A stretch of DNA of 64,000 bases from Hydrogenophaga sp. (GCF_018780075.1 NZ_JADMKB010000105.1:1-64000), one strand, 5' to 3'. Positions 1-64,000 are shown, counted from the first letter of the stretch. Numbers and translations: made by a program. Notes: generated from the letters alone by a model not told the origin.

Positions 1-187
1 GGCCCTCTTCGGTGAGCGAGATGCGGCGCGTGGTGCGGTTGAACAGGCGCACGCCCAGGTCGGCCTCATAGGCCGCGAGCAGGCGCACCACCGCGGGCAA
101 GGACGTGCCCATCGCCCAAGCCGCCGCGGTGAGGCTGCCGGCGTCGGCGATCTGCACAAAGGTGTCCATGGCGCGGAACTTGTCCAT
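1..187 (-). CDS. LysR-family transcriptional regulator, N-terminal part (truncated by window edge)
   Basis: Reverse strand reads MDKFRAMDTFVQIADAGSLTAAAWAMGTSLPAVVRLLAAYEADLGVRLFNRTTRRISLTEEG, a LysR HTH. Confidence 0.85.
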   Translation of the reverse strand, partial: MDKFRAMDTFVQIADAGSLTAAAWAMGTSLPAVVRLLAAYEADLGVRLFNRTTRRISLTEEG

Positions 188-288
188 GCGGCATTAAACC
201 GATTTTCGGAGCAGTGATGTGTGGAAAAGGGTATTTGTGAAACTGGCCGCAGCAAACAAGATGGCGGCCTCATCACCCAGGAACCGCC

Positions 289-921
289 ATGAAGCCCACC
301 CTCCCCACCCTCAGGCTCTACCGCAACCCCGTCTCGGGCCACTGCCACCGCGTTGAATTGTTCCTCTCGCTGCTCGGCCTGCCGTTCGAAAGCATCGATG
401 TGGACCTCGCGCAGAAGCAGCACAAAGCCCCCGACTTCCTCGCCATGAACCCGCTGGGCCAGATCCCGGTGCTGCGCGATGGCGAGCTGACGCTGGCGGA
501 TTCGAATGCGATCCTGGTCTACCTGGAAGCCCGCTACGCGCCAGGCCAGTGGTTGCCGCGCGACCCGGTGGGCGCGGCGCGCGTGCAGCGCTGGCTGTCG
601 CTGGCCGCCGGCCCGCTCGCCTTCGGGCCGGCCGCCGCCCGCGTGGTGCAGCTCTTCAAGCTGCCGACCGACCCGAAGGACGCGATCGCGCGGGCCGAGG
701 CACTGCTCGGGTTGATGGAGACGGAGCTCCACCGCACGCCGTTCCTGGTGGGCGAGCGCGCCACGCTGGCCGACCTGGCGCACTACGCCTACGTGGCGCG
801 CGCCCCCGAGGGCCTGGTGTCGCTGCAGCCGTATCCGGCCATCCGTGCCTGGCTCGCGCGCATCGAGGCGCTGCCGGGGTTTGTGCCCATGCTCAAGTCG
901 CCCGTGGGACTGGAAGCATGA
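289..921 (+). CDS. Glutathione S-transferase family protein
   Basis: Thioredoxin-like N-terminus LRLYRNPVSGHCHRVELFLSLLGLPFE and ...NPLGQIPVLRDGELTLADSNAILVYLE. Confidence 0.93.
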   Translation: MKPTLPTLRLYRNPVSGHCHRVELFLSLLGLPFESIDVDLAQKQHKAPDFLAMNPLGQIPVLRDGELTLADSNAILVYLEARYAPGQWLPRDPVGAARVQRWLSLAAGPLAFGPAAARVVQLFKLPTDPKDAIARAEALLGLMETELHRTPFLVGERATLADLAHYAYVARAPEGLVSLQPYPAIRAWLARIEALPGFVPMLKSPVGLEA

Positions 922-1859
922 ACGCCTTCCACGCCGGTGAACAGACCCTGCAGGCGCGCGTGGGCGTGCAGGCGCAACTGGCGCAGATCGGCCCGCGCGT
1001 GATGCGCGACCACATGCCCGACCAGCACCGCGAATTCTTCGGCCTGCTGCCGTTGGTGGTGGTGGGCAGCGTGGACGCCCAGGGCCAGCCCTGGGCCAGC
1101 GTGCTGGCGGGCGCACCGGGCTTCATGCACTCGCCCGACCCCAGGCACCTGCACATCCGCGCACAGGCGCTGCCACACGACCCGCTGCAGGACACGCTGC
1201 AAGAAGGCTCGGCGCTCGGCTTACTGGGCATCCAGCCGCACACACGGCGGCGCAACCGCATGAACGGCACGGCGCACCTGCGGGACGACGGCTTCATGGT
1301 CGAAGTGGGGCAGAGCTTTGGCAACTGCCCGAAGTACATCCAGGCGCGCGAGCCGGTGTGGACACCCGCCGCGCCGGCGGGCCGGGTGGCGCACCAGGGC
1401 GCGGAGCTGGACGAGGCCTCGCGCGAGCTGATCCGCGCGGCCGACACCTTTTTCATTGCCACCGCACACCCCGGTGCGGCCGTGGTGCGCGAGCCCAGCC
1501 ACGGGGTGGACGTGTCGCACCGAGGTGGCGCGCCGGGTTTCGTGAAGGTCGAGGGTGAGCGCCTCACCGTGCCCGACTTCGTGGGCAACCAGTTCTTCAA
1601 CACACTGGGCAACGTCGCGGTGCATCCGCTGGCGGGCCTGCTGTTCATGGACTTCGAACGCGGCGACCGGCTCTACCTCGCAGCGCGCGCCAGCGTGGTG
1701 TGGGATGGCGCCGAGCTCGCGGCCTTCGAGGGCGCGCAGCGCTTGCTGCGGCTGGAGGTCACGCACGCCCTGCGCGTGCAGGGCGGCTTGCCGTTGCGCT
1801 GGGGCCCTGCCGAGCGCTCCCCCCACCTCGCTGGCATGGGGCATTGGCCATCACGGTAG
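918..1859 (+). CDS. Pyridoxamine 5'-phosphate oxidase-like flavin/FMN-binding protein
   Basis: ATG at 918 overlaps the GST stop (ATGA); sequence MNAFHAGEQTLQARVGVQ...VKVEGERLTVPDFVGNQFFNTLGNVAVHPLAGLLFMDFERGDRLYL. Confidence 0.8.
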   Translation: MNAFHAGEQTLQARVGVQAQLAQIGPRVMRDHMPDQHREFFGLLPLVVVGSVDAQGQPWASVLAGAPGFMHSPDPRHLHIRAQALPHDPLQDTLQEGSALGLLGIQPHTRRRNRMNGTAHLRDDGFMVEVGQSFGNCPKYIQAREPVWTPAAPAGRVAHQGAELDEASRELIRAADTFFIATAHPGAAVVREPSHGVDVSHRGGAPGFVKVEGERLTVPDFVGNQFFNTLGNVAVHPLAGLLFMDFERGDRLYLAARASVVWDGAELAAFEGAQRLLRLEVTHALRVQGGLPLRWGPAERSPHLAGMGHWPSR

Positions 1860-1889
1860 GCGAGGGCGCAAGGTCTTTGGCCGGTGGGG

Positions 1890-2429
1890 CTATGCCTTGG
1901 CACGCACCTCGTCGCGCTGCAGCGCACGGCGTTTGGCCATCTCGCGACCCATGCCCAGGGTGTCGATGCCGATCAGTCGCTTCTTCGCTTCCGGGTAGGC
2001 GATGGACTCCTCCAGGAGGATGTGGTCCAGGTACAGCGCTTCGAACACCTCCAGCGCGTGGCGCAGCTCCATGGTGTCGAACCACAGGTTGCCACCGGTG
2101 GCGGCTTCGAGCGAAGGCGCGATCTGGATCCAGTTTTCCTCCAGCCAGCCGTGGTCCTGGATCAGGTGTTCGGTGGCCTGCACGACCTCGGGGTTCTGGC
2201 TGTCCAGCAGGGCCGGGAAGATGTGTTTTTCTTCGTCGAGGTGGTGCTGACGGGCCTCGCCGTTGAAGTAGTCGAGCACGCGCCGCGCCTGCCCGCGGTT
2301 GGCCTGGTTCAGGCCATCGTTTTCGATCGCATCCACCAGCGCATGCAACAGCTTGATCTGGGACTGGATCTCCTGATGGGTGCTGTCGAGGAACTCGAAA
2401 ACGGCGAGGGAGACGGGGGCGGCATTCAT
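1890..2429 (-). CDS. Hemerythrin domain-containing protein
   Basis: MNAAPVSLAVFEFLDSTHQEI...HHLDEEKHIFPALL...LYLDHILLEESIAYPEA, with His/Glu ligand pattern. Confidence 0.85.
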   Translation of the reverse strand: MNAAPVSLAVFEFLDSTHQEIQSQIKLLHALVDAIENDGLNQANRGQARRVLDYFNGEARQHHLDEEKHIFPALLDSQNPEVVQATEHLIQDHGWLEENWIQIAPSLEAATGGNLWFDTMELRHALEVFEALYLDHILLEESIAYPEAKKRLIGIDTLGMGREMAKRRALQRDEVRAKA

Positions 2430-2497
2430 GATGAACTCCTGTGAAACAGTGGGTTCATTCTGAGGATGCGGCGCCGCGGCATTTTGATCTTGCGCAA

Positions 2498-2522
2498 ACA
2501 AAAAGCCCGCCGAAGCGGGCTT
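2498..2522 (-). terminator. Rho-independent terminator of the 3-hydroxybutyryl-CoA dehydrogenase gene
   Basis: AAGCCCGC-CGAA-GCGGGCTT hairpin (2503-2522); A-run on + strand gives U-tract on minus transcript. Confidence 0.8.
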
Positions 2523-2544
2523 CCGATGAACCGCGGTGTTGGGG

Positions 2545-3396
2545 TCAGTACGTGTACACACCCTTGCCTGTTTTTCGCCCCAGCCAGCCAGCCGCCACCA
2601 TTTCCTTCAGCAGCGGCGCCGGGCGGTACTTGCTGTCGTTGTACTCGGCCATGTAGACGTTCATCACGGCCAGGCACACGTCCAGGCCGATCATGTCGGC
2701 CAGGGCCAGCGGGCCGATGGGCTGGTTGGTGCCCAGCTTCATGCCGGCGTCGATGTCTTCCGGCGTGGCGATGCCTTCGGCCAGCACGAAGAAGGCCTCG
2801 TTGATCATGGGCACCAGGATGCGGTTGACCACAAAACCGGGCGCGTTCTTCACCGTGATCGGCGTCTTGCCCAGCGCTTCGGCCAGGGCCTTGACCGCGT
2901 CGTGCGTGGCGTCGCTGGTCTGCAGGCCGCGGATGATCTCCACCAGCGCCATCATGGGCACGGGGTTGAAGAAGTGCATGCCGATGAAGCGGTCGGGACG
3001 CTGCGTGGCGGCGGCCAGCTTGGTGATGCTGATCGAGCTGGTGTTGGTGGCCACGATCACCTCGGGCGCCAGCAGCGTGTCCAGCTGCTGCAGGATCTTG
3101 ACCTTCAGGCCCTCGTTTTCGGTCGCGGCTTCGATGACGAGCTGCGCGCCTTTGAGGTCGTCGTAGTTCGTCGAGCCCTTGATGAGGGCCAGCGCCTGGT
3201 CCTTGTCGGCGGCCGTCATCTTCTCTTTCTTGATCAGGCGGTCCAGGCTGCCGGCGACGGTGGCCAGGCCTTTGTCGACCGCTGCCTGCGCGATGTCGAC
3301 CATGACCACGCGCAGGCCGCTGGTGGCGCAGGCCTGGGCGATGCCATTGCCCATGGTGCCCGAGCCGATGATGCCGACGGTTTGAATGCTGCTCAT
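2545..3396 (-). CDS. 3-hydroxybutyryl-CoA dehydrogenase
   Basis: MSSIQTVGIIGSGTMGNGIAQACATSGLRVVMVDI...ATNTSSISITKLA...RFIGMHFFNPVP. Confidence 0.94.
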   Translation of the reverse strand: MSSIQTVGIIGSGTMGNGIAQACATSGLRVVMVDIAQAAVDKGLATVAGSLDRLIKKEKMTAADKDQALALIKGSTNYDDLKGAQLVIEAATENEGLKVKILQQLDTLLAPEVIVATNTSSISITKLAAATQRPDRFIGMHFFNPVPMMALVEIIRGLQTSDATHDAVKALAEALGKTPITVKNAPGFVVNRILVPMINEAFFVLAEGIATPEDIDAGMKLGTNQPIGPLALADMIGLDVCLAVMNVYMAEYNDSKYRPAPLLKEMVAAGWLGRKTGKGVYTY

Positions 3397-3626
3397 GAAG
3401 GGTTCACTCCTGTGTGGTTCGTTGCGAAAAATACATTGTCCGGGGTGGTGTGCGGTCGGGGCCAAAGGGCCGTCCCGCAGGCGTCTTTCCTAGGCTGGCG
3501 CACCTACCGGCGCCCCTGGGGGCCGTGCTAACTTGCCCGCAGATTGTCGCGCCACACCGTGCCGTGGCATGACAGTGGTGCGCTTTGCACGGGGAAGCGA
3601 TTCCCGTGCCACACAACGGAGACCCC

Positions 3627-5261
3627 ATGTTTGATTTCATCATCGTCGGCGGCGGCTCGGCGGGCAGCGTGCTCGCGGGGCGCCTGAGCGAAGACCCGGC
3701 CGTGCGCGTGGCCCTGCTCGAAGCCGGTCCGGCGGACAACAGCGTGCTGATCCACTGCCCGGGCGGTCTGGCCGTGATGGCCAAGTACGAGCTCAACGGC
3801 TGGGGCTACAGCACCGTGCCGCAACCCGGCCTGAACGGGCGCCGGGGTTACCAGCCGCGCGGCAAGGTGCTGGGCGGCTCCAGCTCGATCAACGCCATGA
3901 TCTACGCGCGCGGCCATGCGCAGGACTACGACAGCTGGGCCGCCGAAGGCAACCCGGGTTGGTCGTTCGCCGATGTGCTGCCGTACTTCAAGCGCGCCGA
4001 ACACAACGAGCGCGGCGCGGACGCGCTGCACGGCCAGGGCGGCCCGCTCAACGTGATGGACCTGCGTTCGCCCAATCCGTTTCTGCCGTCTTTTGTGCAG
4101 GCCGGGCAGCAGGCGGGCCACCGTCACAACCCCGACTTCAACGGCCCCGAGCAGGAGGGCGTGGGCGTCTACCAGGTCACGCACAAGAACGGTGAACGCT
4201 TCAGCGCCGCCAAGGCCTACCTCACGCCGCACCTGGGGCGGCCCAACCTGCAGGTGATCACCAACGCGCTGACCACGCGGGTGCTCACCGACACGGTGGA
4301 CGGCCAGCCCCACGCGGTGGGCGTGGAATACCGGGCCGACGGCGGGCGCGGCGCGTCGCAGCGCCTGATACTCCAGCCCGGTGGCGAGGTGCTGCTGAGC
4401 GCGGGGGCCTTCGGTTCACCGCAGTTGCTCATGCTATCGGGCATCGGTCCCGCCGCGCACCTGCGCGAACACGGCATCCCGGTGGTGCGCGACCTGCCCG
4501 GCGTGGGGGAGAACCTGCACGACCACCCCGATGTGGTGATGGTGGTGAACGCGCCGAAGGTGCGCGAGCTGTTCGGCATCTCGCCGCGTGGCGTGTTGAA
4601 CATGCTCAAGGGCATCTTCGAATGGCGACGCCGCCGCAGCGGCATGCTGACCACCAACTTCGCCGAGGCGGGAGGGTTCATCAAGAGCGCGCCGGAGGAG
4701 GCCATTCCCGACCTGCAACTGCACTTCGTGGTCGGCAAGCTGGTGGACCACGGTCGCAAGACGGTGCTGGGCCACGGCTATTCGTGCCACGTGTGCCTGC
4801 TGCGCCCCCGGAGTCGGGGCACGCTGCGCCTGGCGAGCGCCGACCCGCAGGTGATGCCGCTGATCGACCCGGCGTTCCTGAAGGACCCGGATGACGTCGA
4901 GCGGCTGGTGCGCGGCTTCAAGGTGATGCGCCACCTGCTGCAGCAACCGGCGCTGGCGCGCCATGGCGGGGTGGAGTCGAAAGCCTCGGCCGGCGCGCAG
5001 AGCGACGCACAGATCGAACAGTTCGTCCGGAACCACGCCGACACGATCTACCACCCGGTGGGCACCTGCCGCATGGGCGCCGATGCGCTGGCGGTGGTGG
5101 ACGCCCGCCTGCGCGTGCACGGTGTGGCGGGGCTTCGCGTGGTCGATGCCTCGGTGATGCCCAGCGTGGTGGGCGGCAACACCAATGCGCCGGTGATCAT
5201 GATGGCGGAGAAAGCGGTCGATATGGTGCGCGGCGATCGTGCTGCAGCGGGACTGCGGTAA
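3627..5261 (+). CDS. GMC-family oxidoreductase (choline/alcohol dehydrogenase-like flavoprotein)
   Basis: [24 protein letters not shown]...[15 protein letters not shown]...HPVGTCRMG...[15 protein letters not shown]. Confidence 0.95.
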
Positions 5262-5310
5262 CCTCGCTCCTACCTTCAACACCCACGCTCCGGCGCGCTG
5301 TGTCTGCCGA

Positions 5311-5390
5311 ACCAGGATGCCGCGGAACTGGCTTTGCCAGGCCGCAGACATCGCCCCCTGGGGGGTGACGCGAAGCGGCGCGGGGGGAGC
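5311..5390 (-). repeat. Dispersed intergenic multi-hairpin repeat, reverse-oriented copy
   Basis: Reverse complement reads CCCCCCGCGCCGCTTCGCGTCACCCCCCAGGGGGCGATGTCTGCGGCCTGGCAAAGCCAGTTCCGCGGCATCCTGG. Confidence 0.75.
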
Positions 5391-5398
5391 TCATCCAC

Positions 5399-5698
5399 AT
5401 GATTCTTGAACACGCCGACATCCGCATCGATCCCGCCCAGGCCACCGAATTCGAAGCCGCCATCACCCGCGGTGCCAGCACCGTGATCGCCCATGCCAAG
5501 GGCTTCCAGGGCTACAAGGTCAACCGCAGCATCGAGAGCCCGGGCCGCTACATCCTGATGATTTACTGGGACACGCTGGAGGACCACACGATGGGTTTCC
5601 GCCAGTCGCCGGCGTTTGCCGAGTGGCGCGCCATCGTGGGACCGTTCTTCGCCCAGCCGCCCGTGGTGGAACACCTGGAGCTGGTCAGCAAAAGCTGA
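5399..5698 (+). CDS. Antibiotic biosynthesis monooxygenase (ABM) family protein
   Basis: MILEHADIRIDPAQATEFEAAITRGASTVIAHAKGFQGYKVNRSIESPGRYILMIYWDTLEDHTMGFRQSPAFAEW. Confidence 0.88.
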   Translation: MILEHADIRIDPAQATEFEAAITRGASTVIAHAKGFQGYKVNRSIESPGRYILMIYWDTLEDHTMGFRQSPAFAEWRAIVGPFFAQPPVVEHLELVSKS

Positions 5699-5706
5699 GT
5701 CACATC

Positions 5707-5800
5707 CCACCCCCATCGCTGGCTCACTTCGTGTCGCCAGCTCAGCCCCTCAAGGGGCAATGCCTGCGGCCCGGCGAAGCCGGTTCCACGGCATTCTTGG
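5707..5800 (+). repeat. Dispersed intergenic multi-hairpin repeat copy
   Basis: ...CAGCCCCTCAAGGGGCAATGCCTGCGGCCCGGCGAAGCCGGTTCCACGGCATTCTTGG. Confidence 0.75.
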
Positions 5801-5821
5801 TTGGGATCACGCGCGCCGGAT

Positions 5822-6460
5822 TCAGGCCGGCGTCCGGCGCAATCCGGCGAGTACGACGCCGAAGCCAATGAACACGCTGCCCGCCACGCGGTTGATCCAC
5901 AGCGTGGCGCGCGGCCGCCGCAGCCAGTGCCGCGCCCGGCTGGCGAGCCACACATAGGTCAGCAGGCACGACACCGAGGCGCAGATGCTGAGCGAGACCA
6001 GCGTGGCGAACTGCGGCAGCAGCGCCTGGTCGGTCAACACGAACTGCGGGAACAGCGCACCGAAAAACAGGATGGCTTTCGGGTTGGTGAGCGAGACCCA
6101 CAGGCCCAGGCGCAGCATCTGCGCATCGCTGGCGGGCGGCGCATCGCCGCCGTCGGTGCTGTCCAGTTCCATCCCGCCGCGCGCCAGCAGCATGCGCGTG
6201 CCCAGGTACACCAGGTAGGCCGCGCCCACCCACTTCACCAGCGTGAACAGCCAGGCCGAGGTGTGCAGGATCACGCCCAGGCCGAGGATGGACGCGCCCG
6301 CCAGCAGCACCAGGCCCAGCTGGTTGCCCAGGGTGGAAAACAGGCCGGCGCGAAAGCCGCGGGTGGCGCCGTTGCGCAGCGCCAGCAGCACCGCCGGGCC
6401 GGGCGTGGCGGCCGTGAGCCAGGTGATCAGGCTGTAGGCCAGCAGCATTTGCAGGCTCAC
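5822..6460 (-). CDS. LysE-family translocator / amino-acid exporter
   Basis: MLLAYSLITWLTAATPGPAVLLALRNGATRGFRAGLFSTLGNQLG; multiple TM segments; GTG start assumed. Confidence 0.9.
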   Translation of the reverse strand: MSLQMLLAYSLITWLTAATPGPAVLLALRNGATRGFRAGLFSTLGNQLGLVLLAGASILGLGVILHTSAWLFTLVKWVGAAYLVYLGTRMLLARGGMELDSTDGGDAPPASDAQMLRLGLWVSLTNPKAILFFGALFPQFVLTDQALLPQFATLVSLSICASVSCLLTYVWLASRARHWLRRPRATLWINRVAGSVFIGFGVVLAGLRRTPA

Positions 6461-6530
6461 TGGACCACCCTCCGCGCTGCGCACTGCGGGGCTGAGCGCC
6501 TTCGGAGCGGCCGGACGGCGCTCACGGGGC

Positions 6531-7460
6531 TCAGGCCCTCGGCGCCGTCTGGCGCATCAGCGTGGATTTGCCGAACAGGCTCTCGATCAGGTCCACCGCC
6601 ACCTCGGCGGTGCGGTTGCGCACGTCGAGTGCGGGGTTCAGTTCCATCACGTCGAGCGAGGCCAGGCGCCCGGTGTCGGCGATCATTTCCATGCAGAGCT
6701 GCGCCTCGCGGTAGGTGGGGCCGCCGGGCACCGTGGTGCCCACGCCGGGCGCGATCTCGGGGTCGAGAAAGTCCACGTCGAAACTCACGTGCAGGTGCGT
6801 GTTGTCATCCATGCCCATGAGCGCCTGGTCCATGGTGTGGCGCATGCCCATCTCGTCGATGTAGCGCATGTCGAACACCTCCAGCCCCGCTTCGTGCACC
6901 AGCCGTTTTTCCCCCGCGTCCACGCTGCGGATACCGATCTGGCGCACCACGCTCGCGCTGATGGCCGGGGTGGTGCCTCCGATGCCGGTGAGGGCCGACG
7001 GACCCATGCCGCAGAGCAGGGCCACCGGCATGCCGTGGATGTTGCCGCTGGGCGTGAGGGCGGCGGTGTTGAAGTCGGCGTGGGCGTCGAGCCAGAGCAC
7101 GCGCAGTGTCTTGCCGGTGTCGCGGCAATGGCGCGCGACCGCGCTGATCGACCCCAGCCCGAGGCAGTGGTCGCCGCCCAGCACGATGGGCATGCGCCCC
7201 TGTGCCAGCTCGGCATGCACCGCGTCGTGCAGGGCGGTGTTCCAGGCCACGACCTCGGCCAGGTGGCGGTAGCCCTCGGTGGGTGGTAACCAGGGGTTGG
7301 CCGGGCCGCCCAGGTTGCCGCGGTCGGCGACCTGCAGGCCATGGCTTTCCAGCACGGCCTGGATGCCCGCCACGCGCAGGGCTTCGGGCCCCATGGAGGC
7401 GCCGCGCGCGCCCGCGCCGATGTCGGTGGGAACGCCAATGAGACTGATGGGGTGTTGCAT
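6531..7460 (-). CDS. rocF: Arginase
   Basis: ISLIGVPTDIGAGARGASMGPEALR...VLGGDHCLGLGS...WLDAHADFNT...SFDVDFLDPEIAPGVGTTVPGG. Confidence 0.93.
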   Translation of the reverse strand: MQHPISLIGVPTDIGAGARGASMGPEALRVAGIQAVLESHGLQVADRGNLGGPANPWLPPTEGYRHLAEVVAWNTALHDAVHAELAQGRMPIVLGGDHCLGLGSISAVARHCRDTGKTLRVLWLDAHADFNTAALTPSGNIHGMPVALLCGMGPSALTGIGGTTPAISASVVRQIGIRSVDAGEKRLVHEAGLEVFDMRYIDEMGMRHTMDQALMGMDDNTHLHVSFDVDFLDPEIAPGVGTTVPGGPTYREAQLCMEMIADTGRLASLDVMELNPALDVRNRTAEVAVDLIESLFGKSTLMRQTAPRA

Positions 7461-7510
7461 GTCCTTATTGTGAAGCGAGTCAGCCCGCTGGCCGACAATC
7501 GCTTGCCCGA

Positions 7511-8626
7511 TTGACCACCGCCGCGCGCTGCGGTTTCTTTTTTCCTCCCCCTGCCGTGCACCCCTTCTGGACCTCTTGCGGCCACGACCGCCTGGAAACC
7601 AACGCCCATGGCTGGCTCGTGCCCACCGATGCCTACTGGCGGCTGTGGCTGGAGCGGCCCGAACTGGCTTTGGTGGAGGCGTCCTGTGCAGGGGAAACCG
7701 CCCTGCACACGGCCCTCATGGAATCGCCCCGGCGGGCCGTGCAGGCCGCTGAACTCGACGCCATCGAAGACGCCGACGTGCGCGCCAACGTCCGCCTGTT
7801 CCTCGGCTTGCGTGACGCGGTGCTGGCAGCGGGCTCGCTCGAAGCGGCCTACCTGGGCCTGTTCAGGGCCGGCGCGATCCAGCTCCCGCCGCTGTTCCTG
7901 GACCTGCTGGCGCAGGCCATCGTCTGCCGCCTGCTGGCCGGCGACGACGATGCCTGGCACTGGCGTGCGGCCGAGTTGCTGTTCCGCCGCCAGCGCGTGA
8001 GCGTGCAGGATGGGCGCGTGCTCTGCGGCGACAGCGAGGTGCTGGACATGATGAGCGAGACCGGCGGGCTTGGTGAGATGGGCCGCTTGTTGATGCAGGG
8101 CGGCGCGGCGCTGCCGGTGGTGCAGATGGCCGTGCTGGGGCAGGACAACGCCGCCCACTACCGGCAGAGCCAGGCGGGGGAGGGCCGTTTCAACTTTCTG
8201 CTGGACCTCACGCACGAGGTGCACAACGAGCTGCCCCACGGTCTGACCCTGACGATGAACCGCGCGGATTCGGGCCTGACGGCGCTGGCCCATGTGCTGG
8301 AGCGGTGGGTGCAACACTTCCTGGGGGCCTCGGTGCAGATCCAGCCCGAGTCGCGCGTGGACGACCCGTCGTGGCGCTGGCACCTGGGCCTGGACGCCGA
8401 GTCCAGCCCCCTGCTCAATGACCTGTACCTGGGCCACGAGGTGGCGCCCGAGCGCCTGCAGCGTCTGATCAGCCTGTTCCGCCTGCGCTTCGACGATCCG
8501 CAGCAGATGCGGGCCGACCTGCAGGGCAAGCCGGTCTACCTGGGGCTGGCCATGACGGCCGACGGCCTGCTCAAGCTCAAGCCGCAGAACCTGCTGCTCA
8601 ACCTGCCGCTGGCGGCATCCGCCTGA
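7511..8626 (+). CDS. Conserved hypothetical protein (looks like the DUF6352 family)
   Basis: FWTSCGHDRLETNAHGWLVPTDAYWRLWLERPELALVEASCAGETALHTAL...; family recalled, not searched; start codon uncertain. Confidence 0.7.
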   Translation: MTTAARCGFFFPPPAVHPFWTSCGHDRLETNAHGWLVPTDAYWRLWLERPELALVEASCAGETALHTALMESPRRAVQAAELDAIEDADVRANVRLFLGLRDAVLAAGSLEAAYLGLFRAGAIQLPPLFLDLLAQAIVCRLLAGDDDAWHWRAAELLFRRQRVSVQDGRVLCGDSEVLDMMSETGGLGEMGRLLMQGGAALPVVQMAVLGQDNAAHYRQSQAGEGRFNFLLDLTHEVHNELPHGLTLTMNRADSGLTALAHVLERWVQHFLGASVQIQPESRVDDPSWRWHLGLDAESSPLLNDLYLGHEVAPERLQRLISLFRLRFDDPQQMRADLQGKPVYLGLAMTADGLLKLKPQNLLLNLPLAASA

Positions 8627-8632
8627 GCGGGC

Positions 8633-11600
8633 TTACACGCGCGGCAGCTCGATGTGGAAGGTGGCACCTTGTCCAGGTGCGCTTTCTGCGCGAATGTGCC
8701 CTCCCATGCGCTCCACCGCTTTCTGCACGAGTGCCAGCCCGATGCCGGTGCCGGGAATCTGGTCTTGCCGGTGCAGGCGCTGGAACATGCCGAAGATGCG
8801 GTCGTGGTGCTTCATGTCGAAGCCGATGCCCTGGTCGGACACGCTCAGCAGCACCCGGTCGCCGTCGGCCTGTGCCTCGATGCGGATGCGCGGCGCGGCG
8901 CCCGCCGGCGTGAACTTCAGCGCGTTGTCGATGAGGTTGCGCAGCACGATGGCCAGGCCCTTGGGATCGGCCTGCACCCGCAGCCCATCGGGTATCTGCA
9001 CCGCCAGCTGGCCCTGGCGTGCCTCGATCTCGTCCTGAAAAGGGGCCACCACTTCGCGCACACCCTCCGCCAGCGCCACAGGCGAGATCTGTTCAACCAT
9101 CTGCTGCAGGCGCGAGTAGGCCAGCAGGTCGCTGACCAGGCGCGACATGTGCAGCGTCGCACGCTGGATGCGACCCAGGTACTCCCGGCCCTGGTCGTCC
9201 AGTTGCGCGGCGTGTTCCTCCAGCAGCAGTGCGCTGAAGCCCTCGATGCCGCGCAACGGCGTGCGCAGGTCGTGCGAGGCCGAGTAGGTGAAGGACTCCA
9301 GCTCGCGGTTGACGGTCTGCAGCCGCTGCACGCTCTCGTGCAGTTGCTGCGTGCGTTCCTGCACCTTCTGTTCGAGCTGCTCGGCCAGTTCGCGCAGCTG
9401 CGCCTGGGCGCGGCTGCGCTCCTGCAGGTTGACCAGCATCTGTGCGAACAGCTTCAGCAGCGTGATCTCTTCGTCTTCGTAGGCATGGGTTCCGCGCACC
9501 GAGTCCAGGCCCACATAGCCCAGGCACGCGTCCTGGCCGATCAGGGGCAGCGTCATGAGGCTGCGGATGCCCTGAGGCATGAGGAGGTCCTTGAGCGGGC
9601 CTTCCGGCATGGACTGGACGTCGGGCTCGTACACCATGTCGCCGCGCTGGTGGGCGGCCACCCAGCCCAGGTCCCAGTCCAGGGGAAGGTTCTGCAGCCG
9701 GGCCTTTTCGGAGGTGATGCCCTCGGCGCACCACTCGTGCGTGTTGGAGTTGGTGCGGGCCTGGAAGTCGTAGTGGAACAGGTAGGCGCGGTCGGCCGAG
9801 ACGAAACGGCCCAGATCACCCAGCGCTTCCTGAATGGCCTGGTCCATCTGCTGCAGGGGCAGGTTGATGAAGCGGTTGGCCAGCCGGAACAGCAGCAGCA
9901 CGAAGTCGTTCAAGCGTTCGCGCTCGCGCTGGACCGCCTGCTGCTCGGTGGTGTCGCGCACCAGGAACATGCACTGCTCGTCGCCGGGCAGCCAGGCCAG
10001 GCGGGCGTTGAAGTGGTGGGTGCCCACCGGCAGTGCCATGCTGTAGTCCAGTTCTTGCAGACCGTCGGTGCGCGCCTTCTCCATGGCGGACCTCAGGTCG
10101 GCCACCAGCGGCGGCGGCATGACCTCGCTGATGGTGTGCCCCAGAAAGTCCTCCGGCCGGCGGTAGAGCCGCTCTTCGGAACCGGCCTGGAAGAAGACGA
10201 AGCGCTGCTGGGCGTCCACCACGAACAGCATGTCCTTGAGCACGTCGAAGACCTGCTTGAGCGTCGCGTCGCGTTCGCGCGCGGTGGCTTCGGCCTCCCG
10301 CAGATCGGTCACGTCCAGGCAGGAGCCCACGTAGCCGATGAAGCGTTGGTCGGCGTCGTACCGGGGTTTGCCCTGCTCGTGCACCCAGCGGTACTGGCCG
10401 TCGTGGCGCCGCAGGCGGTATTCCGTGCTGTAGGGTCGGCGTGCCGCGAAGCTCTCTTCGAAGATCTTCTCGCAGCGCTGCTGGTCCTGCGGGTGAAGGT
10501 CCTCCAGCCAGTGGGTGTCGCACTCGGTGGCGAGGTCGCGCCCGGTGAAGTCGAGCCAGGCCTGGTTGAGCCAGTCCGGGTGCTTCTGGGCGTCCACGGT
10601 CCAGGCCAGGGCGGCCGAGGCATTGGCCACCGTGTCCAGGTGCTTCAGGGTCTGCCGCTGCGCTTCCTCCAGGGCCTTGCGATCGGTGATGTCGAAGGTG
10701 GTGCCGGCCATGTAGGTCACACGGCCGCTGGCATCGCGCAGGCCGTTGCACCGGGTGTCGAACCAGTGGTACTGGCCGTTTGCATCGCGGGCGCGGTACT
10801 CGATGCGAAAGTCGGCCCCGCCCGCATAGAAGCGGTCCAGGGCCTCGCGCATCCGCGGCCGGTCTTCCGGGTGCAGCAGGTGCTTGAGGGTCTGCGCCAC
10901 GCGGTCGGTCGACGGGGACGGGTGGCCCAGGGAAACGAAAAACTCGTCACTGGGCTGGGCCAAACCCTGCCCGAAGTCCCACTCCCACACCTGGCCATGT
11001 GAGGCCGCCAGCCGGAAGCGCTGCTCGCTCCGCGCCAGTGCCGGCTGGTCGAGCTCCAGCTGGGTCACGTCGCGGAACATCAGCAACAGGCGGTGTTCTC
11101 CGTTCTGCTCCACCCGTTCTGCGCTGTAGCGCACGTGGATGACCTGCCCATCCGGACGGCTGCTGCTGCCCGCGACATCGCGCACCTTCTCGCCACGCTC
11201 CAGTGCTTCCAGCAGTTGCTGACGGGTGGCGGCCGATCGCCAGAGACCCAGGCCGGTGGCGGGCTGGCCGAGCAACTGATCGCGGGCGCGGCCGAACAGG
11301 GCACAGAACGCATCGTTGACCAGCAGCAGGCGGGCGCTGTCCCATTCGCTGAGCGACATGGCCTCCGGTGCCGACTGAAAGACGGTTTCAAAGAGCTGCT
11401 GGGCCGCGTGCCGCTGGGCCTCGGCCTCAACGCGTTCGGTGATGTCGCGCGTGATGACCAGGACGGTGGGCGCCTCGCCAGCGGGTGCGGCTTCCAGGCG
11501 GGCCTGTGCCTCCCAGTGCCGCACACCACCCGGCCCGCTGTGACTGAAGTACAGGGTCTCCGCCAGTCCGGTGGCGAGCACGCGTTGCAGGCAGGCGGCC

Positions 11601-12706
11601 CACACCGCCTGGTTGTCGGGGGATGCACCAAGGGACTCGACCGAGTGGCCGGTCAGGTCTTCCGGCTTGCGGCCGGTGGCCGACTCGATGGCCGGGTTGG
11701 CGTACAGCACCCGGCAGGCGCTGTCATAGCGCACGACCACATCGGGCATGTGGTCGGTCAGGGTCTGGAAATGGACTTTGCTGCGGGCCAGGGCGCGCAC
11801 CGAGCGGTCCAGGCGCCAGGCGCCGTAGGCCATGGCGGCGGCCACCAGCAGGGTCAGCCCCCAGGCCAGCGGCAGGATGGCCCGCCATCCGGCCAGCACG
11901 CTGTCGACCGACAGCGCGAACACCACCACCATGCGGTCGGCTCCGCCAGCCAGGCGCTGAAAGCCAACGATCCGCTCGACGCCATCGAGTTGGGCCTCCG
12001 CCCGAAACACCCCGGCGGTCTGCGCCGCCACCGCGGTCGCGACATGTCCGTGGAAACTGCGCCCCTGCTCCTCGGGCACCAGCGGATGGCGCACCAGCAG
12101 CGTGGTCGCCCCGTCCGGCTCCAGCCGGAAAAGGCTCATGCTGCCACCGGCGGGCAGGCCCTCGGACTCGAAACGCGCCAGGACAGCGTCGCGGGGCAAC
12201 AACAGCTCGTGGGTCTGGGGAGCGCCCGCGCCCGGCTGTTGCCAGAGGAACGGCAGTACCCAGCGGTCGGCCTGCTGGCGGGCTCGTTCCGGTACCCAGG
12301 TCCGTTCCGGCAGCGGTGGGCCGGGCCGCGACCCCGGGTCCAGCAGGCTGAGTTCGAACGGCAGGCTCAGCGCCTCGACCAACGGTTGGTGGTCGCCCAG
12401 CAGGTGGGTGGCCTGCAGTTGCGGCGACTGGCTGGCCACCTCGATGCTGGCGCGACCCAGCCGCAGCGACTGGTCGAGTTCGGCCGCGAGGCGCTTGACC
12501 TCGCGCTGCGCCCGGGCCTTGGCCAGGTCCAGGGTGGCATCGCGCTGAGCGGCCAGCAGGACCGCAGAAAGCGACAGCAGCAGCCCGATGGACACCAGCG
12601 CCAGTGCCACGAGCCCCCAGGGCCTGGCGCCGGACCGGGGCCGCATGGCAGCGGATGCCGGGGGCGCCGGGGGGCAAGGCTCGGACGGCGCGGTGTGTGA
12701 GGCCAT
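8633..12706 (-). CDS. Membrane-anchored multi-PAS/GAF sensor histidine kinase (1357 aa)
   Basis: N-terminal TM, repeated PAS/PAC signatures (ITDRKALEEAQ, EYRLRRHDGQYRWVHEQG), GAF-like region, HisKA SASHDLRTPLRGIEGFSALL, HATPase DQGIGFDMKHHDRIFGMFQRLH. Confidence 0.93.
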   Translation of the reverse strand: MASHTAPSEPCPPAPPASAAMRPRSGARPWGLVALALVSIGLLLSLSAVLLAAQRDATLDLAKARAQREVKRLAAELDQSLRLGRASIEVASQSPQLQATHLLGDHQPLVEALSLPFELSLLDPGSRPGPPLPERTWVPERARQQADRWVLPFLWQQPGAGAPQTHELLLPRDAVLARFESEGLPAGGSMSLFRLEPDGATTLLVRHPLVPEEQGRSFHGHVATAVAAQTAGVFRAEAQLDGVERIVGFQRLAGGADRMVVVFALSVDSVLAGWRAILPLAWGLTLLVAAAMAYGAWRLDRSVRALARSKVHFQTLTDHMPDVVVRYDSACRVLYANPAIESATGRKPEDLTGHSVESLGASPDNQAVWAACLQRVLATGLAETLYFSHSGPGGVRHWEAQARLEAAPAGEAPTVLVITRDITERVEAEAQRHAAQQLFETVFQSAPEAMSLSEWDSARLLLVNDAFCALFGRARDQLLGQPATGLGLWRSAATRQQLLEALERGEKVRDVAGSSSRPDGQVIHVRYSAERVEQNGEHRLLLMFRDVTQLELDQPALARSEQRFRLAASHGQVWEWDFGQGLAQPSDEFFVSLGHPSPSTDRVAQTLKHLLHPEDRPRMREALDRFYAGGADFRIEYRARDANGQYHWFDTRCNGLRDASGRVTYMAGTTFDITDRKALEEAQRQTLKHLDTVANASAALAWTVDAQKHPDWLNQAWLDFTGRDLATECDTHWLEDLHPQDQQRCEKIFEESFAARRPYSTEYRLRRHDGQYRWVHEQGKPRYDADQRFIGYVGSCLDVTDLREAEATARERDATLKQVFDVLKDMLFVVDAQQRFVFFQAGSEERLYRRPEDFLGHTISEVMPPPLVADLRSAMEKARTDGLQELDYSMALPVGTHHFNARLAWLPGDEQCMFLVRDTTEQQAVQRERERLNDFVLLLFRLANRFINLPLQQMDQAIQEALGDLGRFVSADRAYLFHYDFQARTNSNTHEWCAEGITSEKARLQNLPLDWDLGWVAAHQRGDMVYEPDVQSMPEGPLKDLLMPQGIRSLMTLPLIGQDACLGYVGLDSVRGTHAYEDEEITLLKLFAQMLVNLQERSRAQAQLRELAEQLEQKVQERTQQLHESVQRLQTVNRELESFTYSASHDLRTPLRGIEGFSALLLEEHAAQLDDQGREYLGRIQRATLHMSRLVSDLLAYSRLQQMVEQISPVALAEGVREVVAPFQDEIEARQGQLAVQIPDGLRVQADPKGLAIVLRNLIDNALKFTPAGAAPRIRIEAQADGDRVLLSVSDQGIGFDMKHHDRIFGMFQRLHRQDQIPGTGIGLALVQKAVERMGGHIRAESAPGQGATFHIELPRV

Positions 12707-12843
12707 GGGTCGGGGGGTGGGCTTCGGTGCGTGACCCCACGTGGGGCCGCGATCAAGTCTAGCAATGCGCCGCCGGTTTCAGTGGGAAATCTGGCCTGCA
12801 AAAGCAGGCCAGATGCCCGCGACCGCCGCGCCCCCCGAAGGGT

Positions 12844-15800
12844 TCACATGTTGCGCCGGTACTGGCCGCCCACCTCGAACAGGGCCGAGGTGATCTGGCC
12901 CAGCGAGCAGCAGCGCACCGCGTCCATCAGCACCTCGAACACGTTCTTGTTCTGAATCACGGCCAGCTTCAGTCGCGCCAGCAGGGCGGGCGCCTCGTTC
13001 GCGTGGCGGGTGTGGAAGTCGGCCAGGCGCTGCAGCTGGCTCTGCTTTTCTTCCTCGGTCGAACGCGCCAGTTCGATGGTCTCGGGCGTCTGGTCGCCGT
13101 GCGGGTTGCGGAAGGTGTTGACGCCGATGATGGGGTACTCGCCGGTGTGCTTGAGCATCTCGTAGTGCATGCTCTCTTCCTGGATCTTGGAGCGCTGGTA
13201 GCCGGTCTCCATCGCGCCCAGCACGCCGCCGCGTTCGGCGATCTTCTCGAACTCGCTCAGCACCATTTCTTCGACCAGCTCGGTCAGCTCGTCGATGATG
13301 AAAGCGCCCTGGTTGGGGTTCTCGTTCTTCGCCAGGCCCCACTCGCGGTTGATGATGAGCTGGATCGCCATCGCGCGGCGCACCGACTCTTCGGTCGGCG
13401 TGGTGATGGCTTCGTCGAAGGCGTTGGTGTGCAGCGTGTTGCAGTTGTCGTAGATCGCGATCAGCGCCTGCAGCGTGGTGCGGATGTCGTTGAACTGGAT
13501 CTCCTGCGCGTGCAGGCTGCGGCCGCTGGTCTGGATGTGGTACTTGAGCTTCTGGCTGCGTTCGTTGGCGCCGTATTTTTCCTTCATCGCCACCGCCCAG
13601 ATGCGGCGCGCCACGCGGCCGAGCACGGTGTATTCCGGGTCCATGCCGTTGCTGAAGAAGAAGCTCAGGTTGGGCGCGAAATCGTCGATGTGCATGCCGC
13701 GCGCCAGGTACGCCTCCACAAACGTGAAGCCATTGGACAGGGTGAAGGCGAGCTGGCTGATCGGGTTCGCGCCGGCTTCGGCGATGTGGTACCCCGAGAT
13801 CGAGACCGAGTAGAAGTTGCGCACGTCGTGGTGCACGAAGTACTCGGCGATGTCGCCCATCACCTTGAGCGAGAACTCGGTCGAGAAGATGCAGGTGTTC
13901 TGACCCTGGTCTTCTTTCAGGATGTCGGCCTGCACCGTGCCGCGCACATTGGCCAGCACCCACTCGCGGATCTTGGCGGCCTCGGTGTCGGTGGGCTCGC
14001 GGCCGTTCTCCGCCTTGAACTTGTCCAGGTTCTGGTCGATGGCGGTGTTCATGAACATCGCCAGGATGGACGGCGCCGGGCCATTGATGGTCATCGACAC
14101 CGAGGTGGTCGGGTGGCACAGGTCGAAGCCGCCGTACAGCACCTTCATGTCGTCCAGCGTGGCCACGTTCACACCGCTGTTGCCCACCTTGCCGTAGATG
14201 TCCGGCCGCAGGTCGGGGTCATTGCCGTAGAGCGTGACCGAGTCGAAAGCGGTGGACAGGCGCTTGGCCGGCAGGCCTTCGCTCACCAGCTTGAAGCGGC
14301 GGTTGGTGCGAAACGGATCGCCTTCGCCAGCGAACATGCGGGTCGGGTCCTCACCCTCGCGCTTGAAGGCGAAGGTGCCCGAGGTGTAGGGGAAGCTGCC
14401 CGGCACGTTGTCCAGCATCAGCCACTTGAGGATCTCGCCGTGGTCCTCGTACTGCGGCAGCGCGACCTTGCGGATGGTGGTGCCGGACAGCGATTTCGTG
14501 GTCAGTGCCGTGCGGATTTCCTTGTCACGGATCTTCACCACGTACTCGTCGCCCGCGTAGGCCTTCTGCATGTCGGGCCATTGCACGAGCAGCTTGCGCG
14601 CGGCTGCGTCTTGCGACAGTTCACGCGTTTGTGCCAGGTCGATGGCGGCCTCGGACGCCTTGGGCCGGTTGGGCTTGTCCACCGCCAGCATGTCGGCGGC
14701 GGCGCGCAGTTGCTGGATCTCGCGCGCCAGCTTCGCCTGCTCGCGCGCCTTCTTCTTGTAGCCGCGCACGGTGTCCGAAATCTCGGCGAGGTAGCGGGTG
14801 CGCGCGGGCGGCACGATGGGCGTCTGGTTGGTGCTGTGGCGCACGTTCACCCGCGGCAGGTGGCCGTCGGTGAGCTTCAAGCCGAGTTCGATCAGGCGCG
14901 CCTTGATGGCCTGGTAGAGCGCGGTCACGCCGTCGTCGTTGAAGCGCGCGGCCATGGTGCCGAAGACCGGCATCTGGTCGGGCATGACGGTGAAGGCCTC
15001 GCGGTTGCGCTGCACCTGCTTGGCCACGTCGCGCAGCGCGTCGGCCGCGCCCTTGCGGTCGAACTTGTTGATCGCCACGAACTCGGCGAAGTCCAGCATG
15101 TCGATTTTTTCCAGCTGGCTGGCGGCACCGAACTCGGGTGTCATCACGTACATCGGGATGTCCACGTGCGGCACGATCGCCGCGTCACCCTGGCCGATGC
15201 CCGAGGTCTCGACCACGATGAGGTCGAAGCCCGCCACCTTGCAGGCCGCCACCACGTCGGGCAGGGCGGCGCTGATCTCGCTGCTGGTGTCGCGCGTGGC
15301 CAGGCTGCGCATGTAGACGCGCTGGCCGTTCTGCCATGGCGTGATCGCGTTCATGCGGATGCGGTCGCCGAGCAGGGCGCCGCCGCTCTTGCGGCGCGAG
15401 GGGTCGATGCTGATCACGGCCACGCGCAACGCGTCGTCCTGGTCCAGGCGGATGCGGCGGATCAGTTCGTCGGTGAGGCTGGACTTGCCGGCGCCGCCGG
15501 TGCCGGTGATGCCGAGCACGGGCGTCTTGATGCCTGCGGCGGCCAGGCGCACCGCGTCGAGCACCGATGCTTCGGCTTGGCTGTTCTCGATGGCCGTGAT
15601 CAGCTGCGCCAGCGCGCGCCAGTTCAGTTCGTTGTGGCCCTGGATCGCTTCGATGGCCTTGGGGGCGTACGCGCTGATGTCGCGGTCGCAGCGCATCACC
15701 ATCTCGCCGATCATCCCCTGCAGGCCCATCTTCTGGCCATCTTCGGGGCTGTAGATGCGGCCCACGCCGTAGCTGTGCAGCTCGCGGATCTCGGCCGGCA

Positions 15801-16137
15801 CGATCACGCCGCCGCCGCCGCCGAACACCTGGATGTGCTCACCGCCGCGCGCGCGCAGCAGGTCCACCATGTACTTGAAGTACTCGACGTGGCCGCCCTG
15901 GTAGGAACTGATCGCGATGCCCTGCACGTCTTCCTGCAGCGCGGCCGTGACCACGTCGTCCACCGAGCGGTTGTGGCCCAGGTGGATCACCTCGGCGCCC
16001 ATGCCCTGCAGGATGCGCCGCATGATGTTGATGGCCGCGTCGTGCCCGTCGAACAGGCTCGCAGCGGTGACGAAGCGCACCTTGTGCGTGGGGCGGTAGT
16101 TGGCCAGGGCCTGGTATTCGGCGGCAAGGTTGCTCAT
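12844..16137 (-). CDS. icmF: Fused isobutyryl-CoA mutase (B12-binding, MeaI-type GTPase, mutase large domain)
   Basis: N-terminal B12-binding [29 protein letters not shown]; GTPase P-loop [17 protein letters not shown]; mutase domain [29 protein letters not shown]...[27 protein letters not shown]. Confidence 0.93.
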
Positions 16138-16178
16138 GGTGTGTCTCTGGGTCGGTAGCGGAAAAGGGGTGGCAGGCG

Positions 16179-17069
16179 TCAGGCGATCTTCAGGCCGGAC
16201 AGCTTCGGGTCTTCGGGCGGAAAGCGCAAGTCCAGCGCCTTGAGCGTGTCGCGCACGATGGTGGCGATCATCAGGTTGCGGTGTGTCTTGGAGTCGGCCG
16301 GCACCACGGTCCAGGGTGCCCAGGGGGTGCTCGTGGCGTTGAGGAAGGCTTCGTAGGTGCTCTGGTAGTCATCCCATTGCTTGCGCACGTCGAGGTCGCT
16401 CAGGCTGAATTTCCAGTGTTTTTCGGGATCGTCCACCCGCTCCTGCAGGCGCTCGCGTTGCTCGTCCTTGCCGATGTGCAGCATGAACTTGAGGATCACC
16501 GTGCCGGTCTCGGCCAGCAGGCGCTCGAAATCCTTGATGTGTTCGTAGCGTTGCAGCGTCTGCTGCGGCGTGATCCAGCCATTGACCGCAGGCACCAGCA
16601 CGTCTTCGTAATGGCTGCGGTTGAAGATCATCATCTCGCCGGCGCCCGGGACTTTCTGGTGGATGCGCCAGAGGTAGTCGTGGTCGCGCTCGGCCTCGGT
16701 GGGCGCTTTCCAGCCGACGGTGTGCACGCCCAGCGGGCTGGTGCGCGCGAACACGCCACGCACCGTGCCGTCCTTGCCCGAGGTGTCGGTGCCCTGCAGC
16801 ATCACCAGCAGCTTGTAGCGGCCGTCGGCATGGAAGAGGTTCTGCAGCGCGTCGAGCTCTTCGGCCAGGATGGCCAGGGCCGCCTGGTCAGCAGACTTGC
16901 TGCCGCTGGAAAACGGCTTGGCGTCGGGTTTGAACGACTTGAGTGAGACGCCCTTGGCCTTCTTGCTGCCGTTGCCGGGGCTCACCTGCCAGTCCTGCCA
17001 GGGACTGCCTTTGCCGGCCAGGATGGCACGGGCGGGGAAGGGCAGGGCGGCGTCGGTCGTGCTGGGCAT
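16179..17069 (-). CDS. ppk2: Polyphosphate kinase 2 (PPK2) family protein
   Basis: Walker [64 protein letters not shown]. Confidence 0.93.
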
Positions 17070-17118
17070 GGGGGTTCCGTTCGGTGCACGGGCACTTTCT
17101 TGCGGGCCCGTTTGGTTG

Positions 17119-17134
17119 ACGTTTACGTAAACGT
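17119..17134. promoter_or_regulatory. Perfect 16-bp palindrome upstream of ppk2-icmF, candidate operator
   Basis: ACGTTTACGTAAACGT equals its own reverse complement; about 50 bp upstream of the ppk2 start. Confidence 0.6.
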
Positions 17135-17153
17135 AATGTTACCGCGTATCGGC

Positions 17154-17179
17154 AAAAAAAGGGGCGCTTGCGCGCCCCT
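17154..17179 (-). terminator. Terminator of the TRAP transporter operon
   Basis: GGGGCGC-TTGC-GCGCCCC stem (17161-17178) with AAAAAAA on the + strand side (U-tract for minus transcript). Confidence 0.85.
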
Positions 17180-17206
17180 GGTTCTGCATGGTTGCTGCCC
17201 GCTGGA

Positions 17207-19218
17207 TCAGCGGTAGAGCACCTGTGGCAGCCACATGCCGATGGCCGGGAACTGGTAGAGCAGGACGATGGCCAGGATCTGGATGCCCATGAAAGGCAGC
17301 ATGCCGACAAAGATCTGGTTCAGCGTCACGTGCTTGGGCGACACGCCCTTGAGGTAGAAGGCCGCCATGGCCACGGGCGGGCTCAGGAAGGCGGTTTGCA
17401 GGTTCAGCGCCACCAGCAGGCCGAAGAACAGCGGGTCCACACCAAAGTTGTCCAGCAGCGGGATGAAGATGGGCATGAAGATCACGATGATCTCGGTCCA
17501 CTCCAGCGGCCAGCCCAGGATGAAGATCAGCACCTGCGACAAGATCAGGAACTCGGTCTTGGACAGGTTCATGCTCAGCACCCAGGTCTCGACCAGTTCC
17601 TGCCCGCCCAGCAGCGCGAAGGCCGCCGAGAAAATGGCCGAGCCCACAAACAGCCAGCACACCATGGCGCTGGTCTTGGCCGTGAGGAACACGCTTTCCT
17701 TGACCACACTGAAGGTGAGCTGTCGGTAGGCCGCCGCCAGCAGGAAGCCGCCGAAGGCGCCCACCGCTGCCGCTTCCGTGGGCGTGGCCAGACCGAAGAC
17801 GATCGAACCCAGCACCGACAGGATGAGCACCAGCAGCGGGAAGAAGCTGGAGAGCAGCATCTTGAAGACTTCCAACCGCGTGAAGCTCAGGATGGCGTAG
17901 AAGATCACCATGGCCAGCAGACCCACGGCCAGGCCGATCCAGAAGCTCATGGAGGCTGGCTTGGTGGTGGCAGCAGGCTCTGCGGCCTCACCTGCGGGAG
18001 CTGCAGCAGCAGCCGGCTCGGCCACGGCATCGGGTGCCGCGCCAGCCGCAGGAGCCTCTTTCTCGGCACCGGGTGGTTCGGCCACGGCGCCTTCCTGTGC
18101 ACCCGGTGGCTCGGCCACCGCGTCGTCGGATGGGGGTTCAGCCAGACCGCCTTCTTCGGCTTCGGGTTCGGCCAGACCACCTTCGCTGGTGTTCTCGTCC
18201 ACGTTGGCGCCAGCGCCCATGGGCTGCAGCTCTTCGTAGGTTTCCACCGGCACCACGGTGGTGGCGCTCTGGTAACTGGCGAAGGCCACGGCGGCGAACA
18301 GGATCGCTGGCAGCAGTGCGATGCCCAACTGGCCCAGCAGGTACTTGGCGGACACGTCCTGGTTGCGCCGGCCTTTGAGTGCCTTGATCAGGTTGGACAC
18401 GGCCCAGCCGTCGCCGGTGGCACCGATGGCCGTCAGCGGCGCCGGCAGCGGCACGAAGCGCTGCGCTGCGGTGAGCGGCGGCGCCCAAGCCGGCTTGATC
18501 TTGGCCATGATGATCACGTACAGGATGTACAGACCGGCCAGCATGATGCCGGGGAAGAAGGCACCTGCATACAGCTGCACCACCGACACGCCGGCGGTGG
18601 CGCCGTACACGATCAACAGCACCGAGGGCGGGATCAGGATGCCCAGGCAGCCACCAGCGGTGATGACACCGGCCGACAGGCGCACGTCGTAGCCGGCGCG
18701 CAGCATCTGCGGCAGGGCCAGCAAACCCATGAGCGTGACGACCGCACCCACGATGCCGGTGGCGGTGGCGAACACCGCGCAAGTCACCAGCGTGGCCACA
18801 CCCAGCGAGCCCGGCACACGGGCCAGGGCCAGGTGCAGGCTGCGGAACAGCTTGTCGATCAGATTGGCGCGTTCCACGAGATAGCCCATGAACACGAACA
18901 GCGGGATCGAGATCAGCACGTCGTTGCTCATCACCGAAAACGCGCGCTGCACCATCAGGTCCAGCGTCTGCCGGATCGCGCCGGCGGAGGTCTGGTCGCC
19001 CGAGTGGTAGGCGAAGAACGCAAACAGCATGCCCATGCCCATGAGCGTGAACGCGGTCGGAAAGCCCAGCATGATCGCCACGACCACCAGCGAGAGCATG
19101 AGCAGGCCGTAGTGGCCGTTGGTCATGGTCGGCACGCTGATCACCATGGCCAGCACGGCCACGAGGATGAGCGCCATCAGACCGAAGCCGAACCAGAGTT
19201 CCTTGCGGATGGTCATGG
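17207..19218 (-). CDS. dctM: TRAP transporter large permease (DctM) with a long Ala/Pro/Glu-rich insert
   Basis: MTIRKELWFGFGLMALILVAVLAMV...VFMGYLVERANLIDKLFRSLHLALARVPGSLGVATLVTCAVFATATGIVGAVVTLMGLLALPQMLRAGYD. Confidence 0.93.
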
Positions 19219-19833
19219 CTGGCCGCCCTTCTGCTGCACCAGCTGGTCCAGGCTCTCGATGTCGCTGTCCTTCACGTGGACCATCTCTTTCAGCTTGTCG
19301 ACATCGACCTCTTCCACGTCGTCTTCGCGGGTCGGCCATTCACCGGTCTTCAGGCAGATCACGCAGCGCACGATCTCCACCAGGCCCTGCAGCAGCAGCA
19401 TGGCGCCCGCGATGGGCACCACGAACTTGAACGGGTAGACCGGCAGCGGGTCGGCGTTGAAGGTCTGTTCCCGGATCGCCAGCGAGTCGTTGGCAAAGGT
19501 CCAGCCGGCCCAGGTGAGCGCCACGATGCCGGGCAGGAAGAACACGATGTACAGCGTGAGGTCCACGCTGGCCTGCGTGCGCGGCTTGAAGAAGCCGTAG
19601 AGCACGTCGCCGCGCACGTGGCCGTTTTTCGCCAGGGTGTAGGCGCCCGCCGACATGAAGAGCAGGCCGTACATCATGATCTGTGCGTCCAGCACCCAGG
19701 CGTGCGGCTGGTTGAGCACGTAGCGCGAAAACACCTCCCAGCTGATCAGCAGGGTGAGGGCCACCACCGACCAGGCGCAGAGCTTGCCGAACCCGGTCGA
19801 GAGACGGTCCACCGTCCAGAGAAATTGTTGCAT
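19213..19833 (-). CDS. dctQ: TRAP transporter small permease (DctQ)
   Basis: LCAWSVVALTLLISWEVFSRYVLNQPHAWVLDAQIMMYGLLFMSAGAYTLAKNGHVRGDVLY; overlaps dctM start. Confidence 0.92.
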   Translation of the reverse strand: MQQFLWTVDRLSTGFGKLCAWSVVALTLLISWEVFSRYVLNQPHAWVLDAQIMMYGLLFMSAGAYTLAKNGHVRGDVLYGFFKPRTQASVDLTLYIVFFLPGIVALTWAGWTFANDSLAIREQTFNADPLPVYPFKFVVPIAGAMLLLQGLVEIVRCVICLKTGEWPTREDDVEEVDVDKLKEMVHVKDSDIESLDQLVQQKGGQP

Positions 19834-19852
19834 CGTGTCTCCGACTCAAACA

Positions 19853-19876
19853 GAAAGGGGCGCCGGTGGCGCCCCT
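19853..19876 (-). terminator. Intercistronic hairpin between dctP and dctQ (partial terminator / processing site)
   Basis: AGGGGCGCC-GGT-GGCGCCCCT perfect 9-bp stem (19856-19876) followed on minus strand by TTTCTGTTTG. Confidence 0.65.
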
Positions 19877-19892
19877 GTTGGACAGCCAGGGA

Positions 19893-21011
19893 TCAGCCCT
19901 TCTTCGCGCCCTTGCCGAAGTAGTGGTTGTAGGCCATCTTGAAGTCGACCATGTAGTCGTTCTGCCACTGACCGGCCCGCTGCGCAAAGACGCGCTGGCT
20001 GTCCAGCACCTTCTTGAACAGGGGGTTCTCGCCACCCTTCTTGGCCATGATCTTGTCCCAGGCCGCGAGCTGCGCGCGCAGGATGGTGTCGGGCGTCTTG
20101 TAGAACTTGATGCCCTTCTTCTTCAGGTCGATGTAGTCCTCGGAGTTGCGCTGAATGGCCTTCCAGCTCATGTCGGCGCTGGCGGCCTGAACACCGTAGT
20201 CGATGATGGCCTTGAGCTCGGTGGGCAGCGCCTTGAGCTTGCCCGTGTTGAACAGGATCTCGAACTGTTCACCGCTCTGGTGGAAGCTCTGCAGCATGCA
20301 GTTCTTCACCACGTCGGGGAAGCCCAGCAGGCGGTCGCTCGTCGCGTTGTTGAACTCGGCCGCGTCGATCAGGCCGCGGTCCAGCGCGGGCACGATCTCG
20401 CCACCGGGCAGCGGGTTCACCGCAGCGCCCATGTCGGTGTACATGTCCACCGCCAGGCCCACGGTGCGGAACTTGACGCCCTTCAGGTCCTCGGCCTTGG
20501 CGATCGGTTTCTTGAACCAGCCGAAGGGCTGGGTCGGCATGGGGCCGTACAGGTAGGAGGTGACGTCCAGGTTCAGGCTTTTGTAGATCTCGGCCAGCAG
20601 GTCCTTGCCGCCGCCGTAGTTGTGCCAGGCCAGCAGCATGTTGGGGTCCATGCCGAAGGACGGGCCGGAGCCCCACAGGGCCAGCGCCGAGTTCTTGCCG
20701 TAGTGGTAGGCCACCACGCCGTGGCCGCCGTCCAGCGTGCCCTTGGCCACCGCTTCGAGCAACTGGAACGCGGGCACCACGGCGCCCGCCGGCAGCACCT
20801 CGATCTTCAGCTTGCCACCGGCCATGTCGTTGACCTTCTTGGCGAAATCGGAGGCGTACTCGTGGAAGATGTCTTTCGACGGCCAGGTGCTCTGGAACCG
20901 CAGGCTGGTGGTCTGTGCGGTGGCGATCATCGGCGCCGACATCGCGCCTGCCGCGACGGCTGCGCCCTTGATGATGTTGCGGCGTGAAGGGGCGGCTTTT
21001 TTGTCACTCAT
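19893..21011 (-). CDS. dctP: TRAP transporter substrate-binding protein (DctP family), Tat-like signal
   Basis: MSDKKAAPSRRNIIKGAAVAAGAMSAPMIATAQTTSLRFQSTWPSKDIFHEYASDFAKKVNDMAGG. Confidence 0.93.
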   Translation of the reverse strand: MSDKKAAPSRRNIIKGAAVAAGAMSAPMIATAQTTSLRFQSTWPSKDIFHEYASDFAKKVNDMAGGKLKIEVLPAGAVVPAFQLLEAVAKGTLDGGHGVVAYHYGKNSALALWGSGPSFGMDPNMLLAWHNYGGGKDLLAEIYKSLNLDVTSYLYGPMPTQPFGWFKKPIAKAEDLKGVKFRTVGLAVDMYTDMGAAVNPLPGGEIVPALDRGLIDAAEFNNATSDRLLGFPDVVKNCMLQSFHQSGEQFEILFNTGKLKALPTELKAIIDYGVQAASADMSWKAIQRNSEDYIDLKKKGIKFYKTPDTILRAQLAAWDKIMAKKGGENPLFKKVLDSQRVFAQRAGQWQNDYMVDFKMAYNHYFGKGAKKG

Positions 21012-21209
21012 CGAGGGAGTCTCCAAGGAGGTGAAAGAGCGTTTCATCATGCGCGGCATGTGTCGCCGTGCGGACAGGGGTTTTCACCAACCACTGTCGT
21101 GTCTGGGACTGCAAGATGCGAGGCCAACAGGGTCTTTCAAAAAGGCGCAGGAAAGGTGAAAAAAAGAGGGTGATTTGCGGGGCCCGCCGGACACCGGCGT
21201 GCGCTTCCC

Positions 21210-21229
21210 TACAATACCTGTCAGGGTAT
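21210..21229 (+). promoter_or_regulatory. Candidate CsoR-family operator overlapping a TACAAT -10-like hexamer
   Basis: ATACCTGTCAGGGTAT (21214-21229), near-palindromic ATACC...GGTAT, 47 bp upstream of the CsoR-like ATG. Confidence 0.55.
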
Positions 21230-21275
21230 GGCGTGATGCCGCCCCGGACTTGTCCCCATGCACACAGGAGTGCCC

Positions 21276-21521
21276 ATGACCACCGTCCACGACCCCGAAC
21301 GCCAACGCGCGCTCGTGCTGCGCCTCAAGCGGGTGGAGGGCCAGTTGCGCGGCATCCAGAAGCTCATCGAAAGCGACGCGGACTGCGAGACCGTGGCGCA
21401 GCAGATGGCGGCGGCGCGCAAGGCCCTCGACAAGACGTTTTTCGCCATGGTGGGTTGCGTGATCGCACAAGGTGACGTGCCGCCCGACGATGTGGCCGAT
21501 ATGCTGTCGCGTTTTGCCTGA
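21276..21521 (+). CDS. CsoR/DUF156-family transcriptional repressor (atypical Cys pattern, possible persulfide sensor)
   Basis: LRLKRVEGQLRGIQKLIESDADCETVAQQMAAARKALDKTFFAMVGCVIAQGD. Confidence 0.85.
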   Translation: MTTVHDPERQRALVLRLKRVEGQLRGIQKLIESDADCETVAQQMAAARKALDKTFFAMVGCVIAQGDVPPDDVADMLSRFA

Positions 21522-21548
21522 CACACCATTTTGGGAAGCCGACCCGCC

Positions 21549-22664
21549 ATGAAGCCCCTCCAGTTGTTCGACCCCGACTCCAGCACTTTCACCTATGTGC
21601 TGTTCGACCAGTCCACCCGCGACGCGCTGATCATCGATCCGGTGGACGAGCAGATCGAACGCGACCTGGCGACGCTGCGCGAGTACGGCCTGAAGCTCGT
21701 GTGGACGGTGGAGACCCATGCCCACGCCGACCACATCACCAGCGCCGGCAAGCTCGCCGAGCTGACCGGCGCCAGGACCGCCGCGCCGGTCGGTTGCGGC
21801 ATCGGCACGGCGGGGGTGCAACTGCGGCACGCCGACACCCTGTCGTTCGGTGGCGAGACGCTGAGCGCCCTGCACACGCCGGGACACACCGCCGGCAGCA
21901 TGAGCTTCGTGTGGCGTGAGCACGTGTTCACCGGCGACACGCTGCTCATCAACGGGTGCGGCCGCACCGACTTCCAGTCCGGCAACGCCGCCGACCTTTA
22001 CCGCAGTCTCACGCAGGTGCTGTTTGCGCTGCCCGACACGACCACCGTCTGGCCGGGTCACGACTACCAGGGCCGCAGCCACTCGACCATCGGTCAGGAG
22101 AAGGCCGGCAATCCGCGGGTGGCGGGCAAGAGCGAGGCCGAGTTCGTGGCCCTCATGGACGCCCTGAACCTGCCCAAGCCCAGGCGCATCGACGAGGCCG
22201 TGCCGGCCAACCTCACCTCCGGCATCCGCCACGACATGGACGGTGCGCTGCTCATGCAGCCGCGACCCACCCAGAGCGGCTACGCCGGCGATGTGTCGCC
22301 GCAGCTGGCCTGGCAGTGGGCGCAGGCGGGCCGGGCGGTGCTGGTGGACGTGCGCACCGATGCCGAGCGTGAATGGGTGGGTTTTGTGCCGGGCGCCGTG
22401 CCGGTGGCCTGGAAGCAGTGGCCGGGCATGGCCATGAACCCGCAGTTCGACGACGCCGTGCGGCAGGCCGCGGTCGGCGGGAAGCCGCTGGTGCTGTTGT
22501 GCCGCAGCGGCGTGCGCTCCATCGCCGCCGCCAAGCGGGCCACCGAGCTTGGCCTGGAGGCCTACAACATCCTGGAAGGTTTCGAGGGCGATCCGGACGC
22601 CCAGGCTCAGCGGGGGCGAAAGGGCGGCTGGCGCCACCACGGTTTGCCCTGGCGCCAGAATTGA
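21549..22664 (+). CDS. MBL-fold persulfide dioxygenase fused to C-terminal rhodanese domain
   Basis: ETHAHADHITSAGKLAE...LHTPGHTAGSMSFVWREHVFTGDTLLINGCGRTDFQ...; rhodanese CRSGVRSIAAAKRATELG. Confidence 0.9.
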   Translation: MKPLQLFDPDSSTFTYVLFDQSTRDALIIDPVDEQIERDLATLREYGLKLVWTVETHAHADHITSAGKLAELTGARTAAPVGCGIGTAGVQLRHADTLSFGGETLSALHTPGHTAGSMSFVWREHVFTGDTLLINGCGRTDFQSGNAADLYRSLTQVLFALPDTTTVWPGHDYQGRSHSTIGQEKAGNPRVAGKSEAEFVALMDALNLPKPRRIDEAVPANLTSGIRHDMDGALLMQPRPTQSGYAGDVSPQLAWQWAQAGRAVLVDVRTDAEREWVGFVPGAVPVAWKQWPGMAMNPQFDDAVRQAAVGGKPLVLLCRSGVRSIAAAKRATELGLEAYNILEGFEGDPDAQAQRGRKGGWRHHGLPWRQN

Positions 22665-22780
22665 GCCGGTGCGCGGTCCCGGATGGCGAGGCGACCCGGC
22701 GGTTTCTGGCCTCGGCGGGAGGGCAACGGCGCCGCTTATCGGATGAACAGCCCCAAACTTGAGAAGAAAGCGTAACAACC

Positions 22781-22798
22781 CCTGTCAACCTTGACAGG
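22781..22798. promoter_or_regulatory. lux-box-like palindrome upstream of the cqsA-like gene
   Basis: CCTGTCAA-CC-TTGACAGG, perfect 8-bp arms, about 62 bp upstream of the ATG; right arm contains TTGACA (-35-like). Confidence 0.75.
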
Positions 22799-22860
22799 TG
22801 GTGCGGGGGTTTCATTTTGTTTCTTTTTTCAATGGGTTCTTCTTTACTCAGGAGAATCCC

Positions 22861-24108
22861 ATGGAACTGCTCGAAACCACCGCCCGTTCAACACCCCGTT
22901 CGGCACCCCGTTTGAGTGCGGCACTGGAGGCCCGCGTGGAGCGGGACTTTGCGCCGCGCTGGAACGGTCTCTGGAGCGGACGTTTCGCCGTCCAAGGCGC
23001 GCGGCCCGGGCCCAATTCGGTGCGGTTGGACGGCAACGACTACCTGGCCGTCTCGGGTCACCCGGACATTGTTCGCGCGCAGGTCGAGGCCCTGACCCGC
23101 TGCGGCAATTTCGCGGTGCAATCGGGCGTGTTCATGCACGATGAGCACCCGACCCGCAACCTGGAGCTGAAGCTGGCCGACTGGGTGGGCATGGACGACG
23201 GATTCGTCTGTCAATCGGGTTACGCGGCCAATGTCGGTCTGATCCAGTCGGTCGCGAACCAGGACACGCCGGTGTACCTGGACGGACAGGCCCACGCCTC
23301 GCTGTGGGAGGGGGCGCACGCGGCCCGCGCCCCGGCGCACGTGTTCCGCCACAACGACCCGCAGCACCTGGACAAGCTCATGTCGCGCGCGGGGCCGGGC
23401 CTGGTGGCGGTGGACTCGGTCTACAGCACCACGGGCGCCCTGTGTCCCCTGGAGGAGATCCTGGAGGTGGTCGAGCGGCACGGTTCCATGATCCTGGTCG
23501 ACGAATCGCATTCGCTGGGCACACACGGTCCGCGCGGCGCGGGTTTGTGCGCGCAGCTGGGCGTGACCGATCGCGTGCACTTCATCTCGGCCAGCCTGGC
23601 CAAGGCACTGGCCGGCCGTGCGGGCTTCTTCAGCGCCCCCGCGAAGCTGCGGTACCACATCCTCACGTCGAGCTTTCCCAACATCTTCAGCTCCTGTGTG
23701 CTGCCGCACGAGGCGGTCGGTCTCGGCGCGACCGTGGACGTGCTGCAGCAGGCCGATGCCGCGCGGGCCACGCTGCAGCGGCACACCCGCCGCATGCGCC
23801 AGTCGCTCACCGACATGGGCTACCCGATCCATCAGGGGACCGAACAGATCATTGCGCTGGAGGCCGGGCTCGAACCGGCCACCATCCGCCTGCGCGACGA
23901 ACTGGATGCCCGGGGTGTGCACACCGCGTTTTTTGGCGCGCCCGCGACCAGCCGCAACCGGTCGCTGGCCAGGATGACCCTGCACGCCGCGCTGACCGAG
24001 GCCGAGTTGAGCCACGTCGAGGCGGCCGCGCAGGAAGTGGCGGCGCTGGTGAAGCCCTGGGACTGGCCCGTGGCGCGCCGGAACCGGGGCGCGACTCAGC
24101 TGTCGTGA
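22861..24108 (+). CDS. cqsA: CqsA/LqsA-type quorum-sensing autoinducer synthase (PLP-dependent alpha-oxoamine synthase family)
   Basis: NDYLAVSGHPDIVRAQVEAL...FVCQSGYAANVGLIQSV...VDESHSLGTHGPRGAGLCAQLG...FISASLAKALAGRAGFFSAP; two-component genes adjacent. Confidence 0.88.
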   Translation: MELLETTARSTPRSAPRLSAALEARVERDFAPRWNGLWSGRFAVQGARPGPNSVRLDGNDYLAVSGHPDIVRAQVEALTRCGNFAVQSGVFMHDEHPTRNLELKLADWVGMDDGFVCQSGYAANVGLIQSVANQDTPVYLDGQAHASLWEGAHAARAPAHVFRHNDPQHLDKLMSRAGPGLVAVDSVYSTTGALCPLEEILEVVERHGSMILVDESHSLGTHGPRGAGLCAQLGVTDRVHFISASLAKALAGRAGFFSAPAKLRYHILTSSFPNIFSSCVLPHEAVGLGATVDVLQQADAARATLQRHTRRMRQSLTDMGYPIHQGTEQIIALEAGLEPATIRLRDELDARGVHTAFFGAPATSRNRSLARMTLHAALTEAELSHVEAAAQEVAALVKPWDWPVARRNRGATQLS

Positions 24109-25082
24109 ATCGCGCGGGAGCCCTGCACGTCCAGGAAGTTGTGGTACGGGTACACCGGGTGCGGTGTGTCGGCATCGTCCAGGCTGAACACCGCGCCGCT
24201 CAGCAGGCTCTCGTTGCCGATGGGAAAGGCGGGGGCGGTGCGGATCGGACCGCGCAGGCCCAGCTGCTGGTGCAGCTCAACCGCGGGCAGGAGGGCGCCG
24301 CTTTGAATGGCGCGCACGGTGTCGGACCCCAGCCCCGCCGAGCGGGCCAGCTCGGCGACGTCGTTGAGACCGGCGGCGGGTTCGAGCTGCAGCCAGTGGC
24401 AGCGACCCGCCGCGTCCAGCCCGAACATGCCAAACGGCTCACCCAGCACCACGTACTCGATCCAGTGCTTCAGTGCATAGGCCTGCAGCGCCTCGGCCAG
24501 TGAAGGCACCTGCAGCAGCGACTGTTGCGCCGGTTGCAGCGCGGTGCGCCACAGCGTGTTGAGCCGGGGGTGGGCCGCGTGGGCCAGCCGGACCAGGGTG
24601 GTCAGCAGGCGCCCGGTGATGTCGGCCGTCTGTTTCGGGATGAACTGGTCGATCAAACCCTGGTTGAAGGCCTGGATGGCGATCTGCTCGTCGGCCTGAC
24701 CGGTCAGCAGGATGCGCGAGCCCGGCCAGTCCAGCAGGGTCTTGAGCACCTTGAGGCCGTCGGTTCCGGGCATGGCGTAGTCGACCACGCAGGTGTGCGC
24801 CAGCTGGTAGCGCGCCGGGTGGTTGCCCCAGTAGCTCATCACCTGCGGCAGCAGCGGATGTCCCTGGCGCCAGCGCTCGATCATCAGCAAATGCAGCGCC
24901 GCGTCGGCTTCCCACTTGGCGGGTTCATCGCGCATGCGGGCCAGGAATGCCGCAGGGCGGGAGTACAGCTCCACCTGCATGTGGGTCGGCACGACCATGC
25001 CGAGCATCTCCAGGTAGTCGATGTCGTCATCGAGAAAGAGGATGCAGCCCGAGCGGTGGTACAGGGGAAGTTTGAGGGCCAT
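24096..25082 (-). CDS. Response regulator (LqsR/JqsR-like arrangement) with uncharacterised C-terminal domain
   Basis: Receiver residues FLDDD, VVDYAMPGTDGLKVL, ILLTGQ, FIPK; long spacer between first and second Asp motifs; no HTH recognised. Confidence 0.8.
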   Translation of the reverse strand: MALKLPLYHRSGCILFLDDDIDYLEMLGMVVPTHMQVELYSRPAAFLARMRDEPAKWEADAALHLLMIERWRQGHPLLPQVMSYWGNHPARYQLAHTCVVDYAMPGTDGLKVLKTLLDWPGSRILLTGQADEQIAIQAFNQGLIDQFIPKQTADITGRLLTTLVRLAHAAHPRLNTLWRTALQPAQQSLLQVPSLAEALQAYALKHWIEYVVLGEPFGMFGLDAAGRCHWLQLEPAAGLNDVAELARSAGLGSDTVRAIQSGALLPAVELHQQLGLRGPIRTAPAFPIGNESLLSGAVFSLDDADTPHPVYPYHNFLDVQGSRAIHDS

Positions 25083-25085
25083 GGA

Positions 25086-26417
25086 TCAAGCGGTATCGGG
25101 TGACGGTTCGGCGGACGTGGGGCGGTGGATCGGCAGGTCGATCGTGAAGGTGGCGCCATGCGGTGGTTCGGAGTGCAGGCTCAGCACCCCGTCTGCGGCT
25201 TCCACCACGTTCTTGCAAAAGGTCAGGCCCAGTCCGTTGCCCACGGTGTTTTGCAGCGAGAAGAAGGGTTCGAAGACCCGCTGCTGTTTGGCCAGGGGAA
25301 TGCCCATGCCTTTGTCGGCCACCGTGAAACGTCCTCGGCCCCCGGACACCTCCACCGTGATGTGCAGCGCGCCGGTTTGCAATGCCTCGCTGGACGAGGC
25401 CAGTGAATGCAGTGCATTTTTGATCAGATTCACCAGCACCTGGGCAAACTGGGCCCGCGAGCCCAGGAAACAAAAATCTTCCTTGAGGTTCAGGGTCACG
25501 CACTCGCGCTCCCCCGGTGAGCGGTAAGGGTACTGCGTCACCACGTCCTGAACCAATTCAAACCCCATGATTCGCGTGGTCGGGCGGGGCAGGCGCAGCA
25601 ACTGGGCATTGGAAATCTGGGTGTCGATCTGCCGGTTCATGCTGCGCACCATGCTCTGCAAACGGACCGACAGGTCTTCGAGCTTCTTGCGTTTGCCCTC
25701 GGGCATGTCGGCCTGGGCCAGACCGCGCAGCACGTCGCCCATCAGGTTCACCGACGCCAGCGGCGTGCGCAACTCGTGCGCCATGACGCCCATGGTGCTC
25801 AGTGTGTTGATGAGCCGCGCCCGGCGCAGGTTGGCGCCCGACATGCCCAGCATGATGCTCATGACCCAGGCGAAAGACAGCACGGCGAGGTTGTCCAGGT
25901 CCAGACCCAGCCACGCCTGGTCGGTCCGGGTGAGTTCAAACAGCACCGCCGCCAGGGCAAACCCGGTCACCGAGCCCAGCGTGGCCAGGCGCCAGTCGGT
26001 GATGTGGTAGTAGATCAGGAGCATCGAGCAGAGGCTGGCCAGCCAGACCTTGTTGCCCTCGTTCATCAGGTACATCCAGCCAAAGTACAGCGGCAATTGT
26101 GTCCAGAAGATCAGGCCGAACACCCAGATGCTCGTGGTGGCGGTCAGGTCGCGGTTCACCCGCTTGAGCAGCAGCAGCAGGCCCATGACGGCCAGTGCAA
26201 CACGCACGCTGAAAACCTCGTAGGGCTGCGGCAGCAAGCGCCCCCACAGCCACGCGAACAGGAAATGGCCGCCGAACGTGAACAGACCCAGCCACTGAGT
26301 CCGCACCGTGGATGGGTGCAAAATAGGTTCCAGAGGAGCGTGGACGACTTCGTCCACCACCCAGCGCCAGAACCTTGCACTGGCGTTGTGAACCCACAGG
26401 CGGTCCAGCGGCAACAT
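25086..26417 (-). CDS. CqsS-like membrane sensor histidine kinase (no receiver domain)
   Basis: About six hydrophobic N-terminal segments, then VMAHELRTPLASVNLMGDVLRGL, LVNLIKNALHSL, DKGMGIPLAKQQRVFEPFFSLQ, NGLGLTFCKNVVEA. Confidence 0.88.
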   Translation of the reverse strand: MLPLDRLWVHNASARFWRWVVDEVVHAPLEPILHPSTVRTQWLGLFTFGGHFLFAWLWGRLLPQPYEVFSVRVALAVMGLLLLLKRVNRDLTATTSIWVFGLIFWTQLPLYFGWMYLMNEGNKVWLASLCSMLLIYYHITDWRLATLGSVTGFALAAVLFELTRTDQAWLGLDLDNLAVLSFAWVMSIMLGMSGANLRRARLINTLSTMGVMAHELRTPLASVNLMGDVLRGLAQADMPEGKRKKLEDLSVRLQSMVRSMNRQIDTQISNAQLLRLPRPTTRIMGFELVQDVVTQYPYRSPGERECVTLNLKEDFCFLGSRAQFAQVLVNLIKNALHSLASSSEALQTGALHITVEVSGGRGRFTVADKGMGIPLAKQQRVFEPFFSLQNTVGNGLGLTFCKNVVEAADGVLSLHSEPPHGATFTIDLPIHRPTSAEPSPDTA

Positions 26418-26504
26418 GTATTCCTTTCAGCTACGGTTCAAACCTTTCGCCAGAGCCTCTGGGACGAAGTGGTGCATTGTCCCTTTTGCGGGGCGTCCCC
26501 GGTC

Positions 26505-27176
26505 ATGACCTTGCCTGTCAATTTTGACAGCGTGGGGGTCGACGCCATTCTGGCCGATTGGGTTCGTGCGCTGCAGGACCACGGCGTGGAAGCGGTCCTG
26601 GTGCTCGGTCCGAATCCGCTGGGCGGGCGCGATGAGCGCGAGGTGCTGGCGGTGCACCCGCCGCGCCTGCTCGGTCCGGCACAGGCGCTGGCCGAGAGCC
26701 CCGACTTTGGCGCCAGCTGGCGCGACAGCGATGCGCCCCTGGTGGCCTGGCAGGACATTTCCAAATCGGCCTACGCCGAACAGGCCGGGCGCTGGCGCCG
26801 CCTGTGGCTGGCGCACGGCCACCAGACGCTGGTGCGCGTGGCGTTCAGCCTGCCGGCGGGCCGGGCGTTCGAGTGCTTCATGTTCAGCCCGCGGGCGTTT
26901 GCGGACCGCTCGGAAGCGGCCTCGCTGGCCTGGTCGGCGTTCAACATCTGGCCGATGCTGCGGCGCGCGATCGCCGAGCAGCGCGTGACCCTGAGCCCGC
27001 GCGAGCAGGAGAGCCTGAACCTCGCGTTCGAAGGGTTGACCGCCCGCGAAACGGCGCTGCGCATGGATTGTTCCGAGCGCACGGTCAATTACCACCTGGC
27101 CAACGCCATGGCCAAGCTCAAGACCGACAACAAGCTCTCGGCGGTGCAGCGGGCCTGCTGGATCGGTTTGATTTGA
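26505..27176 (+). CDS. LuxR-family transcriptional regulator (quorum-sensing type HTH, divergent N-terminal domain)
   Basis: C-terminus LSPREQESLNLAFEGLTARETALRMDCSERTVNYHLANAMAKLKTDNKLSAVQRACWIGLI; start codon uncertain (ATG 26505 or GTG 26532). Confidence 0.87.
   Translation: MTLPVNFDSVGVDAILADWVRALQDHGVEAVLVLGPNPLGGRDEREVLAVHPPRLLGPAQALAESPDFGASWRDSDAPLVAWQDISKSAYAEQAGRWRRLWLAHGHQTLVRVAFSLPAGRAFECFMFSPRAFADRSEAASLAWSAFNIWPMLRRAIAEQRVTLSPREQESLNLAFEGLTARETALRMDCSERTVNYHLANAMAKLKTDNKLSAVQRACWIGLI
26515..26530. promoter_or_regulatory. Second copy of the lux-box-like palindrome, at the luxR 5' end / about 100 bp upstream of the divergent kinase start
   Basis: CTGTCAA-TT-TTGACAG, same arms as the 22781-22798 element. 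Confidence 0.75.
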
Positions 27177-27180
27177 CCCA

Positions 27181-27259
27181 CCCCCGCCACGCTGCGCGTG
27201 ACCCCCTCAAGGGGGCGACGCAGGTGGCCCGGCAGAGCCGGTTCCACCGCATCCTGGGG
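27181..27259 (+). repeat. Dispersed intergenic multi-hairpin repeat copy
   Basis: CCCCCGCCACGCTGCGCGTGACCCCCTCAAGGGGGCGACGCAGGTGGCCCGGCAGAGCCGGTTCCACCGCATCCTGGG. Confidence 0.8.
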
Positions 27260-27374
27260 GCATTCACCTCGCGCCGGATGAGCGCTTCCGCTTGCAGGGG
27301 TTGCGTGGGCTGTCCGGCAGCGTCCGTGCTGCGCCGCCGCATATTCGGTGTTGGCCCTTGTTCATAATCGGACC

Positions 27375-28139
27375 ATGACATTCTTGGCCCTGGACGTAGG
27401 CAACACGCGATTGAAATGGGCGCTGTACGACGCACCCCGGGTGGGGGGCCGGTTGCTGGCGCATGGCGCGCAGTTCCTGGAAAACATCGAAAAGCTCGCC
27501 GAGGGCGACTGGAGCGTGCTGCCGGCCCCCACCTGGGTGCTGGGTTGCGTGGTGGCCGGAGACGCCGTCAAGCGCCGCGTGATCGAGCAAATGGAGCTGT
27601 GGGACGTGTCCCCGCAATGGGTGGTCTCCAGCGCCGCAGAGGCCGGACTGACCAATGGCTACGATCACCCGGCCCGGCTCGGGTCCGACCGCTGGGTGGC
27701 CATGATCGGTGCGCGCCAGCGGCTGTTGCAGCAGGGGCGCCCACGGCCTTGCGTGGTGGTGATGGTCGGCACGGCGGTGACGGTGGAGGCCATCGACGCC
27801 GAGGGCCGTTTTCTCGGCGGCATCATCCTGCCCGGCCACGGCATCATGTTGCGCGCGCTGGAGTCGGGCACCGCCGGCCTGCACGTGCCCACCGGCGAGG
27901 TGCGCGACTTCCCCACCAACACCAGCGACGCGCTCACCAGCGGTGGCACCTTTGCCATCGCAGGGGCTGTGCAGCGCATGGTGGACAACCTCCAGAACCA
28001 CTGCGGCGAAGCGCCCGTGGTCTTCATGACCGGTGGGGCCGGCTGGAAGATGGCGCCGAGCATGTCGACGCCGTGCGAACTGGTGGACAGCCTGATCTTC
28101 GACGGGCTGCTGGAAATCGCACATCAAAGGCTGGGGTAG
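27375..28139 (+). CDS. coaX: Type III pantothenate kinase
   Basis: [21 protein letters not shown]...[15 protein letters not shown]...[35 protein letters not shown]. Confidence 0.95.
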
Positions 28140-28168
28140 CCCCCCGCGCCGCAGGCGGCACGGGGGGT
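28140..28168. terminator. Hairpin between convergent coaX and WS/DGAT genes (possible bidirectional terminator)
   Basis: CCCCCGCGCCGC-AGG-CGGCACGGGGGG near-perfect inverted repeat in a 28-bp intergenic gap. Confidence 0.5.
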
Positions 28169-29700
28169 TACTCCACCCCCCACGGCAGCATCAGCGTCAC
28201 CGCCAGCAGCTGTGCGAACTCGGGTTCGAAGGCGTCGATGATCTGCTGCGGGTCGGGGCAGAGGGCGCTGTCCGAAATCACGCCGAACTGCACGCCGCCG
28301 CCGTAGCTCAGGATCGACACGCCCAGGCCCACGGTGCCGGTCTGCGGCACCCAGAACATGGTCTGTTCCAGCGTGGCGCCGCAGAACTTCAGCTTGGTCG
28401 CCGGCCCCGGCACGTTGGTCATCACCGCCGTCGTCTTGCGGCCAAACAGGCTCAGCATCGCGTCCTGCGCGGGTTTGATCAGCAGTCCCGCTACCGACAG
28501 CAGGCCGAAGGTCAGCAGCGGCTGCAGGCTGCCTTTGAGCGCGTTCATGCGCGAGCGCACCGTGTACACGCGCTCGATGGGGTTGTCCATGCCGATCGGC
28601 AGCACCAGCGGGATCAGGCCGAAGCGGTTGCCCAGTTTCCAGGCGTCTTCCATGGGCCGCAGGTTGATCGGCACCATGGCGCGGATCTCCTGGCCTTTCG
28701 GGTCGTCCCCCTGCTGCTTCAGGTAGGCGCCGATGGCGCCGGCCACGCAGCCGAGCAGCACGTCGTTGACCGAGCAGTTCAAGGCCTTGCCGATGGCCTT
28801 CACCTCGTCGAGCGGAATCGGCTGGCCCCAGGCCACGCGTTTGCTGCCCTGGGGCTGGCCCTTGAGGCGGGTGGGCGAGTCGTCGGGCATGAGGGCGAGC
28901 GCGGCAAGGTCGCTCGCGAGCTGGCCGCCCATGCGGGCGAGTTCCACCGCCTGCCCCAGCGAGTCGCTGAGCCCCTGCTGGGGCGAGGCCAGCAGGGCAA
29001 ACGACTTGGCCGCGCCGCCGCCGGCGGCCTCCAGCGCCCGGGCGGTCAGGTCGCCGAACGGGCGGATCAGGGTGTCGGCCACCCAGTCTTCGGCGGCGTC
29101 CATCCCGCTTTTGGTTTCTCTGGCTTTGCGCTTCGGTGGCAAGGCGCCCCCATCGACCAGGCTCATCATCACGCCGATGAGCGCGATGCCGTCGGCGATG
29201 CAATGGTGGATGCGGGCCACCAACGCCGAGCCACCGTCGTAGCGCTCGACCAGCTCAAAGCGCCACAGTGGGTGCTGTGCGTCCAGCGGCTCCATCGCCA
29301 GCGTGCCCACGCGTGCCTGCAGGGCCTGCTGCTCGCTGTGGCCGCGCTGCCGGGTGAGCACGTGGCGCACCACGTGGCGGTGAATGTCGAAGTCGGCGTC
29401 GTCGATCCAGTGGGCGCCGGCCGCGTCCTGCCGCGCGACCTGCACGAAGCGGCGGTAGGGCAGCAGGCGCTCGCTCACGCGTTCGGTCAGCGCTTCCAGG
29501 GTGATGCCCGGGCGCAGGATCCAGACCCCCACGATCATCATCAGGTTGGTGGCCGAGTCCATGCGCAGCCAGGCGGTGTCCACCTTGCTCATGCGCTCGC
29601 CTTCCAGCCCCAGCGTGGTCGCCAGGTTCGAGGCCGTGGCGGCGCGTGGGCGGGGAGGGGCTGCGGCTGGACGCGTTGCCCGGGAAGTGCGCTGAACCAT
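28168..29700 (-). CDS. Wax ester synthase / diacylglycerol acyltransferase (WS/DGAT) family O-acyltransferase
   Basis: HHxxxDG motif in ARIHHCIADGIALIGVMMSL; NDVLLGCVAGAIGAYL; MTNVPGPATKLKFCGA. Confidence 0.94.
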   Translation of the reverse strand: MVQRTSRATRPAAAPPRPRAATASNLATTLGLEGERMSKVDTAWLRMDSATNLMMIVGVWILRPGITLEALTERVSERLLPYRRFVQVARQDAAGAHWIDDADFDIHRHVVRHVLTRQRGHSEQQALQARVGTLAMEPLDAQHPLWRFELVERYDGGSALVARIHHCIADGIALIGVMMSLVDGGALPPKRKARETKSGMDAAEDWVADTLIRPFGDLTARALEAAGGGAAKSFALLASPQQGLSDSLGQAVELARMGGQLASDLAALALMPDDSPTRLKGQPQGSKRVAWGQPIPLDEVKAIGKALNCSVNDVLLGCVAGAIGAYLKQQGDDPKGQEIRAMVPINLRPMEDAWKLGNRFGLIPLVLPIGMDNPIERVYTVRSRMNALKGSLQPLLTFGLLSVAGLLIKPAQDAMLSLFGRKTTAVMTNVPGPATKLKFCGATLEQTMFWVPQTGTVGLGVSILSYGGGVQFGVISDSALCPDPQQIIDAFEPEFAQLLAVTLMLPWGVE

Positions 29701-29847
29701 GGGGTCTCCTGCTGCGCCGCGTCATGGCGCGGGGTCTGTGGTTGGGTGCTGGCGTCTATTTTGCCGGTGGATCCAAACGTAAGATACCGGGCCAGCCCTT
29801 AGCCCGGCCCTCCGCCGGCGCCCCATGCTTTCCACAGGAGCCCCAAC

Positions 29848-30102
29848 ATGTCCGATCTGCAGTCCCGTTTCGACGCCGCCGTGGCCAACTCCAAGAACCT
29901 CAGCGAGCGCCCGGACAACGCCACGCTGCTGAAGATCTACGGCCTGTACAAGCAGGCCACCACCGGCGACAACACCGAGAAAAAACCGGGCTTCGGCGAC
30001 ATGGTCGGCCGTGCCAAGTGGGATGCGTGGAACGGTCTCAAGGGCACGGCGGCCGACGCCGCGAAGCAGCAGTACATCGACCTGATCGGGTCGCTGGCCT
30101 GA
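29848..30102 (+). CDS. Acyl-CoA-binding protein (ACBP)
   Basis: LQSRFDAAVANSKNLSERPDNATLLKIYGLYKQATTGDNTEKKPGFGDMVGRAKWDAWNGLKGTAADAAKQQYIDLI. Confidence 0.94.
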   Translation: MSDLQSRFDAAVANSKNLSERPDNATLLKIYGLYKQATTGDNTEKKPGFGDMVGRAKWDAWNGLKGTAADAAKQQYIDLIGSLA

Positions 30103-30106
30103 ACTC

Positions 30107-30182
30107 CCTCGCCGCGCTGCGCGCGACCCCTTCAAGGGGGCGATACAGGCGGCCCGGCGAAGCCGGTTCCACCGCATTCTGC
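30107..30182 (+). repeat. Dispersed intergenic multi-hairpin repeat copy
   Basis: CCCTCGCCGCGCTGCGCGCGACCCCTTCAAGGGGGCGATACAGGCGGCCCGGCGAAGCCGGTTCCACCGCATTCTG. Confidence 0.8.
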
Positions 30183-30223
30183 GGCCAGGGGATCTCGCGC
30201 AGGCGGAGATCTCTGCCTGCCCC

Positions 30224-30550
30224 TCAGGGGGCTTTCTTCTTGGTCGCCGGCTTTTTCTTTTTCTCGGCCAGCAGCTCGTCGAGGTTCTTGACGATTTCGC
30301 TTTCGATGCGGTCCCTGAACGCGCCCAGCAGGAAGCCGAGCTGGGCGTCGAGTTCGAAGTGGTCGGCCGAGACCTTGAGCGTGCCCTTCACGCCCGAGCG
30401 GGTGAACTGCACCTCGTCGCAATCGTCGCCCTCTTCGTAGGCGCAGGCCATGTCGAACTCGGCCTCGGCGTGTTCGGCCCATTTCCAGGCCACCTTGCGA
30501 GCGCCGCTCAGACCCAGTTGGTGGGAGCGCTGAATGTGGATGTCGGCCAT
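30224..30550 (-). CDS. Polyhydroxyalkanoic acid system family protein
   Basis: MADIHIQRSHQLGLSGARKVAWKWAEHAEAEFDMACAYEEGDDCDEVQFTRSGVKGTLKVSADHFELDAQLGFLLGAF; Lys-rich tail. Confidence 0.85.
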   Translation of the reverse strand: MADIHIQRSHQLGLSGARKVAWKWAEHAEAEFDMACAYEEGDDCDEVQFTRSGVKGTLKVSADHFELDAQLGFLLGAFRDRIESEIVKNLDELLAEKKKKPATKKKAP

Positions 30551-30562
30551 GGGTTGTCCTGT

Positions 30563-31654
30563 TCAGTGGGTGGGAAGGGGTGATGCGGCGGGCGCGAGCG
30601 CCTGCAATGCGGCCTGGCGATCGTCGGCGCCCATGGCGGCGAGCGCGCGAACCGCATCATAAAACCGCGCAAAGTCCCGGCCTTCGCGCTCGAACAGCAC
30701 ATCGAAAGCGGGCACCCACTGGTCGTAGGCGGCCTGCGCGCCAAAGGTCGCGTTGCTGGCTTGCGCCACCCAGGCGTCGTAGCCTTTGTAGCCCCCCCAG
30801 CCCTGCTTCAGCTCCTGGTAGCGCCGGCGGAAGTCGTCCATGGCCGCGGCCTTGCGCTGCCGTTTGGTGTCGTCGTCGAGGCTGACGTCGTCGTACACGG
30901 CCTGCAGCCGCTGGCGCGTGGCCAGCGCGTGCGCCCGAAAGGCCTGCCGGCGGCCGTCGAATTCGGCGTAGGCCTGGCGTGCCGGTTCGTCGGCCTGGGC
31001 CAGCCAGCGGGCACCGCCGATGCGTTCGACCGCCGTGGCGAAGGACTCGTTGAACACCGTGTCGCCCGAGGCATAGACGACCTGGTGCGCCAGCTCGTGA
31101 AACAGCAGCCGGGCCAGTTCGCCCTCGGGGTAGCCGATGAAGGTGTTGAGCAGCGGATCGCCGCCGGCCCAGTTCATCCAGCCCAGGGTCGAATACGCCG
31201 GCACCGGGTAGACCGCCACGTCCATGTTCGACGACAGGGCCGCCGCGAACGCCTTGGCTTCGGCCTCGTCGAAGTAGCCGCGATAGCCCACACAACCCGC
31301 CACCGGAAAGCACCAGTTGTGCAGCTTGAGCGACAGCTCCGGCGCGGCCACCACGTTGTAGACGGCAGCGCGGCGCTGGAGGTCGGCATAACGCCGGTAG
31401 CTCGCGTTGTCCGGCAAGCCCAGTTCGGTCACGGCGAAACGGCGCATGCGCTGGGCCAGCACCAGTTTTTGCTGCAGGACCGGCGGCGTGGCCGGGTCGT
31501 CGAGCCAGTCCTGCACCGGGCGCGCCGCGTGCATCAGCTTCAGGTGGCCGGTGACCGACTGCCAGTAGTAGCTGGGACCAGCGTCTGTAGCAGCGCAGCC
31601 GCCGACGAGACTGGCAACAAGGAGCTGCGCCAGCAATCGCCGTGGCCCCGCCAC
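30563..31654 (-). CDS. Predicted aminopeptidase lipoprotein
   Basis: Lipobox-like LLVASLVGGCAATDAG; metallopeptidase motif LLFHELAHQVVYASGDTVFNESFATAVE; GTG start assumed. Confidence 0.85.
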   Translation of the reverse strand: MAGPRRLLAQLLVASLVGGCAATDAGPSYYWQSVTGHLKLMHAARPVQDWLDDPATPPVLQQKLVLAQRMRRFAVTELGLPDNASYRRYADLQRRAAVYNVVAAPELSLKLHNWCFPVAGCVGYRGYFDEAEAKAFAAALSSNMDVAVYPVPAYSTLGWMNWAGGDPLLNTFIGYPEGELARLLFHELAHQVVYASGDTVFNESFATAVERIGGARWLAQADEPARQAYAEFDGRRQAFRAHALATRQRLQAVYDDVSLDDDTKRQRKAAAMDDFRRRYQELKQGWGGYKGYDAWVAQASNATFGAQAAYDQWVPAFDVLFEREGRDFARFYDAVRALAAMGADDRQAALQALAPAASPLPTH

Positions 31655-31724
31655 ATGAGGCAACCGCGAGACGGCACCGCAAAGAAACCATCCCCTCAGC
31701 CCAAGAAGGGCAGCCCTGCCAGCA

Positions 31725-31800
31725 CACGCCGAAGATCCGGCTTCGCCGGTCCGAGGGCGTGGTCCCCCTGGGGGGACGCCGCGCAGCGGCGCAGGGGGGA
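31725..31800 (-). repeat. Variant copy of the intergenic multi-hairpin repeat, reverse-oriented
   Basis: Reverse complement: TCCCCCCTGCGCCGCTGCGCGGCGTCCCCCCAGGGGGACCACGCCCTCGGACCGGCGAAGCCGGATCTTCGG. Confidence 0.6.
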
Positions 31801-33846
31801 TCATTGTTTTTCCACCTCAACCAGACAGTCATAGAACACCGGCCCCCGTCCCATGTCGGTCAGCTTCTGGCTGGTGAGCTGGTTGACGTTGGTGCCGTCC
31901 AGCCCCAGCTTGCGCCACCAGATGCCCAGGCCGTTGACCACGCCAGGTCGCGCCCGCGCCGACACCTTGGCCTTGCAGCGGTATTCGCCCCGGCCGTTGA
32001 AGACCCGCACCGTGTCGCCGCTCTGGATGCCACGCGCCTCGGCGTCCTCGGCGTGCATTTCCAGCAAAGGCTCGCCTTCGATGTCGCGCAGGCTCTTCAC
32101 GTTGACGAAGCTGGAGTTGAGGAAGTTGCGGGCCGGTGGCGAGATCATGGCCAGCGGGTGGCGCGGGTCGCTGCCTGCCGTCTCGAAGTTGGGCAGGTGG
32201 TCGGGCAGGCCGTCCTGTCCCTGCGCGGCGAGTGCGGCGCTGAAGAACTCGCAGCGACCCGAGGCGGTAGGGAAGCCGCCTTGCGCGAAGGGCGCCTCAG
32301 GCAGCGGCAGGGTGGCGAAACCCTGGGCGAGCAGTTGATCGAAATCGATCGATGTCCCGAAGGCTGTGCGGCACAGCGTTTCATCGTCGTCGGCGAAGCA
32401 GGGCTCATCGAAACCCATGCGTGCGGCGAGCGCGCGGAAGATGTCGGTGTTGCTGCGCGACTGCCCCAGCGGCGCGATGGCCGGCTGGTTGAGCAGCACG
32501 TCGGTGTGGCCGTAGCTGGTGTGGATGTCCCAGTGCTCCAGCTGCGTGGTGGCGGGCAGGATGTAGTCGGCGTAGTCGGCGGTGTCGGTCTGGAAGTGTT
32601 CGAGCACCACGGTGAACAGGTCCTCGCGCTCAAAGCCTTTCACCACCCGGCCCGACTCGGGCGCCACCGCCACCGGGTTGCTGTTGTAGACGATGAGTGC
32701 CTCGATCTTCGGACCAAAATCCGGCGAGGCCTCGCGCAGCAGGTCGTCGCCGATCGTCACCATGTTGATGGTGCGTGGCGTGCGACCGGTCAGCAGGTCG
32801 GGCCGTTGCAGCGCGGCGCGGCGGACCGGGAAGTGGCCCGAGGCCGAGAGCAGCAGGCCGCCCGCGCGGTGCCGCCACGCGCCCACCAGCGCCGGCAGGC
32901 AGGCCACCGCCCGCACCGCGTTGCCGCCACCGCGCACGCGCTGCATGCCGTAGTTGAGCCGGATCGCGGCGGGCTTCGTCGTGCCGTAGGCGCGCGCGAG
33001 GTCAACAATCTGCTGCACCGGCACACCACAGACCTCGGCCGCACGCTCGGGCGGCCACTGCAAGGCACGTTCGCGCAGCGCTTCCCAGCCCAGCGTGTGC
33101 TGCGCGATGTAATCGTGGTCCAGCCAGTCGTGGGTGATCAGCTGGTGCATCAGCGCCAGCGCCAGCGCGGCGTCGGTGCCGGGGCGCAGAGCGATGTGTT
33201 CGTGGCACTTGTCCGCCGTCTCGCTGCGGCGCGGGTCGATGCACACCAGCCGCGCGCCGTCGCGCTTGGCCTGTTGCGCGAGGCGCCAGAAGTGCAGGTT
33301 GCTCGCGATGGAGTTGCTGCCCCAGATCACGATCAGCTTCGCCTCGGCGAAGCACTCGACCTTCATGCCCAGCTTGCCGCCCAGTGTCTGCACCAGCGCT
33401 TCGCCGCCCGCGGCTGCGCAGATGGTGCGGTCCAGGTGGGCGGCGCCGAGGCGGTTGAAGAAACGCGCTGCCATGCCCTCGCCCTGCACCAGGCCCATGG
33501 TGCCGGCGTAGCTGTAGGGCTGGATGGCCTGTGGGTCGCGCGCGGCGACGTCTTTCAGGCGAGCGGCGATGTCGTCCAGCGCCTCGTCCCAGCCCACCGG
33601 CTCGAACTGGCCGCTGCCTTTGGGTCCGACGCGCCGTAGCGGATGGAGGATGCGCTCGGGGTGGTAGGTCCGTTCGGTGTAGCGCGAGACTTTGGTGCAC
33701 AGCGCACCGTCGGTGTGCCTGTGGGCCGGGTTGCCGGCCACGCGCACCGCCTTGGTGTCGATCACGGTGGTGATCAACGAGCAGGTGTCGGGACAGTCGT
33801 GAGGGCAGGCGCCGCGCACCGTGCGTTCTTGCATAACTTGGGACAT
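31801..33846 (-). CDS. Molybdopterin-dependent oxidoreductase with N-terminal Fe-S motif
   Basis: RGACPHDCPDTCSLITT...GALCTKVSRYTERTYHPERILHPLRRVGPKGSGQFEPVGWDEALDDIA. Confidence 0.92.
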   Translation of the reverse strand: MSQVMQERTVRGACPHDCPDTCSLITTVIDTKAVRVAGNPAHRHTDGALCTKVSRYTERTYHPERILHPLRRVGPKGSGQFEPVGWDEALDDIAARLKDVAARDPQAIQPYSYAGTMGLVQGEGMAARFFNRLGAAHLDRTICAAAGGEALVQTLGGKLGMKVECFAEAKLIVIWGSNSIASNLHFWRLAQQAKRDGARLVCIDPRRSETADKCHEHIALRPGTDAALALALMHQLITHDWLDHDYIAQHTLGWEALRERALQWPPERAAEVCGVPVQQIVDLARAYGTTKPAAIRLNYGMQRVRGGGNAVRAVACLPALVGAWRHRAGGLLLSASGHFPVRRAALQRPDLLTGRTPRTINMVTIGDDLLREASPDFGPKIEALIVYNSNPVAVAPESGRVVKGFEREDLFTVVLEHFQTDTADYADYILPATTQLEHWDIHTSYGHTDVLLNQPAIAPLGQSRSNTDIFRALAARMGFDEPCFADDDETLCRTAFGTSIDFDQLLAQGFATLPLPEAPFAQGGFPTASGRCEFFSAALAAQGQDGLPDHLPNFETAGSDPRHPLAMISPPARNFLNSSFVNVKSLRDIEGEPLLEMHAEDAEARGIQSGDTVRVFNGRGEYRCKAKVSARARPGVVNGLGIWWRKLGLDGTNVNQLTSQKLTDMGRGPVFYDCLVEVEKQ

Positions 33847-33975
33847 TTGGTACCGCCGAAAGTGTAGGCAGGGGAAAGGGGCTGTAGTACGCTCAAAGCC
33901 AGTGGTGACAGCTGCTCACACGGGAAGTGCGAGAGCGTGCCGAATGCATCAAAAAAGCATATCAGGAGAAACTGT

Positions 33976-35124
33976 ATGCAACGTCGTCGGGTGATTGCGA
34001 GTGTGGGTTCGTTGGTGGGAGGGTCTGTTCTGGGGGGATGGAGCGCCATGGCTCAGGCCCAAAGCGCTGGCGGGGGCGACCGCATCGTGATCGGCCAGTC
34101 GGCCCCATTCACCGGGCCGTCTACCCAACTGGGCCTGCAGTTTCACCTGGGTGCCCAGCTTTACTTCGAGCAGGTCAATGCCAAGGGTGGCGTCAACGGG
34201 CGGCGCATCGATCTGCAGCGCCTCGACGATGGCTACGAACCCGAACGCTGTGCGGCCAACACCAAGCAGTTCATCTCCGACGGTGTGTTCGCCTTGTTCG
34301 GTTATGTCGGGACGGCCACCAGCCTGGCGGCCTTGCCGCTGGCCACCGAAGCCAAGACGCCGTTTTTTGCCCCGTTCACCGGCGCCCAGGCGCTGCGTGA
34401 GCCTTTCAACCGCTACGCGATCCACGTCCGGGCCTCCTACTTTGACGAAACGGCGGCCATCGTGCGGCAGGTCACGTCCACCGGCATCAAGAAGCTCGCG
34501 GTGTTCTACCAGAACGACGCCTACGGCAAGACCGGCCTGGAAGGCGTGCAGCGCGCGCTGAAAGCGATGAACCTGGAGACGGCGGCGCTCGGTTCGGTGG
34601 AACGCAACACCAACGACGTGGCGCCGGCGCTGAAAGACATCCTGGCGGCCAAGCCCGAAGCGATCGTGCAGATCGGCGCCTACAAGGCCTGTGCCACCTT
34701 CATCCGGCTGGCCCGCCAGCAGGGCTTTGGTGGCAATTTCTACAACGTGTCCTTCGTCGGCACCCAGGCCCTGATGGATGAGCTGGGGGCGGTGGCGAAA
34801 GGGGTGGTGGTGAGCCAGGTGATGCCCTTTCCCTATTCGCCGGCCACCCAGCTCTCGGGCGAGTACCTCGCCGACCTCAAGGACAAACGTGGCCAGGCGC
34901 CCAACTACTCGGGCATGGAGGGTTACGTGGCGGCGAAGGTGTTTGTTGAAGCGCTCAAGCGGGCCGGCCGCGGCGCCACGCGGGAATCGTTCATCGATGC
35001 CATCCACGGCATGCAGGCGGTCAACCTGGGCGGTTTCCCGGTGGATTTCGGCCCACAGAAGCACACCGGCTCGCGCTTCGTGGAGCTCACCCTGTTGACC
35101 GAGGACGGGCGCATCCGGCGCTGA
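33976..35124 (+). CDS. Branched-chain amino acid-type ABC transporter substrate-binding protein (Leu/Ile/Val-binding fold)
   Basis: MQRRRVIASVGSLVGGSVLGGWSAMAQAQSAGGGDRIVIGQSAPFTGPSTQLGLQFHLGAQLYFEQVNAKGGVNGRRIDL. Confidence 0.92.
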   Translation: MQRRRVIASVGSLVGGSVLGGWSAMAQAQSAGGGDRIVIGQSAPFTGPSTQLGLQFHLGAQLYFEQVNAKGGVNGRRIDLQRLDDGYEPERCAANTKQFISDGVFALFGYVGTATSLAALPLATEAKTPFFAPFTGAQALREPFNRYAIHVRASYFDETAAIVRQVTSTGIKKLAVFYQNDAYGKTGLEGVQRALKAMNLETAALGSVERNTNDVAPALKDILAAKPEAIVQIGAYKACATFIRLARQQGFGGNFYNVSFVGTQALMDELGAVAKGVVVSQVMPFPYSPATQLSGEYLADLKDKRGQAPNYSGMEGYVAAKVFVEALKRAGRGATRESFIDAIHGMQAVNLGGFPVDFGPQKHTGSRFVELTLLTEDGRIRR

Positions 35125-35128
35125 AGCC

Positions 35129-35176
35129 CCGGCCCGGCGGCGGGCCGGATGGGCGGTGTCGCGCTCGGGCGCGACA
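35129..35176 (+). terminator. Two tandem hairpins between the ABC substrate-binding protein and M20 genes
   Basis: CCGGCCCG-GCGG-CGGGCCGG (35129-35148) and TGTCGCGC-TCGG-GCGCGACA (35157-35176); no long U-tract. Confidence 0.5.
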
Positions 35177-35237
35177 GGTCTTGGTTACCATGAGCCTTTG
35201 ACCCGGGGTGCCCGTCCCCGGGCAACCGGAGGCTCTC

Positions 35238-36455
35238 ATGCAACTGATCGATTCCATCCTGACGCAGGCGGCCAGCATCGCGGCCGTGCGCCGCGACATC
35301 CACGCCCACCCCGAGCTCTGTTTTGAAGAGGTGCGTACCGCCGACGTGGTGGCGCACAAGCTCGCCGAGTGGGGCATCCCGGTGCACCGGGGCATGGGCA
35401 CCACCGGTGTGGTGGGCATCGTGCACGGCCGCGACGGCGGGGCCTGTGGTCGGGCCATCGGCCTGCGCGCCGACATGGACGCCTTGCCCATGCAGGAGCA
35501 CAACCACTTTGCCCACAAGAGCCAGCACGCCGGCAAGATGCACGCCTGCGGCCACGACGGCCACACCGCCATGTTGTTGGCCGCGGCGCAGCACTTCGCG
35601 AAACACCGGAACTTCGACGGCACGGTCTACCTGATCTTCCAGCCGGCCGAAGAGGGCGGTGGCGGTGCGCGCGAGATGATCAAGGACGGCCTGTTCGAGC
35701 AGTTTCCGGTCGAGGCCGTGTTCGGCATGCACAACTGGCCGGGCATGCCGGTGGGCACCTTCGCCGCCAGCGCCGGGCCGGTGATGGCGTCGAGCAACGA
35801 GTTCCACATCGTCATCCGTGGCAAGGGCGCGCACGCCGCGCTGCCGCACAACGGCATCGACCCGGTGCCGGTGGCCTGCCAGATGGTGATGGCCTTCCAG
35901 ACCATCATCTCGCGCAACAAGAAGCCGGTGGACGCCGGCGTGATCTCGGTCACCATGATCCACACCGGCGAGGCCACCAACGTGGTGCCCGACAGCTGCG
36001 AGATCCAGGGCACGGTGCGCACCTTCACGTTCGAGGTGCTCGACATGATCGAGCAGCGCATGCAGGCGATTGCCGAACACACCAGCGCGGCCTTCGGTGC
36101 CACGGTCGAGTTCCAGTTCAAGCGCAACTACCCGCCCACCGTCAACCACGCCGCCGAGACCGCGTTCGCGCGCGAGGTCATGGCCGAGATCGTGGGGCCC
36201 GAGCGCGTGCTGGAGCAGGAGCCCACCATGGGCGCCGAAGACTTTGCCTACATGCTGCAGGCCCGCCCGGGCTGCTACGCCTTCATCGCCAACGGCGACG
36301 GCGCGCACCGCGAGATGGGCCACGGCGGCGGCCCCTGCATGCTGCACAACCCGAGCTACGACTTCAACGACGACCTGATCCCGCTGGGCGCGACCTACTG
36401 GGTCCGGCTCGCCGAGCGGTGGCTGGGACAGGCCCGTCCGGGGCTGGCGGCATGA
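35238..36455 (+). CDS. M20-family amidohydrolase (hippurate hydrolase-like)
   Basis: VRRDIHAHPELCFEEVRTADVVAHKL...MHACGHDGHTAMLLAAAQ...TMGAEDFAYML. Confidence 0.94.
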   Translation: MQLIDSILTQAASIAAVRRDIHAHPELCFEEVRTADVVAHKLAEWGIPVHRGMGTTGVVGIVHGRDGGACGRAIGLRADMDALPMQEHNHFAHKSQHAGKMHACGHDGHTAMLLAAAQHFAKHRNFDGTVYLIFQPAEEGGGGAREMIKDGLFEQFPVEAVFGMHNWPGMPVGTFAASAGPVMASSNEFHIVIRGKGAHAALPHNGIDPVPVACQMVMAFQTIISRNKKPVDAGVISVTMIHTGEATNVVPDSCEIQGTVRTFTFEVLDMIEQRMQAIAEHTSAAFGATVEFQFKRNYPPTVNHAAETAFAREVMAEIVGPERVLEQEPTMGAEDFAYMLQARPGCYAFIANGDGAHREMGHGGGPCMLHNPSYDFNDDLIPLGATYWVRLAERWLGQARPGLAA

Positions 36456-37564
36456 TCAATCCCCTGTTGGCCTTTGCCAGCTCCTATGCCCGCGCCCGTG
36501 TCCAGTTTCTGGAAGGTGCGGCCACCGCCGGCATGTCGATCCGGAGCCACGACCATCCGCTGGCGGGGCGCGACGGCGAAACCCTGGCCATGGACACCGC
36601 GCTGGACGGCGCGTCCGATGCCGGGTGCCTGCTGATCGTCAGCAGCGCCTGTCACGGCGTCGAGGGGTTTTGCGGCTCGGGGGTGCAGGTGTTCGCTGCG
36701 CACGATGCCGAATGGCGCGCCCACGCCAGGGCGGCCGGCGTGGCCGTGCTCTACATCCACGCGCTCAACCCGCACGGGTTCTCCCACCTGCGCCGCGTGA
36801 CCCACGAGAACGTGGACCTCAACCGCAACTTCCACGATTTCAGCCAGCCGCTGCCCGCCAACCCGGCCTACGACGAACTGCACAGCGCCCTGGTGCCCGC
36901 CGAGTGGCCCCCCACGGCCGACGCCGAGGCGCGCATCGCCCACTACATCGGCCGGCATGGCCTGAGCCGCTACCAGGCGGCGGTGTCCCAGGGGCAGCAC
37001 CACCACGCCGACGGTCTGTTCTATGGCGGCATCGCGCCCACCTGGAGCAACCTGACCCTGCGGCAGGTGCTGCGCCAGCACGCGCGGACCGCGCGGCACA
37101 TCGCGTGGATCGACTTGCACACGGGCCTCGGCCCCAGCGGCCTGGGCGAGCGCATCTTTGCCGGCCGCGACGACGTGGACGCGATGCGGCGCGCCCGCGC
37201 CTGGTGGGGTGGCGACGGACAGACCCCGGTGACGTCGATCTACGACGGCACGTCGACCTCGGCCCGGCTCACGGGGCTCATGTGCGGCGCGGTGTACGAC
37301 GAGTGCCCGCAGGCCGAGTACACCGGCATGGCGATGGAGTACGGCACCTTGCCGCTTCTGGAGATGCTGAACGCCTTGCGCGGCGACCACTGGCTGCACC
37401 AGCACCCCGATGCGCCGGCGGGCTTGCGCACGGCGATCCAGCGGCGCATGAAAGAGGCGTTTTATGTGGACACCGACGAGTGGCGGGCCCAGGTGGTGGT
37501 GCAGGCCCGGCAGGCGATGTTCCAGGCGGTGGACGGCCTGCGCCGCCGCTGCGCCTGCGTGTGA
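36452..37564 (+). CDS. M14-family/DUF2817 metallopeptidase-like protein
   Basis: MINPLLAFASSYARARVQFLEGA...SACHGVEGFCGSGVQVF...HALNPHGFSHLRRVTHENVDLNRNFHDF...WIDLHTGLGPSG; ATG overlaps the M20 stop. Confidence 0.88.
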   Translation: MINPLLAFASSYARARVQFLEGAATAGMSIRSHDHPLAGRDGETLAMDTALDGASDAGCLLIVSSACHGVEGFCGSGVQVFAAHDAEWRAHARAAGVAVLYIHALNPHGFSHLRRVTHENVDLNRNFHDFSQPLPANPAYDELHSALVPAEWPPTADAEARIAHYIGRHGLSRYQAAVSQGQHHHADGLFYGGIAPTWSNLTLRQVLRQHARTARHIAWIDLHTGLGPSGLGERIFAGRDDVDAMRRARAWWGGDGQTPVTSIYDGTSTSARLTGLMCGAVYDECPQAEYTGMAMEYGTLPLLEMLNALRGDHWLHQHPDAPAGLRTAIQRRMKEAFYVDTDEWRAQVVVQARQAMFQAVDGLRRRCACV

Positions 37565-37594
37565 CGGCGTGGACCATCGCCCGGGGTGCGCCGC

Positions 37595-38368
37595 TCAGCT
37601 GCCGAGGTCGGCCCTGACCCCGGCGAGGTAGAGCCGTTCCATCGCGTCCAGCGGGTCGAAGGCGTCGGCCCGTTCGCGCAGCTGGGTGGCCCGCGCCAGC
37701 CCTCCCTCGCCCTCCAGCATCAGCAGCCCGCTGGCGTATTCATGGAGCGTGACGGCTGACCGGGGGTTGAGCGCCAGGGCTTTTTCGTAGAGTGCCAGCG
37801 CAGCGCTTTTGCGCGCGCCATGCACCATGCCGCCGATCAGCTCGCCCACCTTGTCGATGACTTCCGCGTGGAAGTTGGCCAGCGCCAGGTGGGCGTCGGC
37901 GTGGTGGGGCGCCAGCGCGATGGTGGTGTCCAGGGCGTGCCGCACCTTGCTGCCCAGCCCCTTGGTCAGGGCCTTGGCCACGCTCACACCCTGGCTGTAG
38001 CGGCCCAGCGCATAGCCTTGCCAGTACCAGGCGCCGGGAAGGTCTGGCGCAAGGGCTTGTTGCTGCTGGGCGCGTTCCGCCGCGCCCAGCAGGCGCTCCA
38101 GCCGGACCGGCTCGCTCGGTTCGACGTAGGTGGCGTGGATGCAGGCGGCCTTGTTGGCGAGGGTGAGCCCTGACGGGCCCAGCGCCAGCGCGGCGAGGGC
38201 CGCGTCCTCGAACGCCCCGTTGTGGTACAGCACCCAGGCGTCCAGCAGCGCGGCATCGGTGGGCAGCGGTTCGGCGTCACCCGCGTGCAGGTCTGCCCAG
38301 TGCCCGGTGATGCTGTCGCGGTGGTACTGGTACACGCCGGAGAAGGGGCAAGGTGTCCACGAAGGCAT
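37595..38368 (-). CDS. Tetratricopeptide-like hypothetical protein
   Basis: GAWYWQGYALGRYSQG...HADAHLALANFHAEV...SAALALYEKALALNPRSAVTLHEYASGLL. Confidence 0.65.
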   Translation of the reverse strand: MPSWTPCPFSGVYQYHRDSITGHWADLHAGDAEPLPTDAALLDAWVLYHNGAFEDAALAALALGPSGLTLANKAACIHATYVEPSEPVRLERLLGAAERAQQQQALAPDLPGAWYWQGYALGRYSQGVSVAKALTKGLGSKVRHALDTTIALAPHHADAHLALANFHAEVIDKVGELIGGMVHGARKSAALALYEKALALNPRSAVTLHEYASGLLMLEGEGGLARATQLRERADAFDPLDAMERLYLAGVRADLGS

Positions 38369-38382
38369 GGCGCGTCCCGGGG

Positions 38383-39042
38383 TCAGGCCGGGTTCTGGTA
38401 GGCGCCGGTGAGCTGCAGCAAATGCTGGCGCTGACCGGTTTCGAGGTAAGGCGCCAGCAGGTTGAGCACGTGCTGCGCGCCGCGCAGCAGGGCTTTCTGG
38501 GCGTTGTCGGGTTCGAGGGCGTGGCGCGGATCGCGCACGTATTCGAAGCTCAGCCAGTAGGTGAGCAGCACCACCATGCAGTTGGCCGTGGGCTCCAGCT
38601 CGCGGGCATCGAGGTCGATGGCACCGGCACGGCTCATGCCCGAGAGCAGGCTGCGGATGGCGCGGGTCTTGTTTTTCAGTACGCCCTGGAAGCGGGTTTC
38701 GAGCAGGCGGTTCTTCGACAGCAGGTCGTTGAGGTCGCGGTAGAGGAAGCGGTACTCCCAGATGATCTCGAACAGCGAGTGCAGGAAGAACCAGGCGTCT
38801 TCCACGTTGCGCACGCCGTCGCTGGCGCCCAGCAGCTCGCCGAGCGCGCGCTCGTAGCGCTCGAACAGCGAGTTGATGAGCTCGTCCTTGGCCGGGTAGT
38901 GGTAGTACAGGTTGCCCGGGCTGATGCCCAGCTCCGACGAGATCAGGGTGGTGGAGACGTTGGGTTCACCGAAGCGGTTGAACAGCGCCAGCGAAACCTC
39001 CAGGATGCGCTCGGCGGTGCGGCGGGGGGCTTTTTTCGCCAT
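38383..39042 (-). CDS. TetR/AcrR-family transcriptional regulator
   Basis: AERILEVSLALFNRFGEPNVSTTLISSELGISPGNLYYHYPAKDELINSLF. Confidence 0.92.
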   Translation of the reverse strand: MAKKAPRRTAERILEVSLALFNRFGEPNVSTTLISSELGISPGNLYYHYPAKDELINSLFERYERALGELLGASDGVRNVEDAWFFLHSLFEIIWEYRFLYRDLNDLLSKNRLLETRFQGVLKNKTRAIRSLLSGMSRAGAIDLDARELEPTANCMVVLLTYWLSFEYVRDPRHALEPDNAQKALLRGAQHVLNLLAPYLETGQRQHLLQLTGAYQNPA

Positions 39043-39045
39043 GGT

Positions 39046-40281
39046 TCAGGCGCGCTGGGTCTGCAGCCGCTGTTGCAGGGTGTCGAGTGTGGCGTGCAGC
39101 CGGTCCAGCGCGGCGGGCCGCCGCGGACGCAGCGGTGCGAGCAGGCGGCGCTGGCAGTCGTGGATCACGTCCATGTCCAGCGTCACACCATGGCGCTGCA
39201 GGCGCGGACCGAGCACCGAAGCGCGCTGGCGCAAGAGGCGCAGCGTCTGCTGGTAGGCGTGTTCGGCCAGCTCGCGGCGCTGGCGGTAGCTGAAGGTGTT
39301 GGCGAAAAACAGTTCGGCGTCGCGCTGGTCGGGCTCGATCAGCACGATGTCGGTGTCGGGGTAGGCGCGCTCGTAGTGTTTGAAGCCCAGCGCCAGGCGC
39401 GAGTGGATCATGGAGCGGAAGGTCTGGCTCATCACCGCCGGCAGCCCGCCCTCGACCAGGGACGGGATGCGGGTGCTGTGGCTGGCGCGGGGATCGGCGT
39501 GAAACGGCACCAGCGGGTTCAGGCAGAGCAGCAGGTCCACGCCCTCATCCAGCGCCACCGTGGCGTGCACCGTCTTCTTCAGTGCGCCATCGACGTAGTG
39601 TTTGCCTTCGATCTCCACCGGCGGAAACAGGCCGGGCAGGGCGGCGCTGGCCTGGATCGCGCGCGAGATCGGCACATGGTCCCAGCCCGGCTGGCCAAAC
39701 GGCGCGGCCTCGCCGGTGTCGAGCTCGGTGGCGACCAGGGTCAGGCGCGCGCGCAGGCGGCGGAAGTCGTTGCTGCGACCGGGCTTGTCGAAGAGCCGTT
39801 GAACCTGCTCGTGAATGCCTTCGTTGTCGAGCACGCCGGTGGGCAGTGCGGCGCCCATGCGCTCGAAGGCGTTGGTGAGGCTTTTGCCTTGTGCCATCCA
39901 GGCCCAGAGCGCGCCGCCGAGCAGGCCTGGAATGCGTCTGGCCCGGTCCCTCAGCTCGCCCCAGGCCGGCTTCATCAGGCAGGCCGGGTCAAAGTGGTCG
40001 TCACCCAGGCGGTCTTCGATGAAGGCGTCGCAAAGCTGGCGCGGGGTGATGCCGTTGGCCAGACCCGCCGCAATGAAGCCCCCGGCGGACACGCCCACGT
40101 AGTGATCGCAGCCGTTGAAGTCGAGGCCCTTCAGTGCATCGGCCAGCGCGCACAGCGCGCCGATTTCGTAGATGGCGCCGAGCGGCCCGCCACCGGCGAA
40201 CGCCAGCGCGATGCGCGGCCGGCGCCTGTCGCGCGCCGGGCCCTTGGGTCGAGCGGCGGGGGCTGTGCGGGTGGGCGTCAT
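39046..40281 (-). CDS. Patatin-like phospholipase family protein
   Basis: RIALAFAGGGPLGAIYEIGALCALADAL...YVGVSAGGFIAAGLANG; DG-type motif VDGALKKTVH. Confidence 0.92.
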   Translation of the reverse strand: MTPTRTAPAARPKGPARDRRRPRIALAFAGGGPLGAIYEIGALCALADALKGLDFNGCDHYVGVSAGGFIAAGLANGITPRQLCDAFIEDRLGDDHFDPACLMKPAWGELRDRARRIPGLLGGALWAWMAQGKSLTNAFERMGAALPTGVLDNEGIHEQVQRLFDKPGRSNDFRRLRARLTLVATELDTGEAAPFGQPGWDHVPISRAIQASAALPGLFPPVEIEGKHYVDGALKKTVHATVALDEGVDLLLCLNPLVPFHADPRASHSTRIPSLVEGGLPAVMSQTFRSMIHSRLALGFKHYERAYPDTDIVLIEPDQRDAELFFANTFSYRQRRELAEHAYQQTLRLLRQRASVLGPRLQRHGVTLDMDVIHDCQRRLLAPLRPRRPAALDRLHATLDTLQQRLQTQRA

Positions 40282-40343
40282 GCGATTGAGTGTAGACCGC
40301 CCACGTGACCGGTCATGTTGCATCGCAGCATGACCACGGGGCC

Positions 40344-40367
40344 AAAAAAAGGGGCGCCTCGCGCCCC
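40344..40367 (-). terminator. Terminator of the phasin gene
   Basis: GGGGCGC-CTC-GCGCCCC (40351-40367) with AAAAAAA on + strand (U-tract for minus transcript). Confidence 0.85.
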
Positions 40368-40404
40368 GGATGCTGCGTGCAAACGGTGTGCACGGTCAGC
40401 GGTC

Positions 40405-40947
40405 TCAGGCCTTCTTGGTCCGGGCAGGGGTCTTGCGAGCGGCCGGCTTGGCCGCGGCTTTGGCGGGCGCTGCCTTGGCCGGCGCGGCTTTGCGAGCGGG
40501 CGCCTTGGGCGCGGCGACGGCCTTGATGCCCTGCTTCTGCACCAGCGCGTTCAGGGCGTCGATGCGTTCGATCAGTGCGTCGATGTCGCGCGCCGAGGGC
40601 ACGCCCAGCTTGTTCAGGGCCTTGGCGACACGGTCTTCAAAAATGTTCTCCAGCTTGTCCCACTGACCGGCGGCCTTGGACGAAATCTCGGTGGCCATGC
40701 CGCTCATGCGGTTGGTGGCTTCGGAGATGCGCTCTTCGGCCACGGCCTGGGTTTTGCGCTGGATCGACAGGCCTTCCTTGACCAGCGATTCAAAGGCTTT
40801 GCCGCCTTCTTCCTGGGCCTTGGAGAAGGCGCCGAGGCCGGCCAGCCAGATCTGCTGTGCGGAGTCCTTGATGGCGCCGGACAGGGGCGAGCCGGAGGCG
40901 GCGGTGCTGGCTTTGGAGGTGCCGGATTTTTGTGTCTTGGTGACCAT
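40405..40947 (-). CDS. Phasin family protein with PhaF-like basic Ala/Lys/Pro tail
   Basis: IKDSAQQIWLAGLGAFSKAQEEGGKAFESLVKEGLSIQRKTQ...; C-terminus KAPARKAAPAKAAPAKAAAKPAARKTPARTKKA. Confidence 0.9.
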   Translation of the reverse strand: MVTKTQKSGTSKASTAASGSPLSGAIKDSAQQIWLAGLGAFSKAQEEGGKAFESLVKEGLSIQRKTQAVAEERISEATNRMSGMATEISSKAAGQWDKLENIFEDRVAKALNKLGVPSARDIDALIERIDALNALVQKQGIKAVAAPKAPARKAAPAKAAPAKAAAKPAARKTPARTKKA

Positions 40948-41161
40948 GGGGACTCCGTTGAAGGTGGACAGGGGGGTGTGCTCGACAGAGGGGGAAGCCC
41001 TCTGCAACGGAGTCAATGTAAGGGGGTGCCGTGGGGCCTGTGTAGGGGTTCACGACTAAATCCTGGCCGCGGGTCCACGGGTTTGTGCTGAACCCCGGGG
41101 CTTCGGGCATGGTGAAGAATGGCGGGCTGTGCCCGAAACCAACGACCTCAGGAGAAACGCC

Positions 41162-43147
41162 ATGCATTACTTCGTCACCGGTGCCACCGGCTTCATCGGC
41201 AAACGCCTCGTCAAGAAACTGCTGGAGCGCAAAGGGTCGGTGGTGCACTTCCTGCTGCGCCAGGAAAGCGAAGCGAAGGTGGCGGCCTTGCGCGAGTACT
41301 GGGGCGTGAGCGCGGCGCGTGCGGTGCCGGTGTTCGGTGACCTCACGACCAAAAAGCTGGGCGTGAGCGCCGAGGCCGTGAAGGCCTTGAAAGGGCAGAT
41401 CGATCATTTCTACCACCTGGCCGCGGTGTACGACCTGGAGGCCGACGCCGAGAGCCAGATCGCGGTGAACGTCGATGGCACGCGCAACACGGTGGAGTTC
41501 GCCAAGGCCATTGCCGCGGGGCACTTCCACCACGTGTCCTCGATCGCTGCCGCCGGCCTCTATGAAGGCGTGTTCCGCGAGGACATGTTCGACGAGGCCG
41601 AGGGGCTGGACCACCCGTACTTCATGACCAAGCACGAGAGCGAGAAGATCGTGCGCCAGGAGTGCAAAAGCCCGTGGTCGGTGTACCGGCCCGCCGCCGT
41701 GGTGGGCGACAGCCGCACCGGCGAGATGGACAAGATCGACGGGCCGTATTACTTTTTCAAGCTGATCCAGCGCATGCGCCAGATCCTGCCGCCCTGGATG
41801 CCCAGCGTCGGCCTCGAAGGCGGGCGCATCAACATCGTGCCGGTGGACTTCGTGGTCAACGCGCTGGACCACATCAGCCACCAGAAACGCGGTGGTGGTC
41901 AGTGCTTCCACCTCGTGGACCCCATGGGCTACCGCGTGGGCGATGTGCTGGACATTTTGAGCAAGGCCGCGCACGCGCCCAAGATGAACCTGTTCATCAA
42001 CGCGGCGCTGATGGGCTTCATTCCCAAGAGCGTGAAGAAGGGCCTGATGGCGCTGGCGCCGGTGCGGCGTGTCTACCGCGCAGTGATGCAGGACCTCGGC
42101 TTGCCCGAGGACATGATGACCTTCGTCAACTACCCAACGCGTTTCGATTGCCGCGACACCACGGCCGCGCTCAAGGGCAGCGGCATCGCGTGCCCCGATT
42201 TCAAGGACTACGCCTGGCGCCTCTGGGATTACTGGGAACGCCACCTCGACCCCGACCTGCACATCGACCGCAGCCTGCGCGGCACCGTGGCCGGCAAGGT
42301 GGTGCTGGTCACCGGCGGCAGCTCGGGCATCGGCCTGGCCGCCGCACACAAGTTCGCCGAGGCCGGCGCCGTGACGATCATCTGCGGCCGTGACCAGGAC
42401 AAGCTCGACGAGGCCTGCAAGGAAGCGAAGGACAAGGGCTACCAGTTCATTCCCTACCCGGCCGACATCGCCGACATGGGCGACGCCGACCGCTTCGTGC
42501 AACTGCTCATCGCCAACCACGGCGGTGTGGATTTCCTGATCAACAACGCCGGCCGATCGATTCGCCGAGCCATCGAAGGCAGCTACGACCGCTTCCACGA
42601 TTTCGAGCGCACCATGCAGCTCAACTACTTCGGCTGCCTGCGCGTGACCATGGGGCTGCTGCCGGGCATGGTGGCCAAGCGCAAGGGGCACATCGTCAAC
42701 ATCAGCTCCATCGGCGTGCTGACCAACGCGCCGCGCTTCAGCGCCTATGTCGCCAGCAAGGCCGCGCTGGACGCCTGGACGCGCTGCGCCTCCAGCGAAT
42801 TCGCCGACCAGGGCATCTCGTTCACCACCATCAACATGCCGCTGGTGCGCACGCCCATGATCGCGCCGACGCAGATCTACAAGAACGTGCCCACGCTGGC
42901 GCCGGAAGAGGCGGCCGACATGATCGCGCAGGCCTGCATCTTCAAGCCGGTGCGCATCGCCACGCGCCTGGGCGTGACGGGGCAGGTGCTGCACGCCTTC
43001 GTGCCACGCATCGCGCAGATCGTGATGAACACCAGCTTCCGCATGTTCCCGGATTCGTCCGCGGCCAAGGGCGAGAAGGGCGCGAAGCCACAGTTGTCGC
43101 CGGAGGCGGTGGCGATGCAGCAGATGATGCGCGGCATCCACTTCTGA
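41162..43147 (+). CDS. Two-domain fatty acyl-CoA reductase-like protein (NAD-binding/epimerase-type N-domain plus SDR C-domain)
   Basis: MHYFVTGATGFIGKRLVKKLL...FHHVSSIAAAGLYEGVFREDMFDEAEGLDHPYFMTKHESEKIVRQECK...; second Rossmann VAGKVVLVTGGSSGIGLAAAHKFAEAG, 661 aa; recalled similarity to Marinobacter fatty acyl-CoA reductase. Confidence 0.88.
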   Translation: MHYFVTGATGFIGKRLVKKLLERKGSVVHFLLRQESEAKVAALREYWGVSAARAVPVFGDLTTKKLGVSAEAVKALKGQIDHFYHLAAVYDLEADAESQIAVNVDGTRNTVEFAKAIAAGHFHHVSSIAAAGLYEGVFREDMFDEAEGLDHPYFMTKHESEKIVRQECKSPWSVYRPAAVVGDSRTGEMDKIDGPYYFFKLIQRMRQILPPWMPSVGLEGGRINIVPVDFVVNALDHISHQKRGGGQCFHLVDPMGYRVGDVLDILSKAAHAPKMNLFINAALMGFIPKSVKKGLMALAPVRRVYRAVMQDLGLPEDMMTFVNYPTRFDCRDTTAALKGSGIACPDFKDYAWRLWDYWERHLDPDLHIDRSLRGTVAGKVVLVTGGSSGIGLAAAHKFAEAGAVTIICGRDQDKLDEACKEAKDKGYQFIPYPADIADMGDADRFVQLLIANHGGVDFLINNAGRSIRRAIEGSYDRFHDFERTMQLNYFGCLRVTMGLLPGMVAKRKGHIVNISSIGVLTNAPRFSAYVASKAALDAWTRCASSEFADQGISFTTINMPLVRTPMIAPTQIYKNVPTLAPEEAADMIAQACIFKPVRIATRLGVTGQVLHAFVPRIAQIVMNTSFRMFPDSSAAKGEKGAKPQLSPEAVAMQQMMRGIHF

Positions 43148-43148
43148 A

Positions 43149-43220
43149 GCCCCCCGCCGCTGGCAACACCAGCGACCCGTCCTGGGCTTGTCGAAGGGCG
43201 GTTCCGCGGTGTTTCCGGAT
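43149..43220 (+). repeat. Degenerate copy of the intergenic repeat family
   Basis: CCCCCCGCCGCTGGCAAC...GGGCGGTTCCGCGGTGTTTCCGG. Confidence 0.4.
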
Positions 43221-43285
43221 GGAGGGGCTGACGGGCGGCGCGACCTACAATTTGGCGGCCCTCTCTTTTCATTTGCCCATCCGCC

Positions 43286-44197
43286 ATGACCAGCCCTGAC
43301 CACACCCCTGTCGACCTCTCCCACATCCAGCCCCGCGAAAAGGCCGAGATCCTGGCGCAGGCCCTGCCCTACATCCGCAAGTACCACGGCAAGACCATGG
43401 TCATCAAGTACGGCGGCAACGCCATGACCGACCCGGCCCTGCAGCAGGACTTTGCCGAAGACGTGGTGCTCCTGAAGCTGGTCGGCATCAACCCGGTGGT
43501 GGTGCATGGCGGTGGTCCGCAGATCGAGACGCTGCTGCAGCGCCTGGGCAAGAAGGGCCAGTTCATCCAGGGCATGCGCGTGACCGATGCCGAAACCATG
43601 GAGGTGGTCGAGTGGGTGCTCGGCGGCGAGGTGCAGCAGGACATCGTGGGCCTGATCAACGCCGCCGGCGGCAAGGCCGTGGGCCTGACGGGGCGTGACG
43701 GCGCGATGATCCGGGCCCAGAAGCTGCGCCTGGCCGATCAGAAGGACCCGGGTCTGGAGCACGACGTGGGCCAGGTGGGCGACATCGTCAGCATCGACCC
43801 CAGCGTGGTCCAGGCGCTGCAGGACGACCAGTTCATCCCGGTGGTCAGCCCGATCGGCTTCGGCGAGAAGAACGAGAGCTACAACATCAACGCCGACGTG
43901 GTGGCCGCCAAGCTGGCCACGGTGTTGCAGGCCGAGAAGCTGCTGATGCTCACCAACATCCGTGGTGTGCTGGACAAAGAAGGCCATCTGATGACCGAGC
44001 TGACGCCGCGCCGCATCGATGAGCTGTGTGAAGACGGCACCATCTCCGGCGGCATGATCCCCAAGATCGCGGGCGCGCTGGACGCGGCCAAGAGCGGCGT
44101 GAACGCGGTGCACATCATCGACGGCCGGGTGCCGCACGCGTTGCTGCTGGAGGTGCTGGGCGACCAGCCCTTCGGCACCATGATCAAGAACCACTGA
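43286..44197 (+). CDS. argB: Acetylglutamate kinase
   Basis: [43 protein letters not shown]...[37 protein letters not shown]. Confidence 0.96.
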
Positions 44198-44225
44198 CAT
44201 GGACACTCGCACGCTCCTGTCCGGA

Positions 44226-44295
44226 GCGAGGCCTCCGATCCAGGGCACCCGAGGATCCGGCTTCACCGGTTCCAGGGTGCGTCCCCCTCGGGATC
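44226..44295 (-). repeat. Degenerate/variant copy of the intergenic repeat family, reverse-oriented
   Basis: CTCCGATCCAGGGCACCCGAGGATCCGGCTTCACCGGTTCCAGGGTGCGTCCCCCTCGGGATCGC. Confidence 0.4.
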
Positions 44296-44300
44296 GCTAG

Positions 44301-44993
44301 ATGAGACTCTTGCTGGTTGAAGACGACGTGATGGTCGCCAGCGGCATGAAGCTGGGGCTCACCGATGCCGGCTACACCGTGGACTGGGTGGGCAGCGGCG
44401 AGCGGGCCGAGCAGGCGCTGGAGCGCGACAGCTTCGATCTGGCGATCGTGGACATCGGTCTGCCCGGGCTCAACGGCCTGGAGCTCACGCAGCGTTTGCG
44501 CGTGCTCGGACTCACCATGCCGGTGCTGATCCTGACGGCGCGCGACGCGCTGCACGACCGCGTGCAGGGCCTGGACCTCGGCGCCGACGACTACATGCTC
44601 AAGCCCTTCGAGCTGCCCGAGTTGCTCGCGCGCCTGCGCGCCCTGCTGCGCCGTTCGCAGGCCGCGACCTCGGCGGTGCTCGGGCTCGGGCCGCTGGAGA
44701 TGGACACCGCGCAACGCCGCGTCACCCTCGCAGGGCAACCGATGGAGCTGGGCCCGCGCGAGTGGACGGTGCTCGAATACCTGTTGCTCCAGGCGCCCAA
44801 GCCCGCGGCCAAAGACAAGCTGCTGGCGGCCCTGACCGGCTGGGACAAGGAGATCACGCCCAACGCGATCGAGGTCTATGTCTCGCGTCTGCGGGCCAAG
44901 CTCGAACCGGCGGGTGTGGCGTTGCGCTCCATCCGGGGGTTTGGCTACCGCCTGGAGCTGACGGCGCCGCCCGACCATGCGCCCCCGGGTTGA
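44301..44993 (+). CDS. OmpR/PhoB-type response regulator (TctD-like)
   Basis: MRLLLVEDDVMVASGMKLGLTDAGYTVDWV...LAIVDIGLPGLNGLEL...LTARDALHDRVQGLDLGADDYMLKPFELPELLARLRAL; winged-helix C-terminus. Confidence 0.95.
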   Translation: MRLLLVEDDVMVASGMKLGLTDAGYTVDWVGSGERAEQALERDSFDLAIVDIGLPGLNGLELTQRLRVLGLTMPVLILTARDALHDRVQGLDLGADDYMLKPFELPELLARLRALLRRSQAATSAVLGLGPLEMDTAQRRVTLAGQPMELGPREWTVLEYLLLQAPKPAAKDKLLAALTGWDKEITPNAIEVYVSRLRAKLEPAGVALRSIRGFGYRLELTAPPDHAPPG

Positions 44994-46452
44994 ACGCGCG
45001 GCCTCGGACGGCCTGATCTGGGGCCTGCAGCGCCGCCTGCTGGTGATGCTGTTTCTGCCCCTGGGCATGGTGGGCATGGTCAGCGTGTTTTTCCACTACC
45101 AGAGCGCCGGCACGGCGGCCTTGCAGCAGGACCAGCAGCTGCTGCGCCTGGTGCCCCTGCTCGCCGACTCGGTGGTGGTGAGCCAGGACGGTTCCGAGCC
45201 CCGCGCGCTGGGGACCGAGCTGGGGCTCGCGCTGCTCCTGGCGCCGCCGGTGGAGGAGTTTCTCAAAGAGCGGGAGGGCTTTGCGGCCTATGGCTTGATG
45301 GACGCCAGCGGCCGCTTGTTGCTCGGCGACGCGTGGCTGCCGACGGTGCTGCCTTCGACAGGTGACGCTGAATTTCTGAGTGTGGTGGAAGGCGGTGTCA
45401 CCTACCGCGTGGTGGCGCAGCGCAACGACACGGCGGCCGGTGAGTTGATCGTGATGCTGGCCGACGGATCGGACGCGCGCCAGCACTGGCTGGACACGGT
45501 GCTGGTGCGGGTGCTGTTGCCCAACCTGCTGCTCCTGCTGGTGGCCGCGGCGGCCGTGACCTGGGCCGTGGCCCGCGCCTTGCGGCCGCTGATCGACCTG
45601 AAGGAAGCGGTGGAGCACCGTTCCCCGCGCGACCTGAGCCCCATCGACGCCGAGAGCGCGCCCGCCGAAGTGCGCCCGCTGGTGGCGTCGCTCAACCGCC
45701 TGTTCTCGCTGGTGAACGACCAGACGCAGGCCCAGCGCCGTTTTGTCGCCGACGCCGCGCACCAGCTGCGCACGCCGCTGGCCGGTCTGCAGGCCCAGGT
45801 GGAGGCCTGGGCGCAGGCGGCCCGCTCCATGGGGGAGGGCGATCTGCTGAGCCTGCGCGTGGAACAGGTGCAGCGCCTGCGGGACGCCACCCGCCGGACC
45901 TCGCAGCTGGCCAACCAGCTGCTGGCGCTGTCGCGCGCCGACAGCGTGAGCGCCGACACGCAGCCGATGGAGCAGGTGGACCTTCGCGAGCTGTGCGAGA
46001 ACATCCTCGCGCTGTACCTCGATGCGGCGGCGAACAAGCAGATGGACCTGGGCATCGAGAGCCAGCCCGCCCAGACGCGCGGCCACGCCTGGCTGTTGCG
46101 CGAGCTGCTGATCAACGTCGTGGACAACGCGGTGAAGTACACCCCGCCGGGCGGTCGCATCACCCTGCGTTGCGGGCTGGAAGAATCGCCGGCAGGGCGG
46201 CGCGCCTGGATGGAGGTCGAAGACGACGGCCCGGGCATCGCCTGCGACGAGCAGCACCGTGTGCTGCAGCGCTTCTACCGCCTGCCCGGCACGCAGACCG
46301 AGGGCAACGGCCTGGGCCTGGCCATTGCCGACGAGATCGCGCGCGCGCACCGCACGCAGCTTCAGCTGGCGGTGGGCGCCATGGGGCATGGCCTGCGGGT
46401 GCGGGTGAGCTTTGACGCGGTGACACCGCCGCCCGGCGCTGTTGCGCGCTGA
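44977..46452 (+). CDS. Sensor histidine kinase (TctE-like), partner of the upstream regulator
   Basis: FVADAAHQLRTPLAGLQAQVEAW...ELLINVVDNAVKYTPPGG...EDDGPGIACDEQHRVLQRFYRLPG; overlaps the regulator gene. Confidence 0.94.
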   Translation: MRPRVERAASDGLIWGLQRRLLVMLFLPLGMVGMVSVFFHYQSAGTAALQQDQQLLRLVPLLADSVVVSQDGSEPRALGTELGLALLLAPPVEEFLKEREGFAAYGLMDASGRLLLGDAWLPTVLPSTGDAEFLSVVEGGVTYRVVAQRNDTAAGELIVMLADGSDARQHWLDTVLVRVLLPNLLLLLVAAAAVTWAVARALRPLIDLKEAVEHRSPRDLSPIDAESAPAEVRPLVASLNRLFSLVNDQTQAQRRFVADAAHQLRTPLAGLQAQVEAWAQAARSMGEGDLLSLRVEQVQRLRDATRRTSQLANQLLALSRADSVSADTQPMEQVDLRELCENILALYLDAAANKQMDLGIESQPAQTRGHAWLLRELLINVVDNAVKYTPPGGRITLRCGLEESPAGRRAWMEVEDDGPGIACDEQHRVLQRFYRLPGTQTEGNGLGLAIADEIARAHRTQLQLAVGAMGHGLRVRVSFDAVTPPPGAVAR

Positions 46453-46562
46453 CTTCAGCGCGGGCCGAGGGCCGACGGGCCTGTGCGAGAATCAAAACAG
46501 GGAAGACACACCACGGGCAGGGACTCTCGCCCACCGCCGAAAACCAACGGACCTTTTCGCCC

Positions 46563-47240
46563 ATGACCTCCAGCGCCCCTCTGCCCATGGCCGCCGCCGC
46601 TTCCGATGCCGCACCCGAAGCCGCCGACAGCAGCGAAGGCAATGGACGCAAACGGCCCAAGCCGGGCGAGCGCAAGGTGCAGATCCTGCAGGCTCTGGCC
46701 ACCATGCTGGAACAACCCGGCGCCGAGCGCATCACGACGGCCGCGCTGGCCGCCAAGCTCGATGTGAGCGAGGCCGCCCTCTACCGCCATTTCGCCAGCA
46801 AGGCCCAGATGTTCGAGGGCCTGATCGAGTTCATCGAACAGACCGTGTTCGGCCTGATCAACCAGCTGGGCGACCGCGAACCCGATGCGGTCCTGCGTTC
46901 GCGCAAGCTGGTCAGCCTGCTGTTGCAGTTCGGTGAAAAGAACCCGGGCATGGCGCGGGTCATGGTGGGCGACGCGCTGGTGTTTGAAAACGAGCGGCTG
47001 CAGCAGCGCATGAACCTGTTCTTCGACAAGATCGAGTCGGCCCTGCGCCAGAACATGCGCGAAGCGGCCTTGCTCGTCGGCACCGCCACCCCCACGGTCG
47101 ATGCCCAGGCCGATGCGTCGGTGATCACCTCGTTTTGTGTGGGGCGGCTGCAGCGCTTCGCGCGCAGCGGCTTCAAGCGCTTGCCCAGCGAAAGCCTGGA
47201 CCACAGCCTGGCCCTGCTGTTGCCCGAAGGCCGGCTTTAA
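46563..47240 (+). CDS. slmA: Nucleoid occlusion factor SlmA-like TetR protein
   Basis: RKVQILQALATMLEQPGAERITTAALAAKLDVSEAALYRHFASKAQMFEGLIEFIEQTVFGLINQL; located downstream of argB. Confidence 0.92.
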   Translation: MTSSAPLPMAAAASDAAPEAADSSEGNGRKRPKPGERKVQILQALATMLEQPGAERITTAALAAKLDVSEAALYRHFASKAQMFEGLIEFIEQTVFGLINQLGDREPDAVLRSRKLVSLLLQFGEKNPGMARVMVGDALVFENERLQQRMNLFFDKIESALRQNMREAALLVGTATPTVDAQADASVITSFCVGRLQRFARSGFKRLPSESLDHSLALLLPEGRL

Positions 47241-47248
47241 ACGAAGCA

Positions 47249-47326
47249 CCCCCGCCGCGCTTTGCGCGACCCCCTCGAGGGGGCGGCACTGGCCGTCCGG
47301 CGAAGCCGGCCCGGCGGTGCCCTGGG
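47249..47326 (+). repeat. Dispersed intergenic multi-hairpin repeat copy
   Basis: CACCCCCGCCGCGCTTTGCGCGACCCCCTCGAGGGGGCGGCACTGGCCGTCCGGCGAAGCCGGCCCGGCGGTGCCC. Confidence 0.8.
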
Positions 47327-47559
47327 CTCACCGCCTCGCGCGTCCGCACCACGCCAAACCGGATGCGAGACTGGGGTGGCATCAAGGCGCGCGGGTTAAC
47401 CCTCAACGGACCGTTCTTCTGTCGATCTTTTAGGGCCTGGCCCCTAAACAATTTCGACGCCCGTGGCGTGCAGATCGCACGGGTGGCACGTTTTGCGGTA
47501 AAAATAGCACGACCGTTCGATTTGCGAGCGGTTTGTTTTTTAACGCACCGCCACCTCGC

Positions 47560-48264
47560 ATGAGCATCACTTCCACCGTCAAGCGCTCTCGCAGCGAACC
47601 CGCCGAGGTACGACCCTTGCAGAAGGGGCAACAGACCAAGGCGGCCATCGTCGACGCCGCGCTCGGTCTGGCGACACAGATCGGTCTCGAAGGCCTGTCC
47701 ATCGGGGCGCTGGCCGAGGTCATGCAGATGAGCAAGTCGGGCGTGTTTGCGCACTTCGGCTCGCGCGAGGAGCTGCAGATCTCGGTGGTGCGCGAGTACC
47801 ACGCGCGCTTCGAAGAAGAGGTGTTCTACCCCGCCATGAGCACGCCGCGCGGCCTGCCCCGCCTGCGAGCGATGTTCGACAACTGGATGAAGCGCACCTC
47901 GGTCGAGATCGACTCGGGCTGCATCTACATCAGCGGCGCGGTCGAGTTCGACGACCGGCCCGGCCCGGTGCGCGACGCGCTGGCGAGTTCGGTCAACACC
48001 TGGCTTTCCGCCATGCGCCGCGCGGTCGAGATCTCCATCGAAGAAGGCCACCTCGCACCCGACACCGACGCGGCGCAGATGGCGTTCGAGATCCACGCGC
48101 TGATCCTGGCGTTGCACTACGAGGCCCGCTTCCTGCGCAGCCCCGACTCGGCCAGCCGCGCCGTGCGCGCGTTCGAGAACATCGTGACCCGCTTCGGGAG
48201 CGCCCCCGCGCCAATCGCGCGCAAGACCACCAAAACCCCAGCCTCCGCACGCACGCAGGGCTGA
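47560..48264 (+). CDS. TetR/AcrR-family regulator upstream of a beta-oxidation gene set
   Basis: KGQQTKAAIVDAALGLATQIGLEGLSIGALAEVMQMSKSGVFAHFGSREELQISVVREY. Confidence 0.92.
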   Translation: MSITSTVKRSRSEPAEVRPLQKGQQTKAAIVDAALGLATQIGLEGLSIGALAEVMQMSKSGVFAHFGSREELQISVVREYHARFEEEVFYPAMSTPRGLPRLRAMFDNWMKRTSVEIDSGCIYISGAVEFDDRPGPVRDALASSVNTWLSAMRRAVEISIEEGHLAPDTDAAQMAFEIHALILALHYEARFLRSPDSASRAVRAFENIVTRFGSAPAPIARKTTKTPASARTQG

Positions 48265-48307
48265 TTTCCTTTTCGCCTTTTCACAAACCCAGCACAGGAG
48301 TTTCCCC

Positions 48308-50104
<1,797 letters not shown>

Positions 50105-50138
50105 ACACGCGATTCCCAACAACCACCAGGAGACTTCC

Positions 50139-50579
50139 ATGATCAAGACCGTTGTGAGCACCCTCGCCCTGTCGCTGGCATCGCTGTCCGCGTTCGCGCA
50201 GATGTCGCCCGTGGGCCTGTGGAAAACGATTGACGACGACTCGAAGAAAGAGAAGTCCCTGGTGCGCATCAAGGAAAACAACGGCGTCTACAGCGGCACG
50301 ATCGAAAAGCTGCTCGACCCGACCAGCAAACAGGACGCGGTGTGCGACAAGTGCACCGACGAGCGCAAGGACAAGCCCGTGCTGGGCATGACCATTCTGC
50401 GCAACCTCAAGCAGAGCGCCGACGACAAGACCGTGTACGACGGTGGCGACATCGTCGACCCGAACAACGGCAAGGTCTACCGCACGCGCCTCAAACCCGT
50501 CGAAGACGGCAAGAAGCTGGAAATGCGCGGCTACATCGGCCCGTTCTACCGCACCCAGGTCTGGATAAGGGTGGAATGA
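50139..50579 (+). CDS. DUF2147 domain-containing secreted protein
   Basis: Signal-peptide-like MIKTVVSTLALSLASLSAFAQMSPVGLWKTIDDDSKKEKSLVRIKENNGVYSGTIEKL. Confidence 0.88.
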   Translation: MIKTVVSTLALSLASLSAFAQMSPVGLWKTIDDDSKKEKSLVRIKENNGVYSGTIEKLLDPTSKQDAVCDKCTDERKDKPVLGMTILRNLKQSADDKTVYDGGDIVDPNNGKVYRTRLKPVEDGKKLEMRGYIGPFYRTQVWIRVE

Positions 50580-50580
50580 C

Positions 50581-50657
50581 ACCCCTGCCGCGCTTCGCGC
50601 GACCCCCTCAAGGGGGCGACACCTGCGGCCCGGCAAAGCCGGTTCCGCGGTATCCCT
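50581..50657 (+). repeat. Dispersed intergenic multi-hairpin repeat copy
   Basis: ACCCCTGCCGCGCTTCGCGCGACCCCCTCAAGGGGGCGACACCTGCGGCCCGGCAAAGCCGGTTCCGCGGTATCC. Confidence 0.85.
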
Positions 50658-50705
50658 CGATCAACACCCCTCGCGCGTTGCATGGCGCGTAAAGGAACTC
50701 AACGA

Positions 50706-53105
50706 ATGAACCGATTTCAAGTGAAGAAAGTCGCCGTGCTCGGCGCAGGCGTGATGGGCGCGCAGATCGCCGCGCACCTGGTCAACGTCAAGGTGCCGGT
50801 TGTGCTGTTCGACCTGCCTGCCAAGGAAGGCCCGAAGAACGGCATCGTGACCCGCGCGATCGAGAACCTGAAGAAGCTCAAGCCCTCACCGCTGGGCGTG
50901 GTGGCCGATGCCGACCTGATTGGTCAGGCCAACTACGAAGAGCACATGGATCAGTTGAAGGACTGCGACCTGATCATCGAGGCCATCGCCGAGCGCATGG
51001 ACTGGAAGCTCGACCTGTACACGAAGATCGCGCCCTTCATTGCGCCGCACGCCATCGTCGCGTCCAACACCTCGGGTCTGTCGATCACCAAACTCTCCGA
51101 GGTGCTGCCTGAGGCGATCAAGCCGCGCTTCTGCGGCATCCACTTCTTCAACCCGCCGCGCTACATGACGCTGGTGGAGCTGATCAACACCCCGACGACC
51201 GGAGCCCAGATCCTCGACGACCTGGAAGCCTTCGTCACCAGCGGCCTGGGCAAGGGCGTGGTGCGCGCGAAGGACACGCCCAACTTCGTGGCCAACCGCA
51301 TCGGCATCGCCGGCATGCTGGCGACGATGAAGGAGGTGGAGAACTTCGGCCTGACCTACGACGTGGTCGACGACCTGACCGGCAAGCGCCTGGGGCGCGC
51401 GTCCAGCGGCACCTTCCGCACCGCGGACGTGGTGGGTCTGGACACCATGGCCCACGTCATCAAGACGCTGCAGGACAACCTGAACGAACAGACCGATCCG
51501 TTCTACGGCAGCTTCGGCACACCGCCGGTGCTGGCCAAGCTGATCGAGCTGGGGAGCCTGGGCCAGAAGGCCAAGGCCGGCTTCTTCAAGAAGGTGGGGC
51601 GCGACATCCAACGCTTCGATCTGGAGAGCGGTGAGTACGTGCCTGCCGGCGAGAAGGCCGACGAGGTCTACGGCCGCATGCTCAAGCGTCCGGCCGCCGA
51701 GCGCCTGAAGCTCTTGCGCAACGCCGAAGGCCCGCAAGGCCAGTTCCTCTGGGCGATTTTGCGCAACGGCTTCCATTACGCCGCCGTGCACCTGGCCACC
51801 ATCGCCGACACCGCGCGCGATGTGGACCAGGCCATGCGCTGGGGCTTCGGCATGAAGCAGGGCCCCTTCGAGCTGTGGCAGGAAGCCGGCTGGCTCGAAG
51901 TCGCGAAGATGGTCCAGGAGGACATAGCCGCGGGCAAGGCGCTGAGCAAGGCACCGCTGCCCGACTGGGTGTTCAAGGGCCCCGTGGCCGAGGTCGGTGG
52001 CGTGCACACCGCCCAGGGTTCGTGGAACCCGTCCAAGGGCGTGTTCGAAGCGCGCCGCTCGCTGCCGGTCTATGAGCGCCAGCACTTCCCCGAGCTGCTG
52101 CTGGGCGAAGCCGGGCCGAAGTTCGAGACCGCTGGCACCACCATCGACGAAAACGACAGCCTGCGCACCTGGACGCTGGACGGTCAGGTGCTGATCGCCA
52201 GCATCAAGACCAAGATGCACGCCATCAGCCCCGAGGTCTGCGAAGGCCTGATGGCCGCCATCGATCTGGCCGAGTCGGAGTACCAGGGCCTGGTGGTCTG
52301 GTCGGGCGACGAGCCCTTCAGCGCCGGCGCCGACCTGCAGGCCATGCTGCCGGCCTTCATGGCCGTGGGCGTGGCCGCCATCGAAGACGCCGAAGGCTTC
52401 ATGCAGCAGGTGATGCTGCGCCTGCGTTACGCCAACGTGCCGGTGGTCAGTGCCGTGCGCGGCCTGGCGCTGGGCGGCGGTTGCGAACTGGCGGTGCACA
52501 GCGCGCGCCGCGTGCTGCACATGGAAAGCTACGTCGGTCTGGTCGAAGTCGGTGTGGGCCTGGTGCCCGGCGCCGGCGGCCTGACCTACATCGCGCGCCG
52601 CGCGGCCGAGAACGCCGAGACCTCCACGGGCAAAGACCTGCTGCCCTTCCTGACCGAAGGCTTCACCGCCGCGGCCATGGCCAAGGTCGGCACCAGCGCC
52701 ATCGAGTCGCGCCAGCTGGGCTATGTGCTGCATTCCGACCTGATCGTGCCGCACAAGGACGAGTTGCTGTTCGTCGCCATCAACGAAGCGAAGGCACTGT
52801 TCGCGGGCGGCTACCGCGCGCCGCACAAGCGCCTGTTCCCTGTCGCCGGCCGCGACGGCAAGGCCACCATCCTGGGCAGCCTGGTCAACATGCGCGACGG
52901 CGGCTTCATCAGCCAGCACGACTTCCACATCGCGTCGCTGATCGCGAATGTGGTCACTGGCGGCGATGTCGAACCCGGCACGCTGGTCAGCGAGGAATAC
53001 CTGATGACGCTGGAGCGCCAGGCCTTCTGCTCGCTGATCGTTCACCCGAAAACGCAAGAGCGCATTCTGGGCATGCTGAACACCGGCAAGCCCGTCCGCA
53101 ACTGA
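50706..53105 (+). CDS. 3-hydroxyacyl-CoA dehydrogenase / enoyl-CoA hydratase bifunctional protein
   Basis: KKVAVLGAGVMGAQIAAHLVNVKVPVVLFDLPAKEGPKNG...IHFFNPPRYMTLVELI...; hydratase part VRGLALGGGCELAVHSARRVLHMESYVGLVEVGVGLVPGAGGL. Confidence 0.96.
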   Translation: MNRFQVKKVAVLGAGVMGAQIAAHLVNVKVPVVLFDLPAKEGPKNGIVTRAIENLKKLKPSPLGVVADADLIGQANYEEHMDQLKDCDLIIEAIAERMDWKLDLYTKIAPFIAPHAIVASNTSGLSITKLSEVLPEAIKPRFCGIHFFNPPRYMTLVELINTPTTGAQILDDLEAFVTSGLGKGVVRAKDTPNFVANRIGIAGMLATMKEVENFGLTYDVVDDLTGKRLGRASSGTFRTADVVGLDTMAHVIKTLQDNLNEQTDPFYGSFGTPPVLAKLIELGSLGQKAKAGFFKKVGRDIQRFDLESGEYVPAGEKADEVYGRMLKRPAAERLKLLRNAEGPQGQFLWAILRNGFHYAAVHLATIADTARDVDQAMRWGFGMKQGPFELWQEAGWLEVAKMVQEDIAAGKALSKAPLPDWVFKGPVAEVGGVHTAQGSWNPSKGVFEARRSLPVYERQHFPELLLGEAGPKFETAGTTIDENDSLRTWTLDGQVLIASIKTKMHAISPEVCEGLMAAIDLAESEYQGLVVWSGDEPFSAGADLQAMLPAFMAVGVAAIEDAEGFMQQVMLRLRYANVPVVSAVRGLALGGGCELAVHSARRVLHMESYVGLVEVGVGLVPGAGGLTYIARRAAENAETSTGKDLLPFLTEGFTAAAMAKVGTSAIESRQLGYVLHSDLIVPHKDELLFVAINEAKALFAGGYRAPHKRLFPVAGRDGKATILGSLVNMRDGGFISQHDFHIASLIANVVTGGDVEPGTLVSEEYLMTLERQAFCSLIVHPKTQERILGMLNTGKPVRN

Positions 53106-53114
53106 GGAAGCGAC

Positions 53115-54323
<1,209 letters not shown>

Positions 54324-54327
54324 CGCC

Positions 54328-55149
54328 ATGAACGCGCATGTCTTTGACCAGGCCATCGCGCTGACCGCCACCGGCGACGGCCAATACACCGGCGCCACTT
54401 CATCGGCCTACGCCAACATGGTGGGGCCTTTCGGTGGCATCACGGCGGCCACGGTGCTGAACGCGGTGATGCTTCACCCGGCGCTGCTGGGCGAGCCGCT
54501 GTCGCTGACGGTCAACTTCTGCGCGGGGCTGGCCGACGGGCCGTTCGAGGTGTCGGCGCAGCCGGTGCGCACCAACCGCTCCACCCAGCACTGGGTGATG
54601 GCGATCACTCAGACCAACGCCGCCGGCGAGGCCGAGACCGTGACAACCGCCTCGGCCGTCACGGCCGCGCGACGCGAGACCTGGAGCGTGGACGACGAAG
54701 CCATGCCGGCCGTCCCAGTTCCGTCCGAGGTGTCGCCGTACACCGTGCCCTCACCGGTCGAGTGGATCCGGCGCTACGAGCTGCGGCCCATCGAAGGCGC
54801 GATCCCGCCCACCTGGGACGGCACGGGCAGCGACAGCCGCTCGCGCCTGTGGATGCGCGAGGCGGTGCCGCGGCCACTGGACCTGTGTGGCCTCGCGGCG
54901 CTGGCCGACGTGTTCTTCCCGCGCGTCTGGCTGCGCCGCGCCACGCGCGTGCCGGCCGGCACGGTGTCGATGACGGTGTACTTCCACGCCGGCTCGGCGC
55001 AGCTGGCCGAGGTCGGCCACGGCTGGGTGCTGGGCCAGGCGCGGGCCCAGGCCTTTCGCAACGGCTTCTTCGACCAGACCGCGCTGCTCTGGAACGAGGC
55101 CGGGCACCTGCTGTGCTCCAGCCACCAGGTCGTTTACTACAAGGAGTGA
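54328..55149 (+). CDS. Acyl-CoA thioesterase family protein
   Basis: YTGATSSAYANMVGPFGGITAATVLNAVMLHPALLGEPLSLTVNFCAGLADGPFEVSAQPVRTNRSTQHWVMAITQ. Confidence 0.85.
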   Translation: MNAHVFDQAIALTATGDGQYTGATSSAYANMVGPFGGITAATVLNAVMLHPALLGEPLSLTVNFCAGLADGPFEVSAQPVRTNRSTQHWVMAITQTNAAGEAETVTTASAVTAARRETWSVDDEAMPAVPVPSEVSPYTVPSPVEWIRRYELRPIEGAIPPTWDGTGSDSRSRLWMREAVPRPLDLCGLAALADVFFPRVWLRRATRVPAGTVSMTVYFHAGSAQLAEVGHGWVLGQARAQAFRNGFFDQTALLWNEAGHLLCSSHQVVYYKE

Positions 55150-55154
55150 CGGTC

Positions 55155-55225
55155 CGGCGCCGGGCCGCCCCAAGCCGGATCAGCCCCCTCGGGGGGCAAC
55201 GACACGCGCAGCGGCGGAGTGTGGG
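55155..55225 (-). repeat. Degenerate copy of the intergenic repeat family
   Basis: ...CAGCCCCCTCGGGGGGCAACGACACGCGCAGCGGCGGAGTG. Confidence 0.4.
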
Positions 55226-55235
55226 GGCCTGATGT

Positions 55236-57524
55236 TCACGGTCGGCCCAGGAACAGGTACAGCCCCGTGTAGCCCTTGGGCGCGCTGACCACGCCCAGGT
55301 ACAGCGGGCCGACCCCGGTGTCGGCGCCGATGAACAGGCTGGTGCCGGTGCGCAGTCCCTTGAAGCTGATGTCGCGGCGGCTCGCCCAGGCGTTGCCCGC
55401 CTCGATCGACCCGCCCGCGAACAGCGCGCGCGCCACGCTCACGTTCCAGGGCAGGCGCTGGTAGTAGGTCAGCCGCCCGAACAACAGGTAGTTGCCCGCG
55501 ACCTGGCCCACGCGGTAGCCCGAGAGCTGCTGGAAGCCTCCGAGCGAGTACTCGTCGATGGCGCCCGCGGGGATCTGCGTGGCGCGCGCGAAGCGGCCGC
55601 CAAGGTTGAAGCTGTGGCGGCCCCAGGTGCGCACCGCCGTGCCGCTGCTCTCCAGCCGCGAGAAACGGGTGCTCGCCCCGCTGCCGAGGCTGCGCCGGCC
55701 GCCCGCCAGCTCGCCCTGCAGGCGGTAGCCCGACGAGGGGAAGTTGGCGAAGTCCAGCTGGTCCGAGATCACCGCCGCGCGCACGCCGGCGTCGCGCCAC
55801 TTCTGCGAGCTGATCGCCTCGCTCGTGTTGACCACGCTGGCCGACACCAGCTCGGGCACGGCTTTGTTCAGCCCCAGCTGCAGGCCCACGCGCAGGTCGC
55901 CATAGCGGCCCAGGATGCCGATGGGCCAGCCGATGTCGGCGCCCAGCCGCAGGCCCTGGCGCCGGCCAATGCCCAGCGCGCTGCCGTCGCTGCCGTACAC
56001 CTCGACGCGCTTCAGGCTGGCGTCGGTGTAGGCGGCCACGAAGGCTTCGTTGGCCTGGCCCAGGGGCTGGTACAGCTCGGAGTAGCCTGCCAGCGTTTCG
56101 CCCAGCTGCAGCCGGTTGCGCCATTCGGCGCCGAGGTCGTTGAGCCAGTGGCGGTTGTGGCTGATCAACAGGTTGAAGGCGCCGCGCCCCTCGAAATCGG
56201 TGCGCAGGTCCATGCCCAGCCGCAGGTAGTTGGGGCCCCAGTCGTTCTCGCGCAGGCTCACCACCAGGGTTTCGTCGGTGTTGCCGCGCTCGCGCTCCAG
56301 CCGGTAGTCCACGCGGTCGTAGTCGCCGCTGGCGGCGAGCTTCTGCAGATCGGCCTCGATCTGCTTCACGTCCACGCGCTGCCCCGGTGCGGTGTCCAGC
56401 GTGTGCGCGAGCTGCTCGGCGCGCGCCCCGGGCACGCCCTCGAAGCGCACCGCCTTCACCTGGCCCATGCGCTCCGCGTAGGCCTGCGCGTTCATGCCGC
56501 GCGCCGCGCGCCATTGCGCGTAGCTGGCCTCGTCCACCGCAAAGCGCGCCAGCGCCTCGCGCATCGAGCGCGCGTGGTCGGTGCCGATGCCCACCAGCGC
56601 CTTCGCCTGATCGAAATCGGCCGAGGTCAGCTTGCCCAGCGGTGGCTGCAGCAGCAAGTCGCTGGGCGTGAGCGTGGCGATGCTGGCCTGCACGTTCTGC
56701 TCGGTCAGGATGTTGACCATCTGCGTCGTGATGCCCAGCAGGCTGCCCAGGGTCTCGCGCCCGGCCAGCGGCGTGCCGATGTTGACCGCGATGATGACGT
56801 CCGCGCCCATGCGCCGCGCCACGTCCACCGGCAGGTTGTTCACCAGCCCGCCGTCGCCCAGGATGCGGCCGTCCACTTCGAGGGGCGAGAACACGCCGGG
56901 CACCGACATGCTCGCGCGCAGCGCCGCCGCGAGGTCGCCGTGGTCCATCACCACCGCCTTGCCGGTTTCCATGTCGGTGGCCACCGCGCGGAACGGCGTG
57001 GGCAGGCCGTCGAAGGTGGCGAGCAGGCGGGTCGAGAGCGTGTAGCGGCGCAGCAGCATCTCCAGCGAACGCGTGGACACCGCGCCCGTGGGCAACCGGA
57101 ACTCGCCGTCGCGAAAGCCCACCTGCAGCACCGGCGAGAGCTCGAAGTCCTCTTCCTTGCGGCGTTGTGAGAGCAGCTGGCGCGGTTCGCGCCGCTCGAA
57201 CACGTCGCCCCAGTCCACCGCCAGGATCTCTCGCTCCAGGTCCTCGGCCCCCATGCCACTGGCGTAGAGCCCGCCGATGATCGCGCCCATCGAGGTGCCG
57301 ACGATGACGTCCACCGGCACCCGCGCTTCTTCCAGCACCTTGAGCACGCCCACGTGCGAGATGCCGCGCGCCCCGCCGCCCGAGAGCACCAGGGCCACGC
57401 GCGGCTTGCTCACGACCGTGGCGGGGGCCGTCGTGGTCTGTGCGAGGACGGGGCTGGCGAGCAGCAGCGACAGCAGGCCCACCGACAGGGTGCGGGCCAG
57501 CGAGACAAGGGGGTGAAGTGGCAT
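55236..57524 (-). CDS. Patatin-like phospholipase with C-terminal surface-antigen-type beta-barrel (type Vd autotransporter-like)
   Basis: Signal peptide, RVALVLSGGGARGISHVGVLKVLEE...VGTSMGAIIGGLYASG, DGGLVNNLPVDVAR, POTRA-like segment, then alternating beta-barrel ending GLYLFLGRP. Confidence 0.92.
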   Translation of the reverse strand: MPLHPLVSLARTLSVGLLSLLLASPVLAQTTTAPATVVSKPRVALVLSGGGARGISHVGVLKVLEEARVPVDVIVGTSMGAIIGGLYASGMGAEDLEREILAVDWGDVFERREPRQLLSQRRKEEDFELSPVLQVGFRDGEFRLPTGAVSTRSLEMLLRRYTLSTRLLATFDGLPTPFRAVATDMETGKAVVMDHGDLAAALRASMSVPGVFSPLEVDGRILGDGGLVNNLPVDVARRMGADVIIAVNIGTPLAGRETLGSLLGITTQMVNILTEQNVQASIATLTPSDLLLQPPLGKLTSADFDQAKALVGIGTDHARSMREALARFAVDEASYAQWRAARGMNAQAYAERMGQVKAVRFEGVPGARAEQLAHTLDTAPGQRVDVKQIEADLQKLAASGDYDRVDYRLERERGNTDETLVVSLRENDWGPNYLRLGMDLRTDFEGRGAFNLLISHNRHWLNDLGAEWRNRLQLGETLAGYSELYQPLGQANEAFVAAYTDASLKRVEVYGSDGSALGIGRRQGLRLGADIGWPIGILGRYGDLRVGLQLGLNKAVPELVSASVVNTSEAISSQKWRDAGVRAAVISDQLDFANFPSSGYRLQGELAGGRRSLGSGASTRFSRLESSGTAVRTWGRHSFNLGGRFARATQIPAGAIDEYSLGGFQQLSGYRVGQVAGNYLLFGRLTYYQRLPWNVSVARALFAGGSIEAGNAWASRRDISFKGLRTGTSLFIGADTGVGPLYLGVVSAPKGYTGLYLFLGRP

Positions 57525-57695
57525 GGGCGGCACTCGCAGAAGCTCGGGTGAGTCGCAGTGTAGGGGCCTCGGCGCCGTGTCGCCGATTGGGCACGGTGCT
57601 CCAGACGGCGCGCCGCTTTCATGTTAATTTGGCGCCCTTCTTCGCGTGCCCCGTTCCCTGTGGCGCGCGCCCCATCTGCCCAACACCGATTGACC

Positions 57696-58460
57696 ATGAG
57701 CGACATCCTCGTCCACACCGAAGCCGGCGTCACCACGCTCACCTTCAACCGCCCCGACAAGAAGAACTCCATCACCGCGGCCATGTACGGCGCGCTGGCC
57801 GATGCGCTGGCCGCGGCCGAGGTCGACCCGGCCGTGCGCGTGGTGGTGTTCCAGGGCAACGAAACCACCTTCAGCGCCGGCAACGACATCGGCGATTTCC
57901 TCAACAACCCGCCCGCCACCGAGGACTCGCCGGTGTTCCGCTTCCTGCGCGGCATCGCGCAGTTCCGCAAGCCGGTGCTGGCAGCGGTGTGCGGCCCGGC
58001 CGTGGGCATCGGCACCACGCTGCTGCTGCATTGCGACCTGGTCTACGCGGGCGACAACGCCGCCTTCTCCATGCCCTTCGTCAACCTGGGCCTGTGCCCC
58101 GAAGCGGCGTCGAGCCTGCTGGTGCCGCAGATGATGGGTTACCACCGCGCCGCCGAGGCGCTGCTGCTGGGCGAGCCTTTCATGGCCGAGGCCGCGCTCG
58201 AAGTGGGCCTGGTCAACCGCGTGCTGGCGCCGAGCGAGACCACGGTCTACGCCCAGGCCGTGGCGCGCCGCCTCGCCGCCAAGCCGCTGGCCTCGCTGAT
58301 CGAGACCAAGCGCCTGATGAAGAAGGGCAATGCCGCACAGGTCATGGCGGCCATGGCGGAAGAGGGCGCGAGCTTCGGCCGCATGCTCGGCGAGCCGGCG
58401 GCGAAGGAAGCCTTCGGCGCTTTCATGGAGCGCCGCAAGCCGGATTTCTCTGGCCTCTGA
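57696..58460 (+). CDS. Enoyl-CoA hydratase/isomerase
   Basis: VTTLTFNRPDKKNSITAAMYGALADAL...ETTFSAGNDIGDFL...AAVCGPAVGIGTTLLLHCDLVYAGDNAAFSMPFVNLGLCPEAASSLL. Confidence 0.95.
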   Translation: MSDILVHTEAGVTTLTFNRPDKKNSITAAMYGALADALAAAEVDPAVRVVVFQGNETTFSAGNDIGDFLNNPPATEDSPVFRFLRGIAQFRKPVLAAVCGPAVGIGTTLLLHCDLVYAGDNAAFSMPFVNLGLCPEAASSLLVPQMMGYHRAAEALLLGEPFMAEAALEVGLVNRVLAPSETTVYAQAVARRLAAKPLASLIETKRLMKKGNAAQVMAAMAEEGASFGRMLGEPAAKEAFGAFMERRKPDFSGL

Positions 58461-58481
58461 ACCCGGCCGCCGGGCTCGGGT

Positions 58482-60029
58482 TCAGGCGCCCACCCGGCCC
58501 AGCTGCGTGGCCAGCCCCTGGATCAGCGTGGCGGTTTCCTGCGCGGAGCCGGCCACGCCATAGACGAGGTTGTCGGGGCGAACCAGGGCCGCCACGCACT
58601 GGTGGCGCTGGAACCAGGCCTCGGCCACCCCATCCAGCTCCTGCGCGTCGCGGCTGCCCAATGCCACCGTGCGCAACCACGGCGGCGTGGGCACCCCGCC
58701 GGTGAGGGCGAGCGACGGCGCCAGCACGCAGCGCCAGCCGTTGCCTGCCACCGCGTCCATGCGCTGGGCATGCTCCCCGGCGGCGAGCCACGGCTGAGGG
58801 AACAGGCTGCCGCGCGCGGCATGGGTCTGGGGGGCCAGCAGGCCGGTCTCCAGCGCGGGCAGGATGTCCTGGCGCGGCGTGTCCTGGACCACGCCGTCGC
58901 AGGCCGCCAGCAGCTGGGCGTCGCGCGCGCGGGCCTTCACCGGGTCGCGCTCGCAGATCACCGAACCCACGTGTTTGATGCGGCTGGTCAGCTCGCGCAC
59001 ATGGGCCTTGCGCTCGGCGCCGTAGCTGTCGAGCAGCGCCTCGGCGTGCGCGCCCGTGACCTCGCCGCGCAACACGGCGGCCAGCTTCCAGGCCAGGTTG
59101 CTCACGTCGCGCACGCCCTGGCACATGCCCTGCCCCAGGAAGGGCGGCTGCATGTGCGCCGCGTCGCCCGCAAGGAACACCCGCCCTTGGCGCCAGTCCC
59201 GCGCCACCAGCGCGTGGAAGCGGTAGCTCGACTGGCGCCACAGCGTGCCGTCCTCGGGCGTGAGCCAGCGCGCGAGCAGCTTCCAGGTGGCCTCCGGGGT
59301 GGCGGCCTGCTTCGGGTCTTCGCCGGGCTTGAGCGAGATCTCCCAGCGGCGGTGGTTCTTCGGGCCGATCACCATCGTGCACGGCCGCTCGGGCTCGCAG
59401 TACTGCACGCTCACCTGGGGCAGTTTGGCCAGCCCGCGTTGATTCACCCGCACGTCCACCACCAGCCAGGGCTCGTCGAAATCGAGGTCGTCGAGGGGCA
59501 TGTCGAGCTGGGTGCGCACCCCGCTGGAGCCGCCGTCGCAGGCGATGGCGTAACGCGCGCGCACGGTCTTGTCGGCACCCGGTGCCGAACGGATCGACAG
59601 TTCGACGCCCTCAGCGTCCTGCGTCAGACCCGTCATCTCCACGCCCAGCTCCACCACCACGTTGGGCAGTTGGGCCACGCGCTCGCGCAGGATGCGCTCG
59701 ACCTCTGGCTGGGTGAACACCATCGAGGGCGTGTGGCCCTGCGGGTAGGGCGGCGCCACCATCGTCATGCGGCGGATCAGCTGGCCGTCCACGCCGAAGT
59801 ACTCGGAGGGCGTGAAAGGCTCGCAGAACGGCAGCACCGCGTCGGCCACGCCCAGCTGCTGGAACACCCGCATGATCTCGTGGTCCAGCGCGATGGCGCG
59901 CGGGATCTCGTAGACCTCGGTGAGGCGGTCGCACACGTGCACGCTCAGGCCTGCCTGACCGAGCAGGCCGGCCGCCACCACCCCAGAGGGTCCATAGCCC
60001 ACGATCGCCACATCGAACAAGCGTTCCAT
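58482..60029 (-). CDS. FAD-dependent aromatic hydroxylase (MhpA-like 3-(3-hydroxyphenyl)propionate hydroxylase family)
   Basis: MERLFDVAIVGYGPSGVVAAGLLGQAGLSVHVCDRL...GRVFLAGDAAHMQPPFLGQGMCQGVRDVSNLAWKLAAVL. Confidence 0.92.
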   Translation of the reverse strand: MERLFDVAIVGYGPSGVVAAGLLGQAGLSVHVCDRLTEVYEIPRAIALDHEIMRVFQQLGVADAVLPFCEPFTPSEYFGVDGQLIRRMTMVAPPYPQGHTPSMVFTQPEVERILRERVAQLPNVVVELGVEMTGLTQDAEGVELSIRSAPGADKTVRARYAIACDGGSSGVRTQLDMPLDDLDFDEPWLVVDVRVNQRGLAKLPQVSVQYCEPERPCTMVIGPKNHRRWEISLKPGEDPKQAATPEATWKLLARWLTPEDGTLWRQSSYRFHALVARDWRQGRVFLAGDAAHMQPPFLGQGMCQGVRDVSNLAWKLAAVLRGEVTGAHAEALLDSYGAERKAHVRELTSRIKHVGSVICERDPVKARARDAQLLAACDGVVQDTPRQDILPALETGLLAPQTHAARGSLFPQPWLAAGEHAQRMDAVAGNGWRCVLAPSLALTGGVPTPPWLRTVALGSRDAQELDGVAEAWFQRHQCVAALVRPDNLVYGVAGSAQETATLIQGLATQLGRVGA

Positions 60030-60031
60030 GC

Positions 60032-60898
60032 TCACGTCCGCTCATTGACGATGGGGTTGACCAAGGTGCCGATGCGCTCGATCTCCACCTCGAAGCTGTC
60101 GCCGGCCTTCATCCACACCGGTGGCGTGCGCGCCTGGCCCACGCCGGCGGGCGTGCCCATCACGATCACGTCGCCCGGCGCCAGCGTGAGCACGTCGGCC
60201 AGCAACGCGATGGTTTCCGCGACGCTGAAGATCATGTCGCTGGTGTTCGCGTCCTGCATCACCTGGCCGTTGAGGCGGCCCTGGATCTTCAGGCCCTTCG
60301 CACCGGGCGGCAGCTCGTCGGCCGTCACCAGCACCGGGCCGAAGCCGCCGGTGCCGTCGAAGTTCTTACCGATGGTCCACTGCGGTGTGCGCTTCTGGTA
60401 GTCGCGCACGCTCATGTCGTTGAAGCAGCTGTAGCCGAACACGTAGGGCAGCGCGTCGGCCTCTTTTGTGTGACGGGGCACGCGCCGGCCGATCACCACC
60501 GCGAGTTCTGCTTCGTAGTCGAACTTCGACGACACGGTGGGCACCACGCCGGCGTCGTTGTGCGCGATCAGCGAGGACGCGCCACGGAAGAAGAACCACG
60601 GGTAGTCGGGCTTCTCGCGCCCGCCTTCCTTGGCGTGGTCGAAGTAGTTGAGGCCCAGGCACACGGTCTTGCCGGGTTCGGGCACCAGGGGGGCGAGCAT
60701 CGCGCTGGCAAGCGGCTGTCGCTCGAAATGTCCGGCCAGCGCGGCGCCTGCAGCGGCGTGCAGGTCCACGCCGGCCTGGAGGGCCTCGCGCAGGTCGCTG
60801 GGCACCTGGGGCTGGGCGTCGTTGAGGTCGATCAGGTCGGTGCCGTCAACCACGGCGAGGCGGGGCGCGCCTTGGCGCAGGTAGGTGGTGAATTTCAT
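60032..60898 (-). CDS. Fumarylacetoacetate hydrolase family protein
   Basis: VCLGLNYFDHAKEGGREKPDYPWFFFRGASSLI...FDYEAELAVVIGRRVPR...GYSCFNDMSVRDYQKRTPQWTIGKNFDGTGGFGP. Confidence 0.94.
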   Translation of the reverse strand: MKFTTYLRQGAPRLAVVDGTDLIDLNDAQPQVPSDLREALQAGVDLHAAAGAALAGHFERQPLASAMLAPLVPEPGKTVCLGLNYFDHAKEGGREKPDYPWFFFRGASSLIAHNDAGVVPTVSSKFDYEAELAVVIGRRVPRHTKEADALPYVFGYSCFNDMSVRDYQKRTPQWTIGKNFDGTGGFGPVLVTADELPPGAKGLKIQGRLNGQVMQDANTSDMIFSVAETIALLADVLTLAPGDVIVMGTPAGVGQARTPPVWMKAGDSFEVEIERIGTLVNPIVNERT

Positions 60899-60925
60899 GG
60901 TGCGGGTTGCTTTCAGGGAACGGAT

Positions 60926-61831
60926 TCAGGGAGCGGGCACGAACAGCACACGGCGCTGCGCTGCCTTCAAGGTGGGACCAGGCGGTGGCGAGATGCCCCA
61001 CTGGTCGACCCGGCCGGGCGGCCACGCCCAGTCGGCGGGGCCACGCGGCCGGTAGCTTTCGTCGACCTGCTCGACCTCGGCCGTGTACTCGATGACGACG
61101 CCGAAGGGGTCGATGAAGTAGTTGAAGAGGTTGTTGCCCGGGCCGTGGCGCCCGGGGCCCCACTGAATGGGGTGGCCTGCGTCCTTCATGCGGCCGCCGC
61201 CGCGCATCACCGAGTCGGCGTCGGGCATCAGGAAAGCGATGTGGTTGAGCGCGTCGTTGTCGCTCACGCCCACGGCCAGCGTGTGGTGGTCGTGGTTGCA
61301 GTTCATGAAGGCGATGGCCACGGTGCGGTCGGCCAGCGAGAAGCCCAGCGCCTCGGTCAGGAAGCGCTGCGTGTCGTCCACCGCGTGGCTGTTGAGCACC
61401 ACGTGCGTGAGGCGCTGCGGCCGGTCGCGCTGCGGGCCGAGATCGGGCTGGCGAGCGTCGCCGTGCACCACCTGGAACATCCGGCCATGGGGGTCGCGCA
61501 ACGTGAGGCCTGTGCCACCGGCCGGGTTCCTCGTGAGCGGGCCGACGGGCGAGACGATCTGGCCGCCCGCGCGCGGCACGGCCTCGGCCACCGCCTGCAG
61601 CGCCTGGGCGCTGCGCGCGCGCAAGGTCACCTGCCGGATTTGCGGCACCGGCCCACCGGCGTAGAGCGCCAGCAGGTGGTGGTCGCTGCCGGTGCCGCGC
61701 AGGTAGAGCGCGTGCTCGCTGCGGTGTGCCACGTCGAGGCGCCACACCTCGGTGTAGAAGGTTTCGGCCTGTGCGAGGTCGGGCACGTTGAGCGCCACGC
61801 TGCGCACCGCTTCGATCCAGGGGGAACTCAT
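60926..61831 (-). CDS. VOC-family extradiol ring-cleavage dioxygenase-like protein
   Basis: Two glyoxalase-like modules; candidate ligands in RLTHVVLNSHAV, LNHIAFLMPD, YFIDPFGVVIEYTAEVEQ. Confidence 0.88.
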   Translation of the reverse strand: MSSPWIEAVRSVALNVPDLAQAETFYTEVWRLDVAHRSEHALYLRGTGSDHHLLALYAGGPVPQIRQVTLRARSAQALQAVAEAVPRAGGQIVSPVGPLTRNPAGGTGLTLRDPHGRMFQVVHGDARQPDLGPQRDRPQRLTHVVLNSHAVDDTQRFLTEALGFSLADRTVAIAFMNCNHDHHTLAVGVSDNDALNHIAFLMPDADSVMRGGGRMKDAGHPIQWGPGRHGPGNNLFNYFIDPFGVVIEYTAEVEQVDESYRPRGPADWAWPPGRVDQWGISPPPGPTLKAAQRRVLFVPAP

Positions 61832-62859
61832 GGGGTGATCGCTTTCTGCAGGCCGAGGAAACGCTCGGCGTTGTGTTGCACCAGGCGCGCAACGGTGTCG
61901 GCGTCGAAGCCGGCTGTCTCGATGCGCTGCACCGGGGTGTGGTCGTGGAAGTTGAAGGGGTAGTCCGTGCCCACCATCAGCTGTGTGTCGCCGAAGCTGG
62001 CCACCAGGTGGCGCAGCGTCGGCGTATCGAACACCAGCGTGTCGTAGAACAGACGGCGCGCCTGCTCGGCCGGGGCTTGCTGCACCGCATCGCGCAGCGC
62101 CGGGAACACGCCCCAGCCCTGCTGCAGGCGCGGCAGCAGCGAGGCCAGGGTGCCGCCGCCGTGGCTGAAGGCGATGCGCAGTTTGGGCCGGCGCACCAGC
62201 AGGTTGGTGGTGATCACGGACGCGGCCGCCAGGCCCACGTCACCGGGGTAGCCCAGCACCTGCTGCAGCGGCGGAGGCCCCACCAGGCGCTCCATGCCGG
62301 CGGGCCGGATGGCGTGCACGAACACCGCCGCGTCCAGCGCCTCGCACGCCTCGAAGAAGGGGTCGAACTGTGGCGCGCCGATGGGCACGCCGTTGATGTT
62401 GCTGCCCACCTCCACGCCGGGAAAACCAAGCACCTTGACCACGTGCTCCAGTTCGCGGATCGCCAGGTCCATGTCCTGCATCGGCACCGCGCCCAGCCCC
62501 GCAAGGTGACCGGCGCCGTCGACCACCATGCCCGCGATCTGGTCATTGAGGAAACGCAGCAGCTGTTGCGCGTCGGCCGGCGCCATCCAGTGCGACAGCA
62601 GCTCGGGCATGGGCGACATCACCTGCAGCGCCAGGCCCATGCCGGGCAGATCTTCCAGGCGCTTGGCAGGGTCCCAGCACTTGTCGGATACCGTGCGGTA
62701 GTTCTTGCCCGCGATCGTCACGTGGCGGTGGCAGGGCTGCGCCGGTGCCATCGACGGCCAGTCGGCCGGCAGGCTGCGGCCGATGTAGGCGGGAAAGTTC
62801 TCCGGCACGACGTGCGCGTGCACGTCGATGCCGCAGGTGCAGGGGGCCAGCGTCGCCAC
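61828..62859 (-). CDS. Amidohydrolase-family protein (aminocarboxymuconate-semialdehyde decarboxylase-like)
   Basis: IDVHAHVVPENFPAYIG...ALDAAVFVHAIRPAGMERL...LRIAFSHGGGTLASLLPRL...LMVGTDYPFNFHD. Confidence 0.9.
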   Translation of the reverse strand: MATLAPCTCGIDVHAHVVPENFPAYIGRSLPADWPSMAPAQPCHRHVTIAGKNYRTVSDKCWDPAKRLEDLPGMGLALQVMSPMPELLSHWMAPADAQQLLRFLNDQIAGMVVDGAGHLAGLGAVPMQDMDLAIRELEHVVKVLGFPGVEVGSNINGVPIGAPQFDPFFEACEALDAAVFVHAIRPAGMERLVGPPPLQQVLGYPGDVGLAAASVITTNLLVRRPKLRIAFSHGGGTLASLLPRLQQGWGVFPALRDAVQQAPAEQARRLFYDTLVFDTPTLRHLVASFGDTQLMVGTDYPFNFHDHTPVQRIETAGFDADTVARLVQHNAERFLGLQKAITP

Positions 62860-62865
62860 GCGCGA

Positions 62866-63837
62866 TCACTCCGCCGTGATGCCCAGGGTCTTGACGACCT
62901 CGCGCCAGCGCTCGTGCTCACCGCGCATGAAGGCCTCGAACTCCGCCACCGACATCTTCTGCTCGGCCAGCGAGCCCAGGGCCTGCATGCGTTGCACGAC
63001 CTCGGGCTGGCGCAACACAGTTTCCAGATCGCGGTTCACGCGCGCGATCACCTCGGGCGGCGTGCCGGCCGGTGCGAACACGCCGTTCCAGCCGGTGTAC
63101 TCGAAGCCGGGGAAGGTTTCGGCGAGTGACGGCACCGTGGGCATGTCGGCCTGGCGCTGCGCGGTGCTCGTCGCCAGCGCGCGCACCTGGCCGCTCTTGA
63201 TGAACGCGGTGAGCGCGGCATCGGGCAGGCAGACGAGCTGGATGCGGCCACCGATCAGATCCTGGATCGCCTCGGAGCCCTTGGTGTACGAAACGTGGTT
63301 GAACTTGCCGCCGGCCTTGCCGGCCACGCTGTCGGCCAGCATGCCGGAGAAGGTCTTCGGCCCCTCGGTGCCCATGGTCACCGTGCCCGGCTGCGCCTTC
63401 GCGGCGGCCAGGGCCTGCGCCAGGTCCTTGAACGGGGACGCGGCGGTGGTGGCGATCACGAAGGGGCTGCGGCCGACCAGGCGCACCGGGGCGAAGTCTT
63501 TCACCGGGTCGTAGGGCAGGGTCTTGAAGGTGAAGGCGTTGGTCACCATGGCCGCCGTGGTCGCGTAATAAAAGGTGTAGCCGTCGGGCGCCGAGCGTGC
63601 CGCCGCCTGGGCTCCGATCACGTTCTGGCCGCCCGGCCGGTTCTCGATCACCACGCCCGGGGTCCACAGGCGCGCCAGCTGCTCGCCGACGAATCGCGCC
63701 AGGATGTCGGGACCCGCGCCTGCGGGCTGCGAGAGGATGAATTTCACCGGGCGCTGCGGCCAGGCCGGGGTCTGTGCCAGCAGCGGGCTGGCGAAAGGCA
63801 GCAGCACGGCTGCGCGGGCAAAGTCTCGGCGTTGCAT
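62866..63837 (-). CDS. Bug/TctC-type tripartite tricarboxylate transporter substrate-binding protein
   Basis: AWPQRPVKFILSQPAGAGPDILARFVGEQLARLWTPGVVIENRPGGQNVIGAQAAARSAPDGYTFYYATTAAMVTN. Confidence 0.95.
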   Translation of the reverse strand: MQRRDFARAAVLLPFASPLLAQTPAWPQRPVKFILSQPAGAGPDILARFVGEQLARLWTPGVVIENRPGGQNVIGAQAAARSAPDGYTFYYATTAAMVTNAFTFKTLPYDPVKDFAPVRLVGRSPFVIATTAASPFKDLAQALAAAKAQPGTVTMGTEGPKTFSGMLADSVAGKAGGKFNHVSYTKGSEAIQDLIGGRIQLVCLPDAALTAFIKSGQVRALATSTAQRQADMPTVPSLAETFPGFEYTGWNGVFAPAGTPPEVIARVNRDLETVLRQPEVVQRMQALGSLAEQKMSVAEFEAFMRGEHERWREVVKTLGITAE

Positions 63838-63945
63838 GGTTTGTCTCCTGTAAAGATGCGGTGCCGTGCGTGCGGCGCCGTCGTGGTTGAGGCGAATGCA
63901 AGGCGGATGCTAGGCAGCGGCGGCCAATCTGACCAGACGATCTCG

Positions 63946-63962
63946 TGGATTCATAGAATCCA
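63946..63962. promoter_or_regulatory. Inverted repeat at the divergent LysR promoter, candidate LysR operator
   Basis: TGGATTC-ATA-GAATCCA, 7-bp arms, directly upstream of the LysR start. Confidence 0.5.
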
Positions 63963-63966
63963 TGGC

Positions 63967-64000
63967 ATGGATATCCGAAATGTCGACCTGAACCTGCTCG
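63967..64000 (+). CDS. LysR-family regulator N-terminus (truncated by window end)
   Basis: MDIRNVDLNLL..., divergent from the aromatic catabolic operon. Confidence 0.75.
   Translation, partial: MDIRNVDLNLL

Follow-up and report, generated by a model that had tools for sequence, protein, structure and literature searches.

The closest described relatives of the locus studied here are the Lqs system of Legionella (LqsA/LqsR/LqsS), the Jqs system of Janthinobacterium and Duganella (JqsA/JqsS/JqsR), and the CqsA/CqsS system of Vibrio. In Vibrio, output of CqsA/CqsS runs via LuxU/LuxO/HapR (PMC3376566). How LqsR-type regulators reach transcription is an open question: they have no recognized DNA-binding domain, and in vitro LqsR showed no activity as a diguanylate cyclase (PMC10653808). 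In Janthinobacterium, a conserved palindrome, the JAI-1 motif TTGA-N6/7-TCAA, lies upstream of jqsA and other Jqs-regulated genes (PMC5080296). Clusters of lqsA and lqsS, some with lqsR, have been listed in Polaromonas, Ralstonia, and other genera (PMC3376566), and a later survey described lqs clusters in many Betaproteobacteria, Hydrogenophaga included, without mention of a LuxR protein (PMC10653808).

We analyzed a 64,000-nucleotide stretch of DNA from Hydrogenophaga sp. (GCF_018780075.1, NZ_JADMKB010000105.1:1-64000), referred to here as the window, which carries such a cluster beside a gene for a LuxR-type protein. The four products are called A, R, S, and L; numbered handles designate loci (L124), genomes (G163), and contigs (C53). 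The features are as follows.

22781-22798: operator 1, the palindrome CCTGTCAACCTTGACAGG, CT-N12-AG with lux-box geometry, 62 to ~80 bp ahead of the synthase start codon
22828-22833, + strand: TTCAAT, putative synthase -10 element, 28-30 nt past the 20-bp operator (promoter role inferred)
22861-24108, + strand: A, synthase, 415 aa
24096-25082, - strand: R, response regulator, 328 aa
25086-26417, - strand: S, kinase, 443 aa
26475-26480, + strand: Y-ATTGT, putative luxR -10 element, 30 nt ahead of the start codon (promoter role inferred)
26505-27176, + strand: L, LuxR-type protein, 223 aa
26514-26531: operator 2, CCTGTCAATTTTGACAGC, within L codons 4-9; it also lies upstream of the S-R operon, which runs divergently

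The genes for A and R are convergent and overlap by 13 bp, and the cluster is flanked by an MBL/rhodanese gene and coaX. The order A> <R <S L> was exact in 27 of 30 fetched family loci, and the same order and strands were found in 78 of 80 named GTDB loci (from Hydrogenophaga, Polaromonas, Ramlibacter, Caenimonas, Tibeticola, and others), adjacency being kept over ~20 genera. One of the two exceptions (locus L113) is cut by a contig end, with L on another contig of the same genome. The other, locus L124 of Polaromonas sp. OV174, holds A, R, and S with coaX adjoining, and L is absent from that whole genome. A search of 301 family genomes (E up to 1e-70 for A and up to 1e-25 for L) found A in 31, L in 35, and both in 28. 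With 27/30 fetched and 78/80 named loci in agreement, we conclude that the four-gene arrangement is not due to chance.

Each of the described systems matches part of this arrangement. Legionella Lqs shares the synthase family, a full-length LqsR match, and separate kinase and regulator genes; it differs in gene order and in the presence of hdeD (PMC3376566), and no LuxR-type gene or lux-box-like operator is reported for it in the bearing sections of the literature searched. Jqs is likewise a betaproteobacterial A-S-R cluster, and no LuxR partner is named for it in the bearing sections of the literature searched. The Vibrio synthase and kinase are homologous to A and S, and a search of Vibrio-like clusters for a separate LqsR-type gene found none.

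Family assignment supports the conclusion that A is a PLP-dependent autoinducer synthase of the CqsA/LqsA/JqsA type; its production of an alpha-hydroxyketone is inferred. A scored 514 bits against NF005526, "alpha-hydroxyketone-type quorum-sensing autoinducer synthase" (cut-off 428), and fell under the cut-offs of the bioF (219 bits; cut-off 426) and KBL (177 bits; cut-off 460) models. Among solved structures V. cholerae CqsA is the closest, and the true BioF of the genome is a separate gene on contig C53. In the tree, the window A belongs to a clade of 16 synthases of its family with strong support (100/99), which lies among Vibrio-like and further betaproteobacterial synthases; those from outside the family are placed beyond this clade, and BioF lies far outside. 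The Vibrio-like synthase used as an anchor scores 489 bits to V. cholerae CqsA. A is 95% identical to the synthase of Hydrogenophaga sp. A37 and carries the motifs DESHS (residues 214-218) and SLAKA (residues 245-249), with Lys248 the predicted PLP lysine. An earlier note, made from the sequence alone, had called the four genes at the coordinates listed above with a cqsA-like synthase, and named clustering of the synthase with BioF/KBL and an adjacency not conserved in related genomes as grounds for refutation. The gene calls held, every open reading frame being confirmed, and neither ground applied: the model scores, separate BioF, and tree set the synthase apart from BioF/KBL, and the gene-order counts show the adjacency to be conserved.

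Profile and predicted-fold evidence identify R as a full-length LqsR homolog. R matched LqsR (6sy9) over residues 2-320 (hmmsearch, 1.2e-35), and its AlphaFold model (mean pLDDT, 93) matched the same structure in Foldseek (2e-18). Of the receiver residues in the alignment, D101, T127, and K150 do not vary and D18/D19 hardly do, and phosphorylation of R is therefore plausible. A search of R for a DNA-binding domain found none. S has a HisKA/HATPase_c core with its H-box at H214. Residues 34-429 are homologous to kinases adjoining Vibrio-like synthases, and the homology, membrane region included, extends to kinases beside both Vibrio-like and Jqs-like synthases. This homology identifies S as a membrane sensor histidine kinase of the CqsS/LqsS type; that it senses a signal is inferred, and the number of membrane spans is unsettled.

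L is a LuxR-type transcription factor by its C-terminal helix-turn-helix (HTH; Pfam GerE PF00196, 4.5e-14), and its DNA binding is inferred. That it belongs to the quorum-sensing receptor type rests on predicted fold. Foldseek with the L model (pLDDT, 88) placed QscR, RhlR, SdiA, and TraR at the top, over the full length (E, 7.5e-10; ~19% identity), with a TM of merely about 0.5. Profiles align L with LuxR proteins over the HTH only; outside it, no sequence similarity to canonical LuxR was detectable, and a Pfam search did not match the autoinducer-binding domain PF03472. The N-domain is well conserved, and no other relative of L was found in the genome at 1e-10. L has in common with QscR, SdiA, RhlR, and TraR the GerE HTH, the receptor fold, and the lux-box operator geometry, and it differs from them in lacking a Pfam autoinducer-binding match, in having an LqsR-type partner, and in the absence of LuxI from the L-bearing genomes tested. 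LuxI was found in 0 of 32 such genomes, while a positive control recovered it in 25 of 150 genomes of the order. A resident AHL synthase is therefore an improbable partner for L, and we rejected that pairing.

A LuxR gene unlike that for L adjoins the LqsR-like gene of an A/S/R cluster in genome G468, from another Burkholderiales family (L202:3654-4391, - strand). The product of this LuxR gene has a canonical Autoind_bind domain and resembles L in the HTH only, and we judged it independent of L. The same genome has a LuxI-like match containing a stop.

The two cluster palindromes are nearly identical, with common arms CCTGTCA-N4-TGACAGG. The pattern CTGTCANNNNTGACAG has three exact matches in the 5.39-Mb genome, two of them inside the cluster. 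The third (contig C12:4389; locus L067:4378-4415) was rejected as an operator, being an 11-bp-armed hairpin between convergent genes and a probable terminator. Upstream of A, at least 14 of 16 arm positions were matched in 69 of 81 loci (46 perfectly), compared with 10 of 1,534 random windows. TTCAAT stands 28-30 nt downstream of operator 1 in 68 of 81 loci, and in 66 of 79 a Y-ATTGT hexamer stands 27-39 nt, mostly 28-30 nt, before the L start; these counts, too, are uncorrected for relatedness. Operator 1 is not directly followed by a T-run. We rejected the palindrome as a -35 box, its spacing to the conserved TTCAAT being too long. We also rejected the JAI-1 motif as the operator of this cluster: TTGA-N6/7-TCAA is absent from positions 22001-28000 of the window, and from the L202 locus as well. 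Some diverged clusters (e.g., loci L037 and L097) have no clear operator.

At operator 2, which lies within coding sequence, the codon choice of L is frozen: Pro4 is CCT in 65/65 cases, Phe7 is TTT in 60/60, and Asp8 is GAC in 63/63 (65 proteins less than 95% identical, uncorrected for relatedness). At six other conserved prolines of L, CCT occurs in only 25 of about 380 cases. Moreover, loci L242 and L244 encode a changed N-terminal peptide and keep both half-sites. Frozen codons and retained half-sites together indicate selection on the DNA and not on the protein alone. We conclude that the palindromes are operators with lux-box geometry held under DNA-level constraint. The constraint is shown; binding by L is inferred, and there are no binding data.

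Loss of L and loss of the operator go together. The only intact cluster without L, locus L124, also lacks the operator, and three A-only loci (L059, L060, and L061) are likewise without both L and operator. Outside the cluster, exact sites numbered 41 in the 35 genomes with L versus 65 in the 266 without it, where the palindrome is present at a low background (Mann-Whitney p = 1e-8, uncorrected for relatedness), and a reversed control pattern gave 3 and 7 sites, respectively. The statistical tests count related genomes as independent.

Six genomes from four genera (G056, G070, G163, G176, G254, and G273; loci L241-L246) have R divergent from L and lack both A and S. These pairs occupy the same chromosomal slot, with the MBL/rhodanese gene or coaX among the flanking genes wherever the flanks are readable. 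Just past the 3' end of R, G163 and G273 carry an orphan palindrome at the position that the A promoter would have had. The survival of R-L pairs after loss of A and S, together with these orphan palindromes, suggests that R and L act jointly and that A was the gene the operator served. The one case of L without R in the family sample was a truncated copy containing a stop, from a fragmented genome (G280). A comparable case is Ralstonia PhcX, an LqsR-type regulator that persisted after its lqs synthase was lost (PMC10653808); it came to be linked to phc genes, whereas R of the present family stays with L.

Gene content, conserved order, conserved operators, DNA-level constraint, and the joint loss of L and operator are shown. 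The reading of them that we favor, with moderate confidence, is an Lqs/Jqs-type alpha-hydroxyketone cluster with L as a fixed fourth component and DNA-binding arm; what the signal is, which way regulation runs, that L binds DNA, and the step from R to L are all inferred. By family resemblance, A would make a CAI-1/LAI-1-like signal, and S would sense it at the membrane and alter R phosphorylation. Contact between R and L would be the most likely route onward, an inference from their co-retention and the absence of a DNA-binding domain in R. Family, site geometry, and co-inheritance suggest in turn that L binds CCTGTCA-N4-TGACAGG. At operator 1 it would activate the synthase promoter, giving positive feedback on signal synthesis; at operator 2, ~36 bp downstream of the presumed transcription start, it would repress its own gene, with a possible effect on the S-R operon that diverges from it. 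The site also stands at a few other promoters in each genome.

An alternative is that the N-domain of L senses a ligand directly, either the cluster signal or another metabolite; for the cluster's own signal this would mean two readers, membrane-bound S and intracellular L. In its favor, Foldseek gives this well-conserved domain the fold of the LuxR receptors QscR, SdiA, RhlR, and TraR, and L is co-inherited with the synthase. Against it, six genomes hold L and R without a synthase, and the N-domain has neither a Pfam autoinducer-binding match nor sequence similarity to canonical LuxR. We regard this alternative as unlikely.

It is also doubtful that L is an ordinary regulator of the synthase and of its own level, with R acting through a separate output, for example a c-di-GMP-related one, and no direct R-L link. 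A c-di-GMP-related output has been proposed for LqsR, for which a degenerate GGDEF-like output fold is reported (PMC10653808), and given that fold R may act without L; locus L124 indeed holds A, R, and S without L. However, R and L jointly outlive A and S in six genomes, and L without R is seen in the family sample only as the truncated, stop-containing copy in G280. Least tenable is the view that luxR is a mere neighbor and the palindromes are sites of another factor or RNA hairpins: they can form hairpins, and one exact genomic site is terminator-like, but the order in 78/80 loci, the joint loss of L and operator, a site number that tracks the presence of L, the lux-box geometry, and the lack of a T-run directly after operator 1 all speak against it.

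The favored reading, with L as the DNA-binding arm, admits a bolder form that we consider no more than possible, in which R, as an LqsR-family regulator, switches a dedicated LuxR-type partner by phosphorylation-dependent contact and L perhaps binds the signal too. If true, the locus would merge two-component with LuxR quorum sensing, and a single signal would be read by way of the two.

The remaining claims of the earlier note fared as follows. A synthase-sensor-regulator circuit is supported by homology, its alpha-hydroxyketone signal being inferred from family. The "quorum-sensing-type" label for the LuxR protein held by predicted fold and GerE HTH, with no Pfam autoinducer-binding match. 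Three observations independently back the role of this protein as a dedicated output, namely the shared operator, the L-operator co-loss, and the R-L pairs that outlive A and S; a transcriptional output is still an inference. The claim that no circuit with these parts had been described held in part: the lqsA/R/S portion had already been surveyed (PMC10653808), and L is unreported in the papers searched. The two near-identical palindromes are an addition to that note. No report of the LuxR partner or of a CCTGTCA-N4-TGACAGG operator was found in the open-access literature searched, and subscription papers may have been missed; as far as that literature goes, L as partner and the operator are new, and the lqs part in Hydrogenophaga is known.

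In Hydrogenophaga, Polaromonas, and their relatives, L and the matching palindrome suggest how a response regulator without a recognized DNA-binding domain may control genes, and the step from sensing to gene control becomes reducible in this lineage to two proteins and two promoters. Quorum sensing in Comamonadaceae without LuxI is little described in the open-access literature searched, and the operator motif can be used to list target genes in many environmental members of this group.

In three genera, exact sites stand ahead of genes, or of an operon, encoding exported phosphonate-binding-like proteins (PF12974; loci L220, L228, and L238; genomes G165, G201, and G199), and these genes are a possible shared target of the operator. 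Sites confined to a single genus lie near genes for a ShlB-type secretion protein, a GH5 cellulase, NDH-2, and others, and the G165 species has seven exact sites. With only the phosphonate-binding-like proteins recurring over three genera, we rejected the call of a core regulon. In three genomes (loci L233, L234, and L237), the palindrome lies between the rsmD and M16 peptidase genes, where it could be an operator or a hairpin.

Elsewhere in the window, positions 17207-19339 (- strand) encode a TRAP-type large permease with a repetitive Ala/Pro/Glu-rich insertion made up of AVAEPPGA-like repeats.
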